64,000 nucleotides of DNA from Sanguibacter sp. HDW7 (GTDB lineage: Bacteria; Actinomycetota; Actinomycetes; Actinomycetales; Cellulomonadaceae). Below are positions 1 through 64,000 of the stretch, piece by piece. The stretch spans positions 248,001 through 312,000 of the forward strand of contig NZ_CP049862.1 of the NCBI RefSeq assembly GCF_011300875.1. The letters run 5' to 3'. The notes under the pieces were generated by a model, which worked only from the letters and a program-made list of their open reading frames with translations, made no database searches and had not been told where the DNA came from. The number at the start of each line of letters is the position of its first letter. The first letter of the stretch is position 1. The translations under genes were made by a program, and so were the position numbers.

Positions 1-974
1 GGTTCGACACCGACCGAGGCTTCGGCTTCATCGCGCCCGAGGACGGGTCGGACGACATCTACGTCCACGCGTCCGAGCTCGTCGACGAGGGCGTGCGCGC
101 GCTCCGCGAGGGCCAGGAGGTCGAGTTCGAGGCCGGTGAGGGTGACCGCGGCCCGCAGGCCCGCAGCGTCCGCGTGACGGGCGAGGCCCCGGCGGCGTCG
201 CTCGGCGTGCTCGGCACGGTCGCCTGGTACGAGCCGGCGAAGGGCTACGGCTTCGCGACGCCCGACGGCACGAGCGACGAGATCTTCGTCCACAGCTCGT
301 CGATCGTCGGCGGTGGCGTCGTCCGCGAGGGCCAGCGCGTCGCGTTCCTCGTCGTGCCCGGCGAGAAGGGTCCGCAGGCGGACCACCTGCTCCCCCTCGG
401 CGACCAGCCTGTCGCGGCCGGCGGCCCCGGCAGCGACGATGCCAACGGCACCGTCTCCTGGTTCGACGGCGGCAAGGGCTTCGGCTTCATCACGCCCGAC
501 GACGGCGGGCCCGACGTGTTCGCGCACGTGCGCGAGCTGTCGCGGAACGTCGAGGAGCTCGGCGAGGGCGACCGCGTGAAGTTCGAGACCGTCGAGGGCG
601 ACAAGGGTCCGCAGGCGCGTCACATCGACGTCGTCGGCGGTGGCCGTCGTGGTGGCGGGCGCCCGCAGGGTCGCGGCGGCTTCGACCGTGGTCGTGGCAA
701 CGACCGTGGCTTCGACCGCGGCAACGACCGTGGGCGGGGCGGCGACCGTGACCGTGGCCGCTCGGGTGCTCCGGTGCGTGGTGGGTCGGGCGAGGTCGTG
801 CGCTTCGACCCCGACCGCGGCTTCGGCTTCATCCGTCCGGACGCCGGCGGCGAGGACCTCTTCGTCCACGTGTCCGTCGTGCGCGGAGGCGATCTCTTCG
901 AGGGCGACCGTGTGCGCTACCAGGTGCGTCAGAGCGACCGCGGCCCGCAGGCGGACCGCGTCGAGCTCGCCTGA
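1..974 (+). CDS. Multi-cold-shock-domain nucleic-acid-binding protein (5' partial)
   Basis: The reading frame is open from base 3, so the start lies to the left of the window. Four cold-shock domains are visible, each with an RNP1-like and an RNP2-like motif: RGFGFI/DIYVH (truncated first copy), KGYGFA/EIFVH, KGFGFI/DVFAH and RGFGFI/DLFVH. Domains 3 and 4 are separated by a 40-residue Arg/Gly/Asp-rich linker with RG and RGG-like repeats. A CspA-type protein has one domain of about 67 residues; an array of four with an RG linker is unusual and suggests an RNA-binding or RNA-chaperone protein of the cytoplasm. A strong terminator follows at once. The family assignment is secure; the partner RNA is unknown. 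Confidence 0.93.
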   Translation, partial: FDTDRGFGFIAPEDGSDDIYVHASELVDEGVRALREGQEVEFEAGEGDRGPQARSVRVTGEAPAASLGVLGTVAWYEPAKGYGFATPDGTSDEIFVHSSSIVGGGVVREGQRVAFLVVPGEKGPQADHLLPLGDQPVAAGGPGSDDANGTVSWFDGGKGFGFITPDDGGPDVFAHVRELSRNVEELGEGDRVKFETVEGDKGPQARHIDVVGGGRRGGGRPQGRGGFDRGRGNDRGFDRGNDRGRGGDRDRGRSGAPVRGGSGEVVRFDPDRGFGFIRPDAGGEDLFVHVSVVRGGDLFEGDRVRYQVRQSDRGPQADRVELA

Positions 975-992
975 GCCTCACTCCTGACCGGT

Positions 993-1031
993 CGAACGCC
1001 CGGGAGCGCCACGTGCGCTCCCGGGCGTTCG
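993..1031 (+). terminator. Rho-independent-type hairpin after the cold-shock gene
   Basis: A perfect 17-bp stem (993-1009 with 1015-1031) has a 5-nt CACGT loop and begins 18 nt after the stop codon. There is no long T tract, as is common in high-GC actinobacteria. Confidence 0.75.
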
Positions 1032-1064
1032 CACGTTCCGGCGGCGCCCGACGGCCGCGCCCCA

Positions 1065-1111
1065 CTCGATAGCGGATCCGTTCACGTGTGACGTACGGAT
1101 CCGCTATCGAG
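1065..1111. repeat. Palindromic repeat copy A
   Basis: A perfect 17-bp inverted repeat, CTCGATAGCGGATCCGT (1065-1081) against 1095-1111, has a 13-nt centre that contains CACGTG. Its core recurs in copy B at 1163-1213 and, as a single arm, at 40654-40682. It has no T tract, so a mobile or structural repeat is more likely than a terminator. Confidence 0.75.
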
Positions 1112-1162
1112 CGCCCGCACCCCGCACCCCGCGCCCCGCGCCCCCCGCCCCGCGCGCCCAGC

Positions 1163-1213
1163 GTTCCGATAGCCGATCGGGCCACCTGACGTGCACGGAT
1201 GGGCTATCGGAAC
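1163..1213. repeat. Palindromic repeat copy B
   Basis: A 12-bp inverted repeat, GTTCCGATAGCC (1163-1174) against 1202-1213, has a 27-nt centre. The right arm read on the minus strand (CGATAGCCCATCCGT) matches copy A (CGATAGCGGATCCGT) at 13 of 15 positions and continues into a similar CACGT stretch, so the two are members of one repeat family. Confidence 0.65.
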
Positions 1214-1254
1214 AGAGGGGTGGGTGGGGTGGAATAGATGCGTGGTCCGCAAGG

Positions 1255-1273
1255 TTGAGTGAGGCAGACTCAA
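1255..1273. promoter_or_regulatory. HAIR element 1 (HspR operator)
   Basis: TTGAGT-N7-ACTCAA matches the HspR-associated inverted repeat CTTGAGT-N7-ACTCAAG, with a perfect right half at 1268-1274 and one mismatch at the outer base on the left. The operon below encodes HspR, as expected for autorepression. Confidence 0.88.
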
Positions 1274-1316
1274 GTTTGAGCAGACGGGGTTGCATCCCCG
1301 ACAGTCAGAGCGCAGA

Positions 1317-1337
1317 CTTGAGTGCAACAGACTCAAC
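1317..1337. promoter_or_regulatory. HAIR element 2 (HspR operator)
   Basis: CTTGAGT (1317-1323), N7, ACTCAAC (1331-1337) lies 62 bp downstream of the first HAIR. The left half is perfect and the right half has one mismatch. It ends 30 bp before the dnaK start, so HspR bound here would overlie the promoter or transcript start. Confidence 0.88.
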
Positions 1338-1366
1338 CGCAGCAGCACAGCATGGAGGCAGCACAC

Positions 1367-3210
<1,844 letters not shown>

Positions 3211-3214
<4 letters not shown>

Positions 3215-3807
3215 CCGACTCCCCGTTCGAGTTCACCGACAAGCGTCGGGTCGACCCCGCGACGGGGCTGCCGCGTGAGGACGCGGCCGCCCCGGCCGGG
3301 GAGCCCGAGGTCGTCGTCCCGGACGACGCCTCCTCGCTCACCGACGGTTCCGTCGCCGGCGCCCCCGTGTCCGACGAGCTCGCCGCTGCGCAGGCGCTCG
3401 CGGCCGAGCGCCTCGACGACCTCCAGCGTGAGCGCGCGTCGTTCACGAACTACCGCAACCGGTCGCTGCGCGACCAGGAGGCGGCTCGGACGCGCGGCAT
3501 GGAGGACGTCCTCGGGGCGCTCCTGCCCGTGCTCGACGACGTCGACCGCGCCCGCCAGGCTGGCGAGCTCGAGGGGCCGTTCGCGGCCATCTCGGACAAG
3601 CTCGACGGCGTTCTCGGCAAGTTCGAGATCGAGCGCTTCGGCGCCGTCGGCGAGGAGTTCGACCCGACGGTGCACGACGCCCTCATGCACGAGGACTCGG
3701 CCGAGGCCACGACGACGACCGTGAAGTTCGTCATCGAGCCCGGCTACCGCATCGGCGAGAAGATCGTCCGCGCGGCGCGCGTCGCCGTCGTCGGACCCCA
3801 GCAGTAA
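3211..3807 (+). CDS. grpE: Nucleotide exchange factor GrpE
   Basis: The protein has 198 residues: an acidic, disordered N-terminus, a coiled-coil helix around [20 protein letters not shown], and the C-terminal beta domain with the GrpE signature ending in [21 protein letters not shown]. GrpE releases ADP from DnaK. The GTG start overlaps the dnaK stop by 4 bp (GTGA), so translation is probably coupled. It is co-transcribed within the HspR-controlled operon. Confidence 0.97.
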
Positions 3808-3881
3808 CCTCTCGGTCGCGGCGGGCCCCACCCGGGCCCGCCGCGACCGCACCCCACGTACAACAGCAAGGAAGGACCGCG

Positions 3882-4865
3882 TTGACCGGACAGGACTGGC
3901 TCGAGAAGGACTTCTACGCCGCGCTCGGCGTCCCGAAGGACGCTGACGGCGCCGCGATCAAGAAGGCGTACCGCAAGCTCGCGCGCCAGTACCACCCGGA
4001 CCAGAACGCCGGCGACCCCAAGGCGGAGGAGCGCTTCAAGGAGGTCGGCGAGGCCTACGCGGTGCTCTCCGACGCCGAGGAGCGCGAGAAGTACGACGCG
4101 ATCCGCGCGATGGGTGGCGGAGCACGCTTCGCCGCGGGCCCCGGCGGCGCGGGTGCGGGCGGCTTCGAGGACATGTTCGGCTCGATGTTCGGCGGCGCCG
4201 GCGGTCGCGGCGGTGGCCGTGCGGGCTTCGGCGGCGGAGGCGGCTTCGAGGACATCCTCGGCGGCCTCTTCAACGGCGGTGGCGGCGGCGCGGGCTTCCG
4301 CGCCGGTCCCCGGCCCCAGCAGGGCGCGGACCTCACGACGTCAGTGACGCTGCCGTTCCGGCAGGCCGTCACGGGCGACGAGGTCGCGCTCGACATCGAG
4401 CACCGCACCATCAAGACACGCATCCCCGCAGGCGTGCGCGACGGCCAGAAGATCCGTCTGCGCGGCAAGGGCCGCCCCGGCACGGGCGGCGGCGCGGCGG
4501 GCGACCTCCTCATCACGGTGAAGGTCGCACCCCACCCGGTGTTCTCGCTCGACGGCCACAACCTGCGCGTCACGCTGCCCGTGACGTTTGACGAGGCCGC
4601 CCTCGGTGCACAGCTCGAGGTTCCGACGCTCGACGGGGCGACGGTCAAGGTCAAGGTCGCGCCCGGCACGCCCTCGGGCCGTGTCCTGCGCGTCAAGGGC
4701 CGTGGCGTCCAGACGGCGAAGGCGACGGGCGACCTGCTCGTCACCGTGCAGGTCGTCGTCCCGCAGAACCTCTCGGCGGACGCGCGAGCGGCCGTCGAGG
4801 CGTTCCGTGACGCGACCGCGGGCACGGATGTCCGCGCCGACCTGATCTCGCGCGCGAGGGACTGA
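3882..4865 (+). CDS. dnaJ: J-domain co-chaperone DnaJ, type II (no zinc finger)
   Basis: The 327 residues begin with a J domain (about 8-75) with the HPD motif in YHPDQN, which stimulates DnaK ATPase. A long Gly/Phe-rich region (about 85-145) and the two C-terminal substrate-binding subdomains follow. There is not one cysteine in the protein, so the CxxCxGxG zinc-finger region of classical DnaJ (about 375-400 aa) is absent; the architecture is that of CbpA or type II J proteins. The TTG start is supported by AAGGAAGGA 7-13 nt upstream. It sits between grpE (74-bp gap) and hspR (6-bp gap). Confidence 0.95.
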   Translation: MTGQDWLEKDFYAALGVPKDADGAAIKKAYRKLARQYHPDQNAGDPKAEERFKEVGEAYAVLSDAEEREKYDAIRAMGGGARFAAGPGGAGAGGFEDMFGSMFGGAGGRGGGRAGFGGGGGFEDILGGLFNGGGGGAGFRAGPRPQQGADLTTSVTLPFRQAVTGDEVALDIEHRTIKTRIPAGVRDGQKIRLRGKGRPGTGGGAAGDLLITVKVAPHPVFSLDGHNLRVTLPVTFDEAALGAQLEVPTLDGATVKVKVAPGTPSGRVLRVKGRGVQTAKATGDLLVTVQVVVPQNLSADARAAVEAFRDATAGTDVRADLISRARD

Positions 4866-4871
4866 CCCGTC

Positions 4872-5276
4872 ATGGACGCCGCCGACGTTCCCGTGCTGCC
4901 GATCTCGCGAGCCGCCGAGCTCGCCGGCATGCACCCGCAGACGCTGCGTCAGTACGACCGCCTCGGGCTCGTCGTCCCCTCCCGCACCGTCGGGCGGGGG
5001 CGCCGCTACAGCGCGCGCGACGTCGAGCGGCTGCGGACCATCCAGCACCTCAGCCAGGACGAGGGCATCAACCTCGCGGGCATCCGCCGCATCCTCCACC
5101 TCGAGGACCAGGTGCGGCTGCTCCGCGGGCGCGTCGAGATGCTCGCGACGGCCCTCGACCCGGGTCACCGCATCTTCACCGCGGACGCGTCGGGCGACAT
5201 CGTCGCGGTGCCGCGCGGCAAGCACGTGCCGCAGGAGCGTGGCGGGACGCTCGTCGTGTGGCGGCCGCGGCGCTGA
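4872..5276 (+). CDS. hspR: MerR-type heat-shock repressor HspR
   Basis: The 134 residues begin with a MerR-like winged helix-turn-helix: PISRAAELAGMHPQTLRQYD followed by the wing RGRRYSARDVERL. The middle motif DEGINLAGIRRILHLE and the hydrophobic heptad region are typical of HspR. It is known to bind HAIR sequences, two of which lie in front of dnaK, and to need DnaK as co-repressor. It is the last gene of the operon, 6 bp after dnaJ. Confidence 0.96.
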   Translation: MDAADVPVLPISRAAELAGMHPQTLRQYDRLGLVVPSRTVGRGRRYSARDVERLRTIQHLSQDEGINLAGIRRILHLEDQVRLLRGRVEMLATALDPGHRIFTADASGDIVAVPRGKHVPQERGGTLVVWRPRR

Positions 5277-5312
5277 GCGCCGACCATTTCCGCAACACCG
5301 CCGTGCCTTAAA

Positions 5313-5332
5313 AACCGCAGGATTCCGCGGTT
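5313..5332. terminator. Short imperfect palindrome after hspR
   Basis: AACCGC (5313-5318) pairs with GCGGTT (5327-5332) around an 8-nt centre, 37 bp after the hspR stop. It could be a weak operon terminator or an operator for the next gene; it is too short to decide. Confidence 0.35.
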
Positions 5333-5429
5333 CTGATGAGCCTTACCTTCCTTTACGCAACTGGCCGGACGTGCCTACTCTCCTCGGTAGAGCCCCCGGA
5401 CGATCCGGGGCCGGACCAAGGAGGACCCG

Positions 5430-5729
5430 ATGGACGGAACCACCACCCTGCCCCACGTGAGCTCGTGCACGATCGAGGGCTGCTCGTACAACCACGACGG
5501 CTGCCACGCGGGCGCGATCACGGTCGCTGGCACCCCGGGCGACGCGTCGTGCGCGACGTTCATCCCGCTGTCGACGAAGGGCGGGCTCGCGCGCGTCGTG
5601 GCGTCGGTCGGCGCCTGCCAGCGCGCCGAGTGCTCGCACAACGACCACCTCGAGTGCACGGCGTCGTCGGTCCGCATCGGCGCGGGCTCGACGCACGAGG
5701 CCGACTGCCTCACGTACGAGCGCGTCTGA
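5430..5729 (+). CDS. DUF1540 cysteine-rich protein
   Basis: The 99 residues contain two copies of a Cys pattern: C-x4-C-x5-GCHAGAITV-x8-CATF and C-x4-CSHNDHLECTASSVRIG-x7-DCLTY. This is the DUF1540 signature, probably a small metal-binding module. The function is not established. ATG 5430 has AAGGAGG about 6 nt upstream. The gene stands alone between hspR and a strong terminator. The upstream stretch 5336-5354 (gatgagccttaccttcctt) faintly recalls one half of a DtxR/IdeR iron box, which I regard as weak. Confidence 0.85.
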   Translation: MDGTTTLPHVSSCTIEGCSYNHDGCHAGAITVAGTPGDASCATFIPLSTKGGLARVVASVGACQRAECSHNDHLECTASSVRIGAGSTHEADCLTYERV

Positions 5730-5763
5730 ACCTACTGCGCTCCCCACGCGGGGACGCTGCACC

Positions 5764-5802
5764 ACGAGAGGCCCGGGAACCTGTGGTTCCCGGGCCTCTC
5801 GT
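5764..5802. terminator. Terminator between DUF1540 gene and the leftward gene
   Basis: A perfect 18-bp stem (5764-5781 with 5785-5802) has a TGT loop. It probably serves the DUF1540 gene and, in reverse, the minus-strand gene that ends at 5908. Confidence 0.75.
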
Positions 5803-5907
5803 GTCCCCCGACGCTCGTGCGCCCCCTGGCGACGCACGAGCACCGACGCGACCCGCGTGCGCCGACCGTCCCCCCGGACCGGTCGGCGTCCACGCGTCGC
5901 GCCACGG

Positions 5908-6675
5908 CTAGAGGCTGAGACTCTCCACGAGGGAGGGGCACAGCGCTGGACTGTCGGGCAGCTGCTCGAGCCAGCTCCGGGCGGGCGACCGCAGCTGCGA
6001 CGCCTGCCCGGAGGCCGTGAACCGTTCAGCCGTCACGTGATCGACGCGCGTCCGCACGGCCGCGACCGTCGCCGGTCCGGTCGCGCGATCGACGAGCATC
6101 GCGAAGAGCCCTGGGCGCAGCTGCGCCGAGGGGTGACCCGTGCCGAGGACGTCGAGGAGGACGGACCCGACGATCGCTCCGGCACGAAACCTCGTGGTGG
6201 TCGACGACCCGTCGAGCCGCAGGTCGAGGACGAGCAGCGCGTGCGCGTCCCACGGCCTGGCGCCGTCGGGGGCGTCGTAGAGCTCCTGCATGCGTGCGAC
6301 GAGGTAGCCGCGCGTGCGCAGTCCCGTGACGGGGTCCGTGCAGCCCGTCTGGGGCTCGACCTCGGTGCCGGTGGCCCAGCCGATCGCGACCTCGCGGACG
6401 AGCTCGGGCTCGGCGGGGAGCCCGAGGGCGCGGAAGAGGCACATGAGGTCGTCGATCGTCTCGGACATTCCGGCGCCGACCGTGGCGCGCGCCTCGCCGA
6501 GCCGTCGGACGGCCTCGGTGGGGTCGGCGCCGCTGACGAAGGCCTCGACGACCGCCTCGGTGGAGGGGTGCGTCCAGTCGCCGGCGTGGCGCCAGACGGT
6601 GTCGAGGGCGCGGGCTCGCCACGCGTCGAGAAGGTGGAGCTCCTCGGCGTGCGCGTGCGGATCCAGATGCGTCAT
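5908..6675 (-). CDS. Degenerate GGDEF-like protein
   Basis: The 255-residue soluble protein has an alpha-helical N-terminal half and a C-terminal part that begins DPVTGLRTRGYLVARMQELY, the usual entry motif of GGDEF domains. Where the active-site GGDEF is expected the sequence reads RPGLFAMLV, so diguanylate cyclase activity is unlikely; a nucleotide-sensing or protein-binding role is possible. It starts at ATG 6675, 87 bp from the divergently oriented sigma-fusion gene, so the two may share a control region. I do not recognise a named family. Confidence 0.6.
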   Translation of the reverse strand: MTHLDPHAHAEELHLLDAWRARALDTVWRHAGDWTHPSTEAVVEAFVSGADPTEAVRRLGEARATVGAGMSETIDDLMCLFRALGLPAEPELVREVAIGWATGTEVEPQTGCTDPVTGLRTRGYLVARMQELYDAPDGARPWDAHALLVLDLRLDGSSTTTRFRAGAIVGSVLLDVLGTGHPSAQLRPGLFAMLVDRATGPATVAAVRTRVDHVTAERFTASGQASQLRSPARSWLEQLPDSPALCPSLVESLSL

Positions 6676-6762
6676 ACCCCATGAGAGGGGCGAGGTTCGC
6701 GGTCATGACGCGAAACCCGTAGCCTGCTTTTGTCAGAGCGGAACATACCGGGGGGTGGTGCC

Positions 6763-9700
6763 GTGAGCGACGACGTCGCGGTCGAGGACCACGTCCTGTC
6801 CGACGCAGAGCTCATCACTGCCGTGCGCAGGGGCGACACGGCCTCGTTCGGTGTGCTCTTCGCGCGGCACTCGGGCGCGGCGACGGCTGTTGCGCGACGA
6901 TATCTGCCGGCGTCCGACGCGGACGACGCGGTCGCGGGAGCCTTCGAGAAGGTCTTGGGCGTCCTGCGGGCGGGCAAGGGCCCGGACGTCGCGTTCCGCG
7001 CGTATCTCTTCACGGTCGTGCGTCGTCGCGCGGTGGAGATGCTCGAGCGCGGTCGGCGTGCGGCGCCGACGGACGACGATCACGTCTTCGAGTCGGCTGT
7101 CGGCCCGCTCGCGTCGTCGGAGGACCCGGCGCTCAAGGGATTCGAGGACAGGACGGTCGCGCGCGCGTTCCAGGCGTTGCCGGAGAGGTGGCGTTCGGTC
7201 CTCTGGTACACGGACATCGAGGGGCTTGCGCCGGCCGACGTCGCGCCGGCGCTCGGCATGACGCCGAACGCCGTGTCGGCGCTCGCGTACCGGGCGCGCG
7301 AGGGGCTGCGGCAGGCGTACCTGCAGGCGCACCTCGCGGACGTGGCGGACGACGACGCGTGCGCGCGCACGAACGCGCAGCTCGGCGCGTACGTGCGTGG
7401 AGGTCTGTCGCGACGTGAGTCGACGCGCGTCGAGGAGCATCTCGAGGACTGCGCACGGTGCCGTGCGGTCGCGCTCGAGCTCGGGGACCTCGCGGCGGGC
7501 ATGCGGGCGACTGTCGCGCCTCTCGTCGTGGGTCTGCTGGGGCTGGCCGCGCTGGGCGGGCTGCCGCTCGTGCTCGCGGGGGCCGGGGCGTCTGCTGCGG
7601 GTTCTGCGGGCAGTGCCGGTGGCTCTGGCACCGACGGACGGTCGACCGCGCGCCAGACGACGGTCGGTGCGGGGGCCGGGCTTGTGGCGGCGGGCTCCGC
7701 CCGGGGCGGCGGCGCCGTGATCGGGGTTGCGGGCGGTGCCGCTGCAGCGGTTGGTGGTGGTGCTGGCGCGGCTGCGGGGGCGAGTGCTGGCGCGGCTGCG
7801 GGTGGCGCTGTAGCCGCGGGCGTCGCGGCGGGCGCCGCGCGCCTCGGGCCGCGCTGGCTCGTCGGGGCGGCTGCGGGCGTCGCGGGACTGCTCGTCGCCG
7901 GCGGCCTCGCGATCGGCGCCGGTTGGTTCGACGACGACGCGCCTCCTGCGGCCGGCCCGTCGACGACGGGTGCGCCGTCCGTACCCGGGGGCGCGGGCGC
8001 GTCGACGCTCCCGAGCGAGGGGACGACGGAGCCCGGGGCGACGACAGGCCCGACGACGACCGCTCCGACGACGACGCCGACGGGTGACGCGAGCGTCCCG
8101 ACGACGCCCACGCAACGGCCGACGGCGGTGCCAACACGCCCGCCGACCGCCGCGCCGACTGCTGAACCGACGTCGCGTCCGACGGACCGACCCACGGCTG
8201 ACCCGACGTCGCGTCCGACGGACCGACCCACGGCTGACCCGACGTCGCGCCCCACCGCCGAACCGACCACGGCACCTCCCACCACCGCACCTCCCACGAC
8301 TCCGCCGATCGCGCCGCCGACGACGGCTCCTCCGACGACGGCACCGCCGACGACGGCACCGCCGACGACCCCGCCCGTCGTCGACCCGCCGGCGGTCGTG
8401 ACGCTCGGGACGAGCACGGTGCTCGTCTCGGGTGGTGCGGGCGTCGTCGACCTCCGGGTCCAGCGCCCGACGGTGCTCACGGCGCCGCTGTCCGTGCGCG
8501 TGACGCTCCCGGCCGCTGCCGAGTGGGACGGTGCCGTGCTCGCCACGTCAGGCGGGGCGGCGTCGGCCTGGGTGTGCGCGGCCGACACCCCGCGGACCGC
8601 GACCTGCACCCTCATGCCTGACGGCGTCGCCCGGCGCGCCGCCGAGCCCGTCGTGTTCCCGTCCGGTGTGCTCCGGTCGATCGAACGTGCGGCGGCGCCC
8701 CGCGTCGCGACGGTCACCGACACTCTCCCCTTCGCCGTGAGGCTCGCGGCGGGCGTCGTCGACCTCGGGTCGCTGCACGTCGAGGTGACGTACGGTGACG
8801 CCGACCCCGTCGCGGACACGGTGTCGCTCGGGCGCGCGCTCGCGGTGGAGCTCGACGCTGACACGGGGCAGGGCACCCTCGTCCTGCGGTCCACGAAGAC
8901 CGCCGGCACCGCAGCCACGACGACTCTCGACGTCACCAACCCCGGTCGTGCCCTCGACGCTGTGGTCGTCGAGATCGAGGTGCCGCAGTCGCTCACCGTC
9001 GTGGGCGAGGGTTGCGTCGGGTCGGCCCAGGCCGACGGGACGACGACTCTCCGGTGCACGTTCCCCACGCTCGCGGAGGGTGGGTCGCGCCCCATCGAGC
9101 TCACCGTCCAGGCGGTCGCGGGCGCGCCGCTCACCCTGACCCGGCTCCCGGTGACGCTCACGGCGACGGTCGGGGCGACGTCGCACGAGGTCGTCTCGGG
9201 CGTCGACGTCCAGATCGACACGGATCGCGCCGCGCTGCGCGACCGGTTCCAGGGCAGCTATCGCGCCTACGAGATCGGCGCGCCGACGATCCACTGCGCC
9301 GCGGGCGCGGGAACGTGCCTGCAGCAGGCCGCCGGCAATGTGAACAACGACGCGGTGAGCAACAGGGTCGTGCTCGACGGACAGGGAGAACGACCGTTCT
9401 CGACCTCGAGCCTCACGCTCCCCGCGGGCGCCCGCGTCGTCGGCGCGTACCTCACGTGGGGGGCGTCGTACGGCGACGGGAGGCGTCCTGCGGTGGTGCC
9501 GGGCGACGCCACGTCGCGTGGGCAGGGCGTGCTCACGGTCCCGGACGGCGTCGCTGTCCCCGTCGCGGGGGAGTCGCGGCTTGCCTCGACCGCCCTGGGC
9601 GGCCTGCTCCTGGGCGGACGAGACTACTTCCAGGCCACGGCGGACGTCACGGACAGTGTGCGTCAGGCTCTCGTGCGCGCATCCGGCGCGCACGACGGCG

Positions 9701-10185
9701 GCTGGTCGTTCGTGCCCAAGGTCGCGCCGGGCACGGACGCCGCCCTCTTCGGCGGCTGGAGCCTCACCGTCGTCGTCGAGGAACCCGGTGCGCCGCACGC
9801 GGACGTGCGGATCTACGACGCCCTCGAGATCCTCTCCGGCTCGACGACGAGCGAGGTGTCGTTCGTGGTGGACGAGGCGTCCGACGTGCGCCTGGGCGTC
9901 ACCGTGTGGGAGGGCGACCGGGGGATCGCCGGCGACAAGGTGACGCTCGACGGTGCGCCCCTCCTGCCCGTGGGAGGGCTCGCGAACCCCGACAACGCGT
10001 TCGACTCGACCGCGACCGGCTTCGCCGTCCCCGGCGTCGCAGGCCCGGTCAACAGCTTTGGCGTCGACGTCCGCGGGTTCGCCCCGGCGACGGTCGCGGC
10101 CGGCACGCGCATGCTCACGTTCGGCACGTCGGGCGACGCGTTCGCGCTCGCGGCCTTCACGCTGACGCTCACGCCGCGCGGCTGA
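6763..10185 (+). CDS. ECF sigma factor fused to anti-sigma zinc finger, membrane segments and surface domain
   Basis: One frame of 1140 residues holds sigma-70 region 2 (about 15-85), region 4 (about 130-190, LPERWRSVLWYTDIEGLAPADVA), and a zinc-binding anti-sigma module with H226-x3-C-x2-C in EEHLEDCARC. Hydrophobic segments follow at about 250-275 and 365-390, with an Ala/Gly-rich stretch between them, then a Pro/Thr-rich stalk with RPTDRPTADPT and APPTT repeats (about 395-545). A large beta-rich extracellular part includes a DUF11-like domain and a C-terminal domain like those in large bacterial surface proteins (AYLTWGASYGDG). GTG 6763 is preferred over an upstream TTG because GGGGGTGG lies just before it. 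It looks like a one-protein transmembrane transcription switch; release of the sigma part by proteolysis is inference. Confidence 0.88.
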   Translation: MSDDVAVEDHVLSDAELITAVRRGDTASFGVLFARHSGAATAVARRYLPASDADDAVAGAFEKVLGVLRAGKGPDVAFRAYLFTVVRRRAVEMLERGRRAAPTDDDHVFESAVGPLASSEDPALKGFEDRTVARAFQALPERWRSVLWYTDIEGLAPADVAPALGMTPNAVSALAYRAREGLRQAYLQAHLADVADDDACARTNAQLGAYVRGGLSRRESTRVEEHLEDCARCRAVALELGDLAAGMRATVAPLVVGLLGLAALGGLPLVLAGAGASAAGSAGSAGGSGTDGRSTARQTTVGAGAGLVAAGSARGGGAVIGVAGGAAAAVGGGAGAAAGASAGAAAGGAVAAGVAAGAARLGPRWLVGAAAGVAGLLVAGGLAIGAGWFDDDAPPAAGPSTTGAPSVPGGAGASTLPSEGTTEPGATTGPTTTAPTTTPTGDASVPTTPTQRPTAVPTRPPTAAPTAEPTSRPTDRPTADPTSRPTDRPTADPTSRPTAEPTTAPPTTAPPTTPPIAPPTTAPPTTAPPTTAPPTTPPVVDPPAVVTLGTSTVLVSGGAGVVDLRVQRPTVLTAPLSVRVTLPAAAEWDGAVLATSGGAASAWVCAADTPRTATCTLMPDGVARRAAEPVVFPSGVLRSIERAAAPRVATVTDTLPFAVRLAAGVVDLGSLHVEVTYGDADPVADTVSLGRALAVELDADTGQGTLVLRSTKTAGTAATTTLDVTNPGRALDAVVVEIEVPQSLTVVGEGCVGSAQADGTTTLRCTFPTLAEGGSRPIELTVQAVAGAPLTLTRLPVTLTATVGATSHEVVSGVDVQIDTDRAALRDRFQGSYRAYEIGAPTIHCAAGAGTCLQQAAGNVNNDAVSNRVVLDGQGERPFSTSSLTLPAGARVVGAYLTWGASYGDGRRPAVVPGDATSRGQGVLTVPDGVAVPVAGESRLASTALGGLLLGGRDYFQATADVTDSVRQALVRASGAHDGGWSFVPKVAPGTDAALFGGWSLTVVVEEPGAPHADVRIYDALEILSGSTTSEVSFVVDEASDVRLGVTVWEGDRGIAGDKVTLDGAPLLPVGGLANPDNAFDSTATGFAVPGVAGPVNSFGVDVRGFAPATVAAGTRMLTFGTSGDAFALAAFTLTLTPRG
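8168..8250 (+). repeat. In-frame 36-bp tandem repeat in stalk
   Basis: A 36-bp unit starting CGACGTCGCGTCCGACGG is present about 2.3 times (8168, 8204, partial at 8240). It encodes SRPTDRPTADPT repeats in the proline/threonine stalk and could vary in copy number. Confidence 0.8.
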
Positions 10186-10197
10186 TCCCGCCCGCGT

Positions 10198-10240
10198 ACG
10201 ACGTCGGCCTCCGCCCCTCAGGGGCGGAGGCCGACGTCGT
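10198..10240. terminator. Bidirectional terminator between sigma-fusion gene and upp
   Basis: A perfect 20-bp stem (10198-10217 with 10221-10240) with a TCA loop lies between two convergent genes and can serve both. Confidence 0.8.
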
Positions 10241-10252
10241 CGATGGTGGTCG

Positions 10253-10891
10253 TCAGTCGACGATGCCGTAGAGGCGGTCGCCCGCGTCGCCGAGACCCGG
10301 GTAGATGTAGGCCTTCTCGGTGAGGTGGGAGTCGACGGCGGCGACGACGATCGACACGTCGGCGCGGTCGCCGACGGCGGCCTTGAGGACCTCGATGCCC
10401 TCGGGCGCTGCGAGCAGGCACACGGCTGTGACGTCGCGGGCGCCGCGCTCGAGCACGTAGTTGATCGCGGCGACGAGGGTCGCGCCGGTCGCGAGCATGG
10501 GGTCGAGCAGGAAGACCTGGCGGCCCGTGAGGTCGTCGGGCAGGCGGTTCGCGTACGTGATGGCCTCGAGGGTCGTCTCGTCGCGCTGCATGCCGAGGAA
10601 GCCGACCTCGGCCGTCGGCAGGAGGCGCGTCATGCCCTCGAGCATGCCGAGGCCCGCGCGGAGGATCGGGATGACGATGGGCTGCGGGTCGGCGATCTTC
10701 GTGCCGGTCGTCGGGGCGACGGGCGTCGTGATCGGGACCGTGACGGTGTGCACGTCGCGCGTCGCCTCGTAGGCGAGCAGCGTGACGAGCTCGTCGACCA
10801 GGAGCCTGAAGGTGGGGGAGGCGGTCCGCTCGTCGCGGAGGACGGAGAGCTTGTGGGCCACCAGCGGGTGGTCGGCTACGTGCAGGCGCAT
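10253..10891 (-). CDS. upp: Uracil phosphoribosyltransferase
   Basis: The 212-residue protein converts uracil and PRPP to UMP in pyrimidine salvage. Diagnostic stretches are the N-terminal [13 protein letters not shown], the [13 protein letters not shown] motif, the PRPP loop [16 protein letters not shown], and the C-terminal uracil-binding [15 protein letters not shown]. Length and motif order are typical. It is a single leftward gene that ends at the shared terminator; a uracil/xanthine permease gene at 23557 may feed the same pathway. Confidence 0.98.
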
Positions 10892-11043
10892 GTGGCAACG
10901 CTACCGCCCGACCCGCGCTTTCACAGGGGCCGCAGGTCCGCTGTCGCGGATCTCACGCGGGTCCGTCGTTCCGGGGAGGGCGCTGGGAGGTGCGGGTGGT
11001 GCGGCGTCCGGGTCCGGTGGCCGACGCTCGTTAGGGTGGTGGC

Positions 11044-11505
11044 GTGCACGACGACGGGCGGTGGGACGACGCGATGGGCCTCGCGCTCGACGAGGCGCGG
11101 GCTGCCCTGGTGACGGGCGACGTGCCCGTCGGGGCCGTCGTGCTCGACGCCGACGGTGTCGTCGTCGGGCGTGGCCGTAACGAGCGGGAGGCGAGCGGCG
11201 ACCCGACCGCGCACGCCGAGGTGCTCGCGCTGCGCGAGGCAGCGCGGACGCGCGGGGAGTGGCGGCTCGAGGGGTGCACGCTCGTCGTGACGCTCGAGCC
11301 GTGCGTCATGTGCGCGGGGGCGATCGTCGCAGCGCGGGTGCCGCGGCTCGTGCTGGGGGCGTGGGACCCGAAGGTCGGGGCGACGGGCTCGGCGTGGGAC
11401 CTCGTGCGGGACCCACGGCAGAACCACTTCGTCGAGGTCCACCCGGGCGTGCGCCGGGCGGAGTGCGAGCGTCTCCTCACGGACTTCTTCGACGCTCGCC
11501 GCTAG
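11044..11505 (+). CDS. tadA: tRNA-specific adenosine deaminase TadA
   Basis: The 153 residues form a cytidine-deaminase fold with the zinc and proton-shuttle motif HAEVLAL and the PCVMC zinc cysteines. TadA converts A34 to inosine in tRNA-Arg(ACG). Family features NEREASGDPTAHAE, GATGSAWDL and QNHFVEV are present. GTG 11044 is the only sensible start. The gene is divergent from upp with 152 bp between them, where I see no clear regulatory motif. Confidence 0.95.
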   Translation: MHDDGRWDDAMGLALDEARAALVTGDVPVGAVVLDADGVVVGRGRNEREASGDPTAHAEVLALREAARTRGEWRLEGCTLVVTLEPCVMCAGAIVAARVPRLVLGAWDPKVGATGSAWDLVRDPRQNHFVEVHPGVRRAECERLLTDFFDARR

Positions 11506-11586
11506 CAACGCGTCCCCACCCGACTCGTAGCGTCCGTCCACCCTGCCGGAGCGTGCAGAACGGCTTCGAGCCGAAGCGGATGATGG

Positions 11587-12387
11587 TCAGGCCAGGAGGC
11601 GACGGGTGAGCGTCTCGAGCTCTGCGTCCGTCATGCCGTGCGCGCGCAGGTACGGGCGCGTCGCCTCGCGCGAGCCGTCCTCGACCGTGTCGAGGAACTC
11701 CTCGAGCACCTCGGCAGGGCTCGTGACGAGCACTTCGGTGTAGGACTCGGCATCGTCGCCGACGAAGCGTCGCAGCAGCTCGAGCTTCGCGTCGAGCCAC
11801 GGCCCGCGCAGGCGCGCCTCGGTCTCGGCGTAGTTGGCGACGACGTCGCCGCGCGCGACGCCGACGGCGCGCAGCGCGAGCGCCACCGTGAGGCCCGTGC
11901 GGTCCTTGCCTGCCGTGCAGTGCACGAGGACACCGCCCTCGGAGCCGTCGGGCAGCGCCCCGCCGGACCCGGGCAGGCCGGCCCCGGAACCGTCGGGCAC
12001 CGACGACGACGGAACCGCGACGTACCGCACAGCCTCGGTGAGGGTCGTGCCGCAGTCCGCGGCCATGCTCACGTACATCGCGCGGAGCGACGTGCCGACG
12101 GTCGCGAACGAGCGGGCCGAGCCGGTGAAGATCGGCATGCTGCGCACGTCGAAGCCGGCGGCGGCGAAGGGCGTCGGCTGGTGGCCGGCCTCCTCGAGGT
12201 CGCGCAGGTCGAGCACGTGCCGTACGCCCGCGGTGCGCAGCACGTCGAGCGTGGTGTCGTCGAGGGGCCCGGGGGCGTCGGAGCGCAGCAGGACGCCGGA
12301 CCGTACGGTCGAGGTGCCCGCGGCGAGCCCGCCGACGTCGCGGAGGTTGGCGAAGCCGGGGACGGTCGAGAGGTCGGGGGTGCTCAT
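11587..12387 (-). CDS. Tyrosine-protein phosphatase (PTP/DSP-like)
   Basis: The 266-residue soluble protein has the phosphatase loop HCTAGKDRTG with nucleophile C157 and the N-terminal FANLRDVGG plus LLRSDAP motifs of the MptpB-like tyrosine phosphatase family. A Gly/Ser/Pro-rich insertion of about 25 residues (about 127-152) precedes the P loop. ATG 12387 overlaps the upstream sirtuin stop by 4 bp, so the two are a coupled operon. The substrate is unknown; in this family proteins or phosphoinositides are possible. Confidence 0.9.
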   Translation of the reverse strand: MSTPDLSTVPGFANLRDVGGLAAGTSTVRSGVLLRSDAPGPLDDTTLDVLRTAGVRHVLDLRDLEEAGHQPTPFAAAGFDVRSMPIFTGSARSFATVGTSLRAMYVSMAADCGTTLTEAVRYVAVPSSSVPDGSGAGLPGSGGALPDGSEGGVLVHCTAGKDRTGLTVALALRAVGVARGDVVANYAETEARLRGPWLDAKLELLRRFVGDDAESYTEVLVTSPAEVLEEFLDTVEDGSREATRPYLRAHGMTDAELETLTRRLLA

Positions 12388-13274
12388 GCCGTGATCCTGC
12401 CACCGCTCACGGCGGACGTCGTGGGCCGTGCGGGCACGGGCAGCAGACGGGGCAGGAGCCCGACGAGGGTCTCGCTCGTGCCGGCGTCGAGCCGGAGCGT
12501 CGCGAGCTCGTCGCCGCGGGTCGCGCCGCGGTTGACGATCGCGACGGGCGTGCCGCGCCGGGCGGCGTGCCGCACGAACCGCAGGCCTGAGTGGACGGTG
12601 AGGGACGAGCCGGCGACGAGCAGCACGTCGGCGTCGTCGACGAGCGCGAACGCGCGTCCGACGCGCTCCCGCGGCACCTGCTCGCCGAAGTAGACGATGT
12701 CGGGCTTGAGGATGCCGCCGCACGAGTCGCACGGCGCGACGACGAACCCGGCGGTGGCCTCGATGACCGCGTCGGCGTCGGGTGCGATCTCGATGTCGCC
12801 GACGGGCCCGTGGGACTCGCGGAAGCCGGGGTTGAGGGCGGTGAGCCGGGCGTCGAGCGTTTCACGTGGAACGACGGCCTGGCAGGCCAGGCACGTCACG
12901 CGGTCGAAGGACCCGTGGAGGTCGACGACGGTGCGTGTGCCGGCCCGCTGGTGGAGCGTGTCGACGTTCTGCGTGACGACGCCCGTGACGTGGCCCGACG
13001 CCTCGAGCGCGGTGAGCGCGCGGTGCCCGTCGTTGGGGCGCGTCGCGGCCATGTGTCGCCAGCCGACGTGGTTGCGGGCCCAGTAGTGGCGTCGGAAGCC
13101 CGCGTCGCCGACGAACTGCTCGTACGTCATGGGGTTGCGGGGAGCCGAGCCCGGCCCGCGGTAGTCGGGGATGCCCGAGTCCGTCGAGAGCCCTGCGCCC
13201 GTGAGGACGAGCGTGCGCGCGCCGCGCATGAGCGCGGCGAGGTCGGCGGCGGGGGTGAGGGTCGGGGCAGGCAC
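12384..13274 (-). CDS. NAD-dependent protein deacylase (sirtuin)
   Basis: The 296-residue protein has the Rossmann motif GAGLSTDSGIPDYRG, the TQNVDTLH motif, the catalytic His in VDLHGS, a four-cysteine zinc site (CLAC and CDSCGG), VYFGEQVP and GSSLTVHSG. Sirtuins remove acyl groups from lysines and consume NAD. The length and motifs fit class II or class III-like bacterial forms. It is translationally coupled to the tyrosine phosphatase, so both may edit post-translational marks; that link is inference. Confidence 0.95.
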   Translation of the reverse strand: MPAPTLTPAADLAALMRGARTLVLTGAGLSTDSGIPDYRGPGSAPRNPMTYEQFVGDAGFRRHYWARNHVGWRHMAATRPNDGHRALTALEASGHVTGVVTQNVDTLHQRAGTRTVVDLHGSFDRVTCLACQAVVPRETLDARLTALNPGFRESHGPVGDIEIAPDADAVIEATAGFVVAPCDSCGGILKPDIVYFGEQVPRERVGRAFALVDDADVLLVAGSSLTVHSGLRFVRHAARRGTPVAIVNRGATRGDELATLRLDAGTSETLVGLLPRLLPVPARPTTSAVSGGRITA

Positions 13275-13442
13275 CTTGCCACGCTACGGCGCGGCCGTGC
13301 GCAGGTGCAGTGACCCACGACGCAGTGTTCGGGCCTCCGTGACCAACGCCTCGTCCGTTGGGGGCGTAACGTCCTGACAGGCGGGCTCTTCGCGGTGGGA
13401 CGCTGCGAGAGGCCCATGTCCAGCATCAAGGGAGGCCGCACC

Positions 13443-14969
13443 ATGGCGACAACCGCCGGATCGAGGTCCGACACACGCTTCTTCGGGCACCCGCTCGGAC
13501 TCATGACGCTGTTCGGCACGGAGCTGTGGGAACGGTTCAGCTACTACGGGATGCGCGCCATCCTGCTGTACTTCATCACCGACACGCTCGCGAACGGCGG
13601 CCTCGGCCTCGACCGTTCGACGGGTGTCGCGGTCACGTCGATCTACGGCGCGAGCGTCTACCTGCTCTCCGTCGTCGGTGGCTGGCTCGCCGACCGGGTC
13701 ATCGGCGCACGGCGTGCGACCCTCTACGGCGGTCTCGTCATCGCGCTCGGCCACGTGCTGCTCGCGCTGCCCGGCGGCGCGGGTCCCGCGTTCGCGGGCA
13801 TCATCGCGGTCGCGATCGGTACGGGCCTGCTCAAGCCCAACGTCTCGAGCATGGTCGGCGAGCTCTACGCACGCGACGACAACCGTCGCGACGGTGGCTT
13901 CGCGATCTTCTACATGGGCATCAACCTCGGCTCGTTCTTCTCGCCGATCATCGTCGGCGCCGTGCGCAGCGCGGCGGGCTACCACGCGGGCTTCCTCGTC
14001 GCCGCGATCGGCATGGCGTTCGCTCTGGTGTTCTTCATCCTCGGCCGCAAGGTCCTCCACGGCGCGGGGGACGTCGTCGGGAACCCGATCACGGCCGACG
14101 AGCGGCCCGCGCTGGTCCGCGCGGGCCTCGCCATTCTGGGCCTCGTCCTCCTCGCTGTCGGGGCGTCGGCCGTCGTGCAGAGCGTGCGCGCGGACGGGGC
14201 GGCGTTCGGCACGAGCGGCATCGTCGACGCGATCTCCTACCTCGCGTTCGCCGCGCCCATCGGCTACTTCCTCGTCATGCTCCGCTCGCCCAAGGTCACG
14301 GCGCCCGAGCGCTCGCGGGTGCTCGCGTACATCCCGCTGTTCATCGCGGCGATGCTCTTCTGGATGATCAACGAGCAGGCGGCGAGCTCGCTCGCGGCGT
14401 TCGCCGAGGACCGCACGGTTCTCACGTTCCTGGGCTTCACGATCCAGCCGGAGTTCTTCCAGTCGGTCAACCCGGCGATCATCATCGTCGGAGCCCCCAT
14501 CATGGCGGGCGTGTGGATGCGGCTCGGCGACAGGGGCCCGACGGTTGCGCACAAGTTCGGCATCGGGCTCGCGCTCGCGGCGTCGTCGTTCGTGCTCCTC
14601 TCGGTGCTCACGGCGTCGTTCGGCGACGCGAAGGTGCCCGCGTGGGTGCTGGTCCTCACGTATGCGGTCCAGACTGTCGGCGAGCTGTTCCTCTCGCCCG
14701 TCGGCCTCGCGGCGACGACGCTCCTGGCGCCGCGCGCGTTCCGCTCGCAGGCGATGGCGCTGTGGTTCCTCGCGCCTGCGGCTGGCCAGGCGATCACGGC
14801 CCAGCTCGTCTCGGCGACGGAGAACCTCGCGGAGTCGTACGTGCCGTACTTCGGCACGGTCGGCGGCGTGACGCTGGGCCTCGCGGGCCTCTTCTTCCTT
14901 GTCGCGCCGTGGATCCAGCGGCGCATCACCGAGGGCGAGGACGAGACGCCGGAGCCGGCCGCGCACTGA
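13443..14969 (+). CDS. POT/PTR-family proton-coupled oligopeptide transporter
   Basis: The 508-residue membrane protein has about 14 hydrophobic segments. The POT signature near the N-terminus reads GTELWERFSYYGMRAIL (ExxER type proton-coupling motif), followed by GGWLADRVIGARRATLYGG and FYMGINLGSFFSPII. It imports di- and tripeptides with protons. ATG 13443 is preferred to upstream GTG or ATG codons because GGAGG lies 7 nt before it. It stands alone, upstream of tRNA-Ser. Confidence 0.95.
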   Translation: MATTAGSRSDTRFFGHPLGLMTLFGTELWERFSYYGMRAILLYFITDTLANGGLGLDRSTGVAVTSIYGASVYLLSVVGGWLADRVIGARRATLYGGLVIALGHVLLALPGGAGPAFAGIIAVAIGTGLLKPNVSSMVGELYARDDNRRDGGFAIFYMGINLGSFFSPIIVGAVRSAAGYHAGFLVAAIGMAFALVFFILGRKVLHGAGDVVGNPITADERPALVRAGLAILGLVLLAVGASAVVQSVRADGAAFGTSGIVDAISYLAFAAPIGYFLVMLRSPKVTAPERSRVLAYIPLFIAAMLFWMINEQAASSLAAFAEDRTVLTFLGFTIQPEFFQSVNPAIIIVGAPIMAGVWMRLGDRGPTVAHKFGIGLALAASSFVLLSVLTASFGDAKVPAWVLVLTYAVQTVGELFLSPVGLAATTLLAPRAFRSQAMALWFLAPAAGQAITAQLVSATENLAESYVPYFGTVGGVTLGLAGLFFLVAPWIQRRITEGEDETPEPAAH

Positions 14970-15021
14970 CCGGCGGCCCGATTTCGGAATCGAGCGATCG
15001 GCTTGTATTCTCGTCGGGCTA

Positions 15022-15110
15022 GGTAGCGTGTCCGAGCGGCCTAAGGAGCACGCCTCGAAAGCGTGTGTGGTTAACAGCCACCGTGGGTTCAAATCCCACC
15101 GCTACCGCCA
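15022..15110 (+). tRNA. tRNA-Ser(CGA)
   Basis: The 89-nt gene folds as a class II tRNA: acceptor GGTAGCG/CGCTACC (15022-15028 with 15100-15106), discriminator G and encoded CCA at 15108-15110. The anticodon stem is CACGC/GCGTG, the loop CTCGAAA has anticodon CGA at 15056-15058, a long variable arm follows, and the T arm is GTGGG-TTCAAAT-CCCAC. It reads UCG codons. TATTCT at 15006-15011 could be its -10 box. Confidence 0.96.
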
Positions 15111-15116
15111 GCGTGA

Positions 15117-15150
15117 CGAAGCCCCCCACGGTTCACCGTGGGGGGCTTCG
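15117..15150. terminator. Terminator after tRNA-Ser
   Basis: A perfect 15-bp stem (15117-15131 with 15136-15150) with a TTCA loop begins 7 nt after the tRNA. It can also terminate the leftward gene ending at 15192. Confidence 0.8.
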
Positions 15151-15191
15151 ACGTTCCCAGGCGTGGCCGTCGCGCGAGCGACGGACGACGA

Positions 15192-16526
15192 CTACCCGCC
15201 GTCCGTGATGGCGAACCGGAACCCGTCGGTGAACGCGTTGCCCGAGTGCGTGACGGACGTGCTCCGTGGGCTGATGACCGCGCAGTGCGCGTGCGCCGTC
15301 GCGGTGCCGAACGTGTTGTCGACGACGTTGACGCCCGCGATCGCTCCGTGGCCGCCCTCGGCGAGGTTGATCGAGCACGAGCCGCCGTCGATGCTGTTGC
15401 CCTCGATGCGCACGTCACTCACCCGGTTCGAGTTCTGGACGATCATCACCGAGGCGCTCTTCGCCCCCTCGAAGCGGTTGCCGAGGATCCGGAAGCCCCG
15501 GCCGTGCGAGATCTGGATGTTGTCGTCGTGGCTCGGTCCGCCGCCGTGCAGGGGGTCGCTCGCGTAGTGGAGGTTGTCGTGGAACCACGAGTCCTCGACG
15601 CGGATGCCGCCTCCGGTCGCCGAGAGCTGGTCGATGACGTCGTGGACGTCGGTGCGCAGCATCGTGAGGTTCGAGCCGACGACGCCCTTGATGAGGTGGG
15701 TCGGGTGCGCGGCGTAGATCTCGGTGTCGACGATCTTCGTGCCGGCTGCGTCCTCGGAGATCTGCACGAGGTAGCTCTGCTGGGTGACGACCCGGCCGCG
15801 GATGATGCTGCGCTTGATCGTCACGTCGTCGGCGTAGATCTTCACGAGGCCGCGGACGTCGAGGGCGTCGATGACGGTGCCGTCCTTGGTGATGGTGAGG
15901 TCTCCGTCGTGCCGCGTGAGCTTGGTGCCGCGGGGGACGCCGGTCGTCGACGGGCCGGGGTGGGTGCGGGGCGGCGCGAGGGTCGGCGGAGCCGTGGTCG
16001 GCTCGGGCTCCCGGGTCGGTTCCGGCGTGGGGGTGGGAGCGTCGGTGGGCACCTGGGTGGTGGGGTCGCGGCTCGGCTCCGGACTCGGCGCGGAGGAGGT
16101 CGTCGGTGCGGCGGGCTCCCCGGGCTCGGTCGTCTCGGGTGCGGGCGTCGTCGGTGGTGCGGCTGGCGTGGTCGACGTCGTGGGGCCTGTGCCGGGGGAT
16201 CCCGTGGTGCTGGGGGTGCCCGACGGGTCTGCGGTCGTCGGTGGTGCGCCGTCCGGGGTCGCCGCGCCGGGGGCCCCCGACGTGCCCGGGAGGTCGTCGA
16301 ACGGCGTGATCGTCGCCCCCACGGGGTCGCGCACGATCGAGCGCGATGCTGCGTCGGGGCCGCCGTGCCCGTCCGTGAGCGTGGCCGTCGGACCGTAGAA
16401 GTCCGCGGGCAGCGGCTCAGCCGTCATGCGGTCGACGACGGTCATCCCGACCGGGGTCGCGAGGGCGATCGCGACCGCGGCGAAGGCCGAGGCGAGCAGG
16501 AGGTGGCGAGGGCGAGGGCGGTGCAT
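15192..16526 (-). CDS. Secreted or membrane-anchored right-handed beta-helix protein
   Basis: Starting at ATG 16526 (MHRPRPRHLLLASAFAAVAI) the 444-residue protein has an N-terminal signal or anchor helix. A low-complexity Pro/Thr/Ser linker (about 70-205) and a C-terminal domain of about 230 residues follow, with repeated V-x-I-x-x-S/N-x-I turns such as DDVTIKRSIIRG, LTMLRTDVHDV and VSDVRIEGNSIDGG, typical of pectate-lyase-like parallel beta-helices. Such domains bind or cleave polysaccharide. No catalytic site can be named from sequence alone, so polysaccharide lyase, hydrolase and adhesin all remain possible. A terminator hairpin lies upstream at 16618-16649. Confidence 0.8.
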   Translation of the reverse strand: MHRPRPRHLLLASAFAAVAIALATPVGMTVVDRMTAEPLPADFYGPTATLTDGHGGPDAASRSIVRDPVGATITPFDDLPGTSGAPGAATPDGAPPTTADPSGTPSTTGSPGTGPTTSTTPAAPPTTPAPETTEPGEPAAPTTSSAPSPEPSRDPTTQVPTDAPTPTPEPTREPEPTTAPPTLAPPRTHPGPSTTGVPRGTKLTRHDGDLTITKDGTVIDALDVRGLVKIYADDVTIKRSIIRGRVVTQQSYLVQISEDAAGTKIVDTEIYAAHPTHLIKGVVGSNLTMLRTDVHDVIDQLSATGGGIRVEDSWFHDNLHYASDPLHGGGPSHDDNIQISHGRGFRILGNRFEGAKSASVMIVQNSNRVSDVRIEGNSIDGGSCSINLAEGGHGAIAGVNVVDNTFGTATAHAHCAVISPRSTSVTHSGNAFTDGFRFAITDGG

Positions 16527-16617
16527 GCCAACGATCGTGGCCAGAAGGCACTCGATCTGTCTCCCGGAACGCCTGGACCGTCCCGGATGGTGGAACGCCG
16601 TGGGTGTCCCCACCCCC

Positions 16618-16649
16618 GGGGCGCGGCCCGCGCGGGTGGGCCGCGCCCC
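16618..16649. terminator. Terminator after the CueP gene
   Basis: A perfect 12-bp GC stem (16618-16629 with 16638-16649) with an 8-nt loop lies between the leftward CueP gene and the leftward beta-helix gene. Confidence 0.6.
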
Positions 16650-16695
16650 CAGTGCTTGCGGGGCGTGAGGGGGTGACCTGCTGGGACGCAGGCGG

Positions 16696-17310
16696 TCAGG
16701 CGATCCGCAGCGTCGTCACGCAGGTGGGGTCGTCGTCGCCCGTGCCGAGGTTGACCTGACCGGTGCGCCCGTCGGGCGTGGTCACCGTGACGACGCCGGT
16801 GGTACCGCGCGGCACCCACGTCCCGACGAAGCCGTTGGGGCCGGTCCGCGTCTCGGCGGTATGAACGACGGTGCCGTCGTCGGCGGTGATCGTCAGGGTG
16901 AGGTCGGTGTCGGCGAGCTCGCCCTGGCACGTCGTGAGCGAGTGGTAGAAGCACTCGTGGGTCTGTCCGGCGAAGGGGGCGACGGAGACGTAGAAGAGGT
17001 CCTCGGGGAGCGGGACCTGTGCCTCGCCGGCGTCGGTGCTCAGCAGCAGGTGGTCGGTGCGGACGCTCGCCATGAGGGTGGCGGGGCGGTCGTCGCCGCC
17101 GAGCTTCTCGAGGCGGTCGACGATCTCGCGTCCGTCGAGGCCGTCGAGCTCGTAGGGGGCGAGCAGCGTGTCGGCGTCGACCTGGGCGGGCGTGGTCGTC
17201 GTGGGGGCGCTCGTCGGCGCAGTGTCGGGCGCCCCGGTGCAGGCGCCGAGCGCGAGGGCTGCGGCGAGGGCGAGGGCTGGGGCTGCGGCAAGGGCGGGGC
17301 GGCGTCGCAC
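16696..17310 (-). CDS. cueP: CueP-family copper-binding lipoprotein
   Basis: The 204-residue protein starts at GTG 17310 with GGAGGA upstream. It has a lipoprotein signal ending LALGAC (C24) and a Thr-rich linker. The CueP core carries FYVSVAPFAGQTHECFYHSL followed by TTCQGEL and a C-terminal DDDPTCVTTLRIA. The conserved Cys and His of these motifs match the Salmonella CueP family, which holds periplasmic copper. A CsoR-like palindrome lies 37 bp upstream. The expected role is extracytoplasmic copper binding at the outer face of the membrane. Confidence 0.9.
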   Translation of the reverse strand: MRRRPALAAAPALALAAALALGACTGAPDTAPTSAPTTTTPAQVDADTLLAPYELDGLDGREIVDRLEKLGGDDRPATLMASVRTDHLLLSTDAGEAQVPLPEDLFYVSVAPFAGQTHECFYHSLTTCQGELADTDLTLTITADDGTVVHTAETRTGPNGFVGTWVPRGTTGVVTVTTPDGRTGQVNLGTGDDDPTCVTTLRIA

Positions 17311-17346
17311 GGGGCGTCTCCTCCGGTCGGGGTCGGAACCTCCACA

Positions 17347-17363
17347 ATACCCCGACGGGGTAT
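17347..17363. promoter_or_regulatory. CsoR-like copper operator
   Basis: ATACCCC-gac-GGGGTAT is a perfect 7-bp inverted repeat with a 3-bp centre and resembles the operators of actinobacterial CsoR copper repressors (TACCC/GGGTA type). It lies 37-53 bp upstream of the CueP gene and 75 bp upstream of the divergent GH13 gene, so Cu(I) derepression of CueP is the natural reading. Confidence 0.8.
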
Positions 17364-17409
17364 GTGGTGCGGAGTGTCCGTGGGGTGGTGCCCCCAAGGG
17401 CCTCGCGAG

Positions 17410-17418
17410 TTGCTGCAA
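17410..17418. promoter_or_regulatory. LacI-like half-palindrome before the GH13 gene
   Basis: TTGCTGCAA is a palindrome around a central T, 20 bp before the GTG start of the GH13 gene. TTGC-GCAA cores are common in operators of LacI-type sugar repressors. The site is short, so this is tentative. Confidence 0.35.
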
Positions 17419-17437
17419 GGCTGCATAGGCTGGGTGG

Positions 17438-19102
17438 GTGACCCCGCAGAGCGCCCAGTCCACGCCCGCCGCCCAGCCCTGGTGGCGCGAGGCCGTCTTC
17501 TACCAGGTGTACCCGCGCTCGTTCGGGGACACGACGGGCGACGGCATCGGCGACCTCGCCGGCATCACCGCGCGCCTCGACCACGTCGCCGCGCTCGGCG
17601 CCGACGCCCTGTGGCTCTCGCCGTTCTACCCGTCGCCGCAGGTCGACGCCGGCTATGACGTCTCGGACTACTGCGACGTCGACCCGATGTTCGGCACCCT
17701 CGACGACCTCGACACGCTCGTCGCCGCCGCCCACGAGCGCGGCCTGCGCGTGACGATCGACCTCGTCCCCAACCACTGCTCCGACCAGCACCCGTGGTTC
17801 CAGGCCGCGCTCGCGGCAGGCCCGGGCAGCCCCGAGCGTGACCTCTTCCACTTCGTCGAGGGACGCGGCGAGCACGGGGAGCTGCCGCCCAACAACTGGC
17901 GCTCGGCGTTCGGCGGCCCCTCGTGGACACGCGTCACGGAGCCCGACGGCACCCCGGGCCAGTGGTACTACCACCTCTTCGCTCCCGAGCAGCCGGACTT
18001 CGACTGGGGCCGGCCCGAGGTGCTCGCCGAGTACGAGCGCGTCCTGCGCTTCTGGCTCGACCGCGGCATCGACGGCTTCCGCATCGACGTGTCCGACGCG
18101 CTCATCAAGGACACGGCGTGGGAGGACACGGCCGGCGGCTTCCCGAACATCCCCAAGGACGACGCGAGCGGCGTCCACGAGATCTATCGGGCCTTCCGCG
18201 CCGTCATGGACTCCTATGACGGCGACCGCATGGCCGTCATCGAGACGGGCGCACCCGACGACATCGTCGCGCTGTTCCTGCGCCCCGACGAGATGCACCT
18301 CGCGTTCAACTTCCGCTTCGTCAAGGCCGGCTGGGACTCCGACGCGATCCGCGCGGCCGTCGACGAGTCGATCGCGGCGTACGGCGCGGTCGGTGCGCCG
18401 ACGACGTGGGTGACTGACAACCACGACACGACGCGCTCGGTGACGCGCTACGGCGCGGACGTGCGCCTCGAGGGCGAGTACGTGCCCGGCTCGACGGCCG
18501 AGCGGCCGCTCGACGACGCCGCGCTCGACCGCGGGACGCGCCGGGCGCGCGCGATGGCGGTCCTCCTGCTCGGCCTGCCGGGCGCCGCCTACGTGTACGC
18601 GGGTCAGGAGCTCGGGCTGCCTGAGGTGGTCGACCTGCCGCTGGACGTCCTCCAGGACCCGATCGTCGCGCGCTCGGGCGGCACGTCGCGCGGGCGCGAC
18701 GGCTGCCGTGTGCCGCTGCCGTGGTCGGGCACGAGAGCGCCCTTCGGCTTCGCCCCCGAGGGGACGACGCCGTGGCTCCCGCAGCCCGCGGGGTGGGCGT
18801 CGCTCACTGCGGAGACCCAGGCCGACGACGACGCCTCGATGCTCACGCTCTACCGGGCGCTCGGCGCGCTCCGGGCGGCCGAGCCCGCGCTGCGCGGCGG
18901 TGACGTCGAGTGGCTGGAGCAGACGCCGACGCGTCTCGTGCTGCGACGCACCCCTGCGGCCGGCGCAGGCGGGCGGGCGCTCACGCTCGTCGTCAACCTC
19001 GGCGAGGAGCCGGGTGCGCTCCCGGCGGGAGAGCTCGTGCTCGCCACCGCGCCCGTCGATGCGGGGATGCTTGCGGGAGAGTCGGCCGCGGTCCTCGCCT
19101 GA
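17438..19102 (+). CDS. GH13 alpha-glucosidase or oligo-1,6-glucosidase
   Basis: The 554-residue cytoplasmic enzyme (no signal peptide) begins WWREAVFYQVYPRSFGDTTGDGIGD, the signature of the alpha-glucosidase branch of GH13. Conserved regions are DLVPNHCS, GFRIDVSDAL (nucleophile D217), AVIETGAP (acid/base E269) and VTDNHDTTR (D330). It should release glucose from malto- or isomalto-oligosaccharides taken up by the cell. GTG 17438 has no strong ribosome binding site, and the transcript may be nearly leaderless. It is divergent from the CueP gene; no transporter is adjacent. Confidence 0.94.
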   Translation: MTPQSAQSTPAAQPWWREAVFYQVYPRSFGDTTGDGIGDLAGITARLDHVAALGADALWLSPFYPSPQVDAGYDVSDYCDVDPMFGTLDDLDTLVAAAHERGLRVTIDLVPNHCSDQHPWFQAALAAGPGSPERDLFHFVEGRGEHGELPPNNWRSAFGGPSWTRVTEPDGTPGQWYYHLFAPEQPDFDWGRPEVLAEYERVLRFWLDRGIDGFRIDVSDALIKDTAWEDTAGGFPNIPKDDASGVHEIYRAFRAVMDSYDGDRMAVIETGAPDDIVALFLRPDEMHLAFNFRFVKAGWDSDAIRAAVDESIAAYGAVGAPTTWVTDNHDTTRSVTRYGADVRLEGEYVPGSTAERPLDDAALDRGTRRARAMAVLLLGLPGAAYVYAGQELGLPEVVDLPLDVLQDPIVARSGGTSRGRDGCRVPLPWSGTRAPFGFAPEGTTPWLPQPAGWASLTAETQADDDASMLTLYRALGALRAAEPALRGGDVEWLEQTPTRLVLRRTPAAGAGGRALTLVVNLGEEPGALPAGELVLATAPVDAGMLAGESAAVLA

Positions 19103-19322
19103 TCTCCGGCGAGCGCTCGTCGGGCGCGGGGCGGCTGCGCACGGTGCCACGGGCGGGGCCGGGGGTGAGGGTGCGCGCAGACGGGTGAAGAGAGGCCGCT
19201 CCGGTTGCTCGGCCCTGGGGCCGTTGCAAGACTTCTGCGTGGAAGGCTCCTGCACGCAGCGCTGCAGGGTTGGCGATGCGTCCGGGTCGATCCGGACGCC
19301 TTTCACACCGAGGAGCCCTGCG

Positions 19323-20123
19323 ATGGCCGCAGACACGACGACGCACACGCACCAGACGACGACGTCTGAGCCGCGCGATGCCGCAGAGGACATCCGCGTC
19401 GCGCTCCACCGCCTGTCCTCGGCAGCCCCCGAGGAGTTCTTCAACATCGCGAACGACCTCCGGGCGCTCGGATGCGACGACGCGGCGGTGCCGTTCTACG
19501 AGAAGGCCATCGAGGCGGGAGTCCCCGAGGCCACGTACAACCTCGCGCTGCTGCACCATGAGAGCGGTCGCACGGATCTTGCGCGCGCAGGGTTCGTCGC
19601 GGCGTCGGAGGCCGGGGACGCGAAGGGCGCGTTCATGGCCGCCCAGATCTTCGAGGCCTGCGCGGACGACGACCGTGCAGCGCTCCACTACTCGCGTGCC
19701 CTCGAGCTTCCTGAGACCCCCGTGCGCCTCGCCCGTGTGCTGCGGCGCATCGGGCTCGTCCGTGAGGCCGAGGAGATCGTCGCGGAGTCCGTGACGACGA
19801 GCTGGGAGTCGGCGGTCGAGCACGCGCTGAGCGACGCGACGCCGGTCGCCGAGGGGCTCGCGCTTCTCGACGCCCACTGGTCCCGCGGGGAGACGCGCGT
19901 CGCGGTGACGCTCGCGCTGCTCCTCGAGGAGGACGGCCGCGAGGACGACGCCGAGGCCATCCTCCTCGTCGCGGCCGAGGCCGGCGACATCCAGGCGCTC
20001 ACGAACCTCGGCACGCACTGGTGCGACCACGGTGACCTCGAGGCCGCACGGCGCGCGTGGAACGACGCCGCGCAGCGGGGTGACGCCCTCGCGCGGCGGC
20101 TCCTCGAGCAGCACCCGCTCTGA
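19323..20123 (+). CDS. Sel1/TPR-like repeat protein
   Basis: The 266-residue soluble protein is built of helical pairs. Clear repeats are AVPFYEKAIEAGVPEATYNLALLH, ARAGFVAASEAGDAKGAFMAAQIFE and AEAILLVAAEAGDIQALTNLGTHW, which follow the Sel1-like A-x-x-W/Y-x-x-A-A-x-x-G pattern. Such proteins are protein-protein scaffolds. ATG 19323 has GAGGAG about 8 nt upstream. The 220-bp gap after the GH13 gene contains TTGCAAGA at about 19225 but no gene. Partner and role are unknown. Confidence 0.8.
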   Translation: MAADTTTHTHQTTTSEPRDAAEDIRVALHRLSSAAPEEFFNIANDLRALGCDDAAVPFYEKAIEAGVPEATYNLALLHHESGRTDLARAGFVAASEAGDAKGAFMAAQIFEACADDDRAALHYSRALELPETPVRLARVLRRIGLVREAEEIVAESVTTSWESAVEHALSDATPVAEGLALLDAHWSRGETRVAVTLALLLEEDGREDDAEAILLVAAEAGDIQALTNLGTHWCDHGDLEAARRAWNDAAQRGDALARRLLEQHPL

Positions 20124-20162
20124 CCCGCGCGGCCAGCACCAGGACCGCGCGGGACGGCGTGC

Positions 20163-21980
20163 CTAGCGGCCCAGGGTCAGACGGGCGTTGACCGCACGGA
20201 CCGCGTCACGGTCGAGCTTGTCGGCACGGTCGTACGTGAGCAGACCGTTGAGCTCGTCCTCGACGTCGGTGAGCTGCGTGTAGACGGTGGCGGACAACCC
20301 CCGCGGGATCGCCGGCACGATCTGCTCGTCGTGGAGGCTCTCGAAGCGTGCCTGCAGCTCGGCGGCGTCCGTGGCACGGGCGTACCCCCAGTCGACGTCA
20401 CCCCACGTCCGACCCGGGACCCGCAGGTTGTAGCCGCCGTACTCCGAGAGCACGAGCGCCCGACGGTCACCGCGCAGCCGACGCGGCACCCGGAAACGAC
20501 GGAAGTACACGTGGAGGCTGCGCAGGTCCCCCGCCCGCTGGTCGTGCCAGCCCGACGCGTGGTCGACGACCCGCGTCGGGTCGAGCGCCGCGACCTCGCG
20601 CGCGACGGCGGCGGCGTCGAACTGTCCCCAGCCCTCGTTGAACGGCACCCACACGCAGATCGACGGGACCGAGCGCAGGTGCTCGATCATCTCGACGAGC
20701 TCGCGCCGGTAGGCGGCACGCCCCTCGGCCGCGCTGCGCGCGAAGAGCCGGAACCTGTGGTCGCGCAGCCGCAGCGGCGCGACCACAGGGACCCTGATCG
20801 TGAGGTCGAGGTAGCGTCCGCCGCCGTTGACCATGTCCTGCCAGACGAGGAGCCCCGTACGGTCGCAGTGGTGGTACCAGCGCATCGGCTCGACCTTGAT
20901 GTGCTTGCGCACCATGGTGAAGCCGAGCTCCTTCGCCGCGACCACGTCGGCGAGGAGCGCCTCGTCCGTCGGCGCGGTGAGCAGTCCGTCGGGCCAGTAG
21001 CCCTGGTCGAGGACGCCTGCGTGGAAGTACGGCTCACCGTTGAGCAGCAGTCGCGGCGTCCCGTCGGCGTCCGGCCCGACGCCGAACGAGCGCAGGCCGA
21101 CGTACGACGTCACGTCGTCGTCGCCGCAGCGCACGCGCACGTCGTACAGGTGCGGGTCCTCGGGGCTCCACGGGCGCGGGTCCGGCACGTCGAGGCGGAC
21201 GGTGCCGCCGAGCGCCACGGAGCCCGACGCGACGACGGCACCGCGGTCGAGGATCTCGACGGCCGCGTCGACCGGAGCGCCCTCGCGTCCCGCGAGGGGC
21301 TCGACGCTCACGTCGACCGACGCCTCCCAGGCACCTGCGTGGCCCGTGAGGTGCGGGACGAGCACGAGTCGGCCGACGCCGTCGACGGGCACGACCTCGA
21401 GCCACACGCTCTGCCAGATGCCCGACTGCGGGGTGTACCAGATGCCACCTCGCTTGCTCGACTGCTTGCCGCGCGAGCGCCACGACGCATCCGTGTCATC
21501 CGTGACCCGGACGTGGAGGCGGACGCTCGCCGCCTCGCCGTCGCGCGCGAGGGCGGCCCGGCAGGCGTCGGTGACGTCGCACGTCACGGGCAGGAAGCCG
21601 CCCTCGTGCTCGCCCACGGGCGCTCCGTCGGCCCACACCTGGCAGTCCTGGTCGACGGCGTCCAGGTGGAGCAGGACGCGCACGCCGTCGGTCCCGTCGG
21701 GCAGGAGCGACGCGACGGGGACGTCGCGCTCGTACCAGAGCGCCTGGTCCGCACGCAGCGTGCGACCGACGCCCGAGAGCGCGGCCTCGGGCGAGAACGG
21801 GACTGTGATCGTGCCGTCCCACGCGGCCGGCGCCGTGGCGTCGTCGTCCAGGTCGACGAACGTGTAGCGCCACGGGCCGTTGAGGGAAGCCCAGCGGTCC
21901 CGGACGAGCTGGGGCCGGGGGTGCTCGGGGAGCGGGGAGAGCGGGTCGACGTCGTCGGCCCACCGGGTGCGGAGCGTCAT
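20163..21980 (-). CDS. GH2 beta-galactosidase/beta-glucuronidase-like glycosidase
   Basis: The 605-residue protein has the GH2 layout: N-terminal jelly-roll sugar-binding domain (LNGPWRYTFVDLDDD), immunoglobulin-like middle domain, and TIM barrel. The acid/base is E449 in PFNEGWGQFD and the nucleophile is E513 in LSEYGG. The SKRGGIWYTPQSGIWQSVW stretch is typical of short beta-galactosidase or beta-glucuronidase-type members. There is no signal peptide, so it acts in the cytoplasm. The ATG overlaps the stop of the upstream MFS gene by 4 bp, which suggests that the transporter imports its substrate. Confidence 0.92.
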   Translation of the reverse strand: MTLRTRWADDVDPLSPLPEHPRPQLVRDRWASLNGPWRYTFVDLDDDATAPAAWDGTITVPFSPEAALSGVGRTLRADQALWYERDVPVASLLPDGTDGVRVLLHLDAVDQDCQVWADGAPVGEHEGGFLPVTCDVTDACRAALARDGEAASVRLHVRVTDDTDASWRSRGKQSSKRGGIWYTPQSGIWQSVWLEVVPVDGVGRLVLVPHLTGHAGAWEASVDVSVEPLAGREGAPVDAAVEILDRGAVVASGSVALGGTVRLDVPDPRPWSPEDPHLYDVRVRCGDDDVTSYVGLRSFGVGPDADGTPRLLLNGEPYFHAGVLDQGYWPDGLLTAPTDEALLADVVAAKELGFTMVRKHIKVEPMRWYHHCDRTGLLVWQDMVNGGGRYLDLTIRVPVVAPLRLRDHRFRLFARSAAEGRAAYRRELVEMIEHLRSVPSICVWVPFNEGWGQFDAAAVAREVAALDPTRVVDHASGWHDQRAGDLRSLHVYFRRFRVPRRLRGDRRALVLSEYGGYNLRVPGRTWGDVDWGYARATDAAELQARFESLHDEQIVPAIPRGLSATVYTQLTDVEDELNGLLTYDRADKLDRDAVRAVNARLTLGR

Positions 21981-23395
21981 CGGGAGGGGTCCTCGGTCGG
22001 GTCGGGCAGGGTGGTGGCGGGTGCTGTGGCTGCGGGTGCGTCGTCGTGCGGTGCGGCGGCCTCTGCGCCGGGAGCCGTCGGCGCTCCGACCTGCGTCGGG
22101 CGCGCGAGCAGGCGTGCGCGGAGCACGATCGCGAGCACGATCGCGACGACGAGCACGGCCGCGGCCGCAGCGAAGATCGCCGAGGTCGGCACGACCCGCT
22201 CGACGCCCAGGTCGGTGTAGCGCGCGTCGTTGCCGCGGATGACGGCAGCGCCGATCCACGGTCCGACGAGCATCGGCACGAGGATCGCGAAGATCATGCG
22301 CAGCCCCTGGACGCGCCCGGCCGCCCCGTCGGGGGTGAGGTCGCGGGACACGGCCGTGAGGACTCCGGCCGTGAGCATGAACCCCGTCATCATCACCGCC
22401 CCCGCGACGCCTGCGGCGAGCGCCGAGCGGGCCGGCACCATCGCGAGCAGCCCGACGAGGTAGACGAGCGTCGCCGGCAGCAGCGAGTGGACCTTGCCGA
22501 CGCGGTCGACGACGCGACCGCCGAGCACCGAGAGCACGGACGCCGTGAGCAGCACGCCGCCGAGGACGATCGCGTAGGCGTCGAGCCGCAGGGAGTGGTC
22601 CATGTAGATGAGCAGGTACGGCAGGAACACCTGGGTCGAAGCGCCCCACACGCACCACACGAGCAGCGTGAGGTAGAGCAGCGGGTTGCCGCGCACGGCC
22701 GACGGACGCAGGCCCGCGACGAGCGCCCGCAGGTAGGGCGTCGACGTCTGGGGCGTCGCGGTGTCCCGGACGAGCCACAGCGCGACGAGCCCGGTGACCG
22801 TGACCGCGGCCCCGACGACGCCGAAGAACGTGCGCCACTCGCCGGCCTGCGTGAGCGGGTCGAGGAGGACGAACACGAGGAGCATCGCGAGCAGCGGCAT
22901 CGCGGCGAGCACCGCGTCGACCCTGCCGCGCACGGACGGCGTGGTGACGTCGGTGACCCACGCCTGGTAGGCGGCGTCGTTCGCGGTCGAGCCGAAGAAC
23001 GTCATGATGCAGTCGAGGACGACGACCGCGAGCACCGCGGCCGTCACCGACTGCGTCGCGAGCCCTGCGGTCGTCGCGGTCGCGGTCTGGGGCAGGAGCC
23101 CGAACGCCGCCGTCGAGGCGCCCCACAGCAGGTACCCGCCGACGATGAGCACACGTCGGCGACCGAGGCGGTCCGACAGCGCGCCCATGACGAGTGTCGC
23201 CACCGTCGCTGTGACGGCGCTCGCGGCGACGAGCGCCGCGACGACCTGCGGATCGTCGGAGATCGTCTCGTAGACGAAGACGTTGAGGTACATGTTCTCG
23301 ACGGTCCAGGCGAGCTGGCCGACGAGGCCGAGGAGCACGAGGGCGAGCCAGAGGCGGGGGCGCAGGCCGTCGTGCGCAGGTGTCGTCGTCGTCAC
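21977..23395 (-). CDS. MFS transporter, probably sugar uptake
   Basis: The 472-residue membrane protein has about 12 segments. It begins WLALVLLGLVGQLAWTVENMYLNVFVYETIS and has the MFS loop GALSDRLGRRRVL between segments 2 and 3. It most resembles SLC45-like or GPH-type sugar carriers. It has a GTG start (23395) and a 4-bp overlap with the GH2 gene downstream, forming a two-gene uptake and hydrolysis operon. No regulator is encoded next to it. Confidence 0.88.
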   Translation of the reverse strand: MTTTTPAHDGLRPRLWLALVLLGLVGQLAWTVENMYLNVFVYETISDDPQVVAALVAASAVTATVATLVMGALSDRLGRRRVLIVGGYLLWGASTAAFGLLPQTATATTAGLATQSVTAAVLAVVVLDCIMTFFGSTANDAAYQAWVTDVTTPSVRGRVDAVLAAMPLLAMLLVFVLLDPLTQAGEWRTFFGVVGAAVTVTGLVALWLVRDTATPQTSTPYLRALVAGLRPSAVRGNPLLYLTLLVWCVWGASTQVFLPYLLIYMDHSLRLDAYAIVLGGVLLTASVLSVLGGRVVDRVGKVHSLLPATLVYLVGLLAMVPARSALAAGVAGAVMMTGFMLTAGVLTAVSRDLTPDGAAGRVQGLRMIFAILVPMLVGPWIGAAVIRGNDARYTDLGVERVVPTSAIFAAAAAVLVVAIVLAIVLRARLLARPTQVGAPTAPGAEAAAPHDDAPAATAPATTLPDPTEDPSR

Positions 23396-23556
23396 GGATG
23401 AACGCTAACCGCGACCAGGGCCGTTACCCCAGCTGGACGCCCACGGCGCGCCGTGAGAACACCCTCTCGACAGGTGGGATGCGGAGTAGGCTGCTCCGCG
23501 GCGCGGCGCCCCCGTGCCGACCTCTCCCTCGCACCAGACACCTGATGGGATCCCAC

Positions 23557-24867
23557 ATGGCTCTGTGGACCGTGCACGGCGACGGCAAGACCGTCCGACC
23601 CGGGGAGGCCGTCGCCCCCCTCGAACGACTCTCCTGGCCCCGCACCATCGGCATGGGCATGCAGCATGTCGTCGCCATGTCCGGCGCGACGCTGCTCGTC
23701 CCCGCGATCACCGGCTTCCCGGCGACCGCGACGCTGTTCTTCAGCGCGATCGGTACGTTCATCTTCCTGCTCGTCAACCAGAACCGGCTCCCCAGCTACC
23801 TCGGGTCGAGCTTCGCGTTCCTCGCGCCCATCGGTGCTGCGGCGACGATGGGTGACGCCTCCGGCGGCATCCTCTTCGCGGGCGCGTGCCTCGTCGTCGT
23901 CGGCGCGCTCGGTCACTATGCCGGCGTCGGCTGGATCGACAGGCTCATGCCGCCGGCCGTCAACGGCACGATCGTCGCGCTCATCGGTCTCAACCTCGCC
24001 CCCGCCGCCTGGAAGAACTTCAGTGGCCACGAGGTGACGGGCTTCGTCACGATCCTCACGGTCGCGATCGTCTCGGTGCTCTTCAAGGGCATCCTCGGCC
24101 GTCTCTCGATCCTCGTCGGCATCGTCGTCGGCTACGTCGTCGCCGCGGTCCGTGGTGAGATCAACTTCGGGTCGAAGGAGATCCGGGACGCGCACCTCTT
24201 CGGCCTGCCCGACTTCCACACCCCGACGTTCACCGACCCGGGTCTGCTCCTCATGTTCGTGCCCGTCGTGCTCGTCCTCGTCGCCGAGAACATCGGCCAC
24301 GTGAAGTCCGTCGCCGCGATGACGGGGGAGAACCTCGACGACCGCGTCGGCCGCTCGCTCGTCGCCGACGGCGTCTCAACGATGCTCGCGGGCGTCGGCG
24401 GCGGCTCCGGCACGACGACCTACGCCGAGAACATCGGCGTCATGGCCGCGACCCGTGTCTACTCGACGGCCGTCTACTGGGTCGCCGGCTCGACCGCCCT
24501 CCTCCTCGCCTTCTCGCCCAAGGTCGGCGCGATCATCCAGGCGATGCCCGCGGGCGTCCTCGGCGGCGCGGGCACGATTCTCTACGGGATGATCGGCCTG
24601 CTCGGCGCCCGCATCTGGGTGCAGAACAAGGTGAACTTCTCCGACCCCGTCGTCCTCACCTCGGCCGCCGTCGCGCTCATCATGGGCATCGGCGACTACG
24701 AGTTCAAGATCGGCTCGATCACGCTCGGCGGCATCGCGACCGGCACGATCGCGGCGCTCGTGCTCTACCACGGCATGCGGGCCATCGCCCGGTGGCGCGG
24801 GACGTCGGCCGAGCCGGCGAGCCCGAGCTCGGTGCCTGACACGGCTGTCGGCAACGTCGACGCCTGA
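23557..24867 (+). CDS. NCS2 uracil/xanthine permease
   Basis: The membrane protein has about 436 residues and 12-14 segments. Motifs are MGMQHVVAMSGATLLVPAITGF, VPVVLVLVAENIGHVKSVAAMTG and GGSGTTTYAENIGVMAATRVYS, the Q/E-N-x-G signature of NCS2 nucleobase:cation symporters of the UraA/UapA family. ATG 23557 is preferred, with GGGA 7 nt upstream; ATG 23545 in the same frame is an alternative. It is likely to supply uracil for Upp (10253-10891), an inference from family only. Confidence 0.92.
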   Translation: MALWTVHGDGKTVRPGEAVAPLERLSWPRTIGMGMQHVVAMSGATLLVPAITGFPATATLFFSAIGTFIFLLVNQNRLPSYLGSSFAFLAPIGAAATMGDASGGILFAGACLVVVGALGHYAGVGWIDRLMPPAVNGTIVALIGLNLAPAAWKNFSGHEVTGFVTILTVAIVSVLFKGILGRLSILVGIVVGYVVAAVRGEINFGSKEIRDAHLFGLPDFHTPTFTDPGLLLMFVPVVLVLVAENIGHVKSVAAMTGENLDDRVGRSLVADGVSTMLAGVGGGSGTTTYAENIGVMAATRVYSTAVYWVAGSTALLLAFSPKVGAIIQAMPAGVLGGAGTILYGMIGLLGARIWVQNKVNFSDPVVLTSAAVALIMGIGDYEFKIGSITLGGIATGTIAALVLYHGMRAIARWRGTSAEPASPSSVPDTAVGNVDA

Positions 24868-24878
24868 CCTCGGTCATG

Positions 24879-24922
24879 ACGACGGCGCCCCGCCGACCAG
24901 CAGGTCGGCGGGGCGCCGTCGT
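24879..24922. terminator. Bidirectional terminator between permease and GNAT genes
   Basis: A perfect 20-bp stem (24879-24898 with 24903-24922), loop AGCA, is followed by TTCTT and lies between two convergent genes. Confidence 0.82.
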
Positions 24923-24939
24923 TCTTCCGGGGGACCTCG

Positions 24940-25545
24940 TCAGAGGTCGATGCCGTACAGCCAGTCCGAGTCCGGCAGCGCCGGGCGGAAGCCCAGGTGC
25001 TCGTAGAAGCCGACCGCGCGCGTGTTCGTCGTGTCGACACCCAGGTGCAGCCCGCTGACACCACGTGCCCGCAGCGCGTCGAACAGCGTCTCGAGCATGC
25101 GCCGGCCGTTGCCGCCGCCCTGGCCCTCGGGCAGCAGGTCGACGTGCAGGTGCGCGGGGAAGCGGTCGACGACGGCGTCGGGCATGAGGCCGGGCGTGTG
25201 GATGAGCTCGACGAGCTTTGCGTCCGGCGTGCCCTGCTCCGCCGAGCCGAGCGGGTGCTGCTCGCGCAGGGCCGGCCACCACTCGCGCTCGCACCGCTCC
25301 GCGAACGCACGCGTGTCGGTGGTCCCGACGACGTAGCCGACCGGGCGGTCGTCGTCGTCCGCGAGCACGAACGCGAGCCCCGGCTCGAGCGCGAGGTACG
25401 CGCCCAGATATACCTCGGGCAGCAGCCGCGGGTTCGCGTAGAGGTCCGTGGCGTCACCGCCCGCTGCACCCGTGCGGACGCAGATGTCGTAGAGCCGCGC
25501 GACCTCGTCGGCGTCGGTCGTCCGTGCGGAACGGATCGTCGTCAC
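24940..25545 (-). CDS. GNAT-family N-acetyltransferase
   Basis: The 201-residue protein has the acetyl-CoA loop as LPEGQGGGNGRRMLETL and the C-terminal motif GVDTTNTRAVGFYEHLGFRP. The N-terminal half (VARLYDICVRTGAAGGDATDLY and the DPDLL-like YANPRLLPEVYLGAY) resembles the acetyltransferase-like domain of O-GlcNAcase-related GNATs. The substrate is unknown. GTG 25545 lies 1 bp after the stop of the LytR_C gene, so it is the last gene of a leftward operon. Confidence 0.9.
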   Translation of the reverse strand: MTTIRSARTTDADEVARLYDICVRTGAAGGDATDLYANPRLLPEVYLGAYLALEPGLAFVLADDDDRPVGYVVGTTDTRAFAERCEREWWPALREQHPLGSAEQGTPDAKLVELIHTPGLMPDAVVDRFPAHLHVDLLPEGQGGGNGRRMLETLFDALRARGVSGLHLGVDTTNTRAVGFYEHLGFRPALPDSDWLYGIDL

Positions 25546-25546
25546 G

Positions 25547-26281
25547 TCACTTGTCCTTCGTCGCGTCGTCCGTCGCCGCGGAGGAGGCTTCGTCCTTCGA
25601 CGCGGCCTTCTCCTCCTCGGCGTCCTTGGCAGCCTTCTCCGCGGCCTTCTTCTTCGCGTCGTCGAAGCGGGGCGGTGCGGCCTGCGGCGTGATCTGCGAC
25701 GCCTCGACGCAGCCCGCGACCGACGTCAGCGGCTGCTTCGGATCGAGCAGCACCTGCTCCTCGGGTGTGACGAGCGTGAACTCCGCGCCGATCGTCACGT
25801 CGACCGACTTGCCCGGCCGGTCGTCGAGCACGAGCCGCGCACCCGGGAACCGGGCGAGAACCGTGTACGCCTGGACGACGCCTGACGGGCCCGACGTCAC
25901 GAGCGTCTGCCGCGGCGTGCGGCTGTCGTTGCCCGTGCCGTCGATCCCGAAGCCGCGGTCAGCAAGCTCCTCCGCGACCGTCGTCGCGAGCGCTGCGCGC
26001 TCGGTGCCGTTGAGCACCGTGATCTTGATCTTCGCGCGGCCCGCAGGCTTCTTGTCCTTGGCGACGCACGGCTGGTCCCACGTGACGGGCGTGCCCGGGG
26101 GCTCCTTCGAGAGGAAGTCCGAGGAGCCCGGCAGCGAGAAGTTGCCCGTGAACGCTGCGACACCCGCGAGCCCCGCGACGGCGAGCGCCGCGATGAGCAC
26201 ACCGAAGACCACCGTCTGCCGCTCGTGCTCGCGGCGACGGCGCAGGGCGCGCGCCTGCTCGGGGGTGAAGCGAGAGGTCAC
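25547..26281 (-). CDS. LytR C-terminal domain membrane protein
   Basis: The 244-residue protein has a basic N-terminus with RRRREHERQ, one membrane segment (about 24-46), and an extracytoplasmic LytR_C domain (IKITVLNGTERAALATTVAEELADRGF). A Lys/Ala/Glu-rich disordered tail closes it. LytR_C domains accompany cell-wall polymer ligation proteins, though this protein lacks the LCP catalytic domain. The GTG start overlaps the stop of the upstream gene by 4 bp. Confidence 0.88.
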   Translation of the reverse strand: MTSRFTPEQARALRRRREHERQTVVFGVLIAALAVAGLAGVAAFTGNFSLPGSSDFLSKEPPGTPVTWDQPCVAKDKKPAGRAKIKITVLNGTERAALATTVAEELADRGFGIDGTGNDSRTPRQTLVTSGPSGVVQAYTVLARFPGARLVLDDRPGKSVDVTIGAEFTLVTPEEQVLLDPKQPLTSVAGCVEASQITPQAAPPRFDDAKKKAAEKAAKDAEEEKAASKDEASSAATDDATKDK

Positions 26282-26757
26282 GGGGCAGTCCTCGGCGTGG
26301 TGTCGTCGTCGGCGGGCAGGGCAGGGGTCCGGGGGGTCGGCGCGGCAACGTCGGCGTCGGGCGCTGCGGTGCTCGACGGGGACGCAGGCGTCACCGGCAC
26401 GGCATCGACGGGGGCGACGTCATCCCTGCCCGCTGCGGGCGAGGTCGCAGGCGCCGCGTCGTCCGCGACGACGAGCACGCGCGCGTGCAGCACCGCGCGC
26501 TGCTGGAGCGCCGCGCGCACCGCACGGTGCAGGCCGTCCTCGAGGTACATGACGCCCTTGTGCTGCACGACGTGCGCGAAGAGATCCCCGTAGAACGTCG
26601 AGTCGTCCGAGAGCAACGAGTCGAGGCTCAGCGTCTTCTTCGTGGTGACGAGCTCGTCGAGCCGCACCTGGCGCGGCGGCACCGCAGACCAGTCCTTGGG
26701 CGTGACGAGGCCGTGGTCGGGGTACGGACGGCCCTCGCCGACGCCACGGAAGATCAC
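26278..26757 (-). CDS. Conserved actinobacterial protein annotated as VapB-family antitoxin
   Basis: The 159-residue product begins VIFRGVGEGRPYPDHGL. The conserved block of about 95 residues (PPRQVRLDELVTTKKTL, DSTFYGDLFAHVVQ, YLEDGLHRAVRAALQQR, LHARVLVV) matches a family often labelled VapB antitoxin in databases. No toxin gene is next to it, so I doubt a toxin-antitoxin role. A Pro/Ala/Asp-rich tail of about 65 residues is an extension. GTG 26757 is chosen; an in-frame ATG at 26895 that overlaps the CopC-like stop by 4 bp would add 46 residues. It overlaps the LytR_C gene by 4 bp. Confidence 0.7.
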   Translation of the reverse strand: MIFRGVGEGRPYPDHGLVTPKDWSAVPPRQVRLDELVTTKKTLSLDSLLSDDSTFYGDLFAHVVQHKGVMYLEDGLHRAVRAALQQRAVLHARVLVVADDAAPATSPAAGRDDVAPVDAVPVTPASPSSTAAPDADVAAPTPRTPALPADDDTTPRTAP

Positions 26758-26891
26758 GCCTGCGAGTCTAGGGCGCTCGTCGCCCTCGGACCGGGCCTGC
26801 CGCCCGTCCTGCGCACGACCTTCACCGGCCGCAGCCTGCGCGCGGCGCACATAGACCTCGCGGACGCTCGTGCGGCGGATCTGTCCAGCCG

Positions 26892-27485
26892 TCATGCGCG
26901 CATCCGACGGACGACGAGCACGACGGCAGCGAGCGCCGCGAGACCCAGGACGACCGCACCGCCGCGGACGAGCAGGTTCGAGCCGTCCTCCGGGGCGGGC
27001 GTCGCGGTGGCGGTCGGCGCGGGCGTCGTCGGTGCCTGGGTCGTCGGCGCGGGTGTCGTCGTCGCCTCGGCAGGGGGCGTCGTCCCTGCGGGCGTCGTCG
27101 TCGGCTCCTCCGTCGCCGGCTCGACCGTGAACGAGCTCGTGCCGTCGACCGGGTGACCGTCCTCCGACGTCACGCGCCACACGACCGTGTACGTGCCCGG
27201 ACCGCCGTCGGTGATCGCCTGCACGACGTCCTTCTCGCCGATCACGCTCGGACCGTCCGACACCTTCGCGCCGTCCGGGCCCGTGACCTCGAGCACCGAG
27301 CCGACCGAGAGGATCGGGGCGCTGTAGTCGAGCCGCACCTCCGCCGGCGCGGACTCGAGCGTCGCGCCGTCCGCGGGCGTCGGGACGGGCGGCGGGTTGT
27401 GAGCGGCTGCAGGCGTCGCGAGCAGCGGAGACACCGCGAGCAGGAGGGCAGCGAGCAGGCAGGAGCCACGACGGACAAGACGCAT
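26892..27485 (-). CDS. CopC-domain copper-resistance-like protein
   Basis: The 197-residue protein has a signal peptide ending in TPAAAHN, whose His would be the N-terminal copper ligand of CopC. The CopC beta-sandwich follows (NPPPVPTPADGATLESAPAEVRLDYSAPIL through YTVVWRVTSEDGHPVDGTSSFTV). A Thr/Pro linker and a C-terminal membrane helix (VVLGLAALAAVVLVVRR) complete it. It binds copper outside the membrane; here it is tethered. It starts a leftward operon with the VapB-annotated, LytR_C and GNAT genes. CueP is the second copper protein of this window. Confidence 0.9.
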   Translation of the reverse strand: MRLVRRGSCLLAALLLAVSPLLATPAAAHNPPPVPTPADGATLESAPAEVRLDYSAPILSVGSVLEVTGPDGAKVSDGPSVIGEKDVVQAITDGGPGTYTVVWRVTSEDGHPVDGTSSFTVEPATEEPTTTPAGTTPPAEATTTPAPTTQAPTTPAPTATATPAPEDGSNLLVRGGAVVLGLAALAAVVLVVRRMRA

Positions 27486-27659
27486 GGGCCCATCGTCCCA
27501 CCGTTTCGACCGCAGTGAATCGGCCCCTGGTAGGAGATGCGCCACCCCCCGCCGATGGGCCCAGGGACGGCTTGTAGGATCTGGGGCACGCGCGGCTGGA
27601 ACCGCAGCGTGCGGCACGGGGTCAGGCGCGGCCGTGGGACGTCAAGGAGGTCAGGACCT

Positions 27660-28373
27660 GTGATCCGCATCGGGATCGTCGAGGATGACGACGCGAGCGC
27701 GTCGCTGCTCGCCGGGCACCTGCGACGGTACGAGGACGAGCACGACGAGAGCTTCGCCGTCACCCGCTTCGTCGACGGCGCCGCGGTCGTCGAGGGCTAC
27801 CGCCCCGACTTCGACATCCTCCTGCTCGACATCGAGATGCCTCGGCTCGACGGCTTCAGCGCCGCCGAGCAGATCCGCGCGGCCGACCCCGACGTCGTCA
27901 TCATCTTCATCACGAACATGACCCAGTACGCCCTCAAGGGCTACGAGGTCGACGCGCTCAGCTACGTCGTCAAGCCCGTGCCCTACTTCGCGTTCGCGCA
28001 GGAGATCAAGCGGTCGATCGCCCGGCTTCGTCGACGCTCCGTCGACTACCTCATGCTCCAGATCGACGGCGGCATCGTCCGCGTCCCGACGACCGACATC
28101 GTCTTCCTCGAGTCGGCGAAGCACCGCACGCTCGTCCACACCGTCGACGGGATCCACTCCGTCGTCGCCCCGCTGAAGTCGCTCGAGGCGCAGCTCGACC
28201 CGCGGCACTTCTTCCGCAGCAACAGCGGCTACGTCGTCAACCTCCGCCACGTACTCGGGGTGAGCGGCAACAGCTCGCTGCACGTCGGCGGGCACGACCT
28301 CCTCGTGAGCCGCGCGCGCAAGAAGGACTTCCTCGCGGCGCTCACCGACTACCTCGGGGAACGTCACCCGTGA
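27660..28373 (+). CDS. LytTR-family response regulator
   Basis: The 237-residue protein has a receiver domain with acidic pocket E8-D9-D10, phosphoacceptor D57 in LLLDIEMPRLDGF and the conserved Lys in YVVKPV. The C-terminal LytTR DNA-binding domain (about 135-235) includes IVFLESAKHRTLVHT and HFFRSNSGYVVNLRHV. GTG 27660 has AAGGAGG 8 nt upstream. Its stop overlaps the kinase start (4 bp). LytTR regulators bind pairs of short direct repeats and often govern envelope, competence or quorum genes. Confidence 0.95.
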   Translation: MIRIGIVEDDDASASLLAGHLRRYEDEHDESFAVTRFVDGAAVVEGYRPDFDILLLDIEMPRLDGFSAAEQIRAADPDVVIIFITNMTQYALKGYEVDALSYVVKPVPYFAFAQEIKRSIARLRRRSVDYLMLQIDGGIVRVPTTDIVFLESAKHRTLVHTVDGIHSVVAPLKSLEAQLDPRHFFRSNSGYVVNLRHVLGVSGNSSLHVGGHDLLVSRARKKDFLAALTDYLGERHP

Positions 28374-29752
28374 TCGTCGACCTCGCGACCGGGCTCGGGC
28401 TCGGCGGGGTCATCGACCTCGCTGGTCCCTTCATCGACGACCGCCTGCCCGACATCCCGCGTGTTCTCACGGGTATCGCGGAGTGGCTCGGATGTCTCGT
28501 CTACGTGCTCCTGCGGCCCCGACGGGTCCGAGGGGCGAGGTTCGTGCTGCTCGCCGGCGGCGGGCTCGGCGTCCTCGTCGGGGTCCAGGTCCTCGTCGGG
28601 ACGTGGCCTCGCGGCATGTGGCCGGTCGGCATGGCGACGGCCGTCGCGGCGATGTACGGGTTCATCTTCGTCGCGACAAGGGTGAGCGTCCGGGACGCGG
28701 GATACTTCACCGCGCGGGCGCTCGTCCTTGCCGAGCTTGTCGCGGCGTTCCACTGGCAGGTGCACTGCTTCCTCTTCGTGCCCACCGGGCTGCCCATCGC
28801 GCCGATGCCGGTCGCGTTCCTCGTCGTCACGTACGCCGCGACGTTCGGCATCGCGTTCGCCGCCGAGACGCGGCACTTCCGCAGCCACCGGGCACTCGAC
28901 GTCACCCCGGGCGAGCTCGCGTCCGCCGTCGCGATCGCGCTCGCGACGTTCTTCATGAGCAACATCAGCTTCCTCAGCGCCAACACGCCGTTCAGCGGAC
29001 GGTTCGGCGCGGAGATCTTCTACATCCGCACGCTCGTCGACCTCTGCGGGTTCGTCGCGCTCTACACGCAGCAGGGCCAGCGCCTCCAGAACCGGGCGAA
29101 GTCCGAGGTCCGGGCGATCGACGAGATGCTGCGCCGACAGCACGAGCACTACCTGCTCTCGAAGCGCAACATCGAGACCGTCAACCGCACGTATCACGAC
29201 CTCAAGCACCAGATCGAGGTCATCCGTGCGGAGGGTGACGCGGGCCGGCGGGCCGCCTATCTCGACGACCTCGAGGCGAGCGTCGCCGGGTACTCGGCGC
29301 AGGTCGACACGGGCAACGGCGTCCTCGACGTCATCCTCACGACGAAGCGTGCGGAGTGCGCCGAGCGGGGGATCGACCTCACGGCCGTCGTCGACGGGCA
29401 GGCCCTCGACTTCATGTCGGCCATGGACCTCGCGGCGATCTTCGGCAACGCCCTCAACAATGCGGTCGACGGCGTCCTCGCCGTCGCCGACCCCGAGAAG
29501 CGCCTCATCAAGGTCGCGGTCTACGCGCGCGACGGTCTCGCGCTCGTGAGCGTCGAGAACTGGTTCACGGGTGAGCTGCGCACCGAGAACGGTGACATCG
29601 TCACCCGGCGCCAGGACCGCAACCGGCATGGTTTCGGTCTCAAGTCGATCCGCCGGTCGGCGGAGAAGTACGGCGGGTCGATGACCGTCAACGTCGAGGA
29701 CCAGTGGTTCGTCCTGCGCGTGCTCGTGCCCCTGCCCGACGCGGCACGCTGA
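28370..29752 (+). CDS. GHKL sensor histidine kinase, AgrC/NatK-like
   Basis: The 460-residue protein has about six N-terminal membrane segments (to about residue 225), a short coiled region, the phosphorylation motif TYHDLKHQIEV with H276, the N box AIFGNALNNAVDG and a HGFGLKSIRRSAEKYGG ATP-lid region. This is the HPK10-type kinase that pairs with LytTR regulators and commonly senses peptides through its membrane part. The GTG start overlaps the regulator gene by 4 bp. A strong terminator follows. Confidence 0.93.
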   Translation: MIVDLATGLGLGGVIDLAGPFIDDRLPDIPRVLTGIAEWLGCLVYVLLRPRRVRGARFVLLAGGGLGVLVGVQVLVGTWPRGMWPVGMATAVAAMYGFIFVATRVSVRDAGYFTARALVLAELVAAFHWQVHCFLFVPTGLPIAPMPVAFLVVTYAATFGIAFAAETRHFRSHRALDVTPGELASAVAIALATFFMSNISFLSANTPFSGRFGAEIFYIRTLVDLCGFVALYTQQGQRLQNRAKSEVRAIDEMLRRQHEHYLLSKRNIETVNRTYHDLKHQIEVIRAEGDAGRRAAYLDDLEASVAGYSAQVDTGNGVLDVILTTKRAECAERGIDLTAVVDGQALDFMSAMDLAAIFGNALNNAVDGVLAVADPEKRLIKVAVYARDGLALVSVENWFTGELRTENGDIVTRRQDRNRHGFGLKSIRRSAEKYGGSMTVNVEDQWFVLRVLVPLPDAAR

Positions 29753-30076
29753 CGCACCGACGGCGGCCCGGACCATGGCGGTCCGGGCCGCCGTCGTGCC
29801 CGGAGGTTCGCCCGACGTACGTGCGGACGCAACCGCGCCGTGATCCCGTCGTGACCTCTTCGTGACACCGCGAACCGTTCGTGCATGAAAACCGACCGAC
29901 TGTGTCCGACCTCGCCGACAGGCCTTGCAACGTTCCTAGCCTCGGAGAGCGGTCCCACCACTCGGTACCGCGAACCTCCGCTCGGTGCGCGATGTCGCGC
30001 GCGTCCCGCCTCAGCACCTCTCACCTGGGTGCCCGACGGACGCTTCGCCGGCAGCTTCGACAACAAGGGAAGGTCA
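29753..30076 (+). promoter_or_regulatory. Control region of the GH3 locus
   Basis: These 324 bases hold no convincing gene. After the terminator they contain a direct repeat ACCGCGAACC at 29867-29876 and 29967-29976 (exactly 100 bp apart), two CGTGAC boxes at 29850-29855 and 29861-29866, and AAGGGAAGG just before the lipoprotein GH3 start. The repeats are candidates for LytTR-regulator sites, but the spacing is not the usual 12-13 bp. Confidence 0.4.
29758..29796. terminator. Terminator after the kinase gene
   Basis: A perfect 17-bp stem (29758-29774 with 29780-29796) with a 5-nt loop begins 5 nt after the stop codon, so the GH3 genes probably have their own promoter. Confidence 0.78.
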
Positions 30077-32476
30077 ATGAAGACAACCACTACGGGAGGC
30101 GCGTCCTTCCGCCGCTCCACCTCCCTCAAGGGAACGGCCGCCCTCACCGGGCTCGCCCTCGTCGTGCTCAGCGCGTGCACGCCCGACGCTGCGACCCCTG
30201 ACCCGACGACCGGCACCGGCACCGGCAGCGCCGCGGCCGAGACCTACACGACCCGTGAGGTGACGGACGGCGACACCGCCTTCGTCGTCGTCGACAACCC
30301 CAAGGACGGCGCGACCCTCTCCTACTCCAAGGAAGGCCCCGTCAAGATCCTCGACGTCGAGGACTCCGGCACGACGTACGCGTTCAAGGACATGAACGCC
30401 AACGGCAAGCTCGACGTCTGGGAGGACTGGCGCGCCAAGTCCACCGACCGCGCCGCCGACCTCGTCAAGAGTCTCTCGGTCGAGCAGATCGCCGGCCTCA
30501 TGCTGTGGAGCTCGCACGAGCGCTCGCCCGCCGACGGCCTCACGGACGCGCAGAAGAAGTACCTCGACGAGTCCAGCCTCCGCAACGTCCTCAACGCGGC
30601 GGGCTCGGACGCGAAGACGACCGTCCCGTGGGTCAACTCCATGCAGGCGTACGTCGAGTCCCTCGTCACTGCCGACTCCCCGTACATTCCCGTGAACTTC
30701 AGCTCCGACCCGCGCTCCACCGCTGGCTCGGGCGGCTACAACGCCGAGGGTGCAGACATCTCGCGCTGGCCTTCGAACCTCGGGCTTGCCGCGACGTTCA
30801 ACACGGAGCACACGAAGAACTTCGGCGAGATGGCGTCGGCCGAGTACCGCGCCCTCGGCATCACGACGGCGCTCTCCCCGCAGATCGACCTCGCGACCGA
30901 GCCGCGCTGGCTCCGTGTCGGTGGCACGTTCGGCGAGGACGCCGACCAGAACACCGAGCTCACCGCGGCGTACGTCGACGGCTTCCAGGGCACGGGCGGC
31001 GCCGACGTCTGGGGCGCGGACTCCGTCAACGCCATGATCAAGCACTGGGCCGGCGACGGTCCGGGCGAAAGTGGTCGTGAGGGTCACACCAACGCCGGCA
31101 AGTACGGCGTGTACCCGGGCGACAACCTCGCCGAGCACACGCAGGCGTTCCTCGGCTCGCTCGACTCGGCCGCCGTCATGACGGCGTACTCGATCGCGAT
31201 CGGCGCCGACGGCAAGCCCCTCTTCGAGGACCGCACCGGCGCCGCGTATGACAAGGGCCGCATGGACCTGCTCCGCAAGGAGAGCAAGTACGAGGGCGTC
31301 GTCGTCACCGACTGGGGTGTCATGACGAACCAGGCCTGGGGCGCCGAGGAGCTGACGGACGCCGAGCGCTACCTCGCTGTCCTCGGCACCGACCACGACA
31401 TGTTCGGTGGTGTCAACGACGCCACGTTCATCCTCGAGGCCGCCGACCTGTGGCAGAAGGCGTACGAGAAGGGCGACGTCGAGATCGACGCCGAGACCCG
31501 CTTCCGCCAGTCCGGCGAGCGCATCCTCACGATGTTCTTCAACCCGGGCCTCTACGAGAACGCCTACCTCGACCCCGAGGTCTCCGCGAAGATCCTCGCG
31601 AGCGAGGACAAGGTCGCTGCCGGCTACCAGGCCCAGCTCGACTCGGTCGTCATGGTGAAGAACGACGGCTCGACGATCGCCAAGACCGAGGCCACCGACT
31701 GGTCCGACAAGACGGTCTACATCCCGCGCTCCTTCAACACCGGCTTTGCCAGTGCGTGGGGCCCGGCGACGTACACCGAGGCAGCCGGCCTCGACCTCGA
31801 GGTCGCCGAGAAGATCTTCGGCAAGGTCCTCACCGACGAGGTCGTCCTCGACGACGACAAGCAGGTGAAGTCCTACACGGCTCCCGACCTCTCCGACGTC
31901 GACCTCGTCCTCGTCGGCATGTCGAGCCCGGACAACGGCGGCAACTTCTCCAACGTCGGCCACGACATGGAGAAGGACGAGTGGTACCCCATCTCGCTCC
32001 AGTACCGCCCGTACACCGCTGACGGCAAGAACGTCCGCAAGACGTCCATCGCCGGCGACCTCAAGGCGGACGGCACGCAGGAGAACCGCTCGTACTTCGG
32101 CAACACGTCGAAGATCGCGAACGAGGCCGACCTCGACGCGTTCGAACGTGCCGTCGCAGCCGTCGAGAAGACCGGCAAGGACATCCCCGTGGTGACGGTC
32201 CTCAAGGCCATCAACCCGATCGTCCCCGCCGAGTTCGAGGCGAGGTCCGACGCGATCGTCATCGGCTTCGGCACGAGCGACCAGGCGCTCATCGAGATCG
32301 CCACCGGCATCCACGAGCCCGTCGGCCGCCTGCCCATCCAGTTCCCCCTGGACATGGACACGGTCGAGAAGCAGTTCGAGGACGTTGCGAAGGACATGAC
32401 CCCGTACAAGGACGCTGCAGGCAACGCGTACGACTACGGCTTCGGTCTCAACTGGTCGGGCGTCATCGCTGGCTGA
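30077..32476 (+). CDS. GH3 glycoside hydrolase, surface lipoprotein
   Basis: The 799-residue protein has a lipoprotein signal with lipobox VVLSAC (C34) and a short Thr/Gly linker. The GH3 N-terminal barrel spans about 115-480 (LGLAATFNTEHTKNFGEMASAEYRALG, KHWAGDGPGESGREGH) with nucleophile D412 in VVVTDWGVM. The C-terminal alpha/beta sandwich ends FPLDMDTVEKQFEDVAKDM. It is a beta-glucosidase-like exo-glycosidase held on the outer face of the membrane. ATG 30077 has AAGGGAAGG upstream; a longer frame upstream lacks a signal peptide. The substrate is not certain. It is the first of three GH3 genes. Confidence 0.92.
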   Translation: MKTTTTGGASFRRSTSLKGTAALTGLALVVLSACTPDAATPDPTTGTGTGSAAAETYTTREVTDGDTAFVVVDNPKDGATLSYSKEGPVKILDVEDSGTTYAFKDMNANGKLDVWEDWRAKSTDRAADLVKSLSVEQIAGLMLWSSHERSPADGLTDAQKKYLDESSLRNVLNAAGSDAKTTVPWVNSMQAYVESLVTADSPYIPVNFSSDPRSTAGSGGYNAEGADISRWPSNLGLAATFNTEHTKNFGEMASAEYRALGITTALSPQIDLATEPRWLRVGGTFGEDADQNTELTAAYVDGFQGTGGADVWGADSVNAMIKHWAGDGPGESGREGHTNAGKYGVYPGDNLAEHTQAFLGSLDSAAVMTAYSIAIGADGKPLFEDRTGAAYDKGRMDLLRKESKYEGVVVTDWGVMTNQAWGAEELTDAERYLAVLGTDHDMFGGVNDATFILEAADLWQKAYEKGDVEIDAETRFRQSGERILTMFFNPGLYENAYLDPEVSAKILASEDKVAAGYQAQLDSVVMVKNDGSTIAKTEATDWSDKTVYIPRSFNTGFASAWGPATYTEAAGLDLEVAEKIFGKVLTDEVVLDDDKQVKSYTAPDLSDVDLVLVGMSSPDNGGNFSNVGHDMEKDEWYPISLQYRPYTADGKNVRKTSIAGDLKADGTQENRSYFGNTSKIANEADLDAFERAVAAVEKTGKDIPVVTVLKAINPIVPAEFEARSDAIVIGFGTSDQALIEIATGIHEPVGRLPIQFPLDMDTVEKQFEDVAKDMTPYKDAAGNAYDYGFGLNWSGVIAG

Positions 32477-32486
32477 CAACCGACGT

Positions 32487-32517
32487 GGCCGGCCGGCCCT
32501 CCCTGGGCCGGCCGGCC
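32487..32517. terminator. Hairpin after first GH3 gene
   Basis: A perfect 13-bp GC stem (32487-32499 with 32505-32517) with a TCCCT loop begins 10 nt after the stop. It may terminate or only stabilise the upstream message. Confidence 0.65.
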
Positions 32518-32615
32518 GCACAGGACACCTACCTGGCCGCTCGCGCGGCGACGGTGGGCGCGTCCGCAGGACGGCGGGGTGGGCCCGCCGTCAGAATCAC
32601 GTCAAGGAGCACAAC

Positions 32616-33029
32616 ATGAAGCGCAAGGTTCTCTCCGTCGGCCTCGGCCTCGCACTCGCCGGCTTCGGCGCGTTCGGCCTCACCGCGTGCAGCAACGACG
32701 ACGCCCCCGCGGGCGGCGGCTCGAGCAGCTCCGCGCCCGTGACCGCCGAGACCGACGTCGCGGCCGACCTCCAGACCGCCCGCGACACCGTCCTCGAGGC
32801 GCTCAAGGACGACGACTGGGCTCAGGTCATGCTCGCGAGCGACGTCGAGGGCCCGACCGTCAAGTACGGCCTCATGGTCATGCCGTTCCACCCGACCGAT
32901 GCCGCCGCGCGCGTCACCGGCACCGTGAACATCGACGGTGGCAAGTTCGTCATCGAGGCCGAGTCGGCTGCGACCGGCGAGACCTGGCAGATCGACCAGG
33001 ACGGCGCCATCACGCAGGCCAAGAAGTAG
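32616..33029 (+). CDS. Small lipoprotein of unknown function
   Basis: The 137-residue product has signal peptide MKRKVLSVGLGLALAGFGAF and lipobox GLTAC (C25). A Ser/Gly-rich linker leads to a compact domain of about 90 residues (DLQTARDTVLEALKDDDWAQVMLASDV, then VTGTVNIDGGKFVIEAESAATG). I do not recognise the family. Helix plus beta-meander composition recalls small ligand- or protein-binding lipoproteins. AAGGAG lies about 9 nt before the ATG. It lies between two GH3 genes in the same direction, so an accessory role for these surface enzymes is plausible. Confidence 0.75.
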   Translation: MKRKVLSVGLGLALAGFGAFGLTACSNDDAPAGGGSSSSAPVTAETDVAADLQTARDTVLEALKDDDWAQVMLASDVEGPTVKYGLMVMPFHPTDAAARVTGTVNIDGGKFVIEAESAATGETWQIDQDGAITQAKK

Positions 33030-33108
33030 GACGTTCCCACAGGGTCGGGGCCTCGGCCGTCGCAGACGCACGAGGACCCGACCCGGTCGGTCCCACGAAG
33101 GAGAGAAG

Positions 33109-36057
33109 TTGAGTTCCACGACGAGGGCACGCTCGAAGAAGCCGATGTCCAACAAGAAGTTCCTCTGGATCTGGGCACCCGTGCTCGCCGGGGTCGCGAC
33201 CGTGACGATCGTCGCGAACGTCGCGGTCAGCGTCGCGGGTGGCTGGGTCACCTCCCAGCTCGGTTCCGGTACGTACGAGTTCACGAACCCCGCGGCCGCT
33301 GACGCCTGGGACACCCAGTACGTGAAGTCCGAGTTCGCGAACCTGGACGAGGTCGACGCCGCCGCGAAGAAGCTCGTCGAGGAGATCGCCGCAGGCGGCA
33401 TCGTCCTCGCCAAGAACACCGGTGACGCGCTCCCGCTCGCGGGCGGCGCCAAGGTCACCATGCTCGGCCGCGCCGCGGCCGACCCCGTCTTCGGCGGCGC
33501 AGGCTCGGGCTCGGTCGACACGCGCTCCGCCGTGACCACACGCGTCGGCCTCGAGAACGCGGGCTTCGTCGTCAACGACGAGGTCTACTCCGCGATCGAG
33601 TCCTTCGCCGACGAGAACAAGCGCGGGCACATCGAGATGGACCTGCCCGACAAGTCGAGCTACACGATCGGTGAGATGCCCGTCGCGCAGTACGAGTCGC
33701 TCTCCTCGTCGTTCGCGGGCTACAACGACGCCGCGATCGTCGTCATCGGCCGGCCCGGTGGCGAGGGCGGCGACCTCGCCCGCGACATGACCGGCTGGGA
33801 CGACAACGCGCAGCCCGGGCAGCACCAGCTCGAGCTCAACAAGGACGAGCTCGACCTGCTCGACCTCGCCGCGAAGAACTTCGAGACCGTCGTCGTCGTC
33901 GTCAACGCCTCGACGTCGCTCGAGCTCGGCCCCGTCCAGCAGAACCCCGACGTCGACGCCGTCCTTCTCGCCGGCTCGCCCGGCGCGACCGGCTTCAACG
34001 CGCTCGGCGGCATCCTCTCCGGCGACGTCAACCCTTCGGGCCGCACCGTCGACGTGTGGGCCTCGGACTTCACCGCCGACCCGACGTACGTGAACTTTGG
34101 CTCGTTCATCTACGACAACATCAAGGTGTCGTACCCGTCGTCCGTCATCGAGAACGCGACGTCGAACGCGAACGTCACCGAGGACGCCCCCTTCGTCAAC
34201 TACGCCGAGGGCATCTACGTCGGCTACCGGTACTACGAGACTGCGGCCGCCGAAGGCTTCATCGACTACGACAAGGCCGTCGTCTACCCGTTCGGGCACG
34301 GCCTCAGCTACACAGACTTCGCCTGGAAGGTCACGGACCGCCGTGCCGGGGGCGTCGACGGGACCGTCGCGATCGACGTCGAGGTGACCAACACCGGTGA
34401 CGTCGAGGGCCGTGACGTCGTCGAGCTCTACTACACCGCGCCCTACACGCGCGGCGGCATCGAGAAGTCCGAGGTCGTCCTCGGCGCGTTCGCCAAGACC
34501 GGCTCGCTCGCGCCCGGCGCGACGGAGACGGTGACGCTCGAGCTCGCGGTGGAGGACATGGCGTCCTACGACCACCTTGGCCACAAGGCGTACGTCCTCG
34601 AGAAGGGCGACTACGTCCTCAGCCTCCGCACCGACTCGCACACGTCTGCGCAGGGTGTCGAGCCCGTGACGTACACGGTCGAGAACGACGTCGTCTACAC
34701 GGGCGAGAACCACCGCGCGAGCGACGCGGCTGCCGTGACGAACCAGTTCGACGACGTCTCCGCCGAGTTCGCCACGACGCCCACCGAGGGCAAGATCCTC
34801 ACGATGTCGCGCGCCGACTTCGCCGGGACGTTCCCCACGGCACCGACCCCCGACCTCTTCGTCGCCGACGACGAGATCGCCGCCGGCTTCGCCGCGTGGG
34901 ACTTCGAGGCCAAGGCCGACGCGTTCGACGGCAAGAAGCCGACGACGGGAGCCAGCACCGACCTCACGCTCGTCGACCTCCGGGGCCTCGCGAAGGACGA
35001 CCCGCGCTGGAACGAGCTGCTCGACTCGCTCACGGTCGACGACATGACCGCCATGCTGCTCAACGGCGCCTACCAGACGGCCGCGATCGCCTCGATCGCC
35101 AAGCCGCCGACGGTCGAGCTCGACGGCCCCGCCGGCTTCTCGTCGTTCATCAACTCGTCGATCAACGGCACCGCCTACCCGTCGGAGTACCTCATCGGCC
35201 AGACGTGGGACGTCGAGATGCCGAAGGCCATGGGCCGCATGCTCGGCGAGGAGGCGCTCCAGAAGGACGTCAGCGGCTGGTACGGCCCCGCGGCCAACCT
35301 TCACCGTTCGCCGTTCGGCGGACGCAACTTCGAGTACTACTCGGAGGACCCGTTCCTCTCCGGCGCCATGATGACGTCCGCCTCGGCCGGTGCGGCCGAG
35401 AAGGGCCTCTACACGATGCTCAAGCACTTCGCGCTCAACGAGCAGGAGACCGAGCGCGTCAACAACGGCCCCGCGACCTGGGCGACCGAGCAGACGATCC
35501 GCGAGATCTACCTCAAGCCGTTCGAGATGTCCGTCAAGGACGTGTCGATCGCCGTGAGCTACCTCGCTGACGACAAGGGCACGATCGCCGAGGCACAGAC
35601 AGGCGCCGCGGGCATCATGAGCTCGTTCAACCGCATCGGTTCGACCTGGGCCGGCGGCTCCGAGGCCCTCATGACGAACGTTCTGCGCGGCGAGTGGGGC
35701 TTCGAGGGCTTCGCGATCTCGGACTTCAACCTCTACCGGTACATGAACCCGAACCAGTCGATCTCGGCAGGTACGGATCTCACGCTGACGTTCCAGCCGT
35801 CGAAGTCGTTCAACGACACGCGTTCGGCCAAGGCCGTCACCGACATCCGCGAGGCGACGCACAACATCCTCTACACGGTTGCCAACTCCAACGCGATGAA
35901 CGGCCTCGCCCCTGGCGCGACCGTGAGCTACACGCCGCCGGCGTGGTTCTGGATCCAGGTCGGCGTCTCGACGGCCCTCGGGCTGTTCGTCCTCGTCGGA
36001 GGGTTCTTCGTGACCCGACGCGTCCTCCGGCACCGCGCAGCCGAGAAGACCGCGTAG
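33109..36057 (+). CDS. Domain-permuted, doubly membrane-anchored GH3 glycoside hydrolase
   Basis: The 982-residue protein starts at TTG 33109 (AAGGAGA upstream); ATG 33145 is an alternative. After an N-terminal membrane helix (about 18-40) comes the module normally C-terminal in GH3 enzymes (GGIVLAKNTGDALPLAGGAKVTM, YPFGHGLSYTDF). A fibronectin-III-like domain follows (EVTNTGDVEGRDVVELYY). Only then comes the TIM barrel (SLTVDDMTAMLLNGAY, DGPAGFSSF, NLHRSPFGGRNFEYYSEDPF) with nucleophile D872 in GFAISDFN, and a second membrane helix (about 943-968). Such inverted GH3 order is known in some Butyrivibrio and Ruminococcus enzymes. The enzyme should face outside. Confidence 0.88.
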   Translation: MSSTTRARSKKPMSNKKFLWIWAPVLAGVATVTIVANVAVSVAGGWVTSQLGSGTYEFTNPAAADAWDTQYVKSEFANLDEVDAAAKKLVEEIAAGGIVLAKNTGDALPLAGGAKVTMLGRAAADPVFGGAGSGSVDTRSAVTTRVGLENAGFVVNDEVYSAIESFADENKRGHIEMDLPDKSSYTIGEMPVAQYESLSSSFAGYNDAAIVVIGRPGGEGGDLARDMTGWDDNAQPGQHQLELNKDELDLLDLAAKNFETVVVVVNASTSLELGPVQQNPDVDAVLLAGSPGATGFNALGGILSGDVNPSGRTVDVWASDFTADPTYVNFGSFIYDNIKVSYPSSVIENATSNANVTEDAPFVNYAEGIYVGYRYYETAAAEGFIDYDKAVVYPFGHGLSYTDFAWKVTDRRAGGVDGTVAIDVEVTNTGDVEGRDVVELYYTAPYTRGGIEKSEVVLGAFAKTGSLAPGATETVTLELAVEDMASYDHLGHKAYVLEKGDYVLSLRTDSHTSAQGVEPVTYTVENDVVYTGENHRASDAAAVTNQFDDVSAEFATTPTEGKILTMSRADFAGTFPTAPTPDLFVADDEIAAGFAAWDFEAKADAFDGKKPTTGASTDLTLVDLRGLAKDDPRWNELLDSLTVDDMTAMLLNGAYQTAAIASIAKPPTVELDGPAGFSSFINSSINGTAYPSEYLIGQTWDVEMPKAMGRMLGEEALQKDVSGWYGPAANLHRSPFGGRNFEYYSEDPFLSGAMMTSASAGAAEKGLYTMLKHFALNEQETERVNNGPATWATEQTIREIYLKPFEMSVKDVSIAVSYLADDKGTIAEAQTGAAGIMSSFNRIGSTWAGGSEALMTNVLRGEWGFEGFAISDFNLYRYMNPNQSISAGTDLTLTFQPSKSFNDTRSAKAVTDIREATHNILYTVANSNAMNGLAPGATVSYTPPAWFWIQVGVSTALGLFVLVGGFFVTRRVLRHRAAEKTA

Positions 36058-36077
36058 CCCGACACCACGATGCCCGG

Positions 36078-36114
36078 CCGGGTCGGTCCTGCGCTCGTCG
36101 TAGGACCGACCCGG
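36078..36114. terminator. Hairpin 1 after permuted GH3 gene
   Basis: A perfect 13-bp stem (36078-36090 with 36102-36114) with an 11-nt loop starts 20 nt after the stop codon. Confidence 0.6.
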
Positions 36115-36130
36115 ACCGGGGCAGGGCCCA

Positions 36131-36170
36131 CCGTCAGACCGGCGGCGCCCACCACCGACCGGTCTGACGG
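36131..36170. terminator. Hairpin 2 before third GH3 gene
   Basis: A perfect 12-bp stem, CCGTCAGACCGG (36131-36142) with 36159-36170, has a 16-nt loop. Two hairpins in 190 bp separate the second and third GH3 genes and may attenuate or process the transcript. Confidence 0.45.
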
Positions 36171-36245
36171 CGGCGCCTCCGCCTCGCCATGCCCAGATCC
36201 CGACAGGACGTCCGTCCATGACGTCCCCGCAACGACGAGGTCACG

Positions 36246-38645
36246 ATGATCGAGAACCTGTCCCGCCTCGAGAAGGCGGCGCTCCTCACCGGCAAGTCCG
36301 TGTGGGAGTCCCACGACCTGCCGCGCCACGGCGTGCGTTCGCTGTGGTTCGCCGACGGCCCGCACGGCGTGCGCAAGCAGGTCGGTTCGGCCGACCACCT
36401 CGGGCTCAACGCGTCCGAGCCGGCGACGTGCTTCCCGACGGCTGTCGGGCTCGCGTCCACGTGGGATCCCGCGCTCGTCGAGCAGGTCGGCGCTGCCATC
36501 GGTGCCGAGGCCGCCAGCCAGGACGTCGACGTCCTCCTCGGCCCGGGCCTCAACGTCAAGCGGTCCCCGCTCGGGGGCCGCAGCTTCGAGTATTTCTCCG
36601 AGGACCCCTTCCTCAGCGGCCGCCTCGCGGCAGGCTTCGTGCGGGGTGTCCAGTCGCGCGGTGTCGCCGCGTGCCCCAAGCACTTCGCGGTGAACTCCCA
36701 GGAGCTTCTCCGCATGGTCTCGGACTCGGTCGTCGACGAGCGCACGATGCGTGAGGTCTACCTGCGCGGCTTCGAGATCGTCGTCACCGAGGCGCACCCG
36801 CGGACCCTCATGTCCGCGTACAACCGCGTCAACGGCACGTACGCCCACGAGCACCACGAGCTGCTCACGACGATCCTCCGCGACGAGTGGGGCTTCGCGG
36901 GGGCTGTCGTCTCGGACTGGGGCGGCTCGAACGACATCGTCGCTGCCGCAGCGGCCGGCGGCACGCTCGAGATGCCCGCGGCGGGTCTCGCCTCCGTGCG
37001 CGAGCTCGTCGCTGCCGTCGAGCAGGGTGTGCTCGACGAGGCTGACCTCGACGAGCGAGCCTCCGAGATGCTGCGGCTCGTCGCCGACGCTCGTACGCCC
37101 GGAACCGCACCGGCGGTCGACGCTGACGCGCACCACGTCCTCGCACGACGCGTCGCGGCACGCTCTGCGGTCCTTCTCAAGAACGACGACGCTCTCCTGC
37201 CGCTCGCGGCCGGGACCCGCGTCGCGATCATCGGCGACTTCGCGCGCACCCCGCGCTACCAGGGCTCCGGCTCGTCTGCCGTCAACCCGACACGTCTCGA
37301 CTCGGTCCTCGACGTCGTCTCCAGCTCTGGCCTCGAGATGACGTCGTTCGCCGCGGGCTTCCGCCGCGACGGCACGCCCGACGGCGCGCTGCTCGCCGAG
37401 GCCGTCGAGGCTGCGCGTGGTGCTGACGTGGCGGTGCTGTTCCTCGGGCTCGACGAGATCGCCGAGTCGGAAGGCCTCGACCGCTCCCGCCTCGACCTCC
37501 ACGCGGCCCAGGTCGACGTTCTCGAAGCCGTCGCGGCGGTCAATCCTGCCACCGTCGTCGTTCTCGCGGGAGGTGGGGTCATCGAGGTGCCGTGGCTCGG
37601 CTCCGCTCGTGCCCTCGTCCACGGGCATCTTGCGGGTCAGGCCGGTGCCGGTGGCCTTCTCGACGTGCTCACGGGGGCCGTCAACCCATCGGGCCACCTC
37701 GCCGAGACCGTGCCGGTCACGCTCGCCGACACCCCGACCGCTGGCGCCTTCCCGTCGCCCGCGCGGACCGCCGAGTACCGCGAGGGTCTCTACGTCGGCT
37801 ACCGCTACTACACGACGGCCGACGTGCCCGTCGCCTTCCCCTTCGGGTACGGCCTCTCCTACACGACGTTCGAACGTCGCGACCTCGTGGCGACCTCGTC
37901 GTCCGCGACCGTCACAGTGACGAACACGGGTGCCGTCACGGGTGCCGACGTCGTCCAGGTCTACGTCCGCCGCGAGACGTCGGGTGTGCACCGTCCGGTC
38001 CGCACTCTTGCCGGCTTCGCGCGCGTCGAGCTCGCCCCCGGCGAGACCACGACGGTCGAGGTGCCGCTCGACCCCGCGGCGTTCCGGCACTGGGACGTCG
38101 ACAGCCGCGCCTGGCAGGTCGAGGACGCCGCGTGGACCGTGCTCGTCGGCTCGCACGTCGACGACCTCCCGCTCGAGGCGGCCGTCGAGGTCAGCGGCTC
38201 CGTCCCCGCGAAGGTCGACGACGTTCCCGACGTCTACCGCACCGGCAGGGTCACCGACGCCTCGCACGCCGACCTCGTCGCCCTGCTGGGCCACGAGCCG
38301 CCCGCTGCAGCCGAGCACGGCGAGATCGGGGCGAACGACGCCCTGGGCCGCATGCGCGACGCGCGCTCGCCGCTCGCGCGGTTCGCGCACCGCATCCTCC
38401 GCAGCCGGCTTGCCGCCGCCGAACGTCGCGGCAAGCCCGACCTCAACCTGCTCTTCCTCGTCAACATGCCGTTCCGAGCGATCGGGAAGATGACCGGCGG
38501 CATGGTCGACGCCGCCACCGTCGACGCGCTCGTGCGCATCGTCAACGGCCGCCACCTCGCAGGATTCGGCGCCGCCATCGGCGCCTTCGTCCGCAACCGT
38601 CGAGCCAACCGTGCGACCGCCCGCGCCCTGCGCGGCGACGCCTGA
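36246..38645 (+). CDS. GH3 beta-glucosidase-like enzyme, cytoplasmic
   Basis: The 799-residue protein has no signal peptide and normal GH3 order: barrel (FADGPHGVRKQ, FPTAVGLASTWDPALVEQVG, NVKRSPLGGRSFEYFSEDPF, CPKHFAVNSQE) with nucleophile D224 in AVVSDWGGSND. The alpha/beta sandwich (VLLKNDDALLPLAAGTRVAIIG) and a fibronectin-III-like domain follow. The last 110 residues (from about 680) form a basic, helix-rich tail not usual in GH3 enzymes. It is a beta-glucosidase-type exo-enzyme for intracellular sugar conjugates. It is followed 29 bp later by the GtrA-like gene. Confidence 0.93.
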   Translation: MIENLSRLEKAALLTGKSVWESHDLPRHGVRSLWFADGPHGVRKQVGSADHLGLNASEPATCFPTAVGLASTWDPALVEQVGAAIGAEAASQDVDVLLGPGLNVKRSPLGGRSFEYFSEDPFLSGRLAAGFVRGVQSRGVAACPKHFAVNSQELLRMVSDSVVDERTMREVYLRGFEIVVTEAHPRTLMSAYNRVNGTYAHEHHELLTTILRDEWGFAGAVVSDWGGSNDIVAAAAAGGTLEMPAAGLASVRELVAAVEQGVLDEADLDERASEMLRLVADARTPGTAPAVDADAHHVLARRVAARSAVLLKNDDALLPLAAGTRVAIIGDFARTPRYQGSGSSAVNPTRLDSVLDVVSSSGLEMTSFAAGFRRDGTPDGALLAEAVEAARGADVAVLFLGLDEIAESEGLDRSRLDLHAAQVDVLEAVAAVNPATVVVLAGGGVIEVPWLGSARALVHGHLAGQAGAGGLLDVLTGAVNPSGHLAETVPVTLADTPTAGAFPSPARTAEYREGLYVGYRYYTTADVPVAFPFGYGLSYTTFERRDLVATSSSATVTVTNTGAVTGADVVQVYVRRETSGVHRPVRTLAGFARVELAPGETTTVEVPLDPAAFRHWDVDSRAWQVEDAAWTVLVGSHVDDLPLEAAVEVSGSVPAKVDDVPDVYRTGRVTDASHADLVALLGHEPPAAAEHGEIGANDALGRMRDARSPLARFAHRILRSRLAAAERRGKPDLNLLFLVNMPFRAIGKMTGGMVDAATVDALVRIVNGRHLAGFGAAIGAFVRNRRANRATARALRGDA

Positions 38646-38674
38646 ACCCCGCCACCACCCCGAAGGACACCAGC

Positions 38675-39298
38675 ATGATCTCCCGCCTGAGCGCCGCGTG
38701 GCGCGGTTTCGCCGACAAGAGACCCGGCATCGCCCAGTTCCTCGTGTTCTTCCTCCTGAGCAACGGCGTCACAGCCCTCCAGCTCGCGATGATGCCGCTC
38801 ATCAAGTGGCTGTTCGGCATGACGTCGCTCGTCGACACCGCGTTCCAGGTGTGGCCCGTCGGGTCCAACGTCGACGGGTCCCAGTACTTCATCTTCGACT
38901 ACGCTGCGGGCGCGCTGCCCGGCGGTGGCGGCGGCCTCGCGTACTTCCTCGCCGTCCAGATCACACTGCTCGTCGCGCAGGTCATCAACTTCTTCGCGCA
39001 GCGCAAGATCACGTTCAGGTCAAACTCGTCGATCTGGAAGGCTGCCGCTTGGTACACGATCGCGTACGTCCTCATCACGATCTTCGCGGCCGCGGCCCAG
39101 GGCCTCTACAAGGCCCCGATCTACGAGCTCTTCATCACCACGTGGGGCTTCGGCGGCACAGGCGAGACCCTCGCCGACTTCGTGACGATGATCATCAACT
39201 CCGCGATCTCGTTCTGGGTCTTCTTCCCGATCTTCAAGGTCATCTTCAAGCGGGTCCCCGAGGAGGAGACCGTCACACCGGAGGAGGTCGTGGCGTGA
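38675..39298 (+). CDS. GtrA-like membrane protein
   Basis: The 207-residue protein has four membrane segments: QFLVFFLLSNGVTALQLAMM, an Ala/Val/Ile segment before INFFAQRKITFRS, AWYTIAYVLITIFAAAAQG and the C-terminal FWVFFPIFKVIFK. The NFFAQRKITFRS motif is the GtrA signature. GtrA proteins are thought to flip lipid-linked sugars for envelope glycosylation. A loop insertion of about 45 residues with a Gly run (LPGGGGGLAYF) follows the first segment. Its stop overlaps the GT2 start by 4 bp (GTGA), which strongly couples the two. Confidence 0.88.
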   Translation: MISRLSAAWRGFADKRPGIAQFLVFFLLSNGVTALQLAMMPLIKWLFGMTSLVDTAFQVWPVGSNVDGSQYFIFDYAAGALPGGGGGLAYFLAVQITLLVAQVINFFAQRKITFRSNSSIWKAAAWYTIAYVLITIFAAAAQGLYKAPIYELFITTWGFGGTGETLADFVTMIINSAISFWVFFPIFKVIFKRVPEEETVTPEEVVA

Positions 39299-40317
39299 CC
39301 ACCACGCTCGTCTCTGTCGTCGTCCCGGCCTACAACGCCGAGCCGTACCTCGCGCGCGCGCTCGACTCCCTCGTCGGGTTCGGGCCGTCGGTCGAGATCC
39401 TCGTCGTCGACGACGGTTCGACGGACGGCACCGCGGCGCTCGCCCAGACGTACGCGCAGCGCCACCCCGGCGAGGTGCAGGTCATCAGCAAGCCCAACGG
39501 CGGCCACGGGTCCGCCATCAACACCGGGCTGGCTCATGCCACAGGCCTCTACCTCAAGGTCGTCGACGCGGACGACTGGGTCGACCGCGCCGCCTTCGGC
39601 GAGCTCCTCGCGAAGCTTGCCGGCTTCGTCGCCGACGAACATGAGGTCGACCTCGTCGTGACGAACTTCGTCTACGAGAAGGTCGGCAAGCGCACCAAGA
39701 CCACCGTCCGATACGAAGGCGCTCTGCCCGTCGGACGCACGTTCACGTGGGACCGGACGAGGCGCTTCGGCAACCGCCAGTACCTCATGATGCACGCGCT
39801 GCTCTACCGCACCCAGGTGCTGCGTGACGCCGGCCTCAGGCTGCCAGAGCACACCTTCTACGTCGACAGTCTCTACGCGACCGTGCCGCTCCACCGGGTC
39901 CGCACGCTCCACTACCTGGACGTCGACCTCTACCGTTACTTCATCGGTCGGCCCGACCAGTCCGTCCACGAGGCCGTCATGCTCCGCAGGCTCGACCAGC
40001 AGCTGCGGGTCAACCAGCTCATGCTCGACCACGTCCTCACCACCACCGTCACGAACCGGCGGCTGCGCCGCTATCTCCTCCACTACGTCGGCATCATCTG
40101 CGGCGTCTCCTCCGTGCTCCTCGTCCGCGAGGGCACCCGAGGGGCCCTCGCCGAGCGCGACCGGCTCTGGAGCGAGCTCCGTGCCGCCGATCCCTGGCTC
40201 TACCGGCGCATGCGGTGGTCCGCGTTCGGCCAGATCACCAACCTGCCCGGGCCGGTCGGCCGGCGCGCGACCGTCATGGCGTACCGCGTCGCGCAGCGTG
40301 CTATCGGGTTCAGCTGA
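39295..40317 (+). CDS. Family 2 glycosyltransferase
   Basis: The 340-residue protein has the GT-A fold entry VSVVVPAYNAEPYLARALDSL, VDDGSTDGT, the PNGGHGSAINTGL motif and the metal-binding DADDW. The C-terminal third is helical and basic without clear membrane spans, so it is a soluble or peripheral transferase. With GtrA in the same operon the expected role is transfer of a sugar to polyprenyl phosphate or another envelope acceptor. GTG 39295 lies inside the GtrA stop region. A terminator follows. Confidence 0.9.
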   Translation: MTTTLVSVVVPAYNAEPYLARALDSLVGFGPSVEILVVDDGSTDGTAALAQTYAQRHPGEVQVISKPNGGHGSAINTGLAHATGLYLKVVDADDWVDRAAFGELLAKLAGFVADEHEVDLVVTNFVYEKVGKRTKTTVRYEGALPVGRTFTWDRTRRFGNRQYLMMHALLYRTQVLRDAGLRLPEHTFYVDSLYATVPLHRVRTLHYLDVDLYRYFIGRPDQSVHEAVMLRRLDQQLRVNQLMLDHVLTTTVTNRRLRRYLLHYVGIICGVSSVLLVREGTRGALAERDRLWSELRAADPWLYRRMRWSAFGQITNLPGPVGRRATVMAYRVAQRAIGFS

Positions 40318-40325
40318 GTCTTCGC

Positions 40326-40365
40326 GCCCGACGGGCGTCGGCGCCGTCCGGTCCGCCCGTCGGGC
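40326..40365. terminator. Terminator after GT2 gene
   Basis: A perfect 11-bp stem (40326-40336 with 40355-40365) with an 18-nt loop closes the GH3/GtrA/GT2 locus. Confidence 0.55.
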
Positions 40366-40468
40366 CCGGAACTGCTCCAGCCGCGTCAAGCGACTCGCTG
40401 GCCCCTGGCCGTGTCCGACGGTCGGGGCACGCGTCGGGAAGCCGGTGCCGCAGAGGTGATCCTCCTGC

Positions 40469-40600
40469 GCGACTCGTCGCGCTCCTGCACGCTCGGTCGC
40501 GCCCTGGAACGGCGCCTCCCCTCGCGACTCGTAGCGCTCCTGCACACTCGGGCGGCTCCGGGAACTCCCCTCCCCTCGTGACTCGAAGGTCTGCAGCACC
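40469..40600. repeat. 55-bp imperfect tandem repeat, about 2.4 copies
   Basis: Units begin at 40469 and 40524 with gcgactcgt-m-gcgctcctgcac and partially at 40578 with gtgactcgaaggtctgcagcac. Related sequence (cgactcgtagcg) occurs after tadA at about 11520, so the unit is probably a dispersed repeat of this genome. Confidence 0.65.
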
Positions 40601-40621
40601 ATCGAACGGTGCTGCAGACCT
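40587..40621. repeat. Perfect inverted repeat
   Basis: AGGTCTGCAGCACC (40587-40600) pairs perfectly with 40608-40621 around a 7-nt loop. It is attached to the partial third 55-bp unit and has no T tract. Confidence 0.7.
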
Positions 40622-40653
40622 ACGGGTCGCGGGGCGCCGATTGCGGGTTGCGA

Positions 40654-40682
40654 CACGTGAGGGGAACGGATCTGCTATCGAG
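40654..40682 (-). repeat. Single-arm copy of the GATAGC repeat
   Basis: Read on the minus strand, CTCGATAGCAGATCCGTTC matches copy A at 1065-1083 (CTCGATAGCGGATCCGTTC) with one difference and continues into CACGTG, as copy A does. This is the third member of the family in the window. Confidence 0.7.
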
Positions 40683-40684
40683 TT

Positions 40685-40732
40685 GGGCAGGGGCAGGGGC
40701 AGGGGCAGGGGCAGGGGCAGGGGCAGGGGCAG
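40685..40732 (+). repeat. Hexanucleotide repeat (GGGCAG)x8
   Basis: Eight perfect tandem GGGCAG units are followed by GGCTGG. The array is non-coding and lies 180 bp from the attachment site, where slippage could change its length between strains. Confidence 0.92.
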
Positions 40733-40853
40733 GGCTGGGGCGCGGTGGGGCTGGGCCGCGAGGAGGGGCGGGCCTCGGCTTCGCCGAGGCGGAGGATGGG
40801 GGAGCCGGGCTCCTCGCTTCGCTGCGGGCCCTCCCGAATCCGCTCAGTTCGTG

Positions 40854-40914
40854 CGCAGAACGACGAAGACCCTCGGACCGAAAAGCGTGGTCCGAGGGTC
40901 TTCGTCGTTCTGCG
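40854..40914. terminator. Long hairpin downstream of the tRNA 3' end
   Basis: A perfect 26-bp stem (40854-40879 with 40889-40914) has a 9-nt loop. On the minus strand it lies directly behind the tRNA 3' end, so it is best read as the terminator of the tRNA gene that existed before integration. Confidence 0.75.
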
Positions 40915-40938
40915 GAGGATGGGGGATTCGAACCCCCG
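40912..40938 (-). other. tRNA-Ser-like 3' fragment: prophage attachment site
   Basis: On the minus strand this is a T arm (GGGGG-TTCGAAT-CCCCC, 40921-40937), acceptor strand ATCCTCC (40914-40920) and discriminator G. No matching GGAGGAT 5' half, D arm or anticodon arm follows, so only the 3' end remains. GGAGGAT acceptors are typical of actinobacterial tRNA-Ser. The integrase gene starts 137 bp further on, as expected for integration into a tRNA 3' end. Confidence 0.8.
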
Positions 40939-41042
40939 CCCACTGTCGCTCGTCAACATAGGGGATACGCTAGATATCAAGCCGGAGACGCGACCCCAAG
41001 GAAGCGTTGAGGGCTGTTGATATCCCCTCCTCGACCGTCAAA

Positions 41043-41061
41043 GTGTTGACGGCGTCAACAC
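41043..41061. promoter_or_regulatory. Inverted repeat before integrase gene
   Basis: GTGTTGAC-ggc-GTCAACAC is a perfect 8-bp inverted repeat that ends 13 bp before the integrase GTG. It is likely to be an operator or an integrase arm site. Confidence 0.55.
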
Positions 41062-41074
41062 GCTAGGAGCACCC

Positions 41075-42292
41075 GTGGCATCCACCAGACAGCGCACCCG
41101 CGCCGACGGAACCATCGCCTGGCAGGTGCTCTACCGGCACGGAGGCATCCAACGATCCACCACGTTCGACACCGAACGCGAGCGAGCACAGTGGCTCCGC
41201 ATGATCGACGACCTAGGACTCGACGCTGCCGTCCAGGTGCTCGAGGACCTCGAGGCCGGCGGGCGCGCGAGCGTCGTCACTCTCGGCGACTACGCACTCG
41301 AAGCCATCGCGGTACGGACCGGCATCGGCGAAGGGACCAGGCACCGCTACCGGCGCGAGGTCGAACGCGACTGGAAGGGCCTGGCTGGGCTGCCCATCAA
41401 CCTCGTCACCGCGAAGCACGTTGAGCGATGGGTCCGCGACCTCGAGCTCGCAGGCGCGTCCGCCAAGACGATCCGCAACAAGCACGGTCTGCTGTCGTCC
41501 GTCCTCGCGCGCGCCGTCGCCGACAAGAGCATCGACCTAGCCGCGAACCCGTGCGAGCACACCGACCTCCGCAAGGACGACGTGTCCGTAGAGATGACCT
41601 ACCTGACGCACGCAGAGTTCGCGGCGCTCCTCGCCCACGTCCCGCGCCCCTACCAGCCGTTCGTCACGGCGCTGTTCGGCACGGGCATGCGCTACGGCGA
41701 GGCGACCGCGGTACAGGTCGGCGACTACGACCCCGCTACGCGATCCCTGCGGATCTCGCGCGCGTGGAAGAAGCTCGACGTCGGGTGGAAGGTCGGCCCG
41801 CCCAAGACTCGGCGCGGGCGACGCACGGTCGGTGTCCCGGAGCAGTTGGTGGGCTACTGCGAGCGGGCCTCTGAGTCGCGGCCGCCGGGCGACCTGCTGT
41901 TCACGTCGGCGCAGGGCGGGCGCATCCGTCACTCGACGTTCCACCCGGACGTGTGGGTGCCTGCGGTGCGGCTGGCGAACGGGCTACCGGGGTGGCCGGA
42001 GAAGGGTGCCGGCTATCGGCCGTCGCCGCGGTCGATGTGGCACGGGATCGAGCGGGCGTCCTCGGGCGGGTCGCTGGGGAAGTTCCCGCGCATCCATGAC
42101 GCGCGGCACTCTGCGGCGTCGTGGCTGATCGCGGCGGGGGCGACGCTGCAGGACGTGCAGTACACGCTGGGGCATGAGTCGATCCAGACGACGTCGGATC
42201 GGTATGGGCACCTGTTGCCGGGGCGGCGTGAGGCTGTGGCGGCGGCGATGACTGTTGCGCTGGGCGTGGCGCTGCCGCAGATCGAGCCATAA
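41075..42292 (+). CDS. int: Tyrosine site-specific integrase
   Basis: The 405-residue protein has an N-terminal arm-binding part (RTRADGTIAWQVLYRHGG), a core-binding SAM-like domain (about 65-170) and a catalytic domain. Visible catalytic residues are R206 (GTGMRYGE), H341 and R344 (HDARHSAASW), H367 (LGHESIQTT) and nucleophile Y377 (SDRYGHLLPG). It catalyses integration at the tRNA-Ser-like site located 137 bp upstream. GTG 41075 is the start. It is of the actinophage type and convergent with the late genes. Confidence 0.96.
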   Translation: MASTRQRTRADGTIAWQVLYRHGGIQRSTTFDTERERAQWLRMIDDLGLDAAVQVLEDLEAGGRASVVTLGDYALEAIAVRTGIGEGTRHRYRREVERDWKGLAGLPINLVTAKHVERWVRDLELAGASAKTIRNKHGLLSSVLARAVADKSIDLAANPCEHTDLRKDDVSVEMTYLTHAEFAALLAHVPRPYQPFVTALFGTGMRYGEATAVQVGDYDPATRSLRISRAWKKLDVGWKVGPPKTRRGRRTVGVPEQLVGYCERASESRPPGDLLFTSAQGGRIRHSTFHPDVWVPAVRLANGLPGWPEKGAGYRPSPRSMWHGIERASSGGSLGKFPRIHDARHSAASWLIAAGATLQDVQYTLGHESIQTTSDRYGHLLPGRREAVAAAMTVALGVALPQIEP

Positions 42293-42356
42293 CCGTTCCG
42301 CTTATATCGGGGCGGGGATAAGCGGGTGTGGGTCACGCAACTTCGTAGCGCTAAGG

Positions 42357-42397
42357 TGTAGACACAACTACAGGTCGGGTGTAGTCTTATCTACATG
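42357..42397 (+). promoter_or_regulatory. Leaderless promoter with two identical operator boxes
   Basis: Two boxes TGTAG-N6-CTACA lie at 42357-42372 and 42380-42395, 23 bp apart. A -35-like TAGACA (42359-42364) and -10-like TAGTCT (42382-42387) have a 17-bp spacer and fall inside the boxes. The second box runs into the ATG at 42395, so the transcript would start at or near the start codon and both boxes would block RNA polymerase. Confidence 0.65.
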
Positions 42398-42739
42398 GAG
42401 ACCACGGAGATCACCCGCACCGAGCAGACCATCGACGGCCTCGCCGCCATCGTCTGGACGCTCATCGAGGACGGCGTCGAGATCGCCCACCTCGACGCCC
42501 ACACCTCCGGCCTCATCCTCAACGTGGAGGTCGACGACGACCGTCGCGGCGAGGGCCACGCCCGCCGCCTCTTCGACCACGCCGACGCCGACCTCGGCCT
42601 CTACCACGTCCCCACCTGGGGCCGCACCCCCGAGGGCGAGATCTTCGCCGACGCAATGGGCGGCGACACGATGGACGACGAGCGCGCCTGCGAGATCCTC
42701 GGCCTCGACCTCGACGTCGTCACCAACAACTACGCCTGA
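42395..42739 (+). CDS. Small GNAT-like prophage protein
   Basis: The 114-residue protein contains NVEVDDDRRGEGHARRLFDHADADLG, which resembles the acetyl-CoA loop and following helix of GNAT acetyltransferases (R/Q-x-x-G-x-G/A). It ends in an acidic helical tail. The rest is too short for a full GNAT domain, so it may be a minimal or non-catalytic member. There is no Shine-Dalgarno sequence; the start codon overlaps the second operator box, which suggests a leaderless message. It lies just behind the integrase gene and may act in lysogeny. Confidence 0.7.
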   Translation: METTEITRTEQTIDGLAAIVWTLIEDGVEIAHLDAHTSGLILNVEVDDDRRGEGHARRLFDHADADLGLYHVPTWGRTPEGEIFADAMGGDTMDDERACEILGLDLDVVTNNYA

Positions 42740-42752
42740 TCGGAGACCCCCC

Positions 42753-43124
42753 ATGTACGATATCGACACGCACGGCGCGTGGCTCGGCGACGCAGCCGAC
42801 GACCTCAGCCCCGAGCGGCTCGAGCGGTTCGCCGACGAGTGGGACGCGATCACGGCCCGCTACGCCGACCGCGACGACGACGAGGAGGCCAACGCGGCGC
42901 TGTCCGCGTGCGTGCAGTACCTCCTTGGGGAGACGACCGTCGAGGCTGCGGGCGTCGAGCGTCGGCGCACCCAGCGCGCGGAGATGCTCGCGCTCGCCGC
43001 AGCCCGGCAGGTCGCACGCATGGCTGCGCTCGACGGCATGCCCAAGGCCACCGCGGCGCGGGTCGCGGGCTTCGACCGCATGGTGCTGCTCAGGGACCTC
43101 GGAGAGCGCCCCGCGCGGGCATGA
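42753..43124 (+). CDS. Prophage helical protein of unknown function
   Basis: The 123-residue soluble, acidic then basic protein is largely helical. LSPERLERFADEWDAITARYADRDDDEEA is followed by VERRRTQRAEMLALAAARQVARMAALDGMPKATAARVAGFDRMVLLRDLG. The last part resembles a helix-turn-helix (KATAARVAGFDRMVLLRDL), so DNA binding is possible. GGAG lies 9 nt before ATG 42753. It is 13 bp after the GNAT-like gene and shares its promoter. A terminator follows. Confidence 0.7.
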   Translation: MYDIDTHGAWLGDAADDLSPERLERFADEWDAITARYADRDDDEEANAALSACVQYLLGETTVEAAGVERRRTQRAEMLALAAARQVARMAALDGMPKATAARVAGFDRMVLLRDLGERPARA

Positions 43125-43128
43125 CGAA

Positions 43129-43161
43129 AGCGCCCCCGCCCTCGATGAGGGTGGGGGCGCT
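43129..43161. terminator. Terminator between early and late prophage genes
   Basis: A 15-bp stem (43129-43143 with 43147-43161, one G-T pair) has a GAT loop, 4 nt after the rightward gene. It may also stop the leftward late transcript. Confidence 0.75.
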
Positions 43162-43180
43162 GTCGTGTGACATCCGGGGT

Positions 43181-43204
43181 GATTTCATACCGGATTTCAT
43201 ACCG
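43181..43204. repeat. 12-bp tandem duplication
   Basis: GATTTCATACCG occurs twice in direct tandem (43181-43192, 43193-43204) in the gap between convergent operons. No function is apparent. Confidence 0.8.
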
Positions 43205-43219
43205 GCACACCGAGGTACG

Positions 43220-43351
43220 TCAGTCGGCGTCGTCGAAGTGTGCGCACTCGCGGGCTGCGTGGTACGAGCCGTAGCGTGTGCCGCAGCGCTCGCACTCGTA
43301 GGTGCAGCGCCCGCAGGCGGTGACGCAGGCGGGGCAGGGGAGGTCACTCAT
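43220..43351 (-). CDS. Tiny cysteine-rich protein (zinc-ribbon-like)
   Basis: A 43-residue frame, too short for usual gene calls, contains seven Cys and two His: CPAC, CGRC, CERC, HAAREC and AHFDD. Paired CxxC motifs are typical of zinc ribbons. ATG 43351 overlaps the holin stop by 8 bp on the same strand, as expected for the last gene of the late operon. Small CxxC proteins at this place are common in actinophages. The function is unknown. Confidence 0.75.
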   Translation of the reverse strand: MSDLPCPACVTACGRCTYECERCGTRYGSYHAARECAHFDDAD

Positions 43352-43619
43352 CGGTCGGCTCGTCGACGTCGGGCTCGTCGGGGAGCGTGTCCGGGTCGGG
43401 CGCGTCTGCCGGGTCGAGGCGGGTGACGGTCGGCTCGACCTCGGGCAGCCCGGTGAGGGACGTGAGCACGGAGACGATGCCGGCGAGTGCGGATGCGGAG
43501 AGGACGGCGAGCCAGTCGACGTCGAGGATGCCGACCGCGCCGACGGTGAGCAGGGAGACGGCGGTCTGGGCGGCGGTCTTGATGGCGCGGACGAGTGCCG
43601 CGCGGGTCCAGGTGGTCAC
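43344..43619 (-). CDS. Phage holin
   Basis: The 91-residue protein has two hydrophobic segments (AAQTAVSLLTVGAVGILDV and WLAVLSASALAGIVSVLTSL) with a short turn and a long acidic, Pro/Asp-rich cytoplasmic tail. Size, segment spacing and the SASALAGIVSVLTSL motif match r1t-type holins. It lies directly after the endolysin gene and forms the membrane lesion that releases or activates the lysin. Confidence 0.85.
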   Translation of the reverse strand: MTTWTRAALVRAIKTAAQTAVSLLTVGAVGILDVDWLAVLSASALAGIVSVLTSLTGLPEVEPTVTRLDPADAPDPDTLPDEPDVDEPTDE

Positions 43620-43631
43620 GGGGTGGTCCTC

Positions 43632-44492
43632 TCAGGCGGGGATGTAGTCGACGGTGGTCGTGAGGTGGGTGAGGCGGATGCCCTTGTCGAGGGTGAGCGC
43701 CTGGATGCGCACGCGGCGCTGACGCTTGCCGGTGATCTTGGCGAGCTCGAACGGGGCGACGATCTGGCCGAACGTCTGCCCGCCTGTGCCGATGATCTCG
43801 ACGATGCTGCCGCGCGAGACGATCTTGGCGTTCTTGCCGTCGGCGTCGGACTCGACGACGATCGCGCGGACCTGCACCTCCCTGCCGCGGGGGACGCCGG
43901 TGAGGGTGAGGTCGGCGACGAGCGTGCCCCGGCCCACGGTCGTGCACGCGGACGTGTGGCCCTTGTCGTTGACGGGGAGTGTCTTCCACCCGAGCGGGAG
44001 CGCGAGATCCTTCGTTCGGGTGTGGATGGTGCGGCGCATGCGGTCCTCCGGGAGGTCGGTCGGCAGCGGGACGATGCTGCCGGGGTGGGTGTCGCGGTCG
44101 GGCTGGTAGACCATGTGCCAGGGCTCGCCGGGCACGGTGTCGCGGAGCCAGCCGTAGGCCGCGCCGTGGGTGCGGACCCAGGTGCGGGCGGGCTCGGGGA
44201 CGTCGATCGCGTCGCCGCGCTCGTGCAGGGATCGCGCGGAGCCGGGCGCGGACGCCGACGAGGGACCGGACGTGCGGACGTAGCGGACGCCGTCCCACCA
44301 CTGGACGTCGCCGTACCGTCCCGTGCCGGTCGCCTGCGGGGTGTACCGGGACAGGAAGATCGAGCGCTGCTGGGCGTGGGTGCGGCCTGCGGAAGTGACG
44401 CCGGGCGGGCAGCCGTCGCGGATCATCCGCGCGTAGGACGCTGCGGGGTCTGGGGCGAGCCAGTGGCCGGGTGCGATCGTCACCTGACGCAT
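43632..44492 (-). CDS. Endolysin with M15 (VanY-like) peptidase domain
   Basis: The 286-residue protein has an M15 zinc peptidase domain (about 1-145) with the ligand motif SLHERGDAIDV (H and D) and PGEPWHM (third His). TSAGRTHAQQRSIFLSRY provides the substrate-binding start. A C-terminal domain of about 120 residues is beta-rich and could bind cell wall. ATG 44492 has GAGGAGG 8 nt upstream; a start at 44513 would lose it. It cleaves peptidoglycan peptide bonds at lysis, next to the holin gene. Confidence 0.9.
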   Translation of the reverse strand: MRQVTIAPGHWLAPDPAASYARMIRDGCPPGVTSAGRTHAQQRSIFLSRYTPQATGTGRYGDVQWWDGVRYVRTSGPSSASAPGSARSLHERGDAIDVPEPARTWVRTHGAAYGWLRDTVPGEPWHMVYQPDRDTHPGSIVPLPTDLPEDRMRRTIHTRTKDLALPLGWKTLPVNDKGHTSACTTVGRGTLVADLTLTGVPRGREVQVRAIVVESDADGKNAKIVSRGSIVEIIGTGGQTFGQIVAPFELAKITGKRQRRVRIQALTLDKGIRLTHLTTTVDYIPA

Positions 44493-44562
44493 GGTGGGGG
44501 CCTCCTCGGGCATGGGTGAGGCCCCGAACCGACACGCGGTGCGGGGCCTACAGGGGCGGGGG

Positions 44563-44928
44563 TCAGGGGATCTGTGCGACGACCTTGATGAGGACGATGC
44601 CGACGCCGAGGAGCGAGCCGAGGCCGACGACCGCGGAGATGATCGTGGCGACGATCGTCCACGGGCTGGTGCGCGGCGGGGCGGCCGGGATCGCGGCGAG
44701 GCGCTGGGCCTGCTCGGCGAGCTGCTCGGAGTGTGCGTTAAGGCGGGTCTCGGCGGTGCCGATGCGCTGCTCGTGCCCGTCGAGGCGGCCCGTCTGGGTA
44801 GCCAAGGCCGTGTCGACCTTGCCCTCGAGGCGGGCGAGCGTGACGGGCACCGGCTCGGCGCTCGTGTGGGCGCGGGTGCCGGGGCTCAGGGTGTCCTCGA
44901 GCGCGCCGAGTCCGGGGTCGTAGGTCAT
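44563..44928 (-). CDS. Coiled-coil membrane protein of the lysis cassette
   Basis: The 121-residue protein has a central coiled coil (VTLARLEGKVDTALATQTGRL, then HEQRIGTAETRLNAHSEQLAEQAQRL) and a single C-terminal membrane helix (IVATIISAVVGLGSLLGVGIVLIKVV). The layout recalls XhlA-type accessory holins or a holin regulator. GGAGG lies 9 nt before the ATG. It is the gene upstream of the endolysin. Confidence 0.75.
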   Translation of the reverse strand: MTYDPGLGALEDTLSPGTRAHTSAEPVPVTLARLEGKVDTALATQTGRLDGHEQRIGTAETRLNAHSEQLAEQAQRLAAIPAAPPRTSPWTIVATIISAVVGLGSLLGVGIVLIKVVAQIP

Positions 44929-44998
44929 GCGGGTGCCTCCATGGGGCGTCCGACGGGTGGTGGCAGGCGGGGGTGCGCGGCGGGGCGCGCGAGTGTGT

Positions 44999-45574
44999 CT
45001 ACGCGCCGACGTAGGTCACGCCGTCGATCGAGACGTAGTTGCCGGACGCGAACGTCATCGACGCGTTGAGGTTGCGCAGCGTGCAGACGCCTGCGGCCGT
45101 CACGACGAGCTCGAGATCGCCGACCTGTGAGGTGACACGCTGGATCTGCTGGGCTGCCGGGGGGTGGGGCGTCGTGCCGAGCGCGACGCCCGCCGCTCCG
45201 GAGGCGAGCGTGTACCCGGCGGAGACGGCGAGTGCGGTGCCGCGCAGCGTGACGAGCGGCCCTGTGCGTGCCGAGCGCAGCGAGCTGATCGAGAAGCCGG
45301 GCGAGGTCCCGGTGAACGCTTCCTCGCCGTAGCCGTACATGAGCCGCCAGGCCCCAGCTGCGCGGACATAAACGCCATTCTCGGAGGCGACGTGGCACAT
45401 CATCCCGTCGACGAGCTTGCCCGTGGGGAGGGCGGCGTCACGGGCCGCGAGCGACGCGAAACGCATGACCGTTCGGCCCTCGACGGCCTCGGCGAGCGCC
45501 TTGATCTGCGCCGGGCCGTCCGCGGGGTCGCCCGGCAGGGGGTACGGCAGTGGCTGGATGGTCGTGGTAGCCAT
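44999..45574 (-). CDS. Putative tail fibre or distal tail protein
   Basis: The 191-residue protein begins MATTTIQPLPYPLPGDPADGPAQIKALAEAVE, a common N-terminus of actinophage tail-fibre proteins. FASLAARDAALPTGKLVDGMMCHVASENGVYVRAAGAWRLMY follows, and then a Gly/Ala/Ser-rich beta region. It lies between the tail-tip genes and the lysis cassette. A receptor-binding role is inferred from position. Confidence 0.7.
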   Translation of the reverse strand: MATTTIQPLPYPLPGDPADGPAQIKALAEAVEGRTVMRFASLAARDAALPTGKLVDGMMCHVASENGVYVRAAGAWRLMYGYGEEAFTGTSPGFSISSLRSARTGPLVTLRGTALAVSAGYTLASGAAGVALGTTPHPPAAQQIQRVTSQVGDLELVVTAAGVCTLRNLNASMTFASGNYVSIDGVTYVGA

Positions 45575-45576
45575 GG

Positions 45577-45783
45577 TCAGGCCTCCTCGGTGGGCGGGGT
45601 GTAGGGCTCGGGGTAGTCGGCGGCGATCGCCACGACGGTCTCGGGAGTCCAGATGAGTGCGCGCGCGTCGGCGGGTAGGCCGAGGAGCGCCAGGACGTCA
45701 GCGAGCGACGGCGGCTCGACGGGCTCGACGACCTCGGGAGGCGTCTCGTCCGGCACGGTCTCGTCCGGGGGCAGATCAGACAC
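45577..45783 (-). CDS. Small proline/glutamate-rich tail-region protein
   Basis: The 68-residue product starts at GTG 45783 with GAGGAGG 7 nt upstream. After a Pro/Glu-rich N-terminus comes a short conserved-looking segment (SLADVLALLGLPADARALIWTPETVVAIAADYPEPY). It lies 2 bp before the tail-fibre gene. The function is unknown; similar small proteins occur beside tail-fibre genes in actinophages. Confidence 0.65.
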   Translation of the reverse strand: MSDLPPDETVPDETPPEVVEPVEPPSLADVLALLGLPADARALIWTPETVVAIAADYPEPYTPPTEEA

Positions 45784-45794
45784 GGGCAGCCTCC

Positions 45795-46607
45795 TCAGGC
45801 AGGCAGTCGGTAGGTGATCTCGAGCACGCCCGAGAGGTCCGTCTGGAACCAGGCGAAGTCGTCGACGCGCGCGGAGTGAAAGATCAGGCCCGTCATCGCC
45901 CCGGACATGAGCGCCGTCAGCCACGTGGACGGCAGCGCCCACGACGACGCCTGCCCGACCGCGAGCCGACCCGGCCGCCAGTCCGTGTACGCGGCGAGCT
46001 TCATCGCCGCGGGCGTGCGGCCTGCCGGCGGGAGCGTGGCCTGCGCGTGCCCGGAGATCACCGGCGCGACGAGCGCCGCACCTGAGGAGCCTTCCCAGAT
46101 CGCCTCGATGCGAGCCATGCGCACGCGAGCGGCAGTGATCGTCGCGCCCACCGGGACCTGCGCGGCCAGCGACTGGTAGTAGGCGATCCCGGCGTACTCA
46201 CGCCAGCCGTAGGCTTCGTCGGCCCACTCGGAGCCCTGCTGGATGTAGTCGTGCGCGCCGCCCCAGTCCCAGGAGTCATCCGGGGGTGCCTGGTCGGTCC
46301 ATGCCCCGCCGAGCGCCCACGTGGCCGGGGCGACGTACATCGTCTGCTCGACGAACCCAGGCCCGGTGAGATCCTTGCTGAGCTTGCCGAGGACGACCCA
46401 CGACGTGCCCGCGCGGAGCACGGTGACGAAATCGCCGACGACGGGAGCGTAGGAGCCGACCCAGCGCACCCCGGTCAGGGGCGTGCCGGTGCCGATGTCG
46501 ATCGTCAGCGCGAGCGCCGTCGCGTCGATCGCTGTCACGGTGCCGAGGTAGGACCCCGACTGCCGTCCGCGCGCGACCGCCGCGCGCACACCCTGAGCGA
46601 GATCCAC
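45795..46607 (-). CDS. Minor tail protein with N-terminal OB-like domain
   Basis: The 270-residue protein has an N-terminal beta-barrel-like part (GTVTAIDATALALTIDIGTGTPLTGVRWVG, then GDFVTVLRAGTSWVVLGKL) like the OB-fold of tail hub or spike proteins. A Trp-rich beta domain (WALGGAWTDQAPPDDSWDWGG) and a lectin-like C-terminus follow. It overlaps the upstream tail gene by 1 bp. A role in the tail tip or host contact is likely. Confidence 0.75.
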   Translation of the reverse strand: MDLAQGVRAAVARGRQSGSYLGTVTAIDATALALTIDIGTGTPLTGVRWVGSYAPVVGDFVTVLRAGTSWVVLGKLSKDLTGPGFVEQTMYVAPATWALGGAWTDQAPPDDSWDWGGAHDYIQQGSEWADEAYGWREYAGIAYYQSLAAQVPVGATITAARVRMARIEAIWEGSSGAALVAPVISGHAQATLPPAGRTPAAMKLAAYTDWRPGRLAVGQASSWALPSTWLTALMSGAMTGLIFHSARVDDFAWFQTDLSGVLEITYRLPA

Positions 46608-47752
46608 TAGGCCACCTGCCTCACGTCACGGGTCCGGATAGCGAACTCAGCCCCCGCGGTGAGCCCGAGGGTGTAGCCGTCGACCACGTGCGCCCGCACG
46701 GACCCGGCCGGATCGGCGGGGTCGGTGATGACGTGGATGAGGTCGCCCGGCTCAAGCGCAGGGTTCGGCACGCTCGACGCCTCGAGGGTGGTCGCCGCCC
46801 CGACAGACTGCGCGAGCAGCCCGCGACCGACCGCGCGCGCCTGCTCGAGCGTCGACACCGTCGGATACGACTCGAAGCGCGGCACCATGCCGTAGCGGCC
46901 CGTCATCGGGTCGCCCCACCTGGTCGGCGACGTCGGGTCCTCGTCATACACAGTCGCCTGCATCGGCGGAAAATCACCAGACGGCGACTCGCCGCGCACG
47001 ATGACCGCGTTGTACACGCCGTCACGCGAGCTCGACGACGACGCCGACACGAGCACACCGCCCTCACCGGCATGCACCGTCCACGCCGGCGTCCCGGTCG
47101 TCGATGGCGCGTCCGCGATGACGATGCGACCCCACGCGTCGGCGTACCAGACCGCGCCGATCGCCTCCGCGAGTGACGTCAGCGCGCCCGCGCGGTCCTC
47201 CTCGAACGTCGTCGTGGGCACGCGCGCGTCACGGCGCGCGGACACGACGACCTCCACGCTCGGCAGCACCTCGTGGATGAGCGCCGCCATGATGCTCGTG
47301 GTCGACGGTCCCGACACCGTACGCGGCGCGACGAAGCGAGCGTCGATCAGCCATGCCTCCCGCGAGCGCCCCGTCACCTGCACCGTGCCGTCACCCATCA
47401 GCGACCCCGACGCCGAGTCGACCCGGAACACGCCCGCCCTGATCCACTCCACGCTGTCGTCCGTGTACACGATCCCGTAGGACACGTGCAGCTCAGCCCC
47501 GTAGGCCGCGAGCGGATGCGCAGGCGAGTCCGGCAGCGCGGGGCGGTCCGTGTACAGGCCCGTCGACAGACGCGGCGGCACCGTCAGCGACAGCGACCGA
47601 CGGCACGCAGCCGTCCCGTCCACCGTCACCGACCCATCCACCACCGGCACGCCTGAGTACAGGATCTGCGTGCCCCGACGAGCCTCCACCATGATCTGCA
47701 CCCGGTGAGGACCCGCCAGCGCAGGCAGGAAACGATCCGAGACCTGCTGCAT
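46607..47752 (-). CDS. Minor tail (tail-tip) protein, DUF5047-like
   Basis: The 381-residue protein starts at ATG 47752 (MQQVSDRFLPALAGPHRV), chosen over an upstream start because of the TGATG junction with the preceding gene. It contains RRSLSLTVPPRLSTGLYTDRPALPDSPAHPLAAYG and GVFRVDSASGSLMGDGTVQVTGRSREAWLIDARF, typical of the DUF5047 tail proteins of Streptomyces and Mycobacterium phages. The C-terminal half resembles a gpJ or Gp58-like hub (VYNAVIVRGESPSG, LEPGDLIHVITD). Confidence 0.82.
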   Translation of the reverse strand: MQQVSDRFLPALAGPHRVQIMVEARRGTQILYSGVPVVDGSVTVDGTAACRRSLSLTVPPRLSTGLYTDRPALPDSPAHPLAAYGAELHVSYGIVYTDDSVEWIRAGVFRVDSASGSLMGDGTVQVTGRSREAWLIDARFVAPRTVSGPSTTSIMAALIHEVLPSVEVVVSARRDARVPTTTFEEDRAGALTSLAEAIGAVWYADAWGRIVIADAPSTTGTPAWTVHAGEGGVLVSASSSSSRDGVYNAVIVRGESPSGDFPPMQATVYDEDPTSPTRWGDPMTGRYGMVPRFESYPTVSTLEQARAVGRGLLAQSVGAATTLEASSVPNPALEPGDLIHVITDPADPAGSVRAHVVDGYTLGLTAGAEFAIRTRDVRQVA

Positions 47753-48558
47753 CACGCGCCCCTCGTCAGGTCGAACCACGTCGGATGCGCCGCCATCGCG
47801 GCGCTCCACGTCGGGTACGTCGCCGTCACCGCAGCCCACGACCAGCCGATGACACCCTGGCCGCCGCCAGCGGGGACTCCGGTGCGCGTCAGCGACAGCG
47901 TGTGCACGCGTCCGGGCAGGAGGTACTGCGGGTCACGCGGCGCACGGGACACCTGCGAGACGTAGTACCAGCCGGACTCGATGACGTCGTGCCCGCAGTC
48001 CTGCACGAGCACGACACGCGTCGTCGACAGCAGCGCACGGATCGACGCCTCCACGCCCGCGTCCTCCGACGACACGACCAGCGAGTAGGTCGAGGCGTTG
48101 ACACCAGCGACCGACGCGACCGCGACGCCCGTGCCGCCGATGACGTCGTACACGCCGCCCTGCGTCTGTGACACCGGGCCGTCCGACGCGCGCCCCGTCC
48201 CCCGCACCGTGAGGTTCGGGCGTCCGGCTGCCTTGAGCCAGATGCCGTGCGGGGCGCCCTCGGTGGAGACCGTGACCATGCTCGAGAGCACAGCCACGCC
48301 CGCCGCGGTGTAGCCGATCGCCTGATACGTGACCGACGACCCGAGCGGCTGCTCGTGATCCGAGCCCGCCCAGTACCCGCCGACGGCAGGCACACGGTCC
48401 GCGCCACGCACCGGCACGTCCGACTCGCCCGCGACCAGACGCATGACACGCACCTCGACGACCGCCGACGACCACGCCGACCCGAGCACCTCGAGCGACA
48501 CAGCCGCCGCCTCCGGACGCCACGTCGCAGTCAGCACACCATCAGCACCAGTCGGCAT
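47752..48558 (-). CDS. Phage tail protein (distal tail)
   Basis: The 268-residue protein starts at ATG 48558. Beta-rich domains (ATWRPEAAAVSLEVLGSAWSSAVVEVRVMRL, then STYSLVVSSEDAGVEASIRALLSTTRVVLVQDCGHDV) and a C-terminal WDL-type end are typical of the gene just after the tape measure. It is probably the distal tail or a baseplate component. Its stop overlaps the next start by 1 bp. Confidence 0.75.
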   Translation of the reverse strand: MPTGADGVLTATWRPEAAAVSLEVLGSAWSSAVVEVRVMRLVAGESDVPVRGADRVPAVGGYWAGSDHEQPLGSSVTYQAIGYTAAGVAVLSSMVTVSTEGAPHGIWLKAAGRPNLTVRGTGRASDGPVSQTQGGVYDVIGGTGVAVASVAGVNASTYSLVVSSEDAGVEASIRALLSTTRVVLVQDCGHDVIESGWYYVSQVSRAPRDPQYLLPGRVHTLSLTRTGVPAGGGQGVIGWSWAAVTATYPTWSAAMAAHPTWFDLTRGA

Positions 48559-48559
48559 G

Positions 48560-51500
48560 TCAGTACCCCCTCTGCATCGCGTTCGCCGCCGAGGAGATCT
48601 CAGCCCGGACCGTCTGACGAGCCACCGCACGCACGTCCTCACCCGTGATCGGGTTGCGCACGTAGATGTCAGGGATCGTCACGTACACGGGCGCCGACGA
48701 CGCCCCCACACCAGCCGCGACGGGCACCGCCACGAGCGGAGCCGCGACCGGTCCCGGCGTCGCGTTGATCCGCTCGAGCAGGTTCGCGTTGTAGCGCGCC
48801 GACACGGCGTTCGTCACGTGCTCACCCGGCATCGTCATGATCGGCACCGAGTCCCTGCCCCGGACGCCGCCCGTGATCCAGCCACCCGTCGCGTACCCCG
48901 TCAGCGCGATCCCCGTCGCCTCCGAGAGGATCTGCGCGACCCGGTCGATCGCCGCCTTCGTATCCTCCGCAGCCGCCGTCTGCCGCTCGAGCTGCTTCTG
49001 GACCACGTCCGTCGTCGTGCCGAAAGCCGATTGCGTCGCGATGTCACCCGTGCGCGACGACTCACTCTCGAGCGCCGCCCACGTCGACGTGATCGCCTGC
49101 CAGTCCGAGCCCGAGGCCGACAGCAGAGCGTTCGCCAGCTGCGTGCCACCCTCGATGCCAGCGGACAGCACCTCCTGCAGCAGCGCGTTCGGCGCACCCC
49201 GCAGCCGCAGGGCGTTCAACCGCCCGTTGAACGCCCGGACCTTCGTCAACTTGTCCTGCACGTAGGCACGGATCGCTCCGGCGCTCGTGCCACCACCCGA
49301 GGTCGACTCCGAGTACCAGATGTCACCGCGCCCATTGGAGTGCTGCTCGACCTTCGACGTCGCCGCCGACAGCGTGTCCGTGAGCTTGACCTCGCCCATG
49401 ATCGACTGAGCGACCTGGTCGTGCATCCCCTTCACGTCCGACAGGAGCGCCTTCGACTTCTCGATCTCGGCGTTCTGCTTCTCGAGCAGCGCGTACTGCT
49501 TCGTCAGATCCTTCTCGGCCTGCTGCGCAGCCTTCCGCAGCGCGGCCGACTTCTCCTTCGACAGCGTGCCCGAGCTGGCCAGATCGAGAGCCGAGTCCAC
49601 TGCGGACAGGCCACCGGTCAAGCCCGAGTTCACCTGGTCGCGGGTCGTACCCCGACGCTCATCCGTCGCATGATCCGCACGCCGATCCCGGACGTCCGCG
49701 CGGCGATCGTTCTCCGCCTTGCGGGCGGCCTTCGCCTGCTCGTAGGCCTTCTCCGCGGCCTTGAGGTCGGCCTTCTCCTTCGCGAGAGCCTTCCGCGCAG
49801 CCTTGACCGCGTCCTGAGCGTCACGCGCCGCCTGCTGCGCCCGCTTCTTCGCCGACTTGTCCTTCGACGACGTATCCGCCGACGCCCGAGACGCACGCGT
49901 CGACGCCGACTGTGCACGCTCGACAGCCTTCTCCGCCGACTTCACCTGCGCACGCTCACGACGCACCGCAGCCGCCGCACGCTCCACCGCCGACGCACCA
50001 GACCCGGCGATACCCACCGAGCCACCCGACGCGAAACGCAGCGCACCCGCCTGGATCAGCCCACGCATGCGGTAGACCGCGCCCTGACCACCCGCCTTCG
50101 CGACGTCGCTCGCCGTCAGGACGTGCTCGCCGTTCGACAGCCACGCCGGGATGCTGTCCGACGTCCCCGTACCCGGGCCGACGACCGAACCACCGTCGGC
50201 CTTCGCCGTCGCCGCGCCCTTACCGCCGCCACCGCCCCCGTTGGCCGTGATGTTGATCTTGATCTGACGGCGCTGTGCCTCATCCACGAAGTGATCGAGT
50301 GCGGTTCGCGCGAGGCCCATGTCCGCGAGGACCTTGAGCATGGGGATGTTCTCCTGCGCCCCGGCGATCGCCTGCACGAAAGCGTCGGTCTCGTTCTTCG
50401 CGACCGTCGCGAGGTCAAGCCGGGAGAGTTCCTTGTCCGTCGCGTTGACGAGTTCCGCGACGAGCGGCGCACCAGCCGGGCCGAGGTTCGCGAGTTCGGC
50501 CAGCGTCTCCTCGGAGACCTTGCCTGCGAGCGTGACCATGTTGGCCTTCCACTCACCCTGCGCCTTGACCTGCGACTCGAGCTCGGCGATGTAGTCCGAC
50601 GCGGAAACGGACACGCCGTCGTAGAAGTCCTCCCACGAGTCCTTCGAGTCCTTCGTCGCAGCAGCCGTCGACTCCGCGAGCGCCTTGTTCTTCTCGACCA
50701 CCGCGTCATAGGCGCCCCCCAGGTCGATGAACGCGCCCGCCGCGTCGCCGTACAGCGACGAGAAGTCATCGAACGCGCGCTGCAACTCCTCCTGCGCAGC
50801 CTTCGCGGCCTTCGCCGCCTCCTCCGCGTCGAGCGCAGCCTGCAGCGTCGCCGCACCAGCCGTTGCCGACTCCGCACCCACACCGGCCAGAGCCTCGGTG
50901 TACTGCGGCATCCACCGCGTAGCAGCCTCATCGAGGGTCAGCCCGAGCGTCGCTGCCTCAGCCTCGATCAGCGCCTGAGCCGACGCCAGCGCCTCCGCAT
51001 CGCCACTCGCGACGACCTGCGCCATCGCCGAGTCGAGGTTCTTGATCGACTCCTCAGCCTGCTTGAACGCCGCGGTGTCGACGAAGAGCGAGAACACGTT
51101 GCCCTTGCCGGACTTGCGCGCTCCCGCGCCCCACTTCTCCCACCAGCCCTCTTCGGACGCGCCCTTGAGCTCCCGCATCGCGTCAGCGATCCCACGGATG
51201 GCATCCGCCTGGGCAATCGCGGGCGTCGCCCAGTCGGTCCACGAGGCGTTGCCGGTGTCACCACTGATGAGCGACTGGACGAAGCGTCCGTCACCAGCCT
51301 TCTCGAGGCCGAGCAGAGCGTCAGTGAGAGCGTCGACCGCGGGCGCCGCGACACCGACGCTCGTCACCCAGTTGCCAAGCGCGTTGGCCGCAGCGGTGCC
51401 GATGGCGAGACCGCCGAGGATGAGGGAGGCCTTGCCGGCGCCCTTGAGTACGCCGGGGATCTTCGACCCGGATGCGGCGAGCGCCTGCATTGCCTCCCGC

Positions 51501-52744
51501 GTGGCGATGATGCGGGGCAGCGCGATGAGGAGACCGCCCGCGAGCGTGGTCGCGCCACCACCGGCCGCGACGAGCGCGGACGCGACGACGCGCACCGGGC
51601 CGGGCAGGTCCTTGAGTGTGCCCTCGACGTTGCGCAGCGCGTCCGCGAGACCGTTCGCCCAGCCGACTGCCGCGCCGCCGGACTCGGGGTCCACGAGCGG
51701 GGCGGCGAGCAGCGCCGAGATGTCACGGATCGCCGATCGCACGCGGTCCGTCGCGCCGTCCCACGTCTGCTTCACGTTCGCCGACGCGCCCGCGAACTTC
51801 TCCGACATGCCAGCCGCGAGAGCATCCAGCGCCACATCAGCGCCCAGCGTGCCCTTCGTGATGTGCGCCTTGATCTCGGCGCCCGTCAGGCCCATCTGCG
51901 AGCCGATGAGTTCGGCGGCGTTGACACCGCGCTGCCCGAACTGGATCAGATCCTGCCCGGTGATCTTCCCGGCCGCACTGATCTGCGCCATGACGAACGC
52001 GAGCTCGCCGAGCATCTGGCTGTTGCCGCCTGCCGCCGCGGTCGCGTCGTTGATCGCCGACAGGTACGGGATGACCTTCTTCGACTCGATGCCGAACGCG
52101 AGCATCTGCTGCTGCGCCGAGATGAACGTCTGCTTCGAGAACGGCGACGTCTTGGCGAACTTGTCGAGCTCGCCCATCTGCGCGTTGACAGCCTCAGCGC
52201 CGCCAAGCATCGTCTTGAGCGCCGCCCGCGACGACTGCTGCAGGCTGTTGTACGCCACACCCGTCTTGACCGTCGCGACCACAAGGCCCGTCGTCGCCGC
52301 ACCCGCAGCCGCGAGCACACCGCCAGCCTTCTGGTACGCGTCGGTGTTGTCCTTGATCCGCTGCGCCGTCCGACCAGCCGCCGTCGCCGCCGTCTCCTGC
52401 GCCTTCGCCACCTGCTGCAGCGAGACACGATGCTTCGCCTCAGCCTGCACCGCCGCGTCAGTAGCCTTCTTGTGCTTGTCGAGCGCGTGCTGCAGCTTCA
52501 CCTCGGCGGCAGCCTTCTGGCTGGCCGTCTTGGTCGAGTCCTTCTGCGTGCGCGCGAGCTGCTTCTCCGCAGCCTCGACACGCTTCGCTGCAGTCGCCAT
52601 CTCGGACTTGGCCTTGTCCATGACGGACTCGGTCTTGGTCGCAGCGGCCTGCATCTCCTTGAGGGAGAGCACGCCCTGGCCGAGCGCCCGACGAAACTCG
52701 CCGACCTCTGCCCGGAGGCGAACCGAGATGTTGCGCTCAGCCAT
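48560..52744 (-). CDS. Tail tape measure protein
   Basis: The 1394-residue protein sets tail length. It begins MAERNISVRLRAEVGEFRRAL, then shows long coiled coil with KAAAEVKLQHALDKHKKATDAA. A TP901-type core follows (KTGVAYNSLQQSSRAALKTMLGG, FSKQTFISAQQQMLAFG, QDLIQFGQRGVNAAELIGSQMGL), then hydrophobic segments (VVASALVAAGGGATTLAGGLLIALP) and late GEHVLTASDVAKAGGQGAVYRM and GEHVTNAVSARYNANLLERIN repeats. The length suggests a tail of roughly 200 nm by the common 1.5 angstrom per residue rule. Confidence 0.95.
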   Translation of the reverse strand: MAERNISVRLRAEVGEFRRALGQGVLSLKEMQAAATKTESVMDKAKSEMATAAKRVEAAEKQLARTQKDSTKTASQKAAAEVKLQHALDKHKKATDAAVQAEAKHRVSLQQVAKAQETAATAAGRTAQRIKDNTDAYQKAGGVLAAAGAATTGLVVATVKTGVAYNSLQQSSRAALKTMLGGAEAVNAQMGELDKFAKTSPFSKQTFISAQQQMLAFGIESKKVIPYLSAINDATAAAGGNSQMLGELAFVMAQISAAGKITGQDLIQFGQRGVNAAELIGSQMGLTGAEIKAHITKGTLGADVALDALAAGMSEKFAGASANVKQTWDGATDRVRSAIRDISALLAAPLVDPESGGAAVGWANGLADALRNVEGTLKDLPGPVRVVASALVAAGGGATTLAGGLLIALPRIIATREAMQALAASGSKIPGVLKGAGKASLILGGLAIGTAAANALGNWVTSVGVAAPAVDALTDALLGLEKAGDGRFVQSLISGDTGNASWTDWATPAIAQADAIRGIADAMRELKGASEEGWWEKWGAGARKSGKGNVFSLFVDTAAFKQAEESIKNLDSAMAQVVASGDAEALASAQALIEAEAATLGLTLDEAATRWMPQYTEALAGVGAESATAGAATLQAALDAEEAAKAAKAAQEELQRAFDDFSSLYGDAAGAFIDLGGAYDAVVEKNKALAESTAAATKDSKDSWEDFYDGVSVSASDYIAELESQVKAQGEWKANMVTLAGKVSEETLAELANLGPAGAPLVAELVNATDKELSRLDLATVAKNETDAFVQAIAGAQENIPMLKVLADMGLARTALDHFVDEAQRRQIKINITANGGGGGGKGAATAKADGGSVVGPGTGTSDSIPAWLSNGEHVLTASDVAKAGGQGAVYRMRGLIQAGALRFASGGSVGIAGSGASAVERAAAAVRRERAQVKSAEKAVERAQSASTRASRASADTSSKDKSAKKRAQQAARDAQDAVKAARKALAKEKADLKAAEKAYEQAKAARKAENDRRADVRDRRADHATDERRGTTRDQVNSGLTGGLSAVDSALDLASSGTLSKEKSAALRKAAQQAEKDLTKQYALLEKQNAEIEKSKALLSDVKGMHDQVAQSIMGEVKLTDTLSAATSKVEQHSNGRGDIWYSESTSGGGTSAGAIRAYVQDKLTKVRAFNGRLNALRLRGAPNALLQEVLSAGIEGGTQLANALLSASGSDWQAITSTWAALESESSRTGDIATQSAFGTTTDVVQKQLERQTAAAEDTKAAIDRVAQILSEATGIALTGYATGGWITGGVRGRDSVPIMTMPGEHVTNAVSARYNANLLERINATPGPVAAPLVAVPVAAGVGASSAPVYVTIPDIYVRNPITGEDVRAVARQTVRAEISSAANAMQRGY

Positions 52745-52784
52745 GAACTACCCCCGTCGGGTCGATATGCGATTGGATGTGCAC

Positions 52785-53075
52785 ATGGGTTTCTTGATTG
52801 CCGTCGTCGTCGGCTTCCTGCTCTTCGCGGGAGTGATCGGCTACTTCTCGTTTGCCGAAGGCGAGCGCGCCCGAGATAAAGCCGAGAAGAACGCCGACAC
52901 GTTCTTCGCGGAGACGTTCGACGGGCGGCCGGATGTGATCGTCACGATCAACATGCGCACGCCCTCATACGAAACGGTGGTCCTCGGCGCGATGGATCGT
53001 GGCTACCGGCTCGTGCACGAGTCGACGGTCGTTGAGAGCCTTGACGTGAAGCGGCTGATCTTCGAACGCGGCTAG
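52785..53075 (+). CDS. Counter-oriented small membrane protein (candidate moron)
   Basis: The 96-residue protein is encoded on the plus strand inside the leftward late operon. One membrane helix (GFLIAVVVGFLLFAGVIGYF) is followed by a charged linker (AEGERARDKAEKNAD) and a small alpha/beta domain (DVIVTINMRTPSYETVVLGAMDRGYRLVHESTVVESL). ATG 52785 or the in-frame ATG 52767 may start it. Codons such as TTG, GTT and CGA are more frequent than in its neighbours. Its TAG shares CTAG with the chaperone stop on the other strand. Prophage expression and host-altering function are inferred. Confidence 0.7.
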   Translation: MGFLIAVVVGFLLFAGVIGYFSFAEGERARDKAEKNADTFFAETFDGRPDVIVTINMRTPSYETVVLGAMDRGYRLVHESTVVESLDVKRLIFERG

Positions 53076-53431
53076 CCCGCCTCGTTGTCGTCGCCTTCCG
53101 CTGGCTCGCCGGGCCACGTGTCGACGATCTCGAGGACGGTTCCCGGCTCAGGGTTCGGGTTGTCCTTGTGCCACTGCTGCCGGGCGGCCTCGGCGTAGTT
53201 GATGCGCGGCTTGGCCTCGAGCCACGTGCCGCGCTCGTCGCCGTAGACCACGGATGCGGGCAGGCCGTCAGCGGTCATGCCGTCCTCGTAGATCGACAGC
53301 GCGAGGGCCATCTCCCGGTCCCGGCCGGACCAGGACCCCAGGAACTCCGTCGGGCGCGCACCCCAGGCGCGCGCCGTCCGGAGAGCGCGGATCAGTCCTG
53401 GGTCGTCCCCGAGCCGCGACGCCCAAAACCC
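53072..53431 (-). CDS. Tail assembly chaperone, -1 frameshift extension (T part)
   Basis: This frame has no ribosome binding site at its first ATG (53311) and is open upstream through the G gene end. From the slippery site it reads WASRLGDDPGLIRALRTARAWGARPTEFLG, the conserved start of gpT-like extensions, and ends with about 80 charged residues. It would add 117 residues to the 231 encoded before the slip, giving a GT protein of 348 residues that loads the tape measure during tail assembly. Confidence 0.85.
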   Translation of the reverse strand, partial: GFWASRLGDDPGLIRALRTARAWGARPTEFLGSWSGRDREMALALSIYEDGMTADGLPASVVYGDERGTWLEAKPRINYAEAARQQWHKDNPNPEPGTVLEIVDTWPGEPAEGDDNEAG

Positions 53432-54117
53432 GCGGGCACCGCAGGCTCGAGGTTCGTCGCCGTGTCGATCGCGGTGATGATCTTCCCGACCTGCACCTCA
53501 CCCAGCCGCGCCGGGAGACCCTGCGCCTGCTCGAGCGTGATCGACGAGGCGATGACCTCACCGCCCACCTCGATCCGCGAGAGCGCACGCACGATCTTCT
53601 CCACGCCACGCGCGATGAGAGCCGCCGTCGCCCCCTGCACGTAGGCGTCCGTCTCCGCGGCGTGCTCGGCGTCGAACATCTTCTTCCGCACACCCCACGC
53701 CTCGTATGCCTGCGAGAACGCGCGCGCCTGCGCTTCCGTCGGACGCGCCTGCATGAACGGCGGCTTCTCCGCGAACACCTCCGGGCGCTCCGGGAACGGG
53801 TGCGCCTCGTCGATAGCCTTCTCATCCGCAGACGACAGCGCCCGCAGGAACCACACGCTCTTGGATGCCTCGAGCTCGGCGACCAGCGCCTCCCCCTCAG
53901 CCTCGAGCGCAGCCAGCGGGTCCTCCTCGCCAGCCGAACGCTCGCCGATGTCCGACTGCTCGGCGCGCTCGTAGCGGCGCTGCCACTCCTCGATGCGAGC
54001 GAGCAGGTCGGGCCGCTGGTACACCTCGACGGATGCTTCGGCGACGGTCGCGCCGCCCAGCCACGCCTCGAGGTCGATCGTCTGCGCGCTCTCGGCGCTC
54101 ACGTTGATGTCAGTCAC
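53392..54117 (-). CDS. Tail assembly chaperone G
   Basis: The 241-residue acidic, helical protein starts at GTG 54117 with GGAGAG upstream (GTG 54129 is an alternative). Features are EAWLGGATVAEASVEVYQRPDLLARIEEW, an acidic helix region and a C-terminal half ARGVEKIVRALSRIEVGGEVIASSITLEQA. Position between major tail and tape measure genes, composition and the frameshift site near its 3' end identify the gpG-like chaperone. It binds tape measure protein before tube assembly. Confidence 0.85.
   Translation of the reverse strand: MTDINVSAESAQTIDLEAWLGGATVAEASVEVYQRPDLLARIEEWQRRYERAEQSDIGERSAGEEDPLAALEAEGEALVAELEASKSVWFLRALSSADEKAIDEAHPFPERPEVFAEKPPFMQARPTEAQARAFSQAYEAWGVRKKMFDAEHAAETDAYVQGATAALIARGVEKIVRALSRIEVGGEVIASSITLEQAQGLPARLGEVQVGKIITAIDTATNLEPAVPAGFGRRGSGTTQD
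53425..53431 (-). promoter_or_regulatory. Programmed -1 ribosomal frameshift site
   Basis: On the minus strand the heptamer G GGT TTT (codons GCG GGT TTT in the G frame) is a canonical X XXY YYZ slippery sequence. Slipping back one base reads GGG TTT TGG and enters the T frame. The G stop codon lies about 30 nt downstream. Confidence 0.88.
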
Positions 54118-54132
54118 GGGTCTCTCCACGGG

Positions 54133-54402
54133 TCAGTTCTTCGCGGGGGTAATGCGGGTGGTGCGCTCGTCGCCGTCCTCGTCGCGGATGGGGATGAACA
54201 CGCGATGCTTGTAGTAGCTCGAGGTGCTCGGATCGATCCGCTTGCGTCCGTGCTCATCGCGCGCGAACAGGAGCGCGTGCACGCCGTCGTGCGCGTAGCG
54301 GATCTCGCGGATGTCGTCGGGCTCGAAGCCGATAGCGCGCAGCAGAGCGAGGTACTGCTCGCGCGTCAGGAACTCGGGCACGCCAGGGATGGTGATGCTC
54401 AT
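54133..54402 (-). CDS. Small phage protein between tail tube and chaperone genes
   Basis: The 89-residue protein (MSITIPGVPEFLTREQYLALLRAIGFEPDDI, then HALLFARDEHGRKRIDPSTSSYYKHRVFIPI) is alpha plus beta and charged. I do not recognise a family. It lies 15 bp upstream of the chaperone gene and after a hairpin, in the late operon. Confidence 0.7.
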   Translation of the reverse strand: MSITIPGVPEFLTREQYLALLRAIGFEPDDIREIRYAHDGVHALLFARDEHGRKRIDPSTSSYYKHRVFIPIRDEDGDERTTRITPAKN

Positions 54403-54452
54403 GGGGAACCGCCTCCGCGGGTCTCGTCACGGGTCAGGTAGAACGGGGTGGT

Positions 54453-54492
54453 CCGCGCGGCCCCGGACCCGTGGAAGAACGGGGCCGCGCGG
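54453..54492. terminator. Hairpin after major tail gene
   Basis: A perfect 13-bp stem (54453-54465 with 54480-54492) has a 14-nt loop and lies 20 nt beyond the major tail gene on the minus strand. It may reduce read-through so that tail tube protein is made in excess. Confidence 0.6.
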
Positions 54493-54512
54493 GGTCTAGA
54501 GAGCCGGGAAGA

Positions 54513-55034
54513 TCACGGCCCGGCGACGACGAGCTTGTCGAGCGCCGCGTCCTGGTGCAGGAGCGTCACGCGGTACTTGATGAAGCCCGCCCGGTCACCA
54601 CGCTGCGGGTCGTCCGTCACGACCTCGAAGTAGCGGTACTCGTCACCCGCCGTCCACGCCTCCTTCGACTTCTTGTGCGAGTCACGCACCGCGAGGTAGA
54701 GGGTCGTGCCCTTCTCCTTGACGGCCTCCCACAGGAAGTCGTCGGTGCTGTCCGCCAGGCCCGTCGCCGGGTCCCAGTACCGGAACACCGTCATGCCGCC
54801 GGAGTAGTTGGAGAGGCCGGGCGTCTGCCCGTTGCCCTCCGCGCACAGCGGCTTCTCGTCGACCGTCTCCGAGCCCGTCGGCCCGTAGTCGAAGTCGTTC
54901 GAGAGGATGTTGCAGCTGATGTCCTTCGCGCCCACGTCCGTGAGCGCGGTCAGGACGATCGCGTTCTTGTCGGCGGGCTTGGCAGCGAGAAGCGTGACCT
55001 TGACGTTGCCGTCCGCGAGAGTCTTGACGCTCAT
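54513..55034 (-). CDS. Major tail (tube) protein
   Basis: The 173-residue protein (MSVKTLADGNVKVTLLAAKPADKNAIVLTALTDVG; LSNDFDYGPTGSETVDEKPLCAEG; TVFRYWDPATGL; FIKYRVTLLHQDAALDKLVV) has the size and beta-sandwich pattern of siphovirus tube proteins. The phi-C31-like SETVDEKPLC stretch is typical of actinophage members. It is followed by a hairpin, upstream of the chaperones. It forms the tail tube hexamers. Confidence 0.85.
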   Translation of the reverse strand: MSVKTLADGNVKVTLLAAKPADKNAIVLTALTDVGAKDISCNILSNDFDYGPTGSETVDEKPLCAEGNGQTPGLSNYSGGMTVFRYWDPATGLADSTDDFLWEAVKEKGTTLYLAVRDSHKKSKEAWTAGDEYRYFEVVTDDPQRGDRAGFIKYRVTLLHQDAALDKLVVAGP

Positions 55035-55219
55035 GCGTCCTCCTTCGGGTTCACCGCGGGCTTGTCCGCGGGCTTGGTGGTGGATGCCGCCGGAGCGGCC
55101 TTGACCTCCGCCGGACGGCGGGGAGTGCGGGTGAACGACTCCGGGAAGATCCGCAGGTGCGACTCAGGCACCCGGACCTTCTCCCCGGTGTCCTTCCGGT
55201 AGACCTCGACGAACGCCAT
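55031..55219 (-). CDS. Small tail-region protein
   Basis: The 62-residue product has a compact N-terminal part (MAFVEVYRKDTGEKVRVPESHLRIFPESF) and a disordered Lys/Pro/Ala tail. It overlaps the major tail gene by 4 bp. The function is unknown; similar short basic proteins precede tube genes in many actinophages. Confidence 0.72.
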   Translation of the reverse strand: MAFVEVYRKDTGEKVRVPESHLRIFPESFTRTPRRPAEVKAAPAASTTKPADKPAVNPKEDA

Positions 55220-55288
55220 GAGTGCCTCCTGGGCATGACGAGCAGCCCCAGCACGCGGCGCGTGGGGGGCTACAGAGGGATGGGTGGG

Positions 55289-55708
55289 TTAGGTGGCGGG
55301 GGTGGAGTGCAGGTCGTACAGGTCGACCGAGAACGCCGGGCTCGTGTTCGTGCCGGGGATCTTCACGTCCCGATCCACCTGCACCGTCTGGCCGCCAGTG
55401 CGCTTGAGCGACGCCGCCCGGCCAGCGACAGTCAGCCGCGTGCGAGCGTCACCGGGCGAGAGGACCGCGCGGACAGCCGACTGCACCATCAGCACGCCCT
55501 CCGGCGACCCCGCCACGACCGTCACGCCGACGACCGCCTCGAGATCATCCATCGGGCCGCACAGCGGCGGCTCCGACCCCGGATCGCCCGTCCCCGACCA
55601 CAGCAGCACGTATGGGAACGTCGGCGGCTCTGGCACGTTCACGTAGTGCACCTGCCAACCGAGCGGGACCAGCGCGGCCTTGATCGACTCGATGTGAGCG
55701 AGCATCAC
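55289..55708 (-). CDS. Tail terminator-like protein
   Basis: The 139-residue protein (MMLAHIESIKAALVPLGWQVHYVNVPEPPTFPYVLLW, then GVTVVAGSPEGVLMVQSAVRAVLSPG) follows the alpha/beta pattern of minor capsid or tail-terminator proteins (gpU-like). It lies between the HK97-gp10-like and tube genes, which fits. It starts at ATG 55708 or 55705 and overlaps the preceding gene. Confidence 0.75.
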   Translation of the reverse strand: MMLAHIESIKAALVPLGWQVHYVNVPEPPTFPYVLLWSGTGDPGSEPPLCGPMDDLEAVVGVTVVAGSPEGVLMVQSAVRAVLSPGDARTRLTVAGRAASLKRTGGQTVQVDRDVKIPGTNTSPAFSVDLYDLHSTPAT

Positions 55709-56100
55709 AGCCCCTCCCCGACGAGCCGAGCCAGCTCGCGCTCAAACTTCGGCACCTCAGCCGCGAGAGCCAGCGACGGGTCAGGGACCGTGCCACCACC
55801 CCGCGACGTCCCGAAGTACGCGACGTTCGCGAGATTGCCAGCACTACCCGGCACCGACTCCGGCCCGATCTCCGCCTCGATGACACCGCCACCGAACGCA
55901 CCCGCCGTACGGATGTCGTAGGACACGTCACGAGCGATGCCCTTGAAGTGCTTCGACCCGCTGAGTTCGCGCTGCAGCTGCTTCTTGATGTTCACCGCGC
56001 CACGCTCAACCACCGCACGAGCCTGCGACTCCACCGCAGACTCAGCCGCAGCAAACGCCTCGATCGCCTCAGCGAAACCCGACGACTCAAGCGACGTCAT
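55705..56100 (-). CDS. HK97 gp10-like neck protein
   Basis: The 131-residue protein has an N-terminal helix (FAEAIEAFAAAESAVESQARAVVERGAVNIKKQLQREL), then SKHFKGIARDVSYDIRTAG, and a C-terminal beta region ending in PKFERELARLVGEGL. This matches the HK97-gp10/tail-completion family. It overlaps neighbours by 4 bp on both sides. It joins head and tail. Confidence 0.82.
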   Translation of the reverse strand: MTSLESSGFAEAIEAFAAAESAVESQARAVVERGAVNIKKQLQRELSGSKHFKGIARDVSYDIRTAGAFGGGVIEAEIGPESVPGSAGNLANVAYFGTSRGGGTVPDPSLALAAEVPKFERELARLVGEGL

Positions 56101-56486
56101 GACGGGTCCTCGACGGTGAGCCGCATCGCGGTAGCCGTCGTCTTGCCGGGCCGCCGCGAGACACGGAACGTGCGGCCGACGAGCGTCTCGTCGACGCCCG
56201 CCGACTCGACCGTGACGAGCATCCCCGGCTCCGGCGTGAATGCCGCGACGGGGAAGTGCACCTGGCGCGTGTGCACCACGTACTCGTGCCCACCCGCCTC
56301 CAGCTCGGTACCGGTCGGGACGCGGGACTCCTGCACCTTGCACTCGCCGCGATAGACGAGCGACAGCACCGGGAGACCCGTGAGTGGGTCCTTCGCGCCC
56401 GCACGCTCGACGCGAGCCGAGTCGATGAACAGCGACTCCGCGAGCGTCGCACCGACCTGCCGGGCGTACAGCATCACGTCACGCAC
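56097..56486 (-). CDS. Head-tail stopper-like protein (DUF6093)
   Basis: The 129-residue beta-rich protein (LFIDSARVERAGAKDPLTGLPVLSLVYRGECKVQESR; VTVESAGVDETLVGRTFRV) follows the pattern of actinophage DUF6093 proteins, which occupy the stopper position between connector and neck genes. It overlaps the connector gene by 8 bp. Confidence 0.78.
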   Translation of the reverse strand: MRDVMLYARQVGATLAESLFIDSARVERAGAKDPLTGLPVLSLVYRGECKVQESRVPTGTELEAGGHEYVVHTRQVHFPVAAFTPEPGMLVTVESAGVDETLVGRTFRVSRRPGKTTATAMRLTVEDPS

Positions 56487-56883
56487 CGGGCAGCCTCCAC
56501 CCTGGCAGGCCGATCCGGACGCTACCGACCGCCCCCCGCAGTGGGGGAGCGAGCAGCGCCCTCTCGTCGCCCGTCACGTACAGCGCCCCGGAGGACACCG
56601 CCGTGTCGATCGTCGCCTGGAAGTCATCCACGCCCATCTGACGCAGCGCCCGCGGGTTCTTGATGACCCGCAGCACCATGTCCTCGACGACACCCTTGGC
56701 GAGAGCCGCCGGGAGAGTGCCCGCCGCGATACGGCGGGGGATGGACGGTACGGCTGCGAGCAGCCGCTCCTCGGCCTTGTCGATGAGCTTCTGGATCTGC
56801 GCATCGACGGTCGTACCTCCGGGGATCGCGAGGCCGAAACCTGCGTCCCTGATGTCGCTGGGGGTGACGCCAAGCGTGCTCAT
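56479..56883 (-). CDS. Head-tail connector (adaptor) protein
   Basis: The 134-residue helical protein (TLGVTPSDIRDAGFGLAIPGGTTVDAQIQKLIDKAEERLLAAVPSIPRRI, then VEDMVLRVIKNPRALRQMGVDDFQATIDTAVSSGALYVTGDE) resembles the gp15/gp16-type adaptor family of actinophages. It sits under the portal in the mature head. Confidence 0.8.
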   Translation of the reverse strand: MSTLGVTPSDIRDAGFGLAIPGGTTVDAQIQKLIDKAEERLLAAVPSIPRRIAAGTLPAALAKGVVEDMVLRVIKNPRALRQMGVDDFQATIDTAVSSGALYVTGDERALLAPPLRGAVGSVRIGLPGWRLPGA

Positions 56884-56897
56884 GCGCCCTCCTCAGG

Positions 56898-57194
56898 TCA
56901 GGCCGTGTGAGCCTCGACGGCAGCGCGGATGTCGGCCTTGGACGCGTCCTCGGGGTAGGCCGCGCCGATCTTGTCGGCGTAGGCCGCCCACGTGTCACGT
57001 GATGCGCGACCGTCCGGCGCGTCGTCACCCGCGGGCTCGGCGGGCTCCTCCGGGACGTCACCGTCGAGGAGGTGCGGGCCGACCACGATGCCGTCCGGCA
57101 CGTCGTCACCCGCGGAGAGGTGGAAGCCGGCGGGGATGCCGTCGGCGGTGTACGGGTGCACGACCCCGACGAGGTCGTGACGGATCTTCGCCAT
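56898..57194 (-). CDS. Small head-region protein with HeH/LEM-like C-terminus
   Basis: The 98-residue product starts at ATG 57194 (GAAAGGGG upstream). After an N-terminal beta part (AKIRHDLVGVVHPYTADGIPAGFHLSAGDDV) comes an acidic linker and a C-terminal helix pair (WAAYADKIGAAYPEDASKADIRAAVEAHTA) that resembles HeH/LEM or Rho-N modules. It lies directly after the capsid gene. The role is unknown. Confidence 0.72.
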   Translation of the reverse strand: MAKIRHDLVGVVHPYTADGIPAGFHLSAGDDVPDGIVVGPHLLDGDVPEEPAEPAGDDAPDGRASRDTWAAYADKIGAAYPEDASKADIRAAVEAHTA

Positions 57195-57257
57195 GCTCAG
57201 CCCCTTTCTGGGCGTCCCGTGGGGCGCAACGATGATGCTGCGCCCCACGGGGATCGG

Positions 57258-58277
57258 TCACGCGAGGACGGTCGCCTTGAAGGAGAGGTCGGCGTTCGCG
57301 AGGACCGGCATGCCGATCGCGTCGGACACGACCTCCGCGATCATCGGCGGCTTCTCGTTGCGGTACACGCCCGCGACGATGCCGGGCTGCTCCGACTCCT
57401 CGATGCCCCAGCCCGCCTCGGACGAGGACAGCGTCTGCCCCCAGAACGACGCACCGAGCTGCGTGTCCTCCCACGCGTCCGGCTCGACCGGAGCCGGGAG
57501 GAGGAGAACCTCCTTCTCGGGGAGGATGAGGCCCGACGCCGAGCGGCGCGTGTAGACCTCGACCGGGGGGAGACCGGCGCCCTCGATGATCGAGTTGACG
57601 TCCGCGACCGTGGCGGGACGCGAGCCGCCGCCGACGAGCGACGTCTTGAACTCGTCGCCCTGCGCGAGGACGCGGAGCGCCTTGCGCGACATGAGGATGG
57701 CACCCGGCGCGACGCCGTTCGTCGCCTCGTAGGCGTCCGACCACGTCTGCAGGTCCGCGAGACGCGAGACCGACGTCGCCGAGTCCCACAGCGCGGACGC
57801 CGTGACCGTGTGCGACGCCGACCGCCCGAAGGCGTCCGCCGCACCGATCTCGGGGATCGTCGCGACACCCGTCGACAGCACGACGCCACGGAGCCGCTCC
57901 ATGCGGTCAGCGACCGCGAGAACGACCCGGCGCGCCGTCGAGAGGATCTGCTCGAGCAGGACGTCGTCCGACGCGTTGCGCGTGCGGAGCTGGTCGTACT
58001 CCGAGACCGGGATGTTCTGCCCGATCGCGGGGAGCTCGAGGACGGTGCGCTTACCCGAGGGGCGCTTGCCGACCGTCGGCTCGGCGTCGTAGGCGCGGAA
58101 CTCAGCCTCGGGGACGAGCCCTGCCTGGCCAGCGATGAAGCGCACGACGATGTCGGGCACGACTCGGTTCGGGAGGAAGCGCGCGAGCGAACCGCGACGC
58201 TGCTCGACGGCCGAGAGGTCCTCGCGGATGTACCCGGTCAGCTCGGCCGGGGTGATGATGTCGGTCCAGAGAGCCAT
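57258..58277 (-). CDS. Major capsid protein (lambda gpE-like)
   Basis: The 339-residue protein (MALWTDIITPAELTGYIREDLSAVE, RFLPNRVVPDIVVRF, GQNIPVSEYDQLRTRNASDDVLLEQILSTARRVVLAVADRMERLRG, GAILMSRKALRVLAQG) is a member of the gpE family of HK97-fold capsid proteins. It is placed after the decoration protein gene as in lambda. It builds the icosahedral head. Confidence 0.92.
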   Translation of the reverse strand: MALWTDIITPAELTGYIREDLSAVEQRRGSLARFLPNRVVPDIVVRFIAGQAGLVPEAEFRAYDAEPTVGKRPSGKRTVLELPAIGQNIPVSEYDQLRTRNASDDVLLEQILSTARRVVLAVADRMERLRGVVLSTGVATIPEIGAADAFGRSASHTVTASALWDSATSVSRLADLQTWSDAYEATNGVAPGAILMSRKALRVLAQGDEFKTSLVGGGSRPATVADVNSIIEGAGLPPVEVYTRRSASGLILPEKEVLLLPAPVEPDAWEDTQLGASFWGQTLSSSEAGWGIEESEQPGIVAGVYRNEKPPMIAEVVSDAIGMPVLANADLSFKATVLA

Positions 58278-58288
58278 TGCTCCCCCTC

Positions 58289-58675
58289 TCAGACGTAGAC
58301 GATCGTCGTGGCGGCGCGCTTCTCAGCGGCCACGGGAGCGACGAAGGAGTTGGGCACCTTGGACGCGCGGACGCGACCGTGGTCGAGCAGCGGGACCGCG
58401 AAGTCGGCGGTGCCGACGACGCGCTGGTCCGTGAGGATGAACCCGGCGAGAACGCCAGCGGCCGTCGTGGTGGCCTCGGTCTTGTCGTAGGGGACGAGAA
58501 CGCCCCCGACCTTCGCGACCGGCGTACCGGACGGGATGTAGCCGTTGGGGTAGTGCGTTCCGGCGGTGAAGGCGGAGATGTCGAGGACCTCGGTGCGCGC
58601 GTTGGCGATGCCGTGCGTGGACCCGAGCCAGGACTGGTCGCCGCCGCCGAAGGTCTCAGTCGTGAGACGGGGCAT
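58289..58675 (-). CDS. Head decoration protein (lambda gpD-like)
   Basis: The 128-residue protein (FTAGTHYPNGYIPSGTPVAKV, LAGFILTDQRVVGTADFAVPLLDHGRVRASKVP) matches the gpD beta-rich decoration family. It binds three-fold sites to stabilise the expanded capsid. It lies 11 bp upstream of the capsid gene. Confidence 0.88.
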   Translation of the reverse strand: MPRLTTETFGGGDQSWLGSTHGIANARTEVLDISAFTAGTHYPNGYIPSGTPVAKVGGVLVPYDKTEATTTAAGVLAGFILTDQRVVGTADFAVPLLDHGRVRASKVPNSFVAPVAAEKRAATTIVYV

Positions 58676-58708
58676 GGTGGTTTCCTTCCGTGCGGATGGG
58701 GGTGTGGG

Positions 58709-59410
58709 TCAGGACTTCTTCGCGTGGCGACTGCTGTAGAGGTCGCGGCCGGCGGCCACGCTCTTCGAGTCGCCCTGCGAGCGTCGTCCCTGGCCCATGT
58801 CGGGCCACTTCTCGCTCTTCGCCGGCGCGATGCCGTCGACGAACGTCTGCACCTTGTCGGTGTCGACCTCACCGTCTGCGGTGAGGAACTTGGTGGGCTC
58901 GATGCCGTCGAGGACGGCGGTGAGCTTGTCGGCCGGGATGCGGCCGGAGTTGGCGGCGCGGAACTCGGCGGTGACGAGGCGTGCGGCGTACTCGCTGCGG
59001 ACCTCGGCGCGGGCCTTCTCGGCGGCGCTGGTCGTCGCGGCGTCGAGCGCCTTCTCGTCGTCGGTGAGGTGCTTCGACTTGAGGGCGTCGCGCTCGGCCT
59101 TGAGCGTCTCGTAGTCGCTCATCGTCTTGACGCGGTCCTCGTGCTTGCGCGCCTTGTGGCGCCAGTACTCGCTCTTCTGCCCCTCGGTCATGTCCTTCAC
59201 CGGCGTGTTCGGCGGGAACGCGTAGGTGTCGCCCGTGTCGGGGTCCTTGAACGAGGCAGCAGCCTCGCCCTCACCCTCGCCGCCGTCTCCCTCGGCTTCC
59301 ATGCGGGCGTCACCGAACGTGAGGCGGTGGAACGCGAGCATCGCCTCGACGCCACCGGGCGCCGTGGGGTCGATCGAGTCGGTCGCGGGACGGTACAGGC
59401 TCTTGCTCAT
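58709..59410 (-). CDS. Capsid scaffolding protein
   Basis: The 233-residue protein is acidic and coiled-coil: GEGEGEAAASF, then DPDTGDTYAFPPNTPVKDMTEGQKSEYWRHKARKHEDRVKTMSDYETLKAERDALK. A basic C-terminus (GQGRRSQGDSKSVAAG) probably binds capsid protein. Position between MuF and decoration genes is the usual one. No protease gene accompanies it. Confidence 0.85.
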   Translation of the reverse strand: MSKSLYRPATDSIDPTAPGGVEAMLAFHRLTFGDARMEAEGDGGEGEGEAAASFKDPDTGDTYAFPPNTPVKDMTEGQKSEYWRHKARKHEDRVKTMSDYETLKAERDALKSKHLTDDEKALDAATTSAAEKARAEVRSEYAARLVTAEFRAANSGRIPADKLTAVLDGIEPTKFLTADGEVDTDKVQTFVDGIAPAKSEKWPDMGQGRRSQGDSKSVAAGRDLYSSRHAKKS

Positions 59411-59467
59411 GCTGGTCTCCCTGTCGGAGGTCGGATGTGTCAGCAGCCCGTGACGGGCATGCCGTGG

Positions 59468-60478
59468 TCAGAGCGCGCGGAGCCGCGTGCCGAGCAGTGC
59501 GATGCGCTCACGCTGGTACGCGATCGCCTGGTCGAGTCCCGGCTCACCGGTTGCGGCGCGGGCCTCGAGCATCGGGAGCCGCGACTCGAGCGCGCGGATC
59601 TCAGCGGCGAGCATCCGGGCCGGGTCTACGGGCATCGACGGGCGCTGCGGGCCACGCGCACTCCGTGGCGCCGCACTGGGCCGCGTACCGGGGTGTGTCG
59701 AACGGTGCTTCGGGTCGACGAGCGTCGGCCCGAGCTCGGCGTGCTGCACGACGGTGAACCGCACCTGCTTGAGGTCGGCCGCGCCTGTCGACCCGGCCGC
59801 GTCGTAGATCTGCGCGAGCGTCTCGTCGTCGATCTCGCGACCGGGGTCGTTCTCGCCGAGGATCGGCATGGTCGTGCACTTGCACCGGTAGTGGATCGGC
59901 AGCAGCGTGTCGCGCGAATACACCCGCCCCGACGCCGCAGCGCACAGCCCGCACGTCCCCGTCGTCGACAGTTCAGGGCGGATGATGCGCCTGTACCCCG
60001 TGACACGCGGCGTCCCCGCGTACACGGCCCGCGACTGCCCTCGCCGTGCGAGCGCGAGGTCTGTGCGGACCATCGCGTCGACGCGGGTCTGCGCCCGTTC
60101 GACGGCCTCCCACCGGGACATCCCTGTGGACTCGAGGTAGCGCACGTGCTCGGCGACGCGCGCGTATACCTGCTCGTAGGACTCGACACCGGCGCGCAGC
60201 GGAGTCGACAGGTCGAGCACGCCGACGCTCTTCGCGGGCGCGTCGAGCATCATCGACAGCATGCGCGTCAGGTACGCATCCGTGGTCCCTGCCGCGGCGC
60301 GCGACGCTGACCGTGCGGTCGCGCCGATCTGCCGTGACAGCGCCTGCACGTCGGCAGGCATATACCAGGACTCGACGGCACCCACCGCGGCTACGGCGCG
60401 AGCGACCGCCTCGCGCTCGACCTTGGCCTGCGCGGCCGTCTCCATATCGACGAGCGACCGCGCACGCGCGACGCTCAC
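59468..60478 (-). CDS. MuF-like head morphogenesis protein
   Basis: The 336-residue protein has a helical N-terminus and a central MuF-type domain. A cysteine cluster (TGTCGLCAAASGRVYSRDTLLPIHYRCKCTTMPI) with conserved His marks the domain. A helical C-terminus (RMLAAEIRALESRLPMLEARAATGEPG) follows. It joins the procapsid with the portal. It overlaps the portal gene by 4 bp. Confidence 0.88.
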   Translation of the reverse strand: MSVARARSLVDMETAAQAKVEREAVARAVAAVGAVESWYMPADVQALSRQIGATARSASRAAAGTTDAYLTRMLSMMLDAPAKSVGVLDLSTPLRAGVESYEQVYARVAEHVRYLESTGMSRWEAVERAQTRVDAMVRTDLALARRGQSRAVYAGTPRVTGYRRIIRPELSTTGTCGLCAAASGRVYSRDTLLPIHYRCKCTTMPILGENDPGREIDDETLAQIYDAAGSTGAADLKQVRFTVVQHAELGPTLVDPKHRSTHPGTRPSAAPRSARGPQRPSMPVDPARMLAAEIRALESRLPMLEARAATGEPGLDQAIAYQRERIALLGTRLRAL

Positions 60479-61893
60479 GGCTGCACCGCGTCCCCAGCAG
60501 CATCGTCAGCAGGCAGTGCCGTGCTCGCCGCCGCACCGGTCAGGAAGAGATCGTCCACCCGCTCGGACTCCATGCGCGCGATCTGCTCGGGCGAGTACTG
60601 CCACACGTCACGCATGATCGTGTGCCACGGCACGTTGGAAGCCTTCGCCTTCACTGCCGCATCGGCCTTCTCCGCGAGCGAGTAGCGCTCCGCCGGCCGC
60701 CAGATGATGTCGAGATCCTCGAATCGCGACCGCTCCGTGTCGCCCGTCATGAGGAACAGCGCGGCGAGCGCACGAGCGTGCGTCTCCCCGAACCGGTCCT
60801 GCCGGTCCTCGATCTTGAACGTCCGACCCTCACGAGCGAACGCCGAGCCAGCAGCCGACTGGTTCTGCCCCTCAGGCGAGAACATCGCCAGCGGCGTGAA
60901 CGTCACCGCCGACAGCTGCTGGGTGAACTTCTCCATGCCGGTCCATACGGGCGTCAGATCGACGTTCCCCGACTCCCAGAGGTCAGCCGTCGGGGGCAGG
61001 GTCCACAGCGACCCTGGGTCGGCGGAGAACACGTCGTTGTAGTCGATCTCAGCGCCGGTCTCAGGGTCCTCGGCGGGCATATCCTTCGGGTCGATCTTGA
61101 GCGCGCGCTGACGGAACGCCTGGTAGGTCGCGATCGACATACCCTGCAGCACCATGTGATCCAGGCGGTCAAGCAGGTCCCGGTGGCGCTGAAACTCGCC
61201 CACGCCCTCCTCGTTCCGGTACCGGAACACAGGCACGAGCTTCTCGCAGCCCTCGGGGAGCGCCTGCCCCTCTTCGCCGCCGAACTCGGGGTCCCATTTC
61301 CACGACGACGCGAACCGTGCGCCGTTCGGTCGCTTGCGGTCCGTGAATGCGCGCCACACCCGGCCGGGCCGGTAGAGGTACGCGTAGGCGCGTTCGTCGA
61401 CGTCGTGGTGGAAGAACTTTGCGGCGGCGAGCACCTCGGACTGCACCACGGGGTCGTGGATCGTCACGACCTGCCGCGGGTCCTCCGACGTGTACCGAGG
61501 CTCATCGCCGTGCATGCCGACGATCGCGTAGCCGTTGCCCGCCGTGAGCGCGAGACGGATCGCGTCGTCGCCCTCCGTGCGCATGCCCGAGCGGACGACC
61601 ATCCGCCACGCCGCCGGGTCGCCGCCCTCGCCCGTGTCGACCCCGGTCGCAACACCCTGCAGCCGCAGGGGGTACTTCACCGACTTCACGATCATCTCAG
61701 CGAACGCGGTACGCGCCGCCTTGAAGAATCGCTTCGCCGACTCCGGAGCGTCACGCAGCGACGACGGCACCGGGGCGTCGCCCTCGTAGCGAGCGAACAG
61801 GTCGCTGACCATCTTCTGACGGTCGTCCATCTTCCGCGACAGTCGCTGCAGCCACCAACCGGGGCTCTGCACAGTCTTGACGTCGATGCTCAC
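60475..61893 (-). CDS. Portal protein (SPP1 gp6-like)
   Basis: The 472-residue protein (SPGWWLQRLSRKMDDRQKMVSDLFARYEGDAPVPSSLR, AEMIVKSVKYPLRLQGVATG, VPVFRYRNEEGVGEFQRHRDLLDRLDHMVLQ, FTPLAMFSPEGQNQSAAGSAFAREGRTFKIEDRQDRFG) follows the SPP1-type portal family. It forms the DNA-translocating ring at one vertex. It lies 13 bp after the terminase gene. Confidence 0.93.
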   Translation of the reverse strand: MSIDVKTVQSPGWWLQRLSRKMDDRQKMVSDLFARYEGDAPVPSSLRDAPESAKRFFKAARTAFAEMIVKSVKYPLRLQGVATGVDTGEGGDPAAWRMVVRSGMRTEGDDAIRLALTAGNGYAIVGMHGDEPRYTSEDPRQVVTIHDPVVQSEVLAAAKFFHHDVDERAYAYLYRPGRVWRAFTDRKRPNGARFASSWKWDPEFGGEEGQALPEGCEKLVPVFRYRNEEGVGEFQRHRDLLDRLDHMVLQGMSIATYQAFRQRALKIDPKDMPAEDPETGAEIDYNDVFSADPGSLWTLPPTADLWESGNVDLTPVWTGMEKFTQQLSAVTFTPLAMFSPEGQNQSAAGSAFAREGRTFKIEDRQDRFGETHARALAALFLMTGDTERSRFEDLDIIWRPAERYSLAEKADAAVKAKASNVPWHTIMRDVWQYSPEQIARMESERVDDLFLTGAAASTALPADDAAGDAVQP

Positions 61894-61906
61894 GCGTCGC
61901 CTCCTG

Positions 61907-63568
61907 TCACCTGATGCGTCGTGGGCGAGCGGGAACGTGCGGCTTAGCCTGGCCGGCCTTCACGCCGTCGAGGTACGCCTGCCACGAGAGCATGGCCGCC
62001 ATCGCGGCATCGAACTTCCGGTCGGGGTGGATCTTCCCGAGGATGTACAGCGGCTTACCCTCGTCGTCGACGATGTTCTTGAGCTTGACCTGCCCCGCCG
62101 CCGCGATGTGCCGCGCGAGCTCGGGAGCGTGCGGGTCCGACGCAGTCCAGCCGACCGCGCCGGACGCGATCGCCTCCTGGTACGCGCGTATCGCGTAGGC
62201 CGCCTTCTTGTAGTGGTTCGTCCACCACTCCTCGACGAGCCCCTTGTGCCTCCCGGCCCACACGCCCATCTCGGTCACCCAGTACGGCGGGTCGCCGTAC
62301 AGGCGCCACACGTTGTAGCGAGAGAAGATGTGCTCGACCGTCTGATCGACCTCAGCCTCGGGGACTTCCCACTCGTCGTCGTCGAGGTCCTTCTCCCACA
62401 GGCCAGCGATCTCCTGCGTGCCCGTGAGCAGGTCCGTGATGACGAACGCCGTCGAGTCACGACGGCGCGCACCGTCGAACCCCACCGCGACCGGCGCCCC
62501 CGCAGGGATACGACCACGCAGCGGCTTGTCGACGTCACCGCCCTCGTGCTTGAGATCCGACCAGCGCTTCACATCGAACGCCTGCTGCCCCGACTTCACC
62601 CAGCGGTTCAGCCACACCCGCTCGAGGTACGCCTTGTCCACGCCAGGCCGGTCCCACTGCGACGCGATGTCGTCGAACTGACCCGGACCCCACTCGCCGG
62701 CGGGACCGGTCGCCTCAGCAACCGCCTTGGTCCTCTCGGCCTTCACCTCGAGGTCGTGCCCGCCGTCGTCCGTGCGGTACAGGTAGAACAAGTCAGGGCG
62801 CTCGATCTTGCCGTCCCGGATCGCCTCAGCCTCAGCGTGCAGGTTCTCCGCGACCGACCCCTGCCCGAGCTCGCCCGCCGTCCCCACGTACAGCGACCAC
62901 GGGTCCTCGAGCGGGCGCTTCGCAAGGTTCGCAGCCATCGTTTCGTGCGCCTTGATGTGCCGAGGCAGATGCAGACGGTGCGGCTCGTCGAACGCGTTCA
63001 GCGTCGTGCGGCCACCGTCACGCGAGTCCGGCGCGTTCGCCAGCGGCCATGCGCCACCGTCCGAACGCCCCCAGTCGTCGAGCCGCAGCGCACGCTCGAG
63101 CGACACGTCGAACAGATCCGAGTCCGGGCCGTTCTCGATGACGTACTTGAGCGCCCCATAGGCGAGCTCTTCGACCTGGTCGAGCGAGAACGCGAGCATC
63201 GGCACGTAGGGCGACATGACCGGCGCAGCCACAGGGTGCCCGTCGGCGTCGAACCCGTCGCACTTCCCAGGCCCCTCAGGGTGGATGTGCGCGTAGACGA
63301 GCAGCGCTTCCTTCTCCGTCTTGGCCAGGCCCTTGCGGACCGACAGCCCGCCACGCTTGAACCGACGACGGCCAGCCCACGGATGGCCCTGCGGGTACAC
63401 CTCGAACAGCCTGTAGATGAACGCCCGGAACTCCGGGTCGATCACATACGGCTGCCCCTGCAGCGACCCCGGACCGTAGACCGCACGCTCCTCGATGAAG
63501 TCGCAGACCTCACCGCCGATCGTCGGCCACGGCTCAGCGTCCGCACCCGGAACGACGAGGAGACCCAT
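61907..63568 (-). CDS. Terminase large subunit
   Basis: The 553-residue protein has an N-terminal ATPase part (GRRRFKRGGLSVRKGLAKTEKEALLVYAHIHP in place of a Walker A loop, and TTLNAFDEPHRLHLPRH with the DE pair of Walker B). A C-terminal RNase-H-like nuclease follows (VAVGFDGARRRDSTAFVITDL with first Asp, LYGDPPYWVTEMGVWAG, HPDRKFDAAMAAMLSWQAYLDG with the last Asp). It packages and cuts DNA. It overlaps the preceding gene by 1 bp (TGATG). Confidence 0.93.
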   Translation of the reverse strand: MGLLVVPGADAEPWPTIGGEVCDFIEERAVYGPGSLQGQPYVIDPEFRAFIYRLFEVYPQGHPWAGRRRFKRGGLSVRKGLAKTEKEALLVYAHIHPEGPGKCDGFDADGHPVAAPVMSPYVPMLAFSLDQVEELAYGALKYVIENGPDSDLFDVSLERALRLDDWGRSDGGAWPLANAPDSRDGGRTTLNAFDEPHRLHLPRHIKAHETMAANLAKRPLEDPWSLYVGTAGELGQGSVAENLHAEAEAIRDGKIERPDLFYLYRTDDGGHDLEVKAERTKAVAEATGPAGEWGPGQFDDIASQWDRPGVDKAYLERVWLNRWVKSGQQAFDVKRWSDLKHEGGDVDKPLRGRIPAGAPVAVGFDGARRRDSTAFVITDLLTGTQEIAGLWEKDLDDDEWEVPEAEVDQTVEHIFSRYNVWRLYGDPPYWVTEMGVWAGRHKGLVEEWWTNHYKKAAYAIRAYQEAIASGAVGWTASDPHAPELARHIAAAGQVKLKNIVDDEGKPLYILGKIHPDRKFDAAMAAMLSWQAYLDGVKAGQAKPHVPARPRRIR

Positions 63569-64000
63569 CAGCCCACCGCGTACAGGCCGCCGCGCGGGTC
63601 CTCACCCGACTTCGGCTTCGGCTTGCGCGTCTCACGACGACGCTCCCCGCGGTCCTCCGCCTCCTCCGCGCGCTCGATCTCCGCACGCAGCGACATCAGC
63701 GCCTTCGGGTTCAGGCCCAGCCGGTCAGACAGCATCCGCGCCTCAGTGGCAGCCTTGAGGTCGCCCTGCTCGGCGCGGATCTTCCAGCGCACGTACTGAG
63801 CAACCTCACGGCCCGAGTGGGACTCCTCCCAGATCGCAGCCTGCGGCATCGCCCACAGATCAGCCCACAGCGCGACCTCAGCGTCACGCGCCTGCTCGAT
63901 CTGCAGACCCAGCGTCGCCACAAGCATCTCGTTCTTGTTCAGATCCCGACGCAGACGGCCCTTCGTCCGACCGTCCTCCGCCTCCTCGACCTCGACCTGC
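63568..64000 (-). CDS. Terminase small subunit or packaging protein (5' partial)
   Basis: The frame is open to the right edge, so the start lies outside; 144 residues are visible. It is charged and helical: KGRLRRDLNKNEMLVATLGLQIEQARDAEVALWADLWAMPQAAIWEESHSGREVAQYVRWKIRAEQGDLKAATEARMLSDRLGLNPKALMSLRAEIE, then a basic tail. Position directly before the large terminase and the LNPKAL-like helix fit a terminase small subunit, but no family can be proven from this part. Confidence 0.75.
   Translation of the reverse strand, partial: QVEVEEAEDGRTKGRLRRDLNKNEMLVATLGLQIEQARDAEVALWADLWAMPQAAIWEESHSGREVAQYVRWKIRAEQGDLKAATEARMLSDRLGLNPKALMSLRAEIERAEEAEDRGERRRETRKPKPKSGEDPRGGLYAVG

What the first reader, a model, noticed from the sequence alone, without database searches (positions are those of the whole stretch)
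6763..10185. One-polypeptide transmembrane transcription switch: sigma factor, anti-sigma finger, membrane helices and surface receptor
An ECF sigma factor, an H-x3-C-x2-C anti-sigma module, several hydrophobic segments, a 150-residue Pro/Thr stalk and a DUF11-like plus adhesin-like ectodomain are encoded in one frame. ECF sigma factors with C-terminal anti-sigma-like extensions are known in actinobacteria, but a surface ectodomain of nearly 600 residues on the same chain is remarkable. A ligand or surface contact could trigger release of the sigma part.
Basis: partly seen in the sequence, partly recalled or inferred. Interest (0 to 1): 0.75.

Follow-up and report, generated by a model that had tools for sequence, protein, structure and literature searches.

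The report
Membrane-anchored sigma factor with surface receptor
This gene makes one protein that appears to sense something outside the cell and switch on genes inside it; such sigma-receptor fusions were already known, but this branch carries unusual, repeatedly swapped outer domains and comes with a newly found conserved promoter and a small set of likely target genes.

Summary
Window 6763-10185 (+) is one intact 1140-aa ORF: ECF sigma (regions 2 and 4), zinc anti-sigma module (C200-H226-C230-C233, invariant in 45 relatives), hydrophobic segment, Ala/Gly linker, TM helix, Pro/Thr stalk, all-beta ectodomain. It is not a frame error: 195 of 222 genomes of its family match the sigma/anti-sigma part, mostly in frames of 900-1800 aa. 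Such fusions are a known kind (ECF52, SCO4117; ECF48/53), so the "one-polypeptide switch" is not new.

New here: (1) this branch lies apart from the Streptomyces SCO4117-like clade, and ectodomains are swapped on a conserved core (DUF11 + DUF3344-like, CBM5/12; in more distant relatives NPCBM, Ig + ricin lectin, DUF642). (2) A conserved head-to-head partner gene (5908-6675, degenerate GGDEF-like). (3) A two-box promoter, GCGTCATR-N16-STCTCAT, before the partner and before unlinked small LuxR-HTH genes: 73 hits against 1 control hit in 121 family genomes. In one genus it tracks the sigma gene (58/63 genomes with it, 2/19 without).

Best reading: a surface-triggered sigma factor driving a small regulon of tiny regulators. 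Ligand, release by proteolysis and promoter recognition are inferred, not shown.

The parts
6763..10185 (+). Fused ECF sigma / zinc anti-sigma / TM / surface receptor gene, 1140 aa, GTG start
6856..7059 (+). Sigma70 region 2 (residues 32-99)
   Evidence: Pfam E 1.2e-7; confident helices
7156..7302 (+). Sigma70 region 4 (residues 132-180)
   Evidence: Pfam E 6.1e-6; confident helices
7360..7464 (+). Zinc anti-sigma (ZAS) finger, residues 200-234, ligands C200 H226 C230 C233
   Evidence: zf-HC2 E 1.8e-8; ligands invariant in 45 sequences; profile matches anti-sigma ChrR structures
7504..7590 (+). Hydrophobic segment 1 (residues 248-276); probably ZAS helix 4, spanning role unsure
   Evidence: hydropathy; modelled helix 248-264, low confidence
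7591..7851 (+). Ala/Gly-rich low-charge linker (residues 277-363)
   Evidence: 68% Ala+Gly
7855..7929 (+). Likely membrane-spanning helix (residues 365-389), Arg before and Asp-rich after
   Evidence: hydropathy 2.16, flank charges
7930..8385 (+). Pro/Thr-rich stalk (residues 390-541) with tandem repeats
8386..9234 (+). Beta-rich domains incl. DUF11-like part (residues 542-824; DUF11 match 709-805)
   Evidence: AlphaFold mean pLDDT 83; DUF11 E 4.5e-4, below cut-off
9235..10182 (+). C-terminal DUF3344-like domain (residues 825-1140)
   Evidence: family profile; DUF3344 in 10 of 32 relatives
6681..6711 (-). Two-box promoter GCGTCATG-N16-CTCTCAT, ending 5 nt before the partner's start codon
5908..6675 (-). 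Conserved head-to-head partner gene, 255 aa, degenerate GGDEF-like protein
   Evidence: synteny; profile hits GGDEF structures, best E 8.8e-5; no single-sequence Pfam or NCBIfam hit

Best explanation
The gene encodes a membrane-anchored ECF sigma factor that carries its own zinc anti-sigma domain and its own surface receptor. SHOWN by sequence: domain order, intactness, conserved zinc ligands, family-wide conservation, ectodomain turnover, a conserved partner gene, and a promoter motif that co-occurs with the sigma gene. INFERRED: the sigma part is held inactive in the cytoplasm by the adjoining zinc anti-sigma domain; one helix (365-389) crosses the membrane; the Pro/Thr stalk and beta domains project outside; a ligand or surface contact leads to cutting of the stalk and then of the Ala/Gly-rich helix by a site-2 protease, which frees sigma; free sigma recognises GCGTCATR-N16-STCTCAT promoters and transcribes a small regulon made of the degenerate GGDEF-like partner and tiny LuxR-type DNA-binding proteins (two in this genome), which pass the signal on.
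For: Intact ORF and domains. Conservation in 25/25 genera. Invariant zinc ligands. ZAS helices modelled next to sigma-4. Flank charges at segment 2. Two M50 (site-2 protease family) genes in the genome. Partner gene head to head in nearly all f1 and f9 loci and in loci of f35, f39, f46. Motif upstream of the partner, 73 sites against 1 control site in 121 family genomes, 93 against 0 in 82 genomes of one genus. Motif tracks sigma in that genus: 58/63 against 2/19, Fisher 2e-11; 50/55 against 0/10 without fragmented assemblies. Targets are regulators: of 20 second sites, 13 LuxR-HTH, 4 EAL-like, 1 HATPase. Published release model for ECF52 (PMC5826349, PMC8999054).
Against: No experiment. The ligand is unknown, and Foldseek gives only generic Ig-like matches with TM below 0.3. 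If segment 1 also spans the membrane, the ectodomain would sit on the wrong side. The sigma gene's own promoter does not carry the motif; the motif fires away from it. Some genomes with a strong sigma hit lack the exact motif (5 of 63 in g21, and all g7 genomes scanned). The genomes in the co-occurrence test are related, so its p-value is too optimistic. M50 proteases occur in all 14 control genomes, so their presence is weak support.
Confidence: 0.68

Rival explanations
1. Same receptor but without proteolysis: ligand binding or pulling force changes the anti-sigma domain, and sigma works tethered or after a reversible change.
For: The long flexible Ala/Gly linker could let sigma reach RNA polymerase; no protease site was shown; soluble sigma-ZAS fusions without TM exist in relatives (L238, L239, L244, L255).
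Against: The domain order matches membrane anti-sigma factors known to be cut; the fused ECF IutY is released by Prc and RseP (PMC8999054).
Confidence: 0.2
2. The GCGTCATR-N16-STCTCAT promoter is read by another sigma factor or bound by an activator; the fused sigma is only a neighbour and has other targets.
For: Recognition was not tested; the motif is not in front of the sigma gene itself; at least two other ECF-like genes exist in the genome.
Against: Within one genus the motif is nearly absent where the sigma gene is absent; it lies next to the sigma gene in seven families' loci or subsets of them and not beside the Streptomyces-type relatives, whose sigma-4 helix differs; spacing is fixed at 16 in nearly all sites.
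Confidence: 0.15
3. The protein is chiefly a surface adhesin or wall-bound structural protein; the sigma part is vestigial.
For: The ectodomain resembles DUF11-stalk adhesins (PMC9210967), and the same domain occurs in long proteins without sigma.
Against: The sigma and zinc parts are the most conserved parts (50-63% identity across genera) while ectodomains are exchanged (at least 8 changes on the tree).
Confidence: 0.04
4. Frame error or assembly joint that fuses two genes.
For: Sigma and anti-sigma are usually separate genes, and the joint is low-complexity with about 80% GC.
Against: The same fusion is intact in a sister species (93% identity of the N-terminal part) and in 25 genera; codon-position GC is coherent.
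Confidence: 0.01

Closest known systems
ECF52 sigma factors (SCO4117 of Streptomyces coelicolor; PMC5826349)
   Same: ECF sigma + zf-HC2 finger + TM + Pro-rich stretch + extracellular domain in one chain; actinobacteria; proposed release by proteolysis.
   Different: Streptomyces members end in NPCBM (E about 1e-30), form a separate clade on a long branch, have a TetR-type neighbour (as SCO4117 has atrA) and lack the GCGTCAT promoter beside the gene. The window protein ends in DUF11-like and DUF3344-like domains.
ECF53 and ECF48 groups (PMC8999054)
   Same: Fused zinc anti-sigma and TM extension.
   Different: Could not be compared: no reference sequences or group HMMs on hand.
IutY of Pseudomonas putida (ECF243; PMC8999054)
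   Same: Sigma and membrane anti-sigma in one chain; release by regulated intramembrane proteolysis is shown there.
   Different: Gram-negative cell-surface signalling for siderophores (described in the review); no large ectodomain of this kind is described there.
RsgI / SigI of Clostridium thermocellum (PMC10766802, PMC12203970)
   Same: Membrane anti-sigma factor with an outside sensor domain that controls a sigma factor.
   Different: Sigma and anti-sigma are separate proteins, and other families.
Fibrillar adhesins with DUF11 stalks (PMC9210967)
   Same: DUF11/Ig-like stalk with integrin-leg-like models; our Foldseek list also holds 4nen.
   Different: Here the stalk and head are attached to a sigma factor.

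Membership tests
ECF sigma factors | Regions 2 and 4 only, no region 3 | tested here: met
   Pfam r2 and r4_2 above cut-off, TIGR02937 above cut-off; matches solved ECF chains
Class I / zinc anti-sigma (ZAS) domain | Four zinc ligands with H-x3-C-x2-C | tested here: met
   C200 H226 C230 C233, invariant in 45 sequences
ZAS domain | Zinc binding and sigma inhibition in fact | not testable with these tools
   needs protein work
ECF52 (broad layout) | One chain with sigma, zinc finger, TM, Pro-rich stretch, outside domain; actinobacteria | tested here: met
   definition from PMC5826349
ECF52 (SCO4117 type) | Carbohydrate-binding (NPCBM) module at the C-terminus | tested here: not met
   No NPCBM in the window protein; present in Streptomyces relatives
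ECF52 (SCO4117 type) | Same sigma clade as the Streptomyces members | tested here: not met
   Streptomyces clade apart, support 100, branch 1.07 (quick tree); a common larger clade is not excluded
ECF53 / other numbered ECF group | Score against published group HMMs | not tested
   HMMs and the classification paper are not held
DUF11 (PF01345) | Passes the Pfam cut-off | tested here: not met
   20.9 bits against 24.6; several relatives do pass
DUF3344 (PF11824) | Passes the Pfam cut-off | tested here: inconclusive
   The window protein has no hit; 10 of 32 aligned relatives hit at E<=0.1, best 1e-7
GGDEF (partner gene 5908-6675) | Match to a GGDEF family model by the single protein | tested here: not met
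   No Pfam hit for the window protein; family profile matches GGDEF structures at 8.8e-5; 4 of 40 weakly match GGDEF_2

The most novel reading that the evidence does not exclude
A class of one-protein sigma receptors in actinobacteria in which one conserved sigma/anti-sigma core is joined to repeatedly exchanged sensory ectodomains (lectin, CBM, Ig, DUF11/DUF3344-like) and, in this branch, keeps talking to the same tiny regulon through GCGTCATR-N16-STCTCAT: a degenerate GGDEF-like protein and miniature LuxR regulators. The input is swapped while the output is kept.
Probability: 0.5. Interest if true: 0.75.

Novelty: new variant of a known kind. Interest (0 to 1): 0.6.

Why it matters
The targets of fused sigma receptors are almost unknown; only one member (SCO4117) has been studied, and its promoter is unsettled (PMC5826349). 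Here comparative genomics gives a sharp promoter prediction, a short target list and a genus in which sigma and motif are missing together, so the question becomes directly testable. If fast exchange of heads over a fixed core holds, the core is also a natural scaffold for one-gene biosensors.

Tried and rejected
Frame error or assembly joint: rejected by homologs. Two spanning helices (would put the stalk inside): not favoured by flank charges, but three crossings are not excluded. Full-length protein as genome query failed on the server, so pieces were used. PDB sequence searches of the ectodomain found nothing. Foldseek gave only generic Ig-like and beta-sandwich matches, TM below 0.3, so no function is claimed from it. 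The class-wide motif scan with a shortened -10 box was too noisy to count. Of 20 second sites, L223 (15-nt gap) looks like chance and L221 is unclear. Sites read in f19, f46 and f45-like genomes are mixed and were not counted as regulon evidence, apart from noting one adhesin. Classification papers (10.1093/nar/gkaa1229, PMC4518836) are not held.

Full report
OBSERVATION. Window 6763-10185 (+) encodes 1140 residues in one frame. Pfam finds Sigma70_r2, Sigma70_r4_2 and zf-HC2 above cut-off. The zinc ligands C200, H226, C230 and C233 are invariant in 45 aligned relatives, and the profile also matches solved ECF sigma chains and the zinc anti-sigma ChrR. Two segments are clearly hydrophobic (243-276, 365-389). 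They are followed by a 150-residue Pro/Thr stalk with short tandem repeats and an all-beta ectodomain (AlphaFold mean pLDDT 83).

NOT AN ARTEFACT. The sigma/anti-sigma part matches 195 of 222 genomes of the same family and all 25 genera at E<=1e-25. Most matches are 1e-75 or better and lie in frames of 900-1800 aa; some are weaker, paralog-like hits, and some short frames lie at contig ends. The nearest named relative, Flavimobilis rhizosphaerae, is 93% identical over this part, so the host is a Flavimobilis-like actinobacterium. Homologs occur in 119 of 346 genomes drawn from the class, many in long frames.

ANATOMY AND TOPOLOGY. AlphaFold of residues 1-399 gives confident sigma-2, sigma-4 and ZAS helices, with segment 1 (248-264) in the place of the fourth ZAS helix; everything beyond 264 is low confidence. 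Arg before and Asp after segment 2 fit one N-in/C-out crossing. Relatives L055, L069 and L070 show only one segment above threshold. I favour one crossing at 365-389 with segment 1 as ZAS helix 4; other odd numbers of crossings are not excluded.

ECTODOMAIN. Residues 825-1140 form a domain shared with sigma fusions in families f1, f9, f35, f39 and f46 and with long frames of other families, about 2200 aa in some. It is related to DUF3344 (10 of 32 relatives, best 1e-7). Other members carry DUF11, CARDB, CBM5/12 (weak), NPCBM, Ig + ricin-B lectin or DUF642 on the same core. On the sigma tree, presence of the C-terminal domain changes at least 8 times, so heads are gained, lost or exchanged while the core stays. 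Foldseek gives only generic Ig-like stalk matches, in line with published DUF11 stalk models (PMC9210967).

PARTNER AND PROMOTER. A 255-aa gene (5908-6675, minus strand) stands head to head with the sigma gene in nearly all f1 and f9 loci examined and in loci of f35, f39 and f46. Its profile hits GGDEF structures (best 8.8e-5), no single window-protein hit exists, and 4 of 40 members weakly match GGDEF_2: a degenerate GGDEF-like protein. The space between the genes holds a conserved motif. Read towards the partner it is GCGTCATR-N16-STCTCAT, and in Flavimobilis genomes the start codon follows about 36 nt from its first base, as expected for a leaderless promoter. In the window it lies at 6681-6711 on the minus strand.

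REGULON. The strict pattern gives 73 sites in 121 family genomes against 1 with the pattern reversed, and 93 against 0 in the 82 genomes of genus g21. Of 20 second, unlinked sites read, 13 precede a small LuxR-type HTH gene (about 72-86 aa), 4 an EAL-like protein, 1 an HATPase, and 2 are chance or unclear. Pfam confirms GerE for the two LuxR proteins of this genome, and EAL and HATPase for one example each; the rest were assigned by eye from their similarity. All six Flavimobilis genomes have a LuxR site, and this genome has two (C1:10379 and C1:1532395, the latter with a looser -10 box). In family f19 a similar site precedes a surface protein with an ice-binding-like adhesive domain.

DOES THIS SIGMA READ IT? 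In g21, 63 genomes have a strong sigma hit and 19 do not (no hit, or only a paralog-like one). The motif is present in 58 of 63 and in 2 of 19 (Fisher 2e-11); leaving out fragmented assemblies, 50 of 55 against 0 of 10. The genomes are related, so the p-value is too optimistic, but the direction is clear. The motif is missing beside the Streptomyces SCO4117-like genes, whose sigma-4 recognition helix also differs. Recognition itself remains inferred.

MECHANISM. Shown: architecture, conservation, partner, motif, co-occurrence. Inferred: inhibition in cis by the zinc domain, surface exposure, ligand, cleavage (two M50 genes exist, but M50 genes are nearly universal), and transcription of the regulon. 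Work on SCO4117 and the review of non-canonical ECFs propose the same release model (PMC5826349; PMC8999054). The rivals are tethered activation without proteolysis, and a different reader of the promoter.

COMPARISON AND NOVELTY. It works like the ECF52/53 type of fused sigma factor. The broad ECF52 layout is met; the NPCBM domain is not, and a quick tree puts the Streptomyces clade apart. The Streptomyces loci were taken as SCO4117-like because of NPCBM and the TetR-type neighbour, not by name. I file the window protein as a fused zinc-anti-sigma ECF receptor of the ECF52/53 kind, new variant, group number not assigned. The new parts are the exchangeable heads over a fixed core, the degenerate GGDEF-like partner and a sharp promoter and regulon prediction.

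Noticed in passing
G000:C1:10379 (L157/L259) and G000:C1:1532395 (L258), outside the window: Two unlinked 74-76 aa LuxR-type HTH genes of this genome carry the same two-box promoter as the partner gene.
   Followed up: yes
L238, L239, L244, L255: Relatives of 273-317 aa that hold sigma plus the zinc domain but no TM or ectodomain: soluble sigma-anti-sigma fusions.
   Followed up: no
L147, L148: Sigma fusions of family f38 carry Ig domains and a ricin-B lectin as ectodomain.
   Followed up: no
L143: Sigma fusion with a DUF642 ectodomain.
   Followed up: no
L212, L214, L216, L209: EAL-like proteins of about 200 aa behind the same promoter; together with the GGDEF-like partner this hints at degenerate c-di-GMP-type domains used as regulators.
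   Followed up: partly
L113, L118, L124 and other f9 loci; L052, L053: A second conserved element, GTGTGA (and a TGTGATCACCGCA palindrome in L052/L053), lies in the sigma-side upstream region; it resembles a CRP-type site.
   Followed up: no
window about 1322-5276 and 10253-10891: The locus lies between a dnaJ/MerR-type heat-shock cluster and an upp-like gene, an order kept in many relatives (gene names judged from sequence).
   Followed up: partly
L260: In family f19 a related promoter site precedes a secreted protein with a pAdhesive_15 (ice-binding-like adhesive) domain.
   Followed up: no
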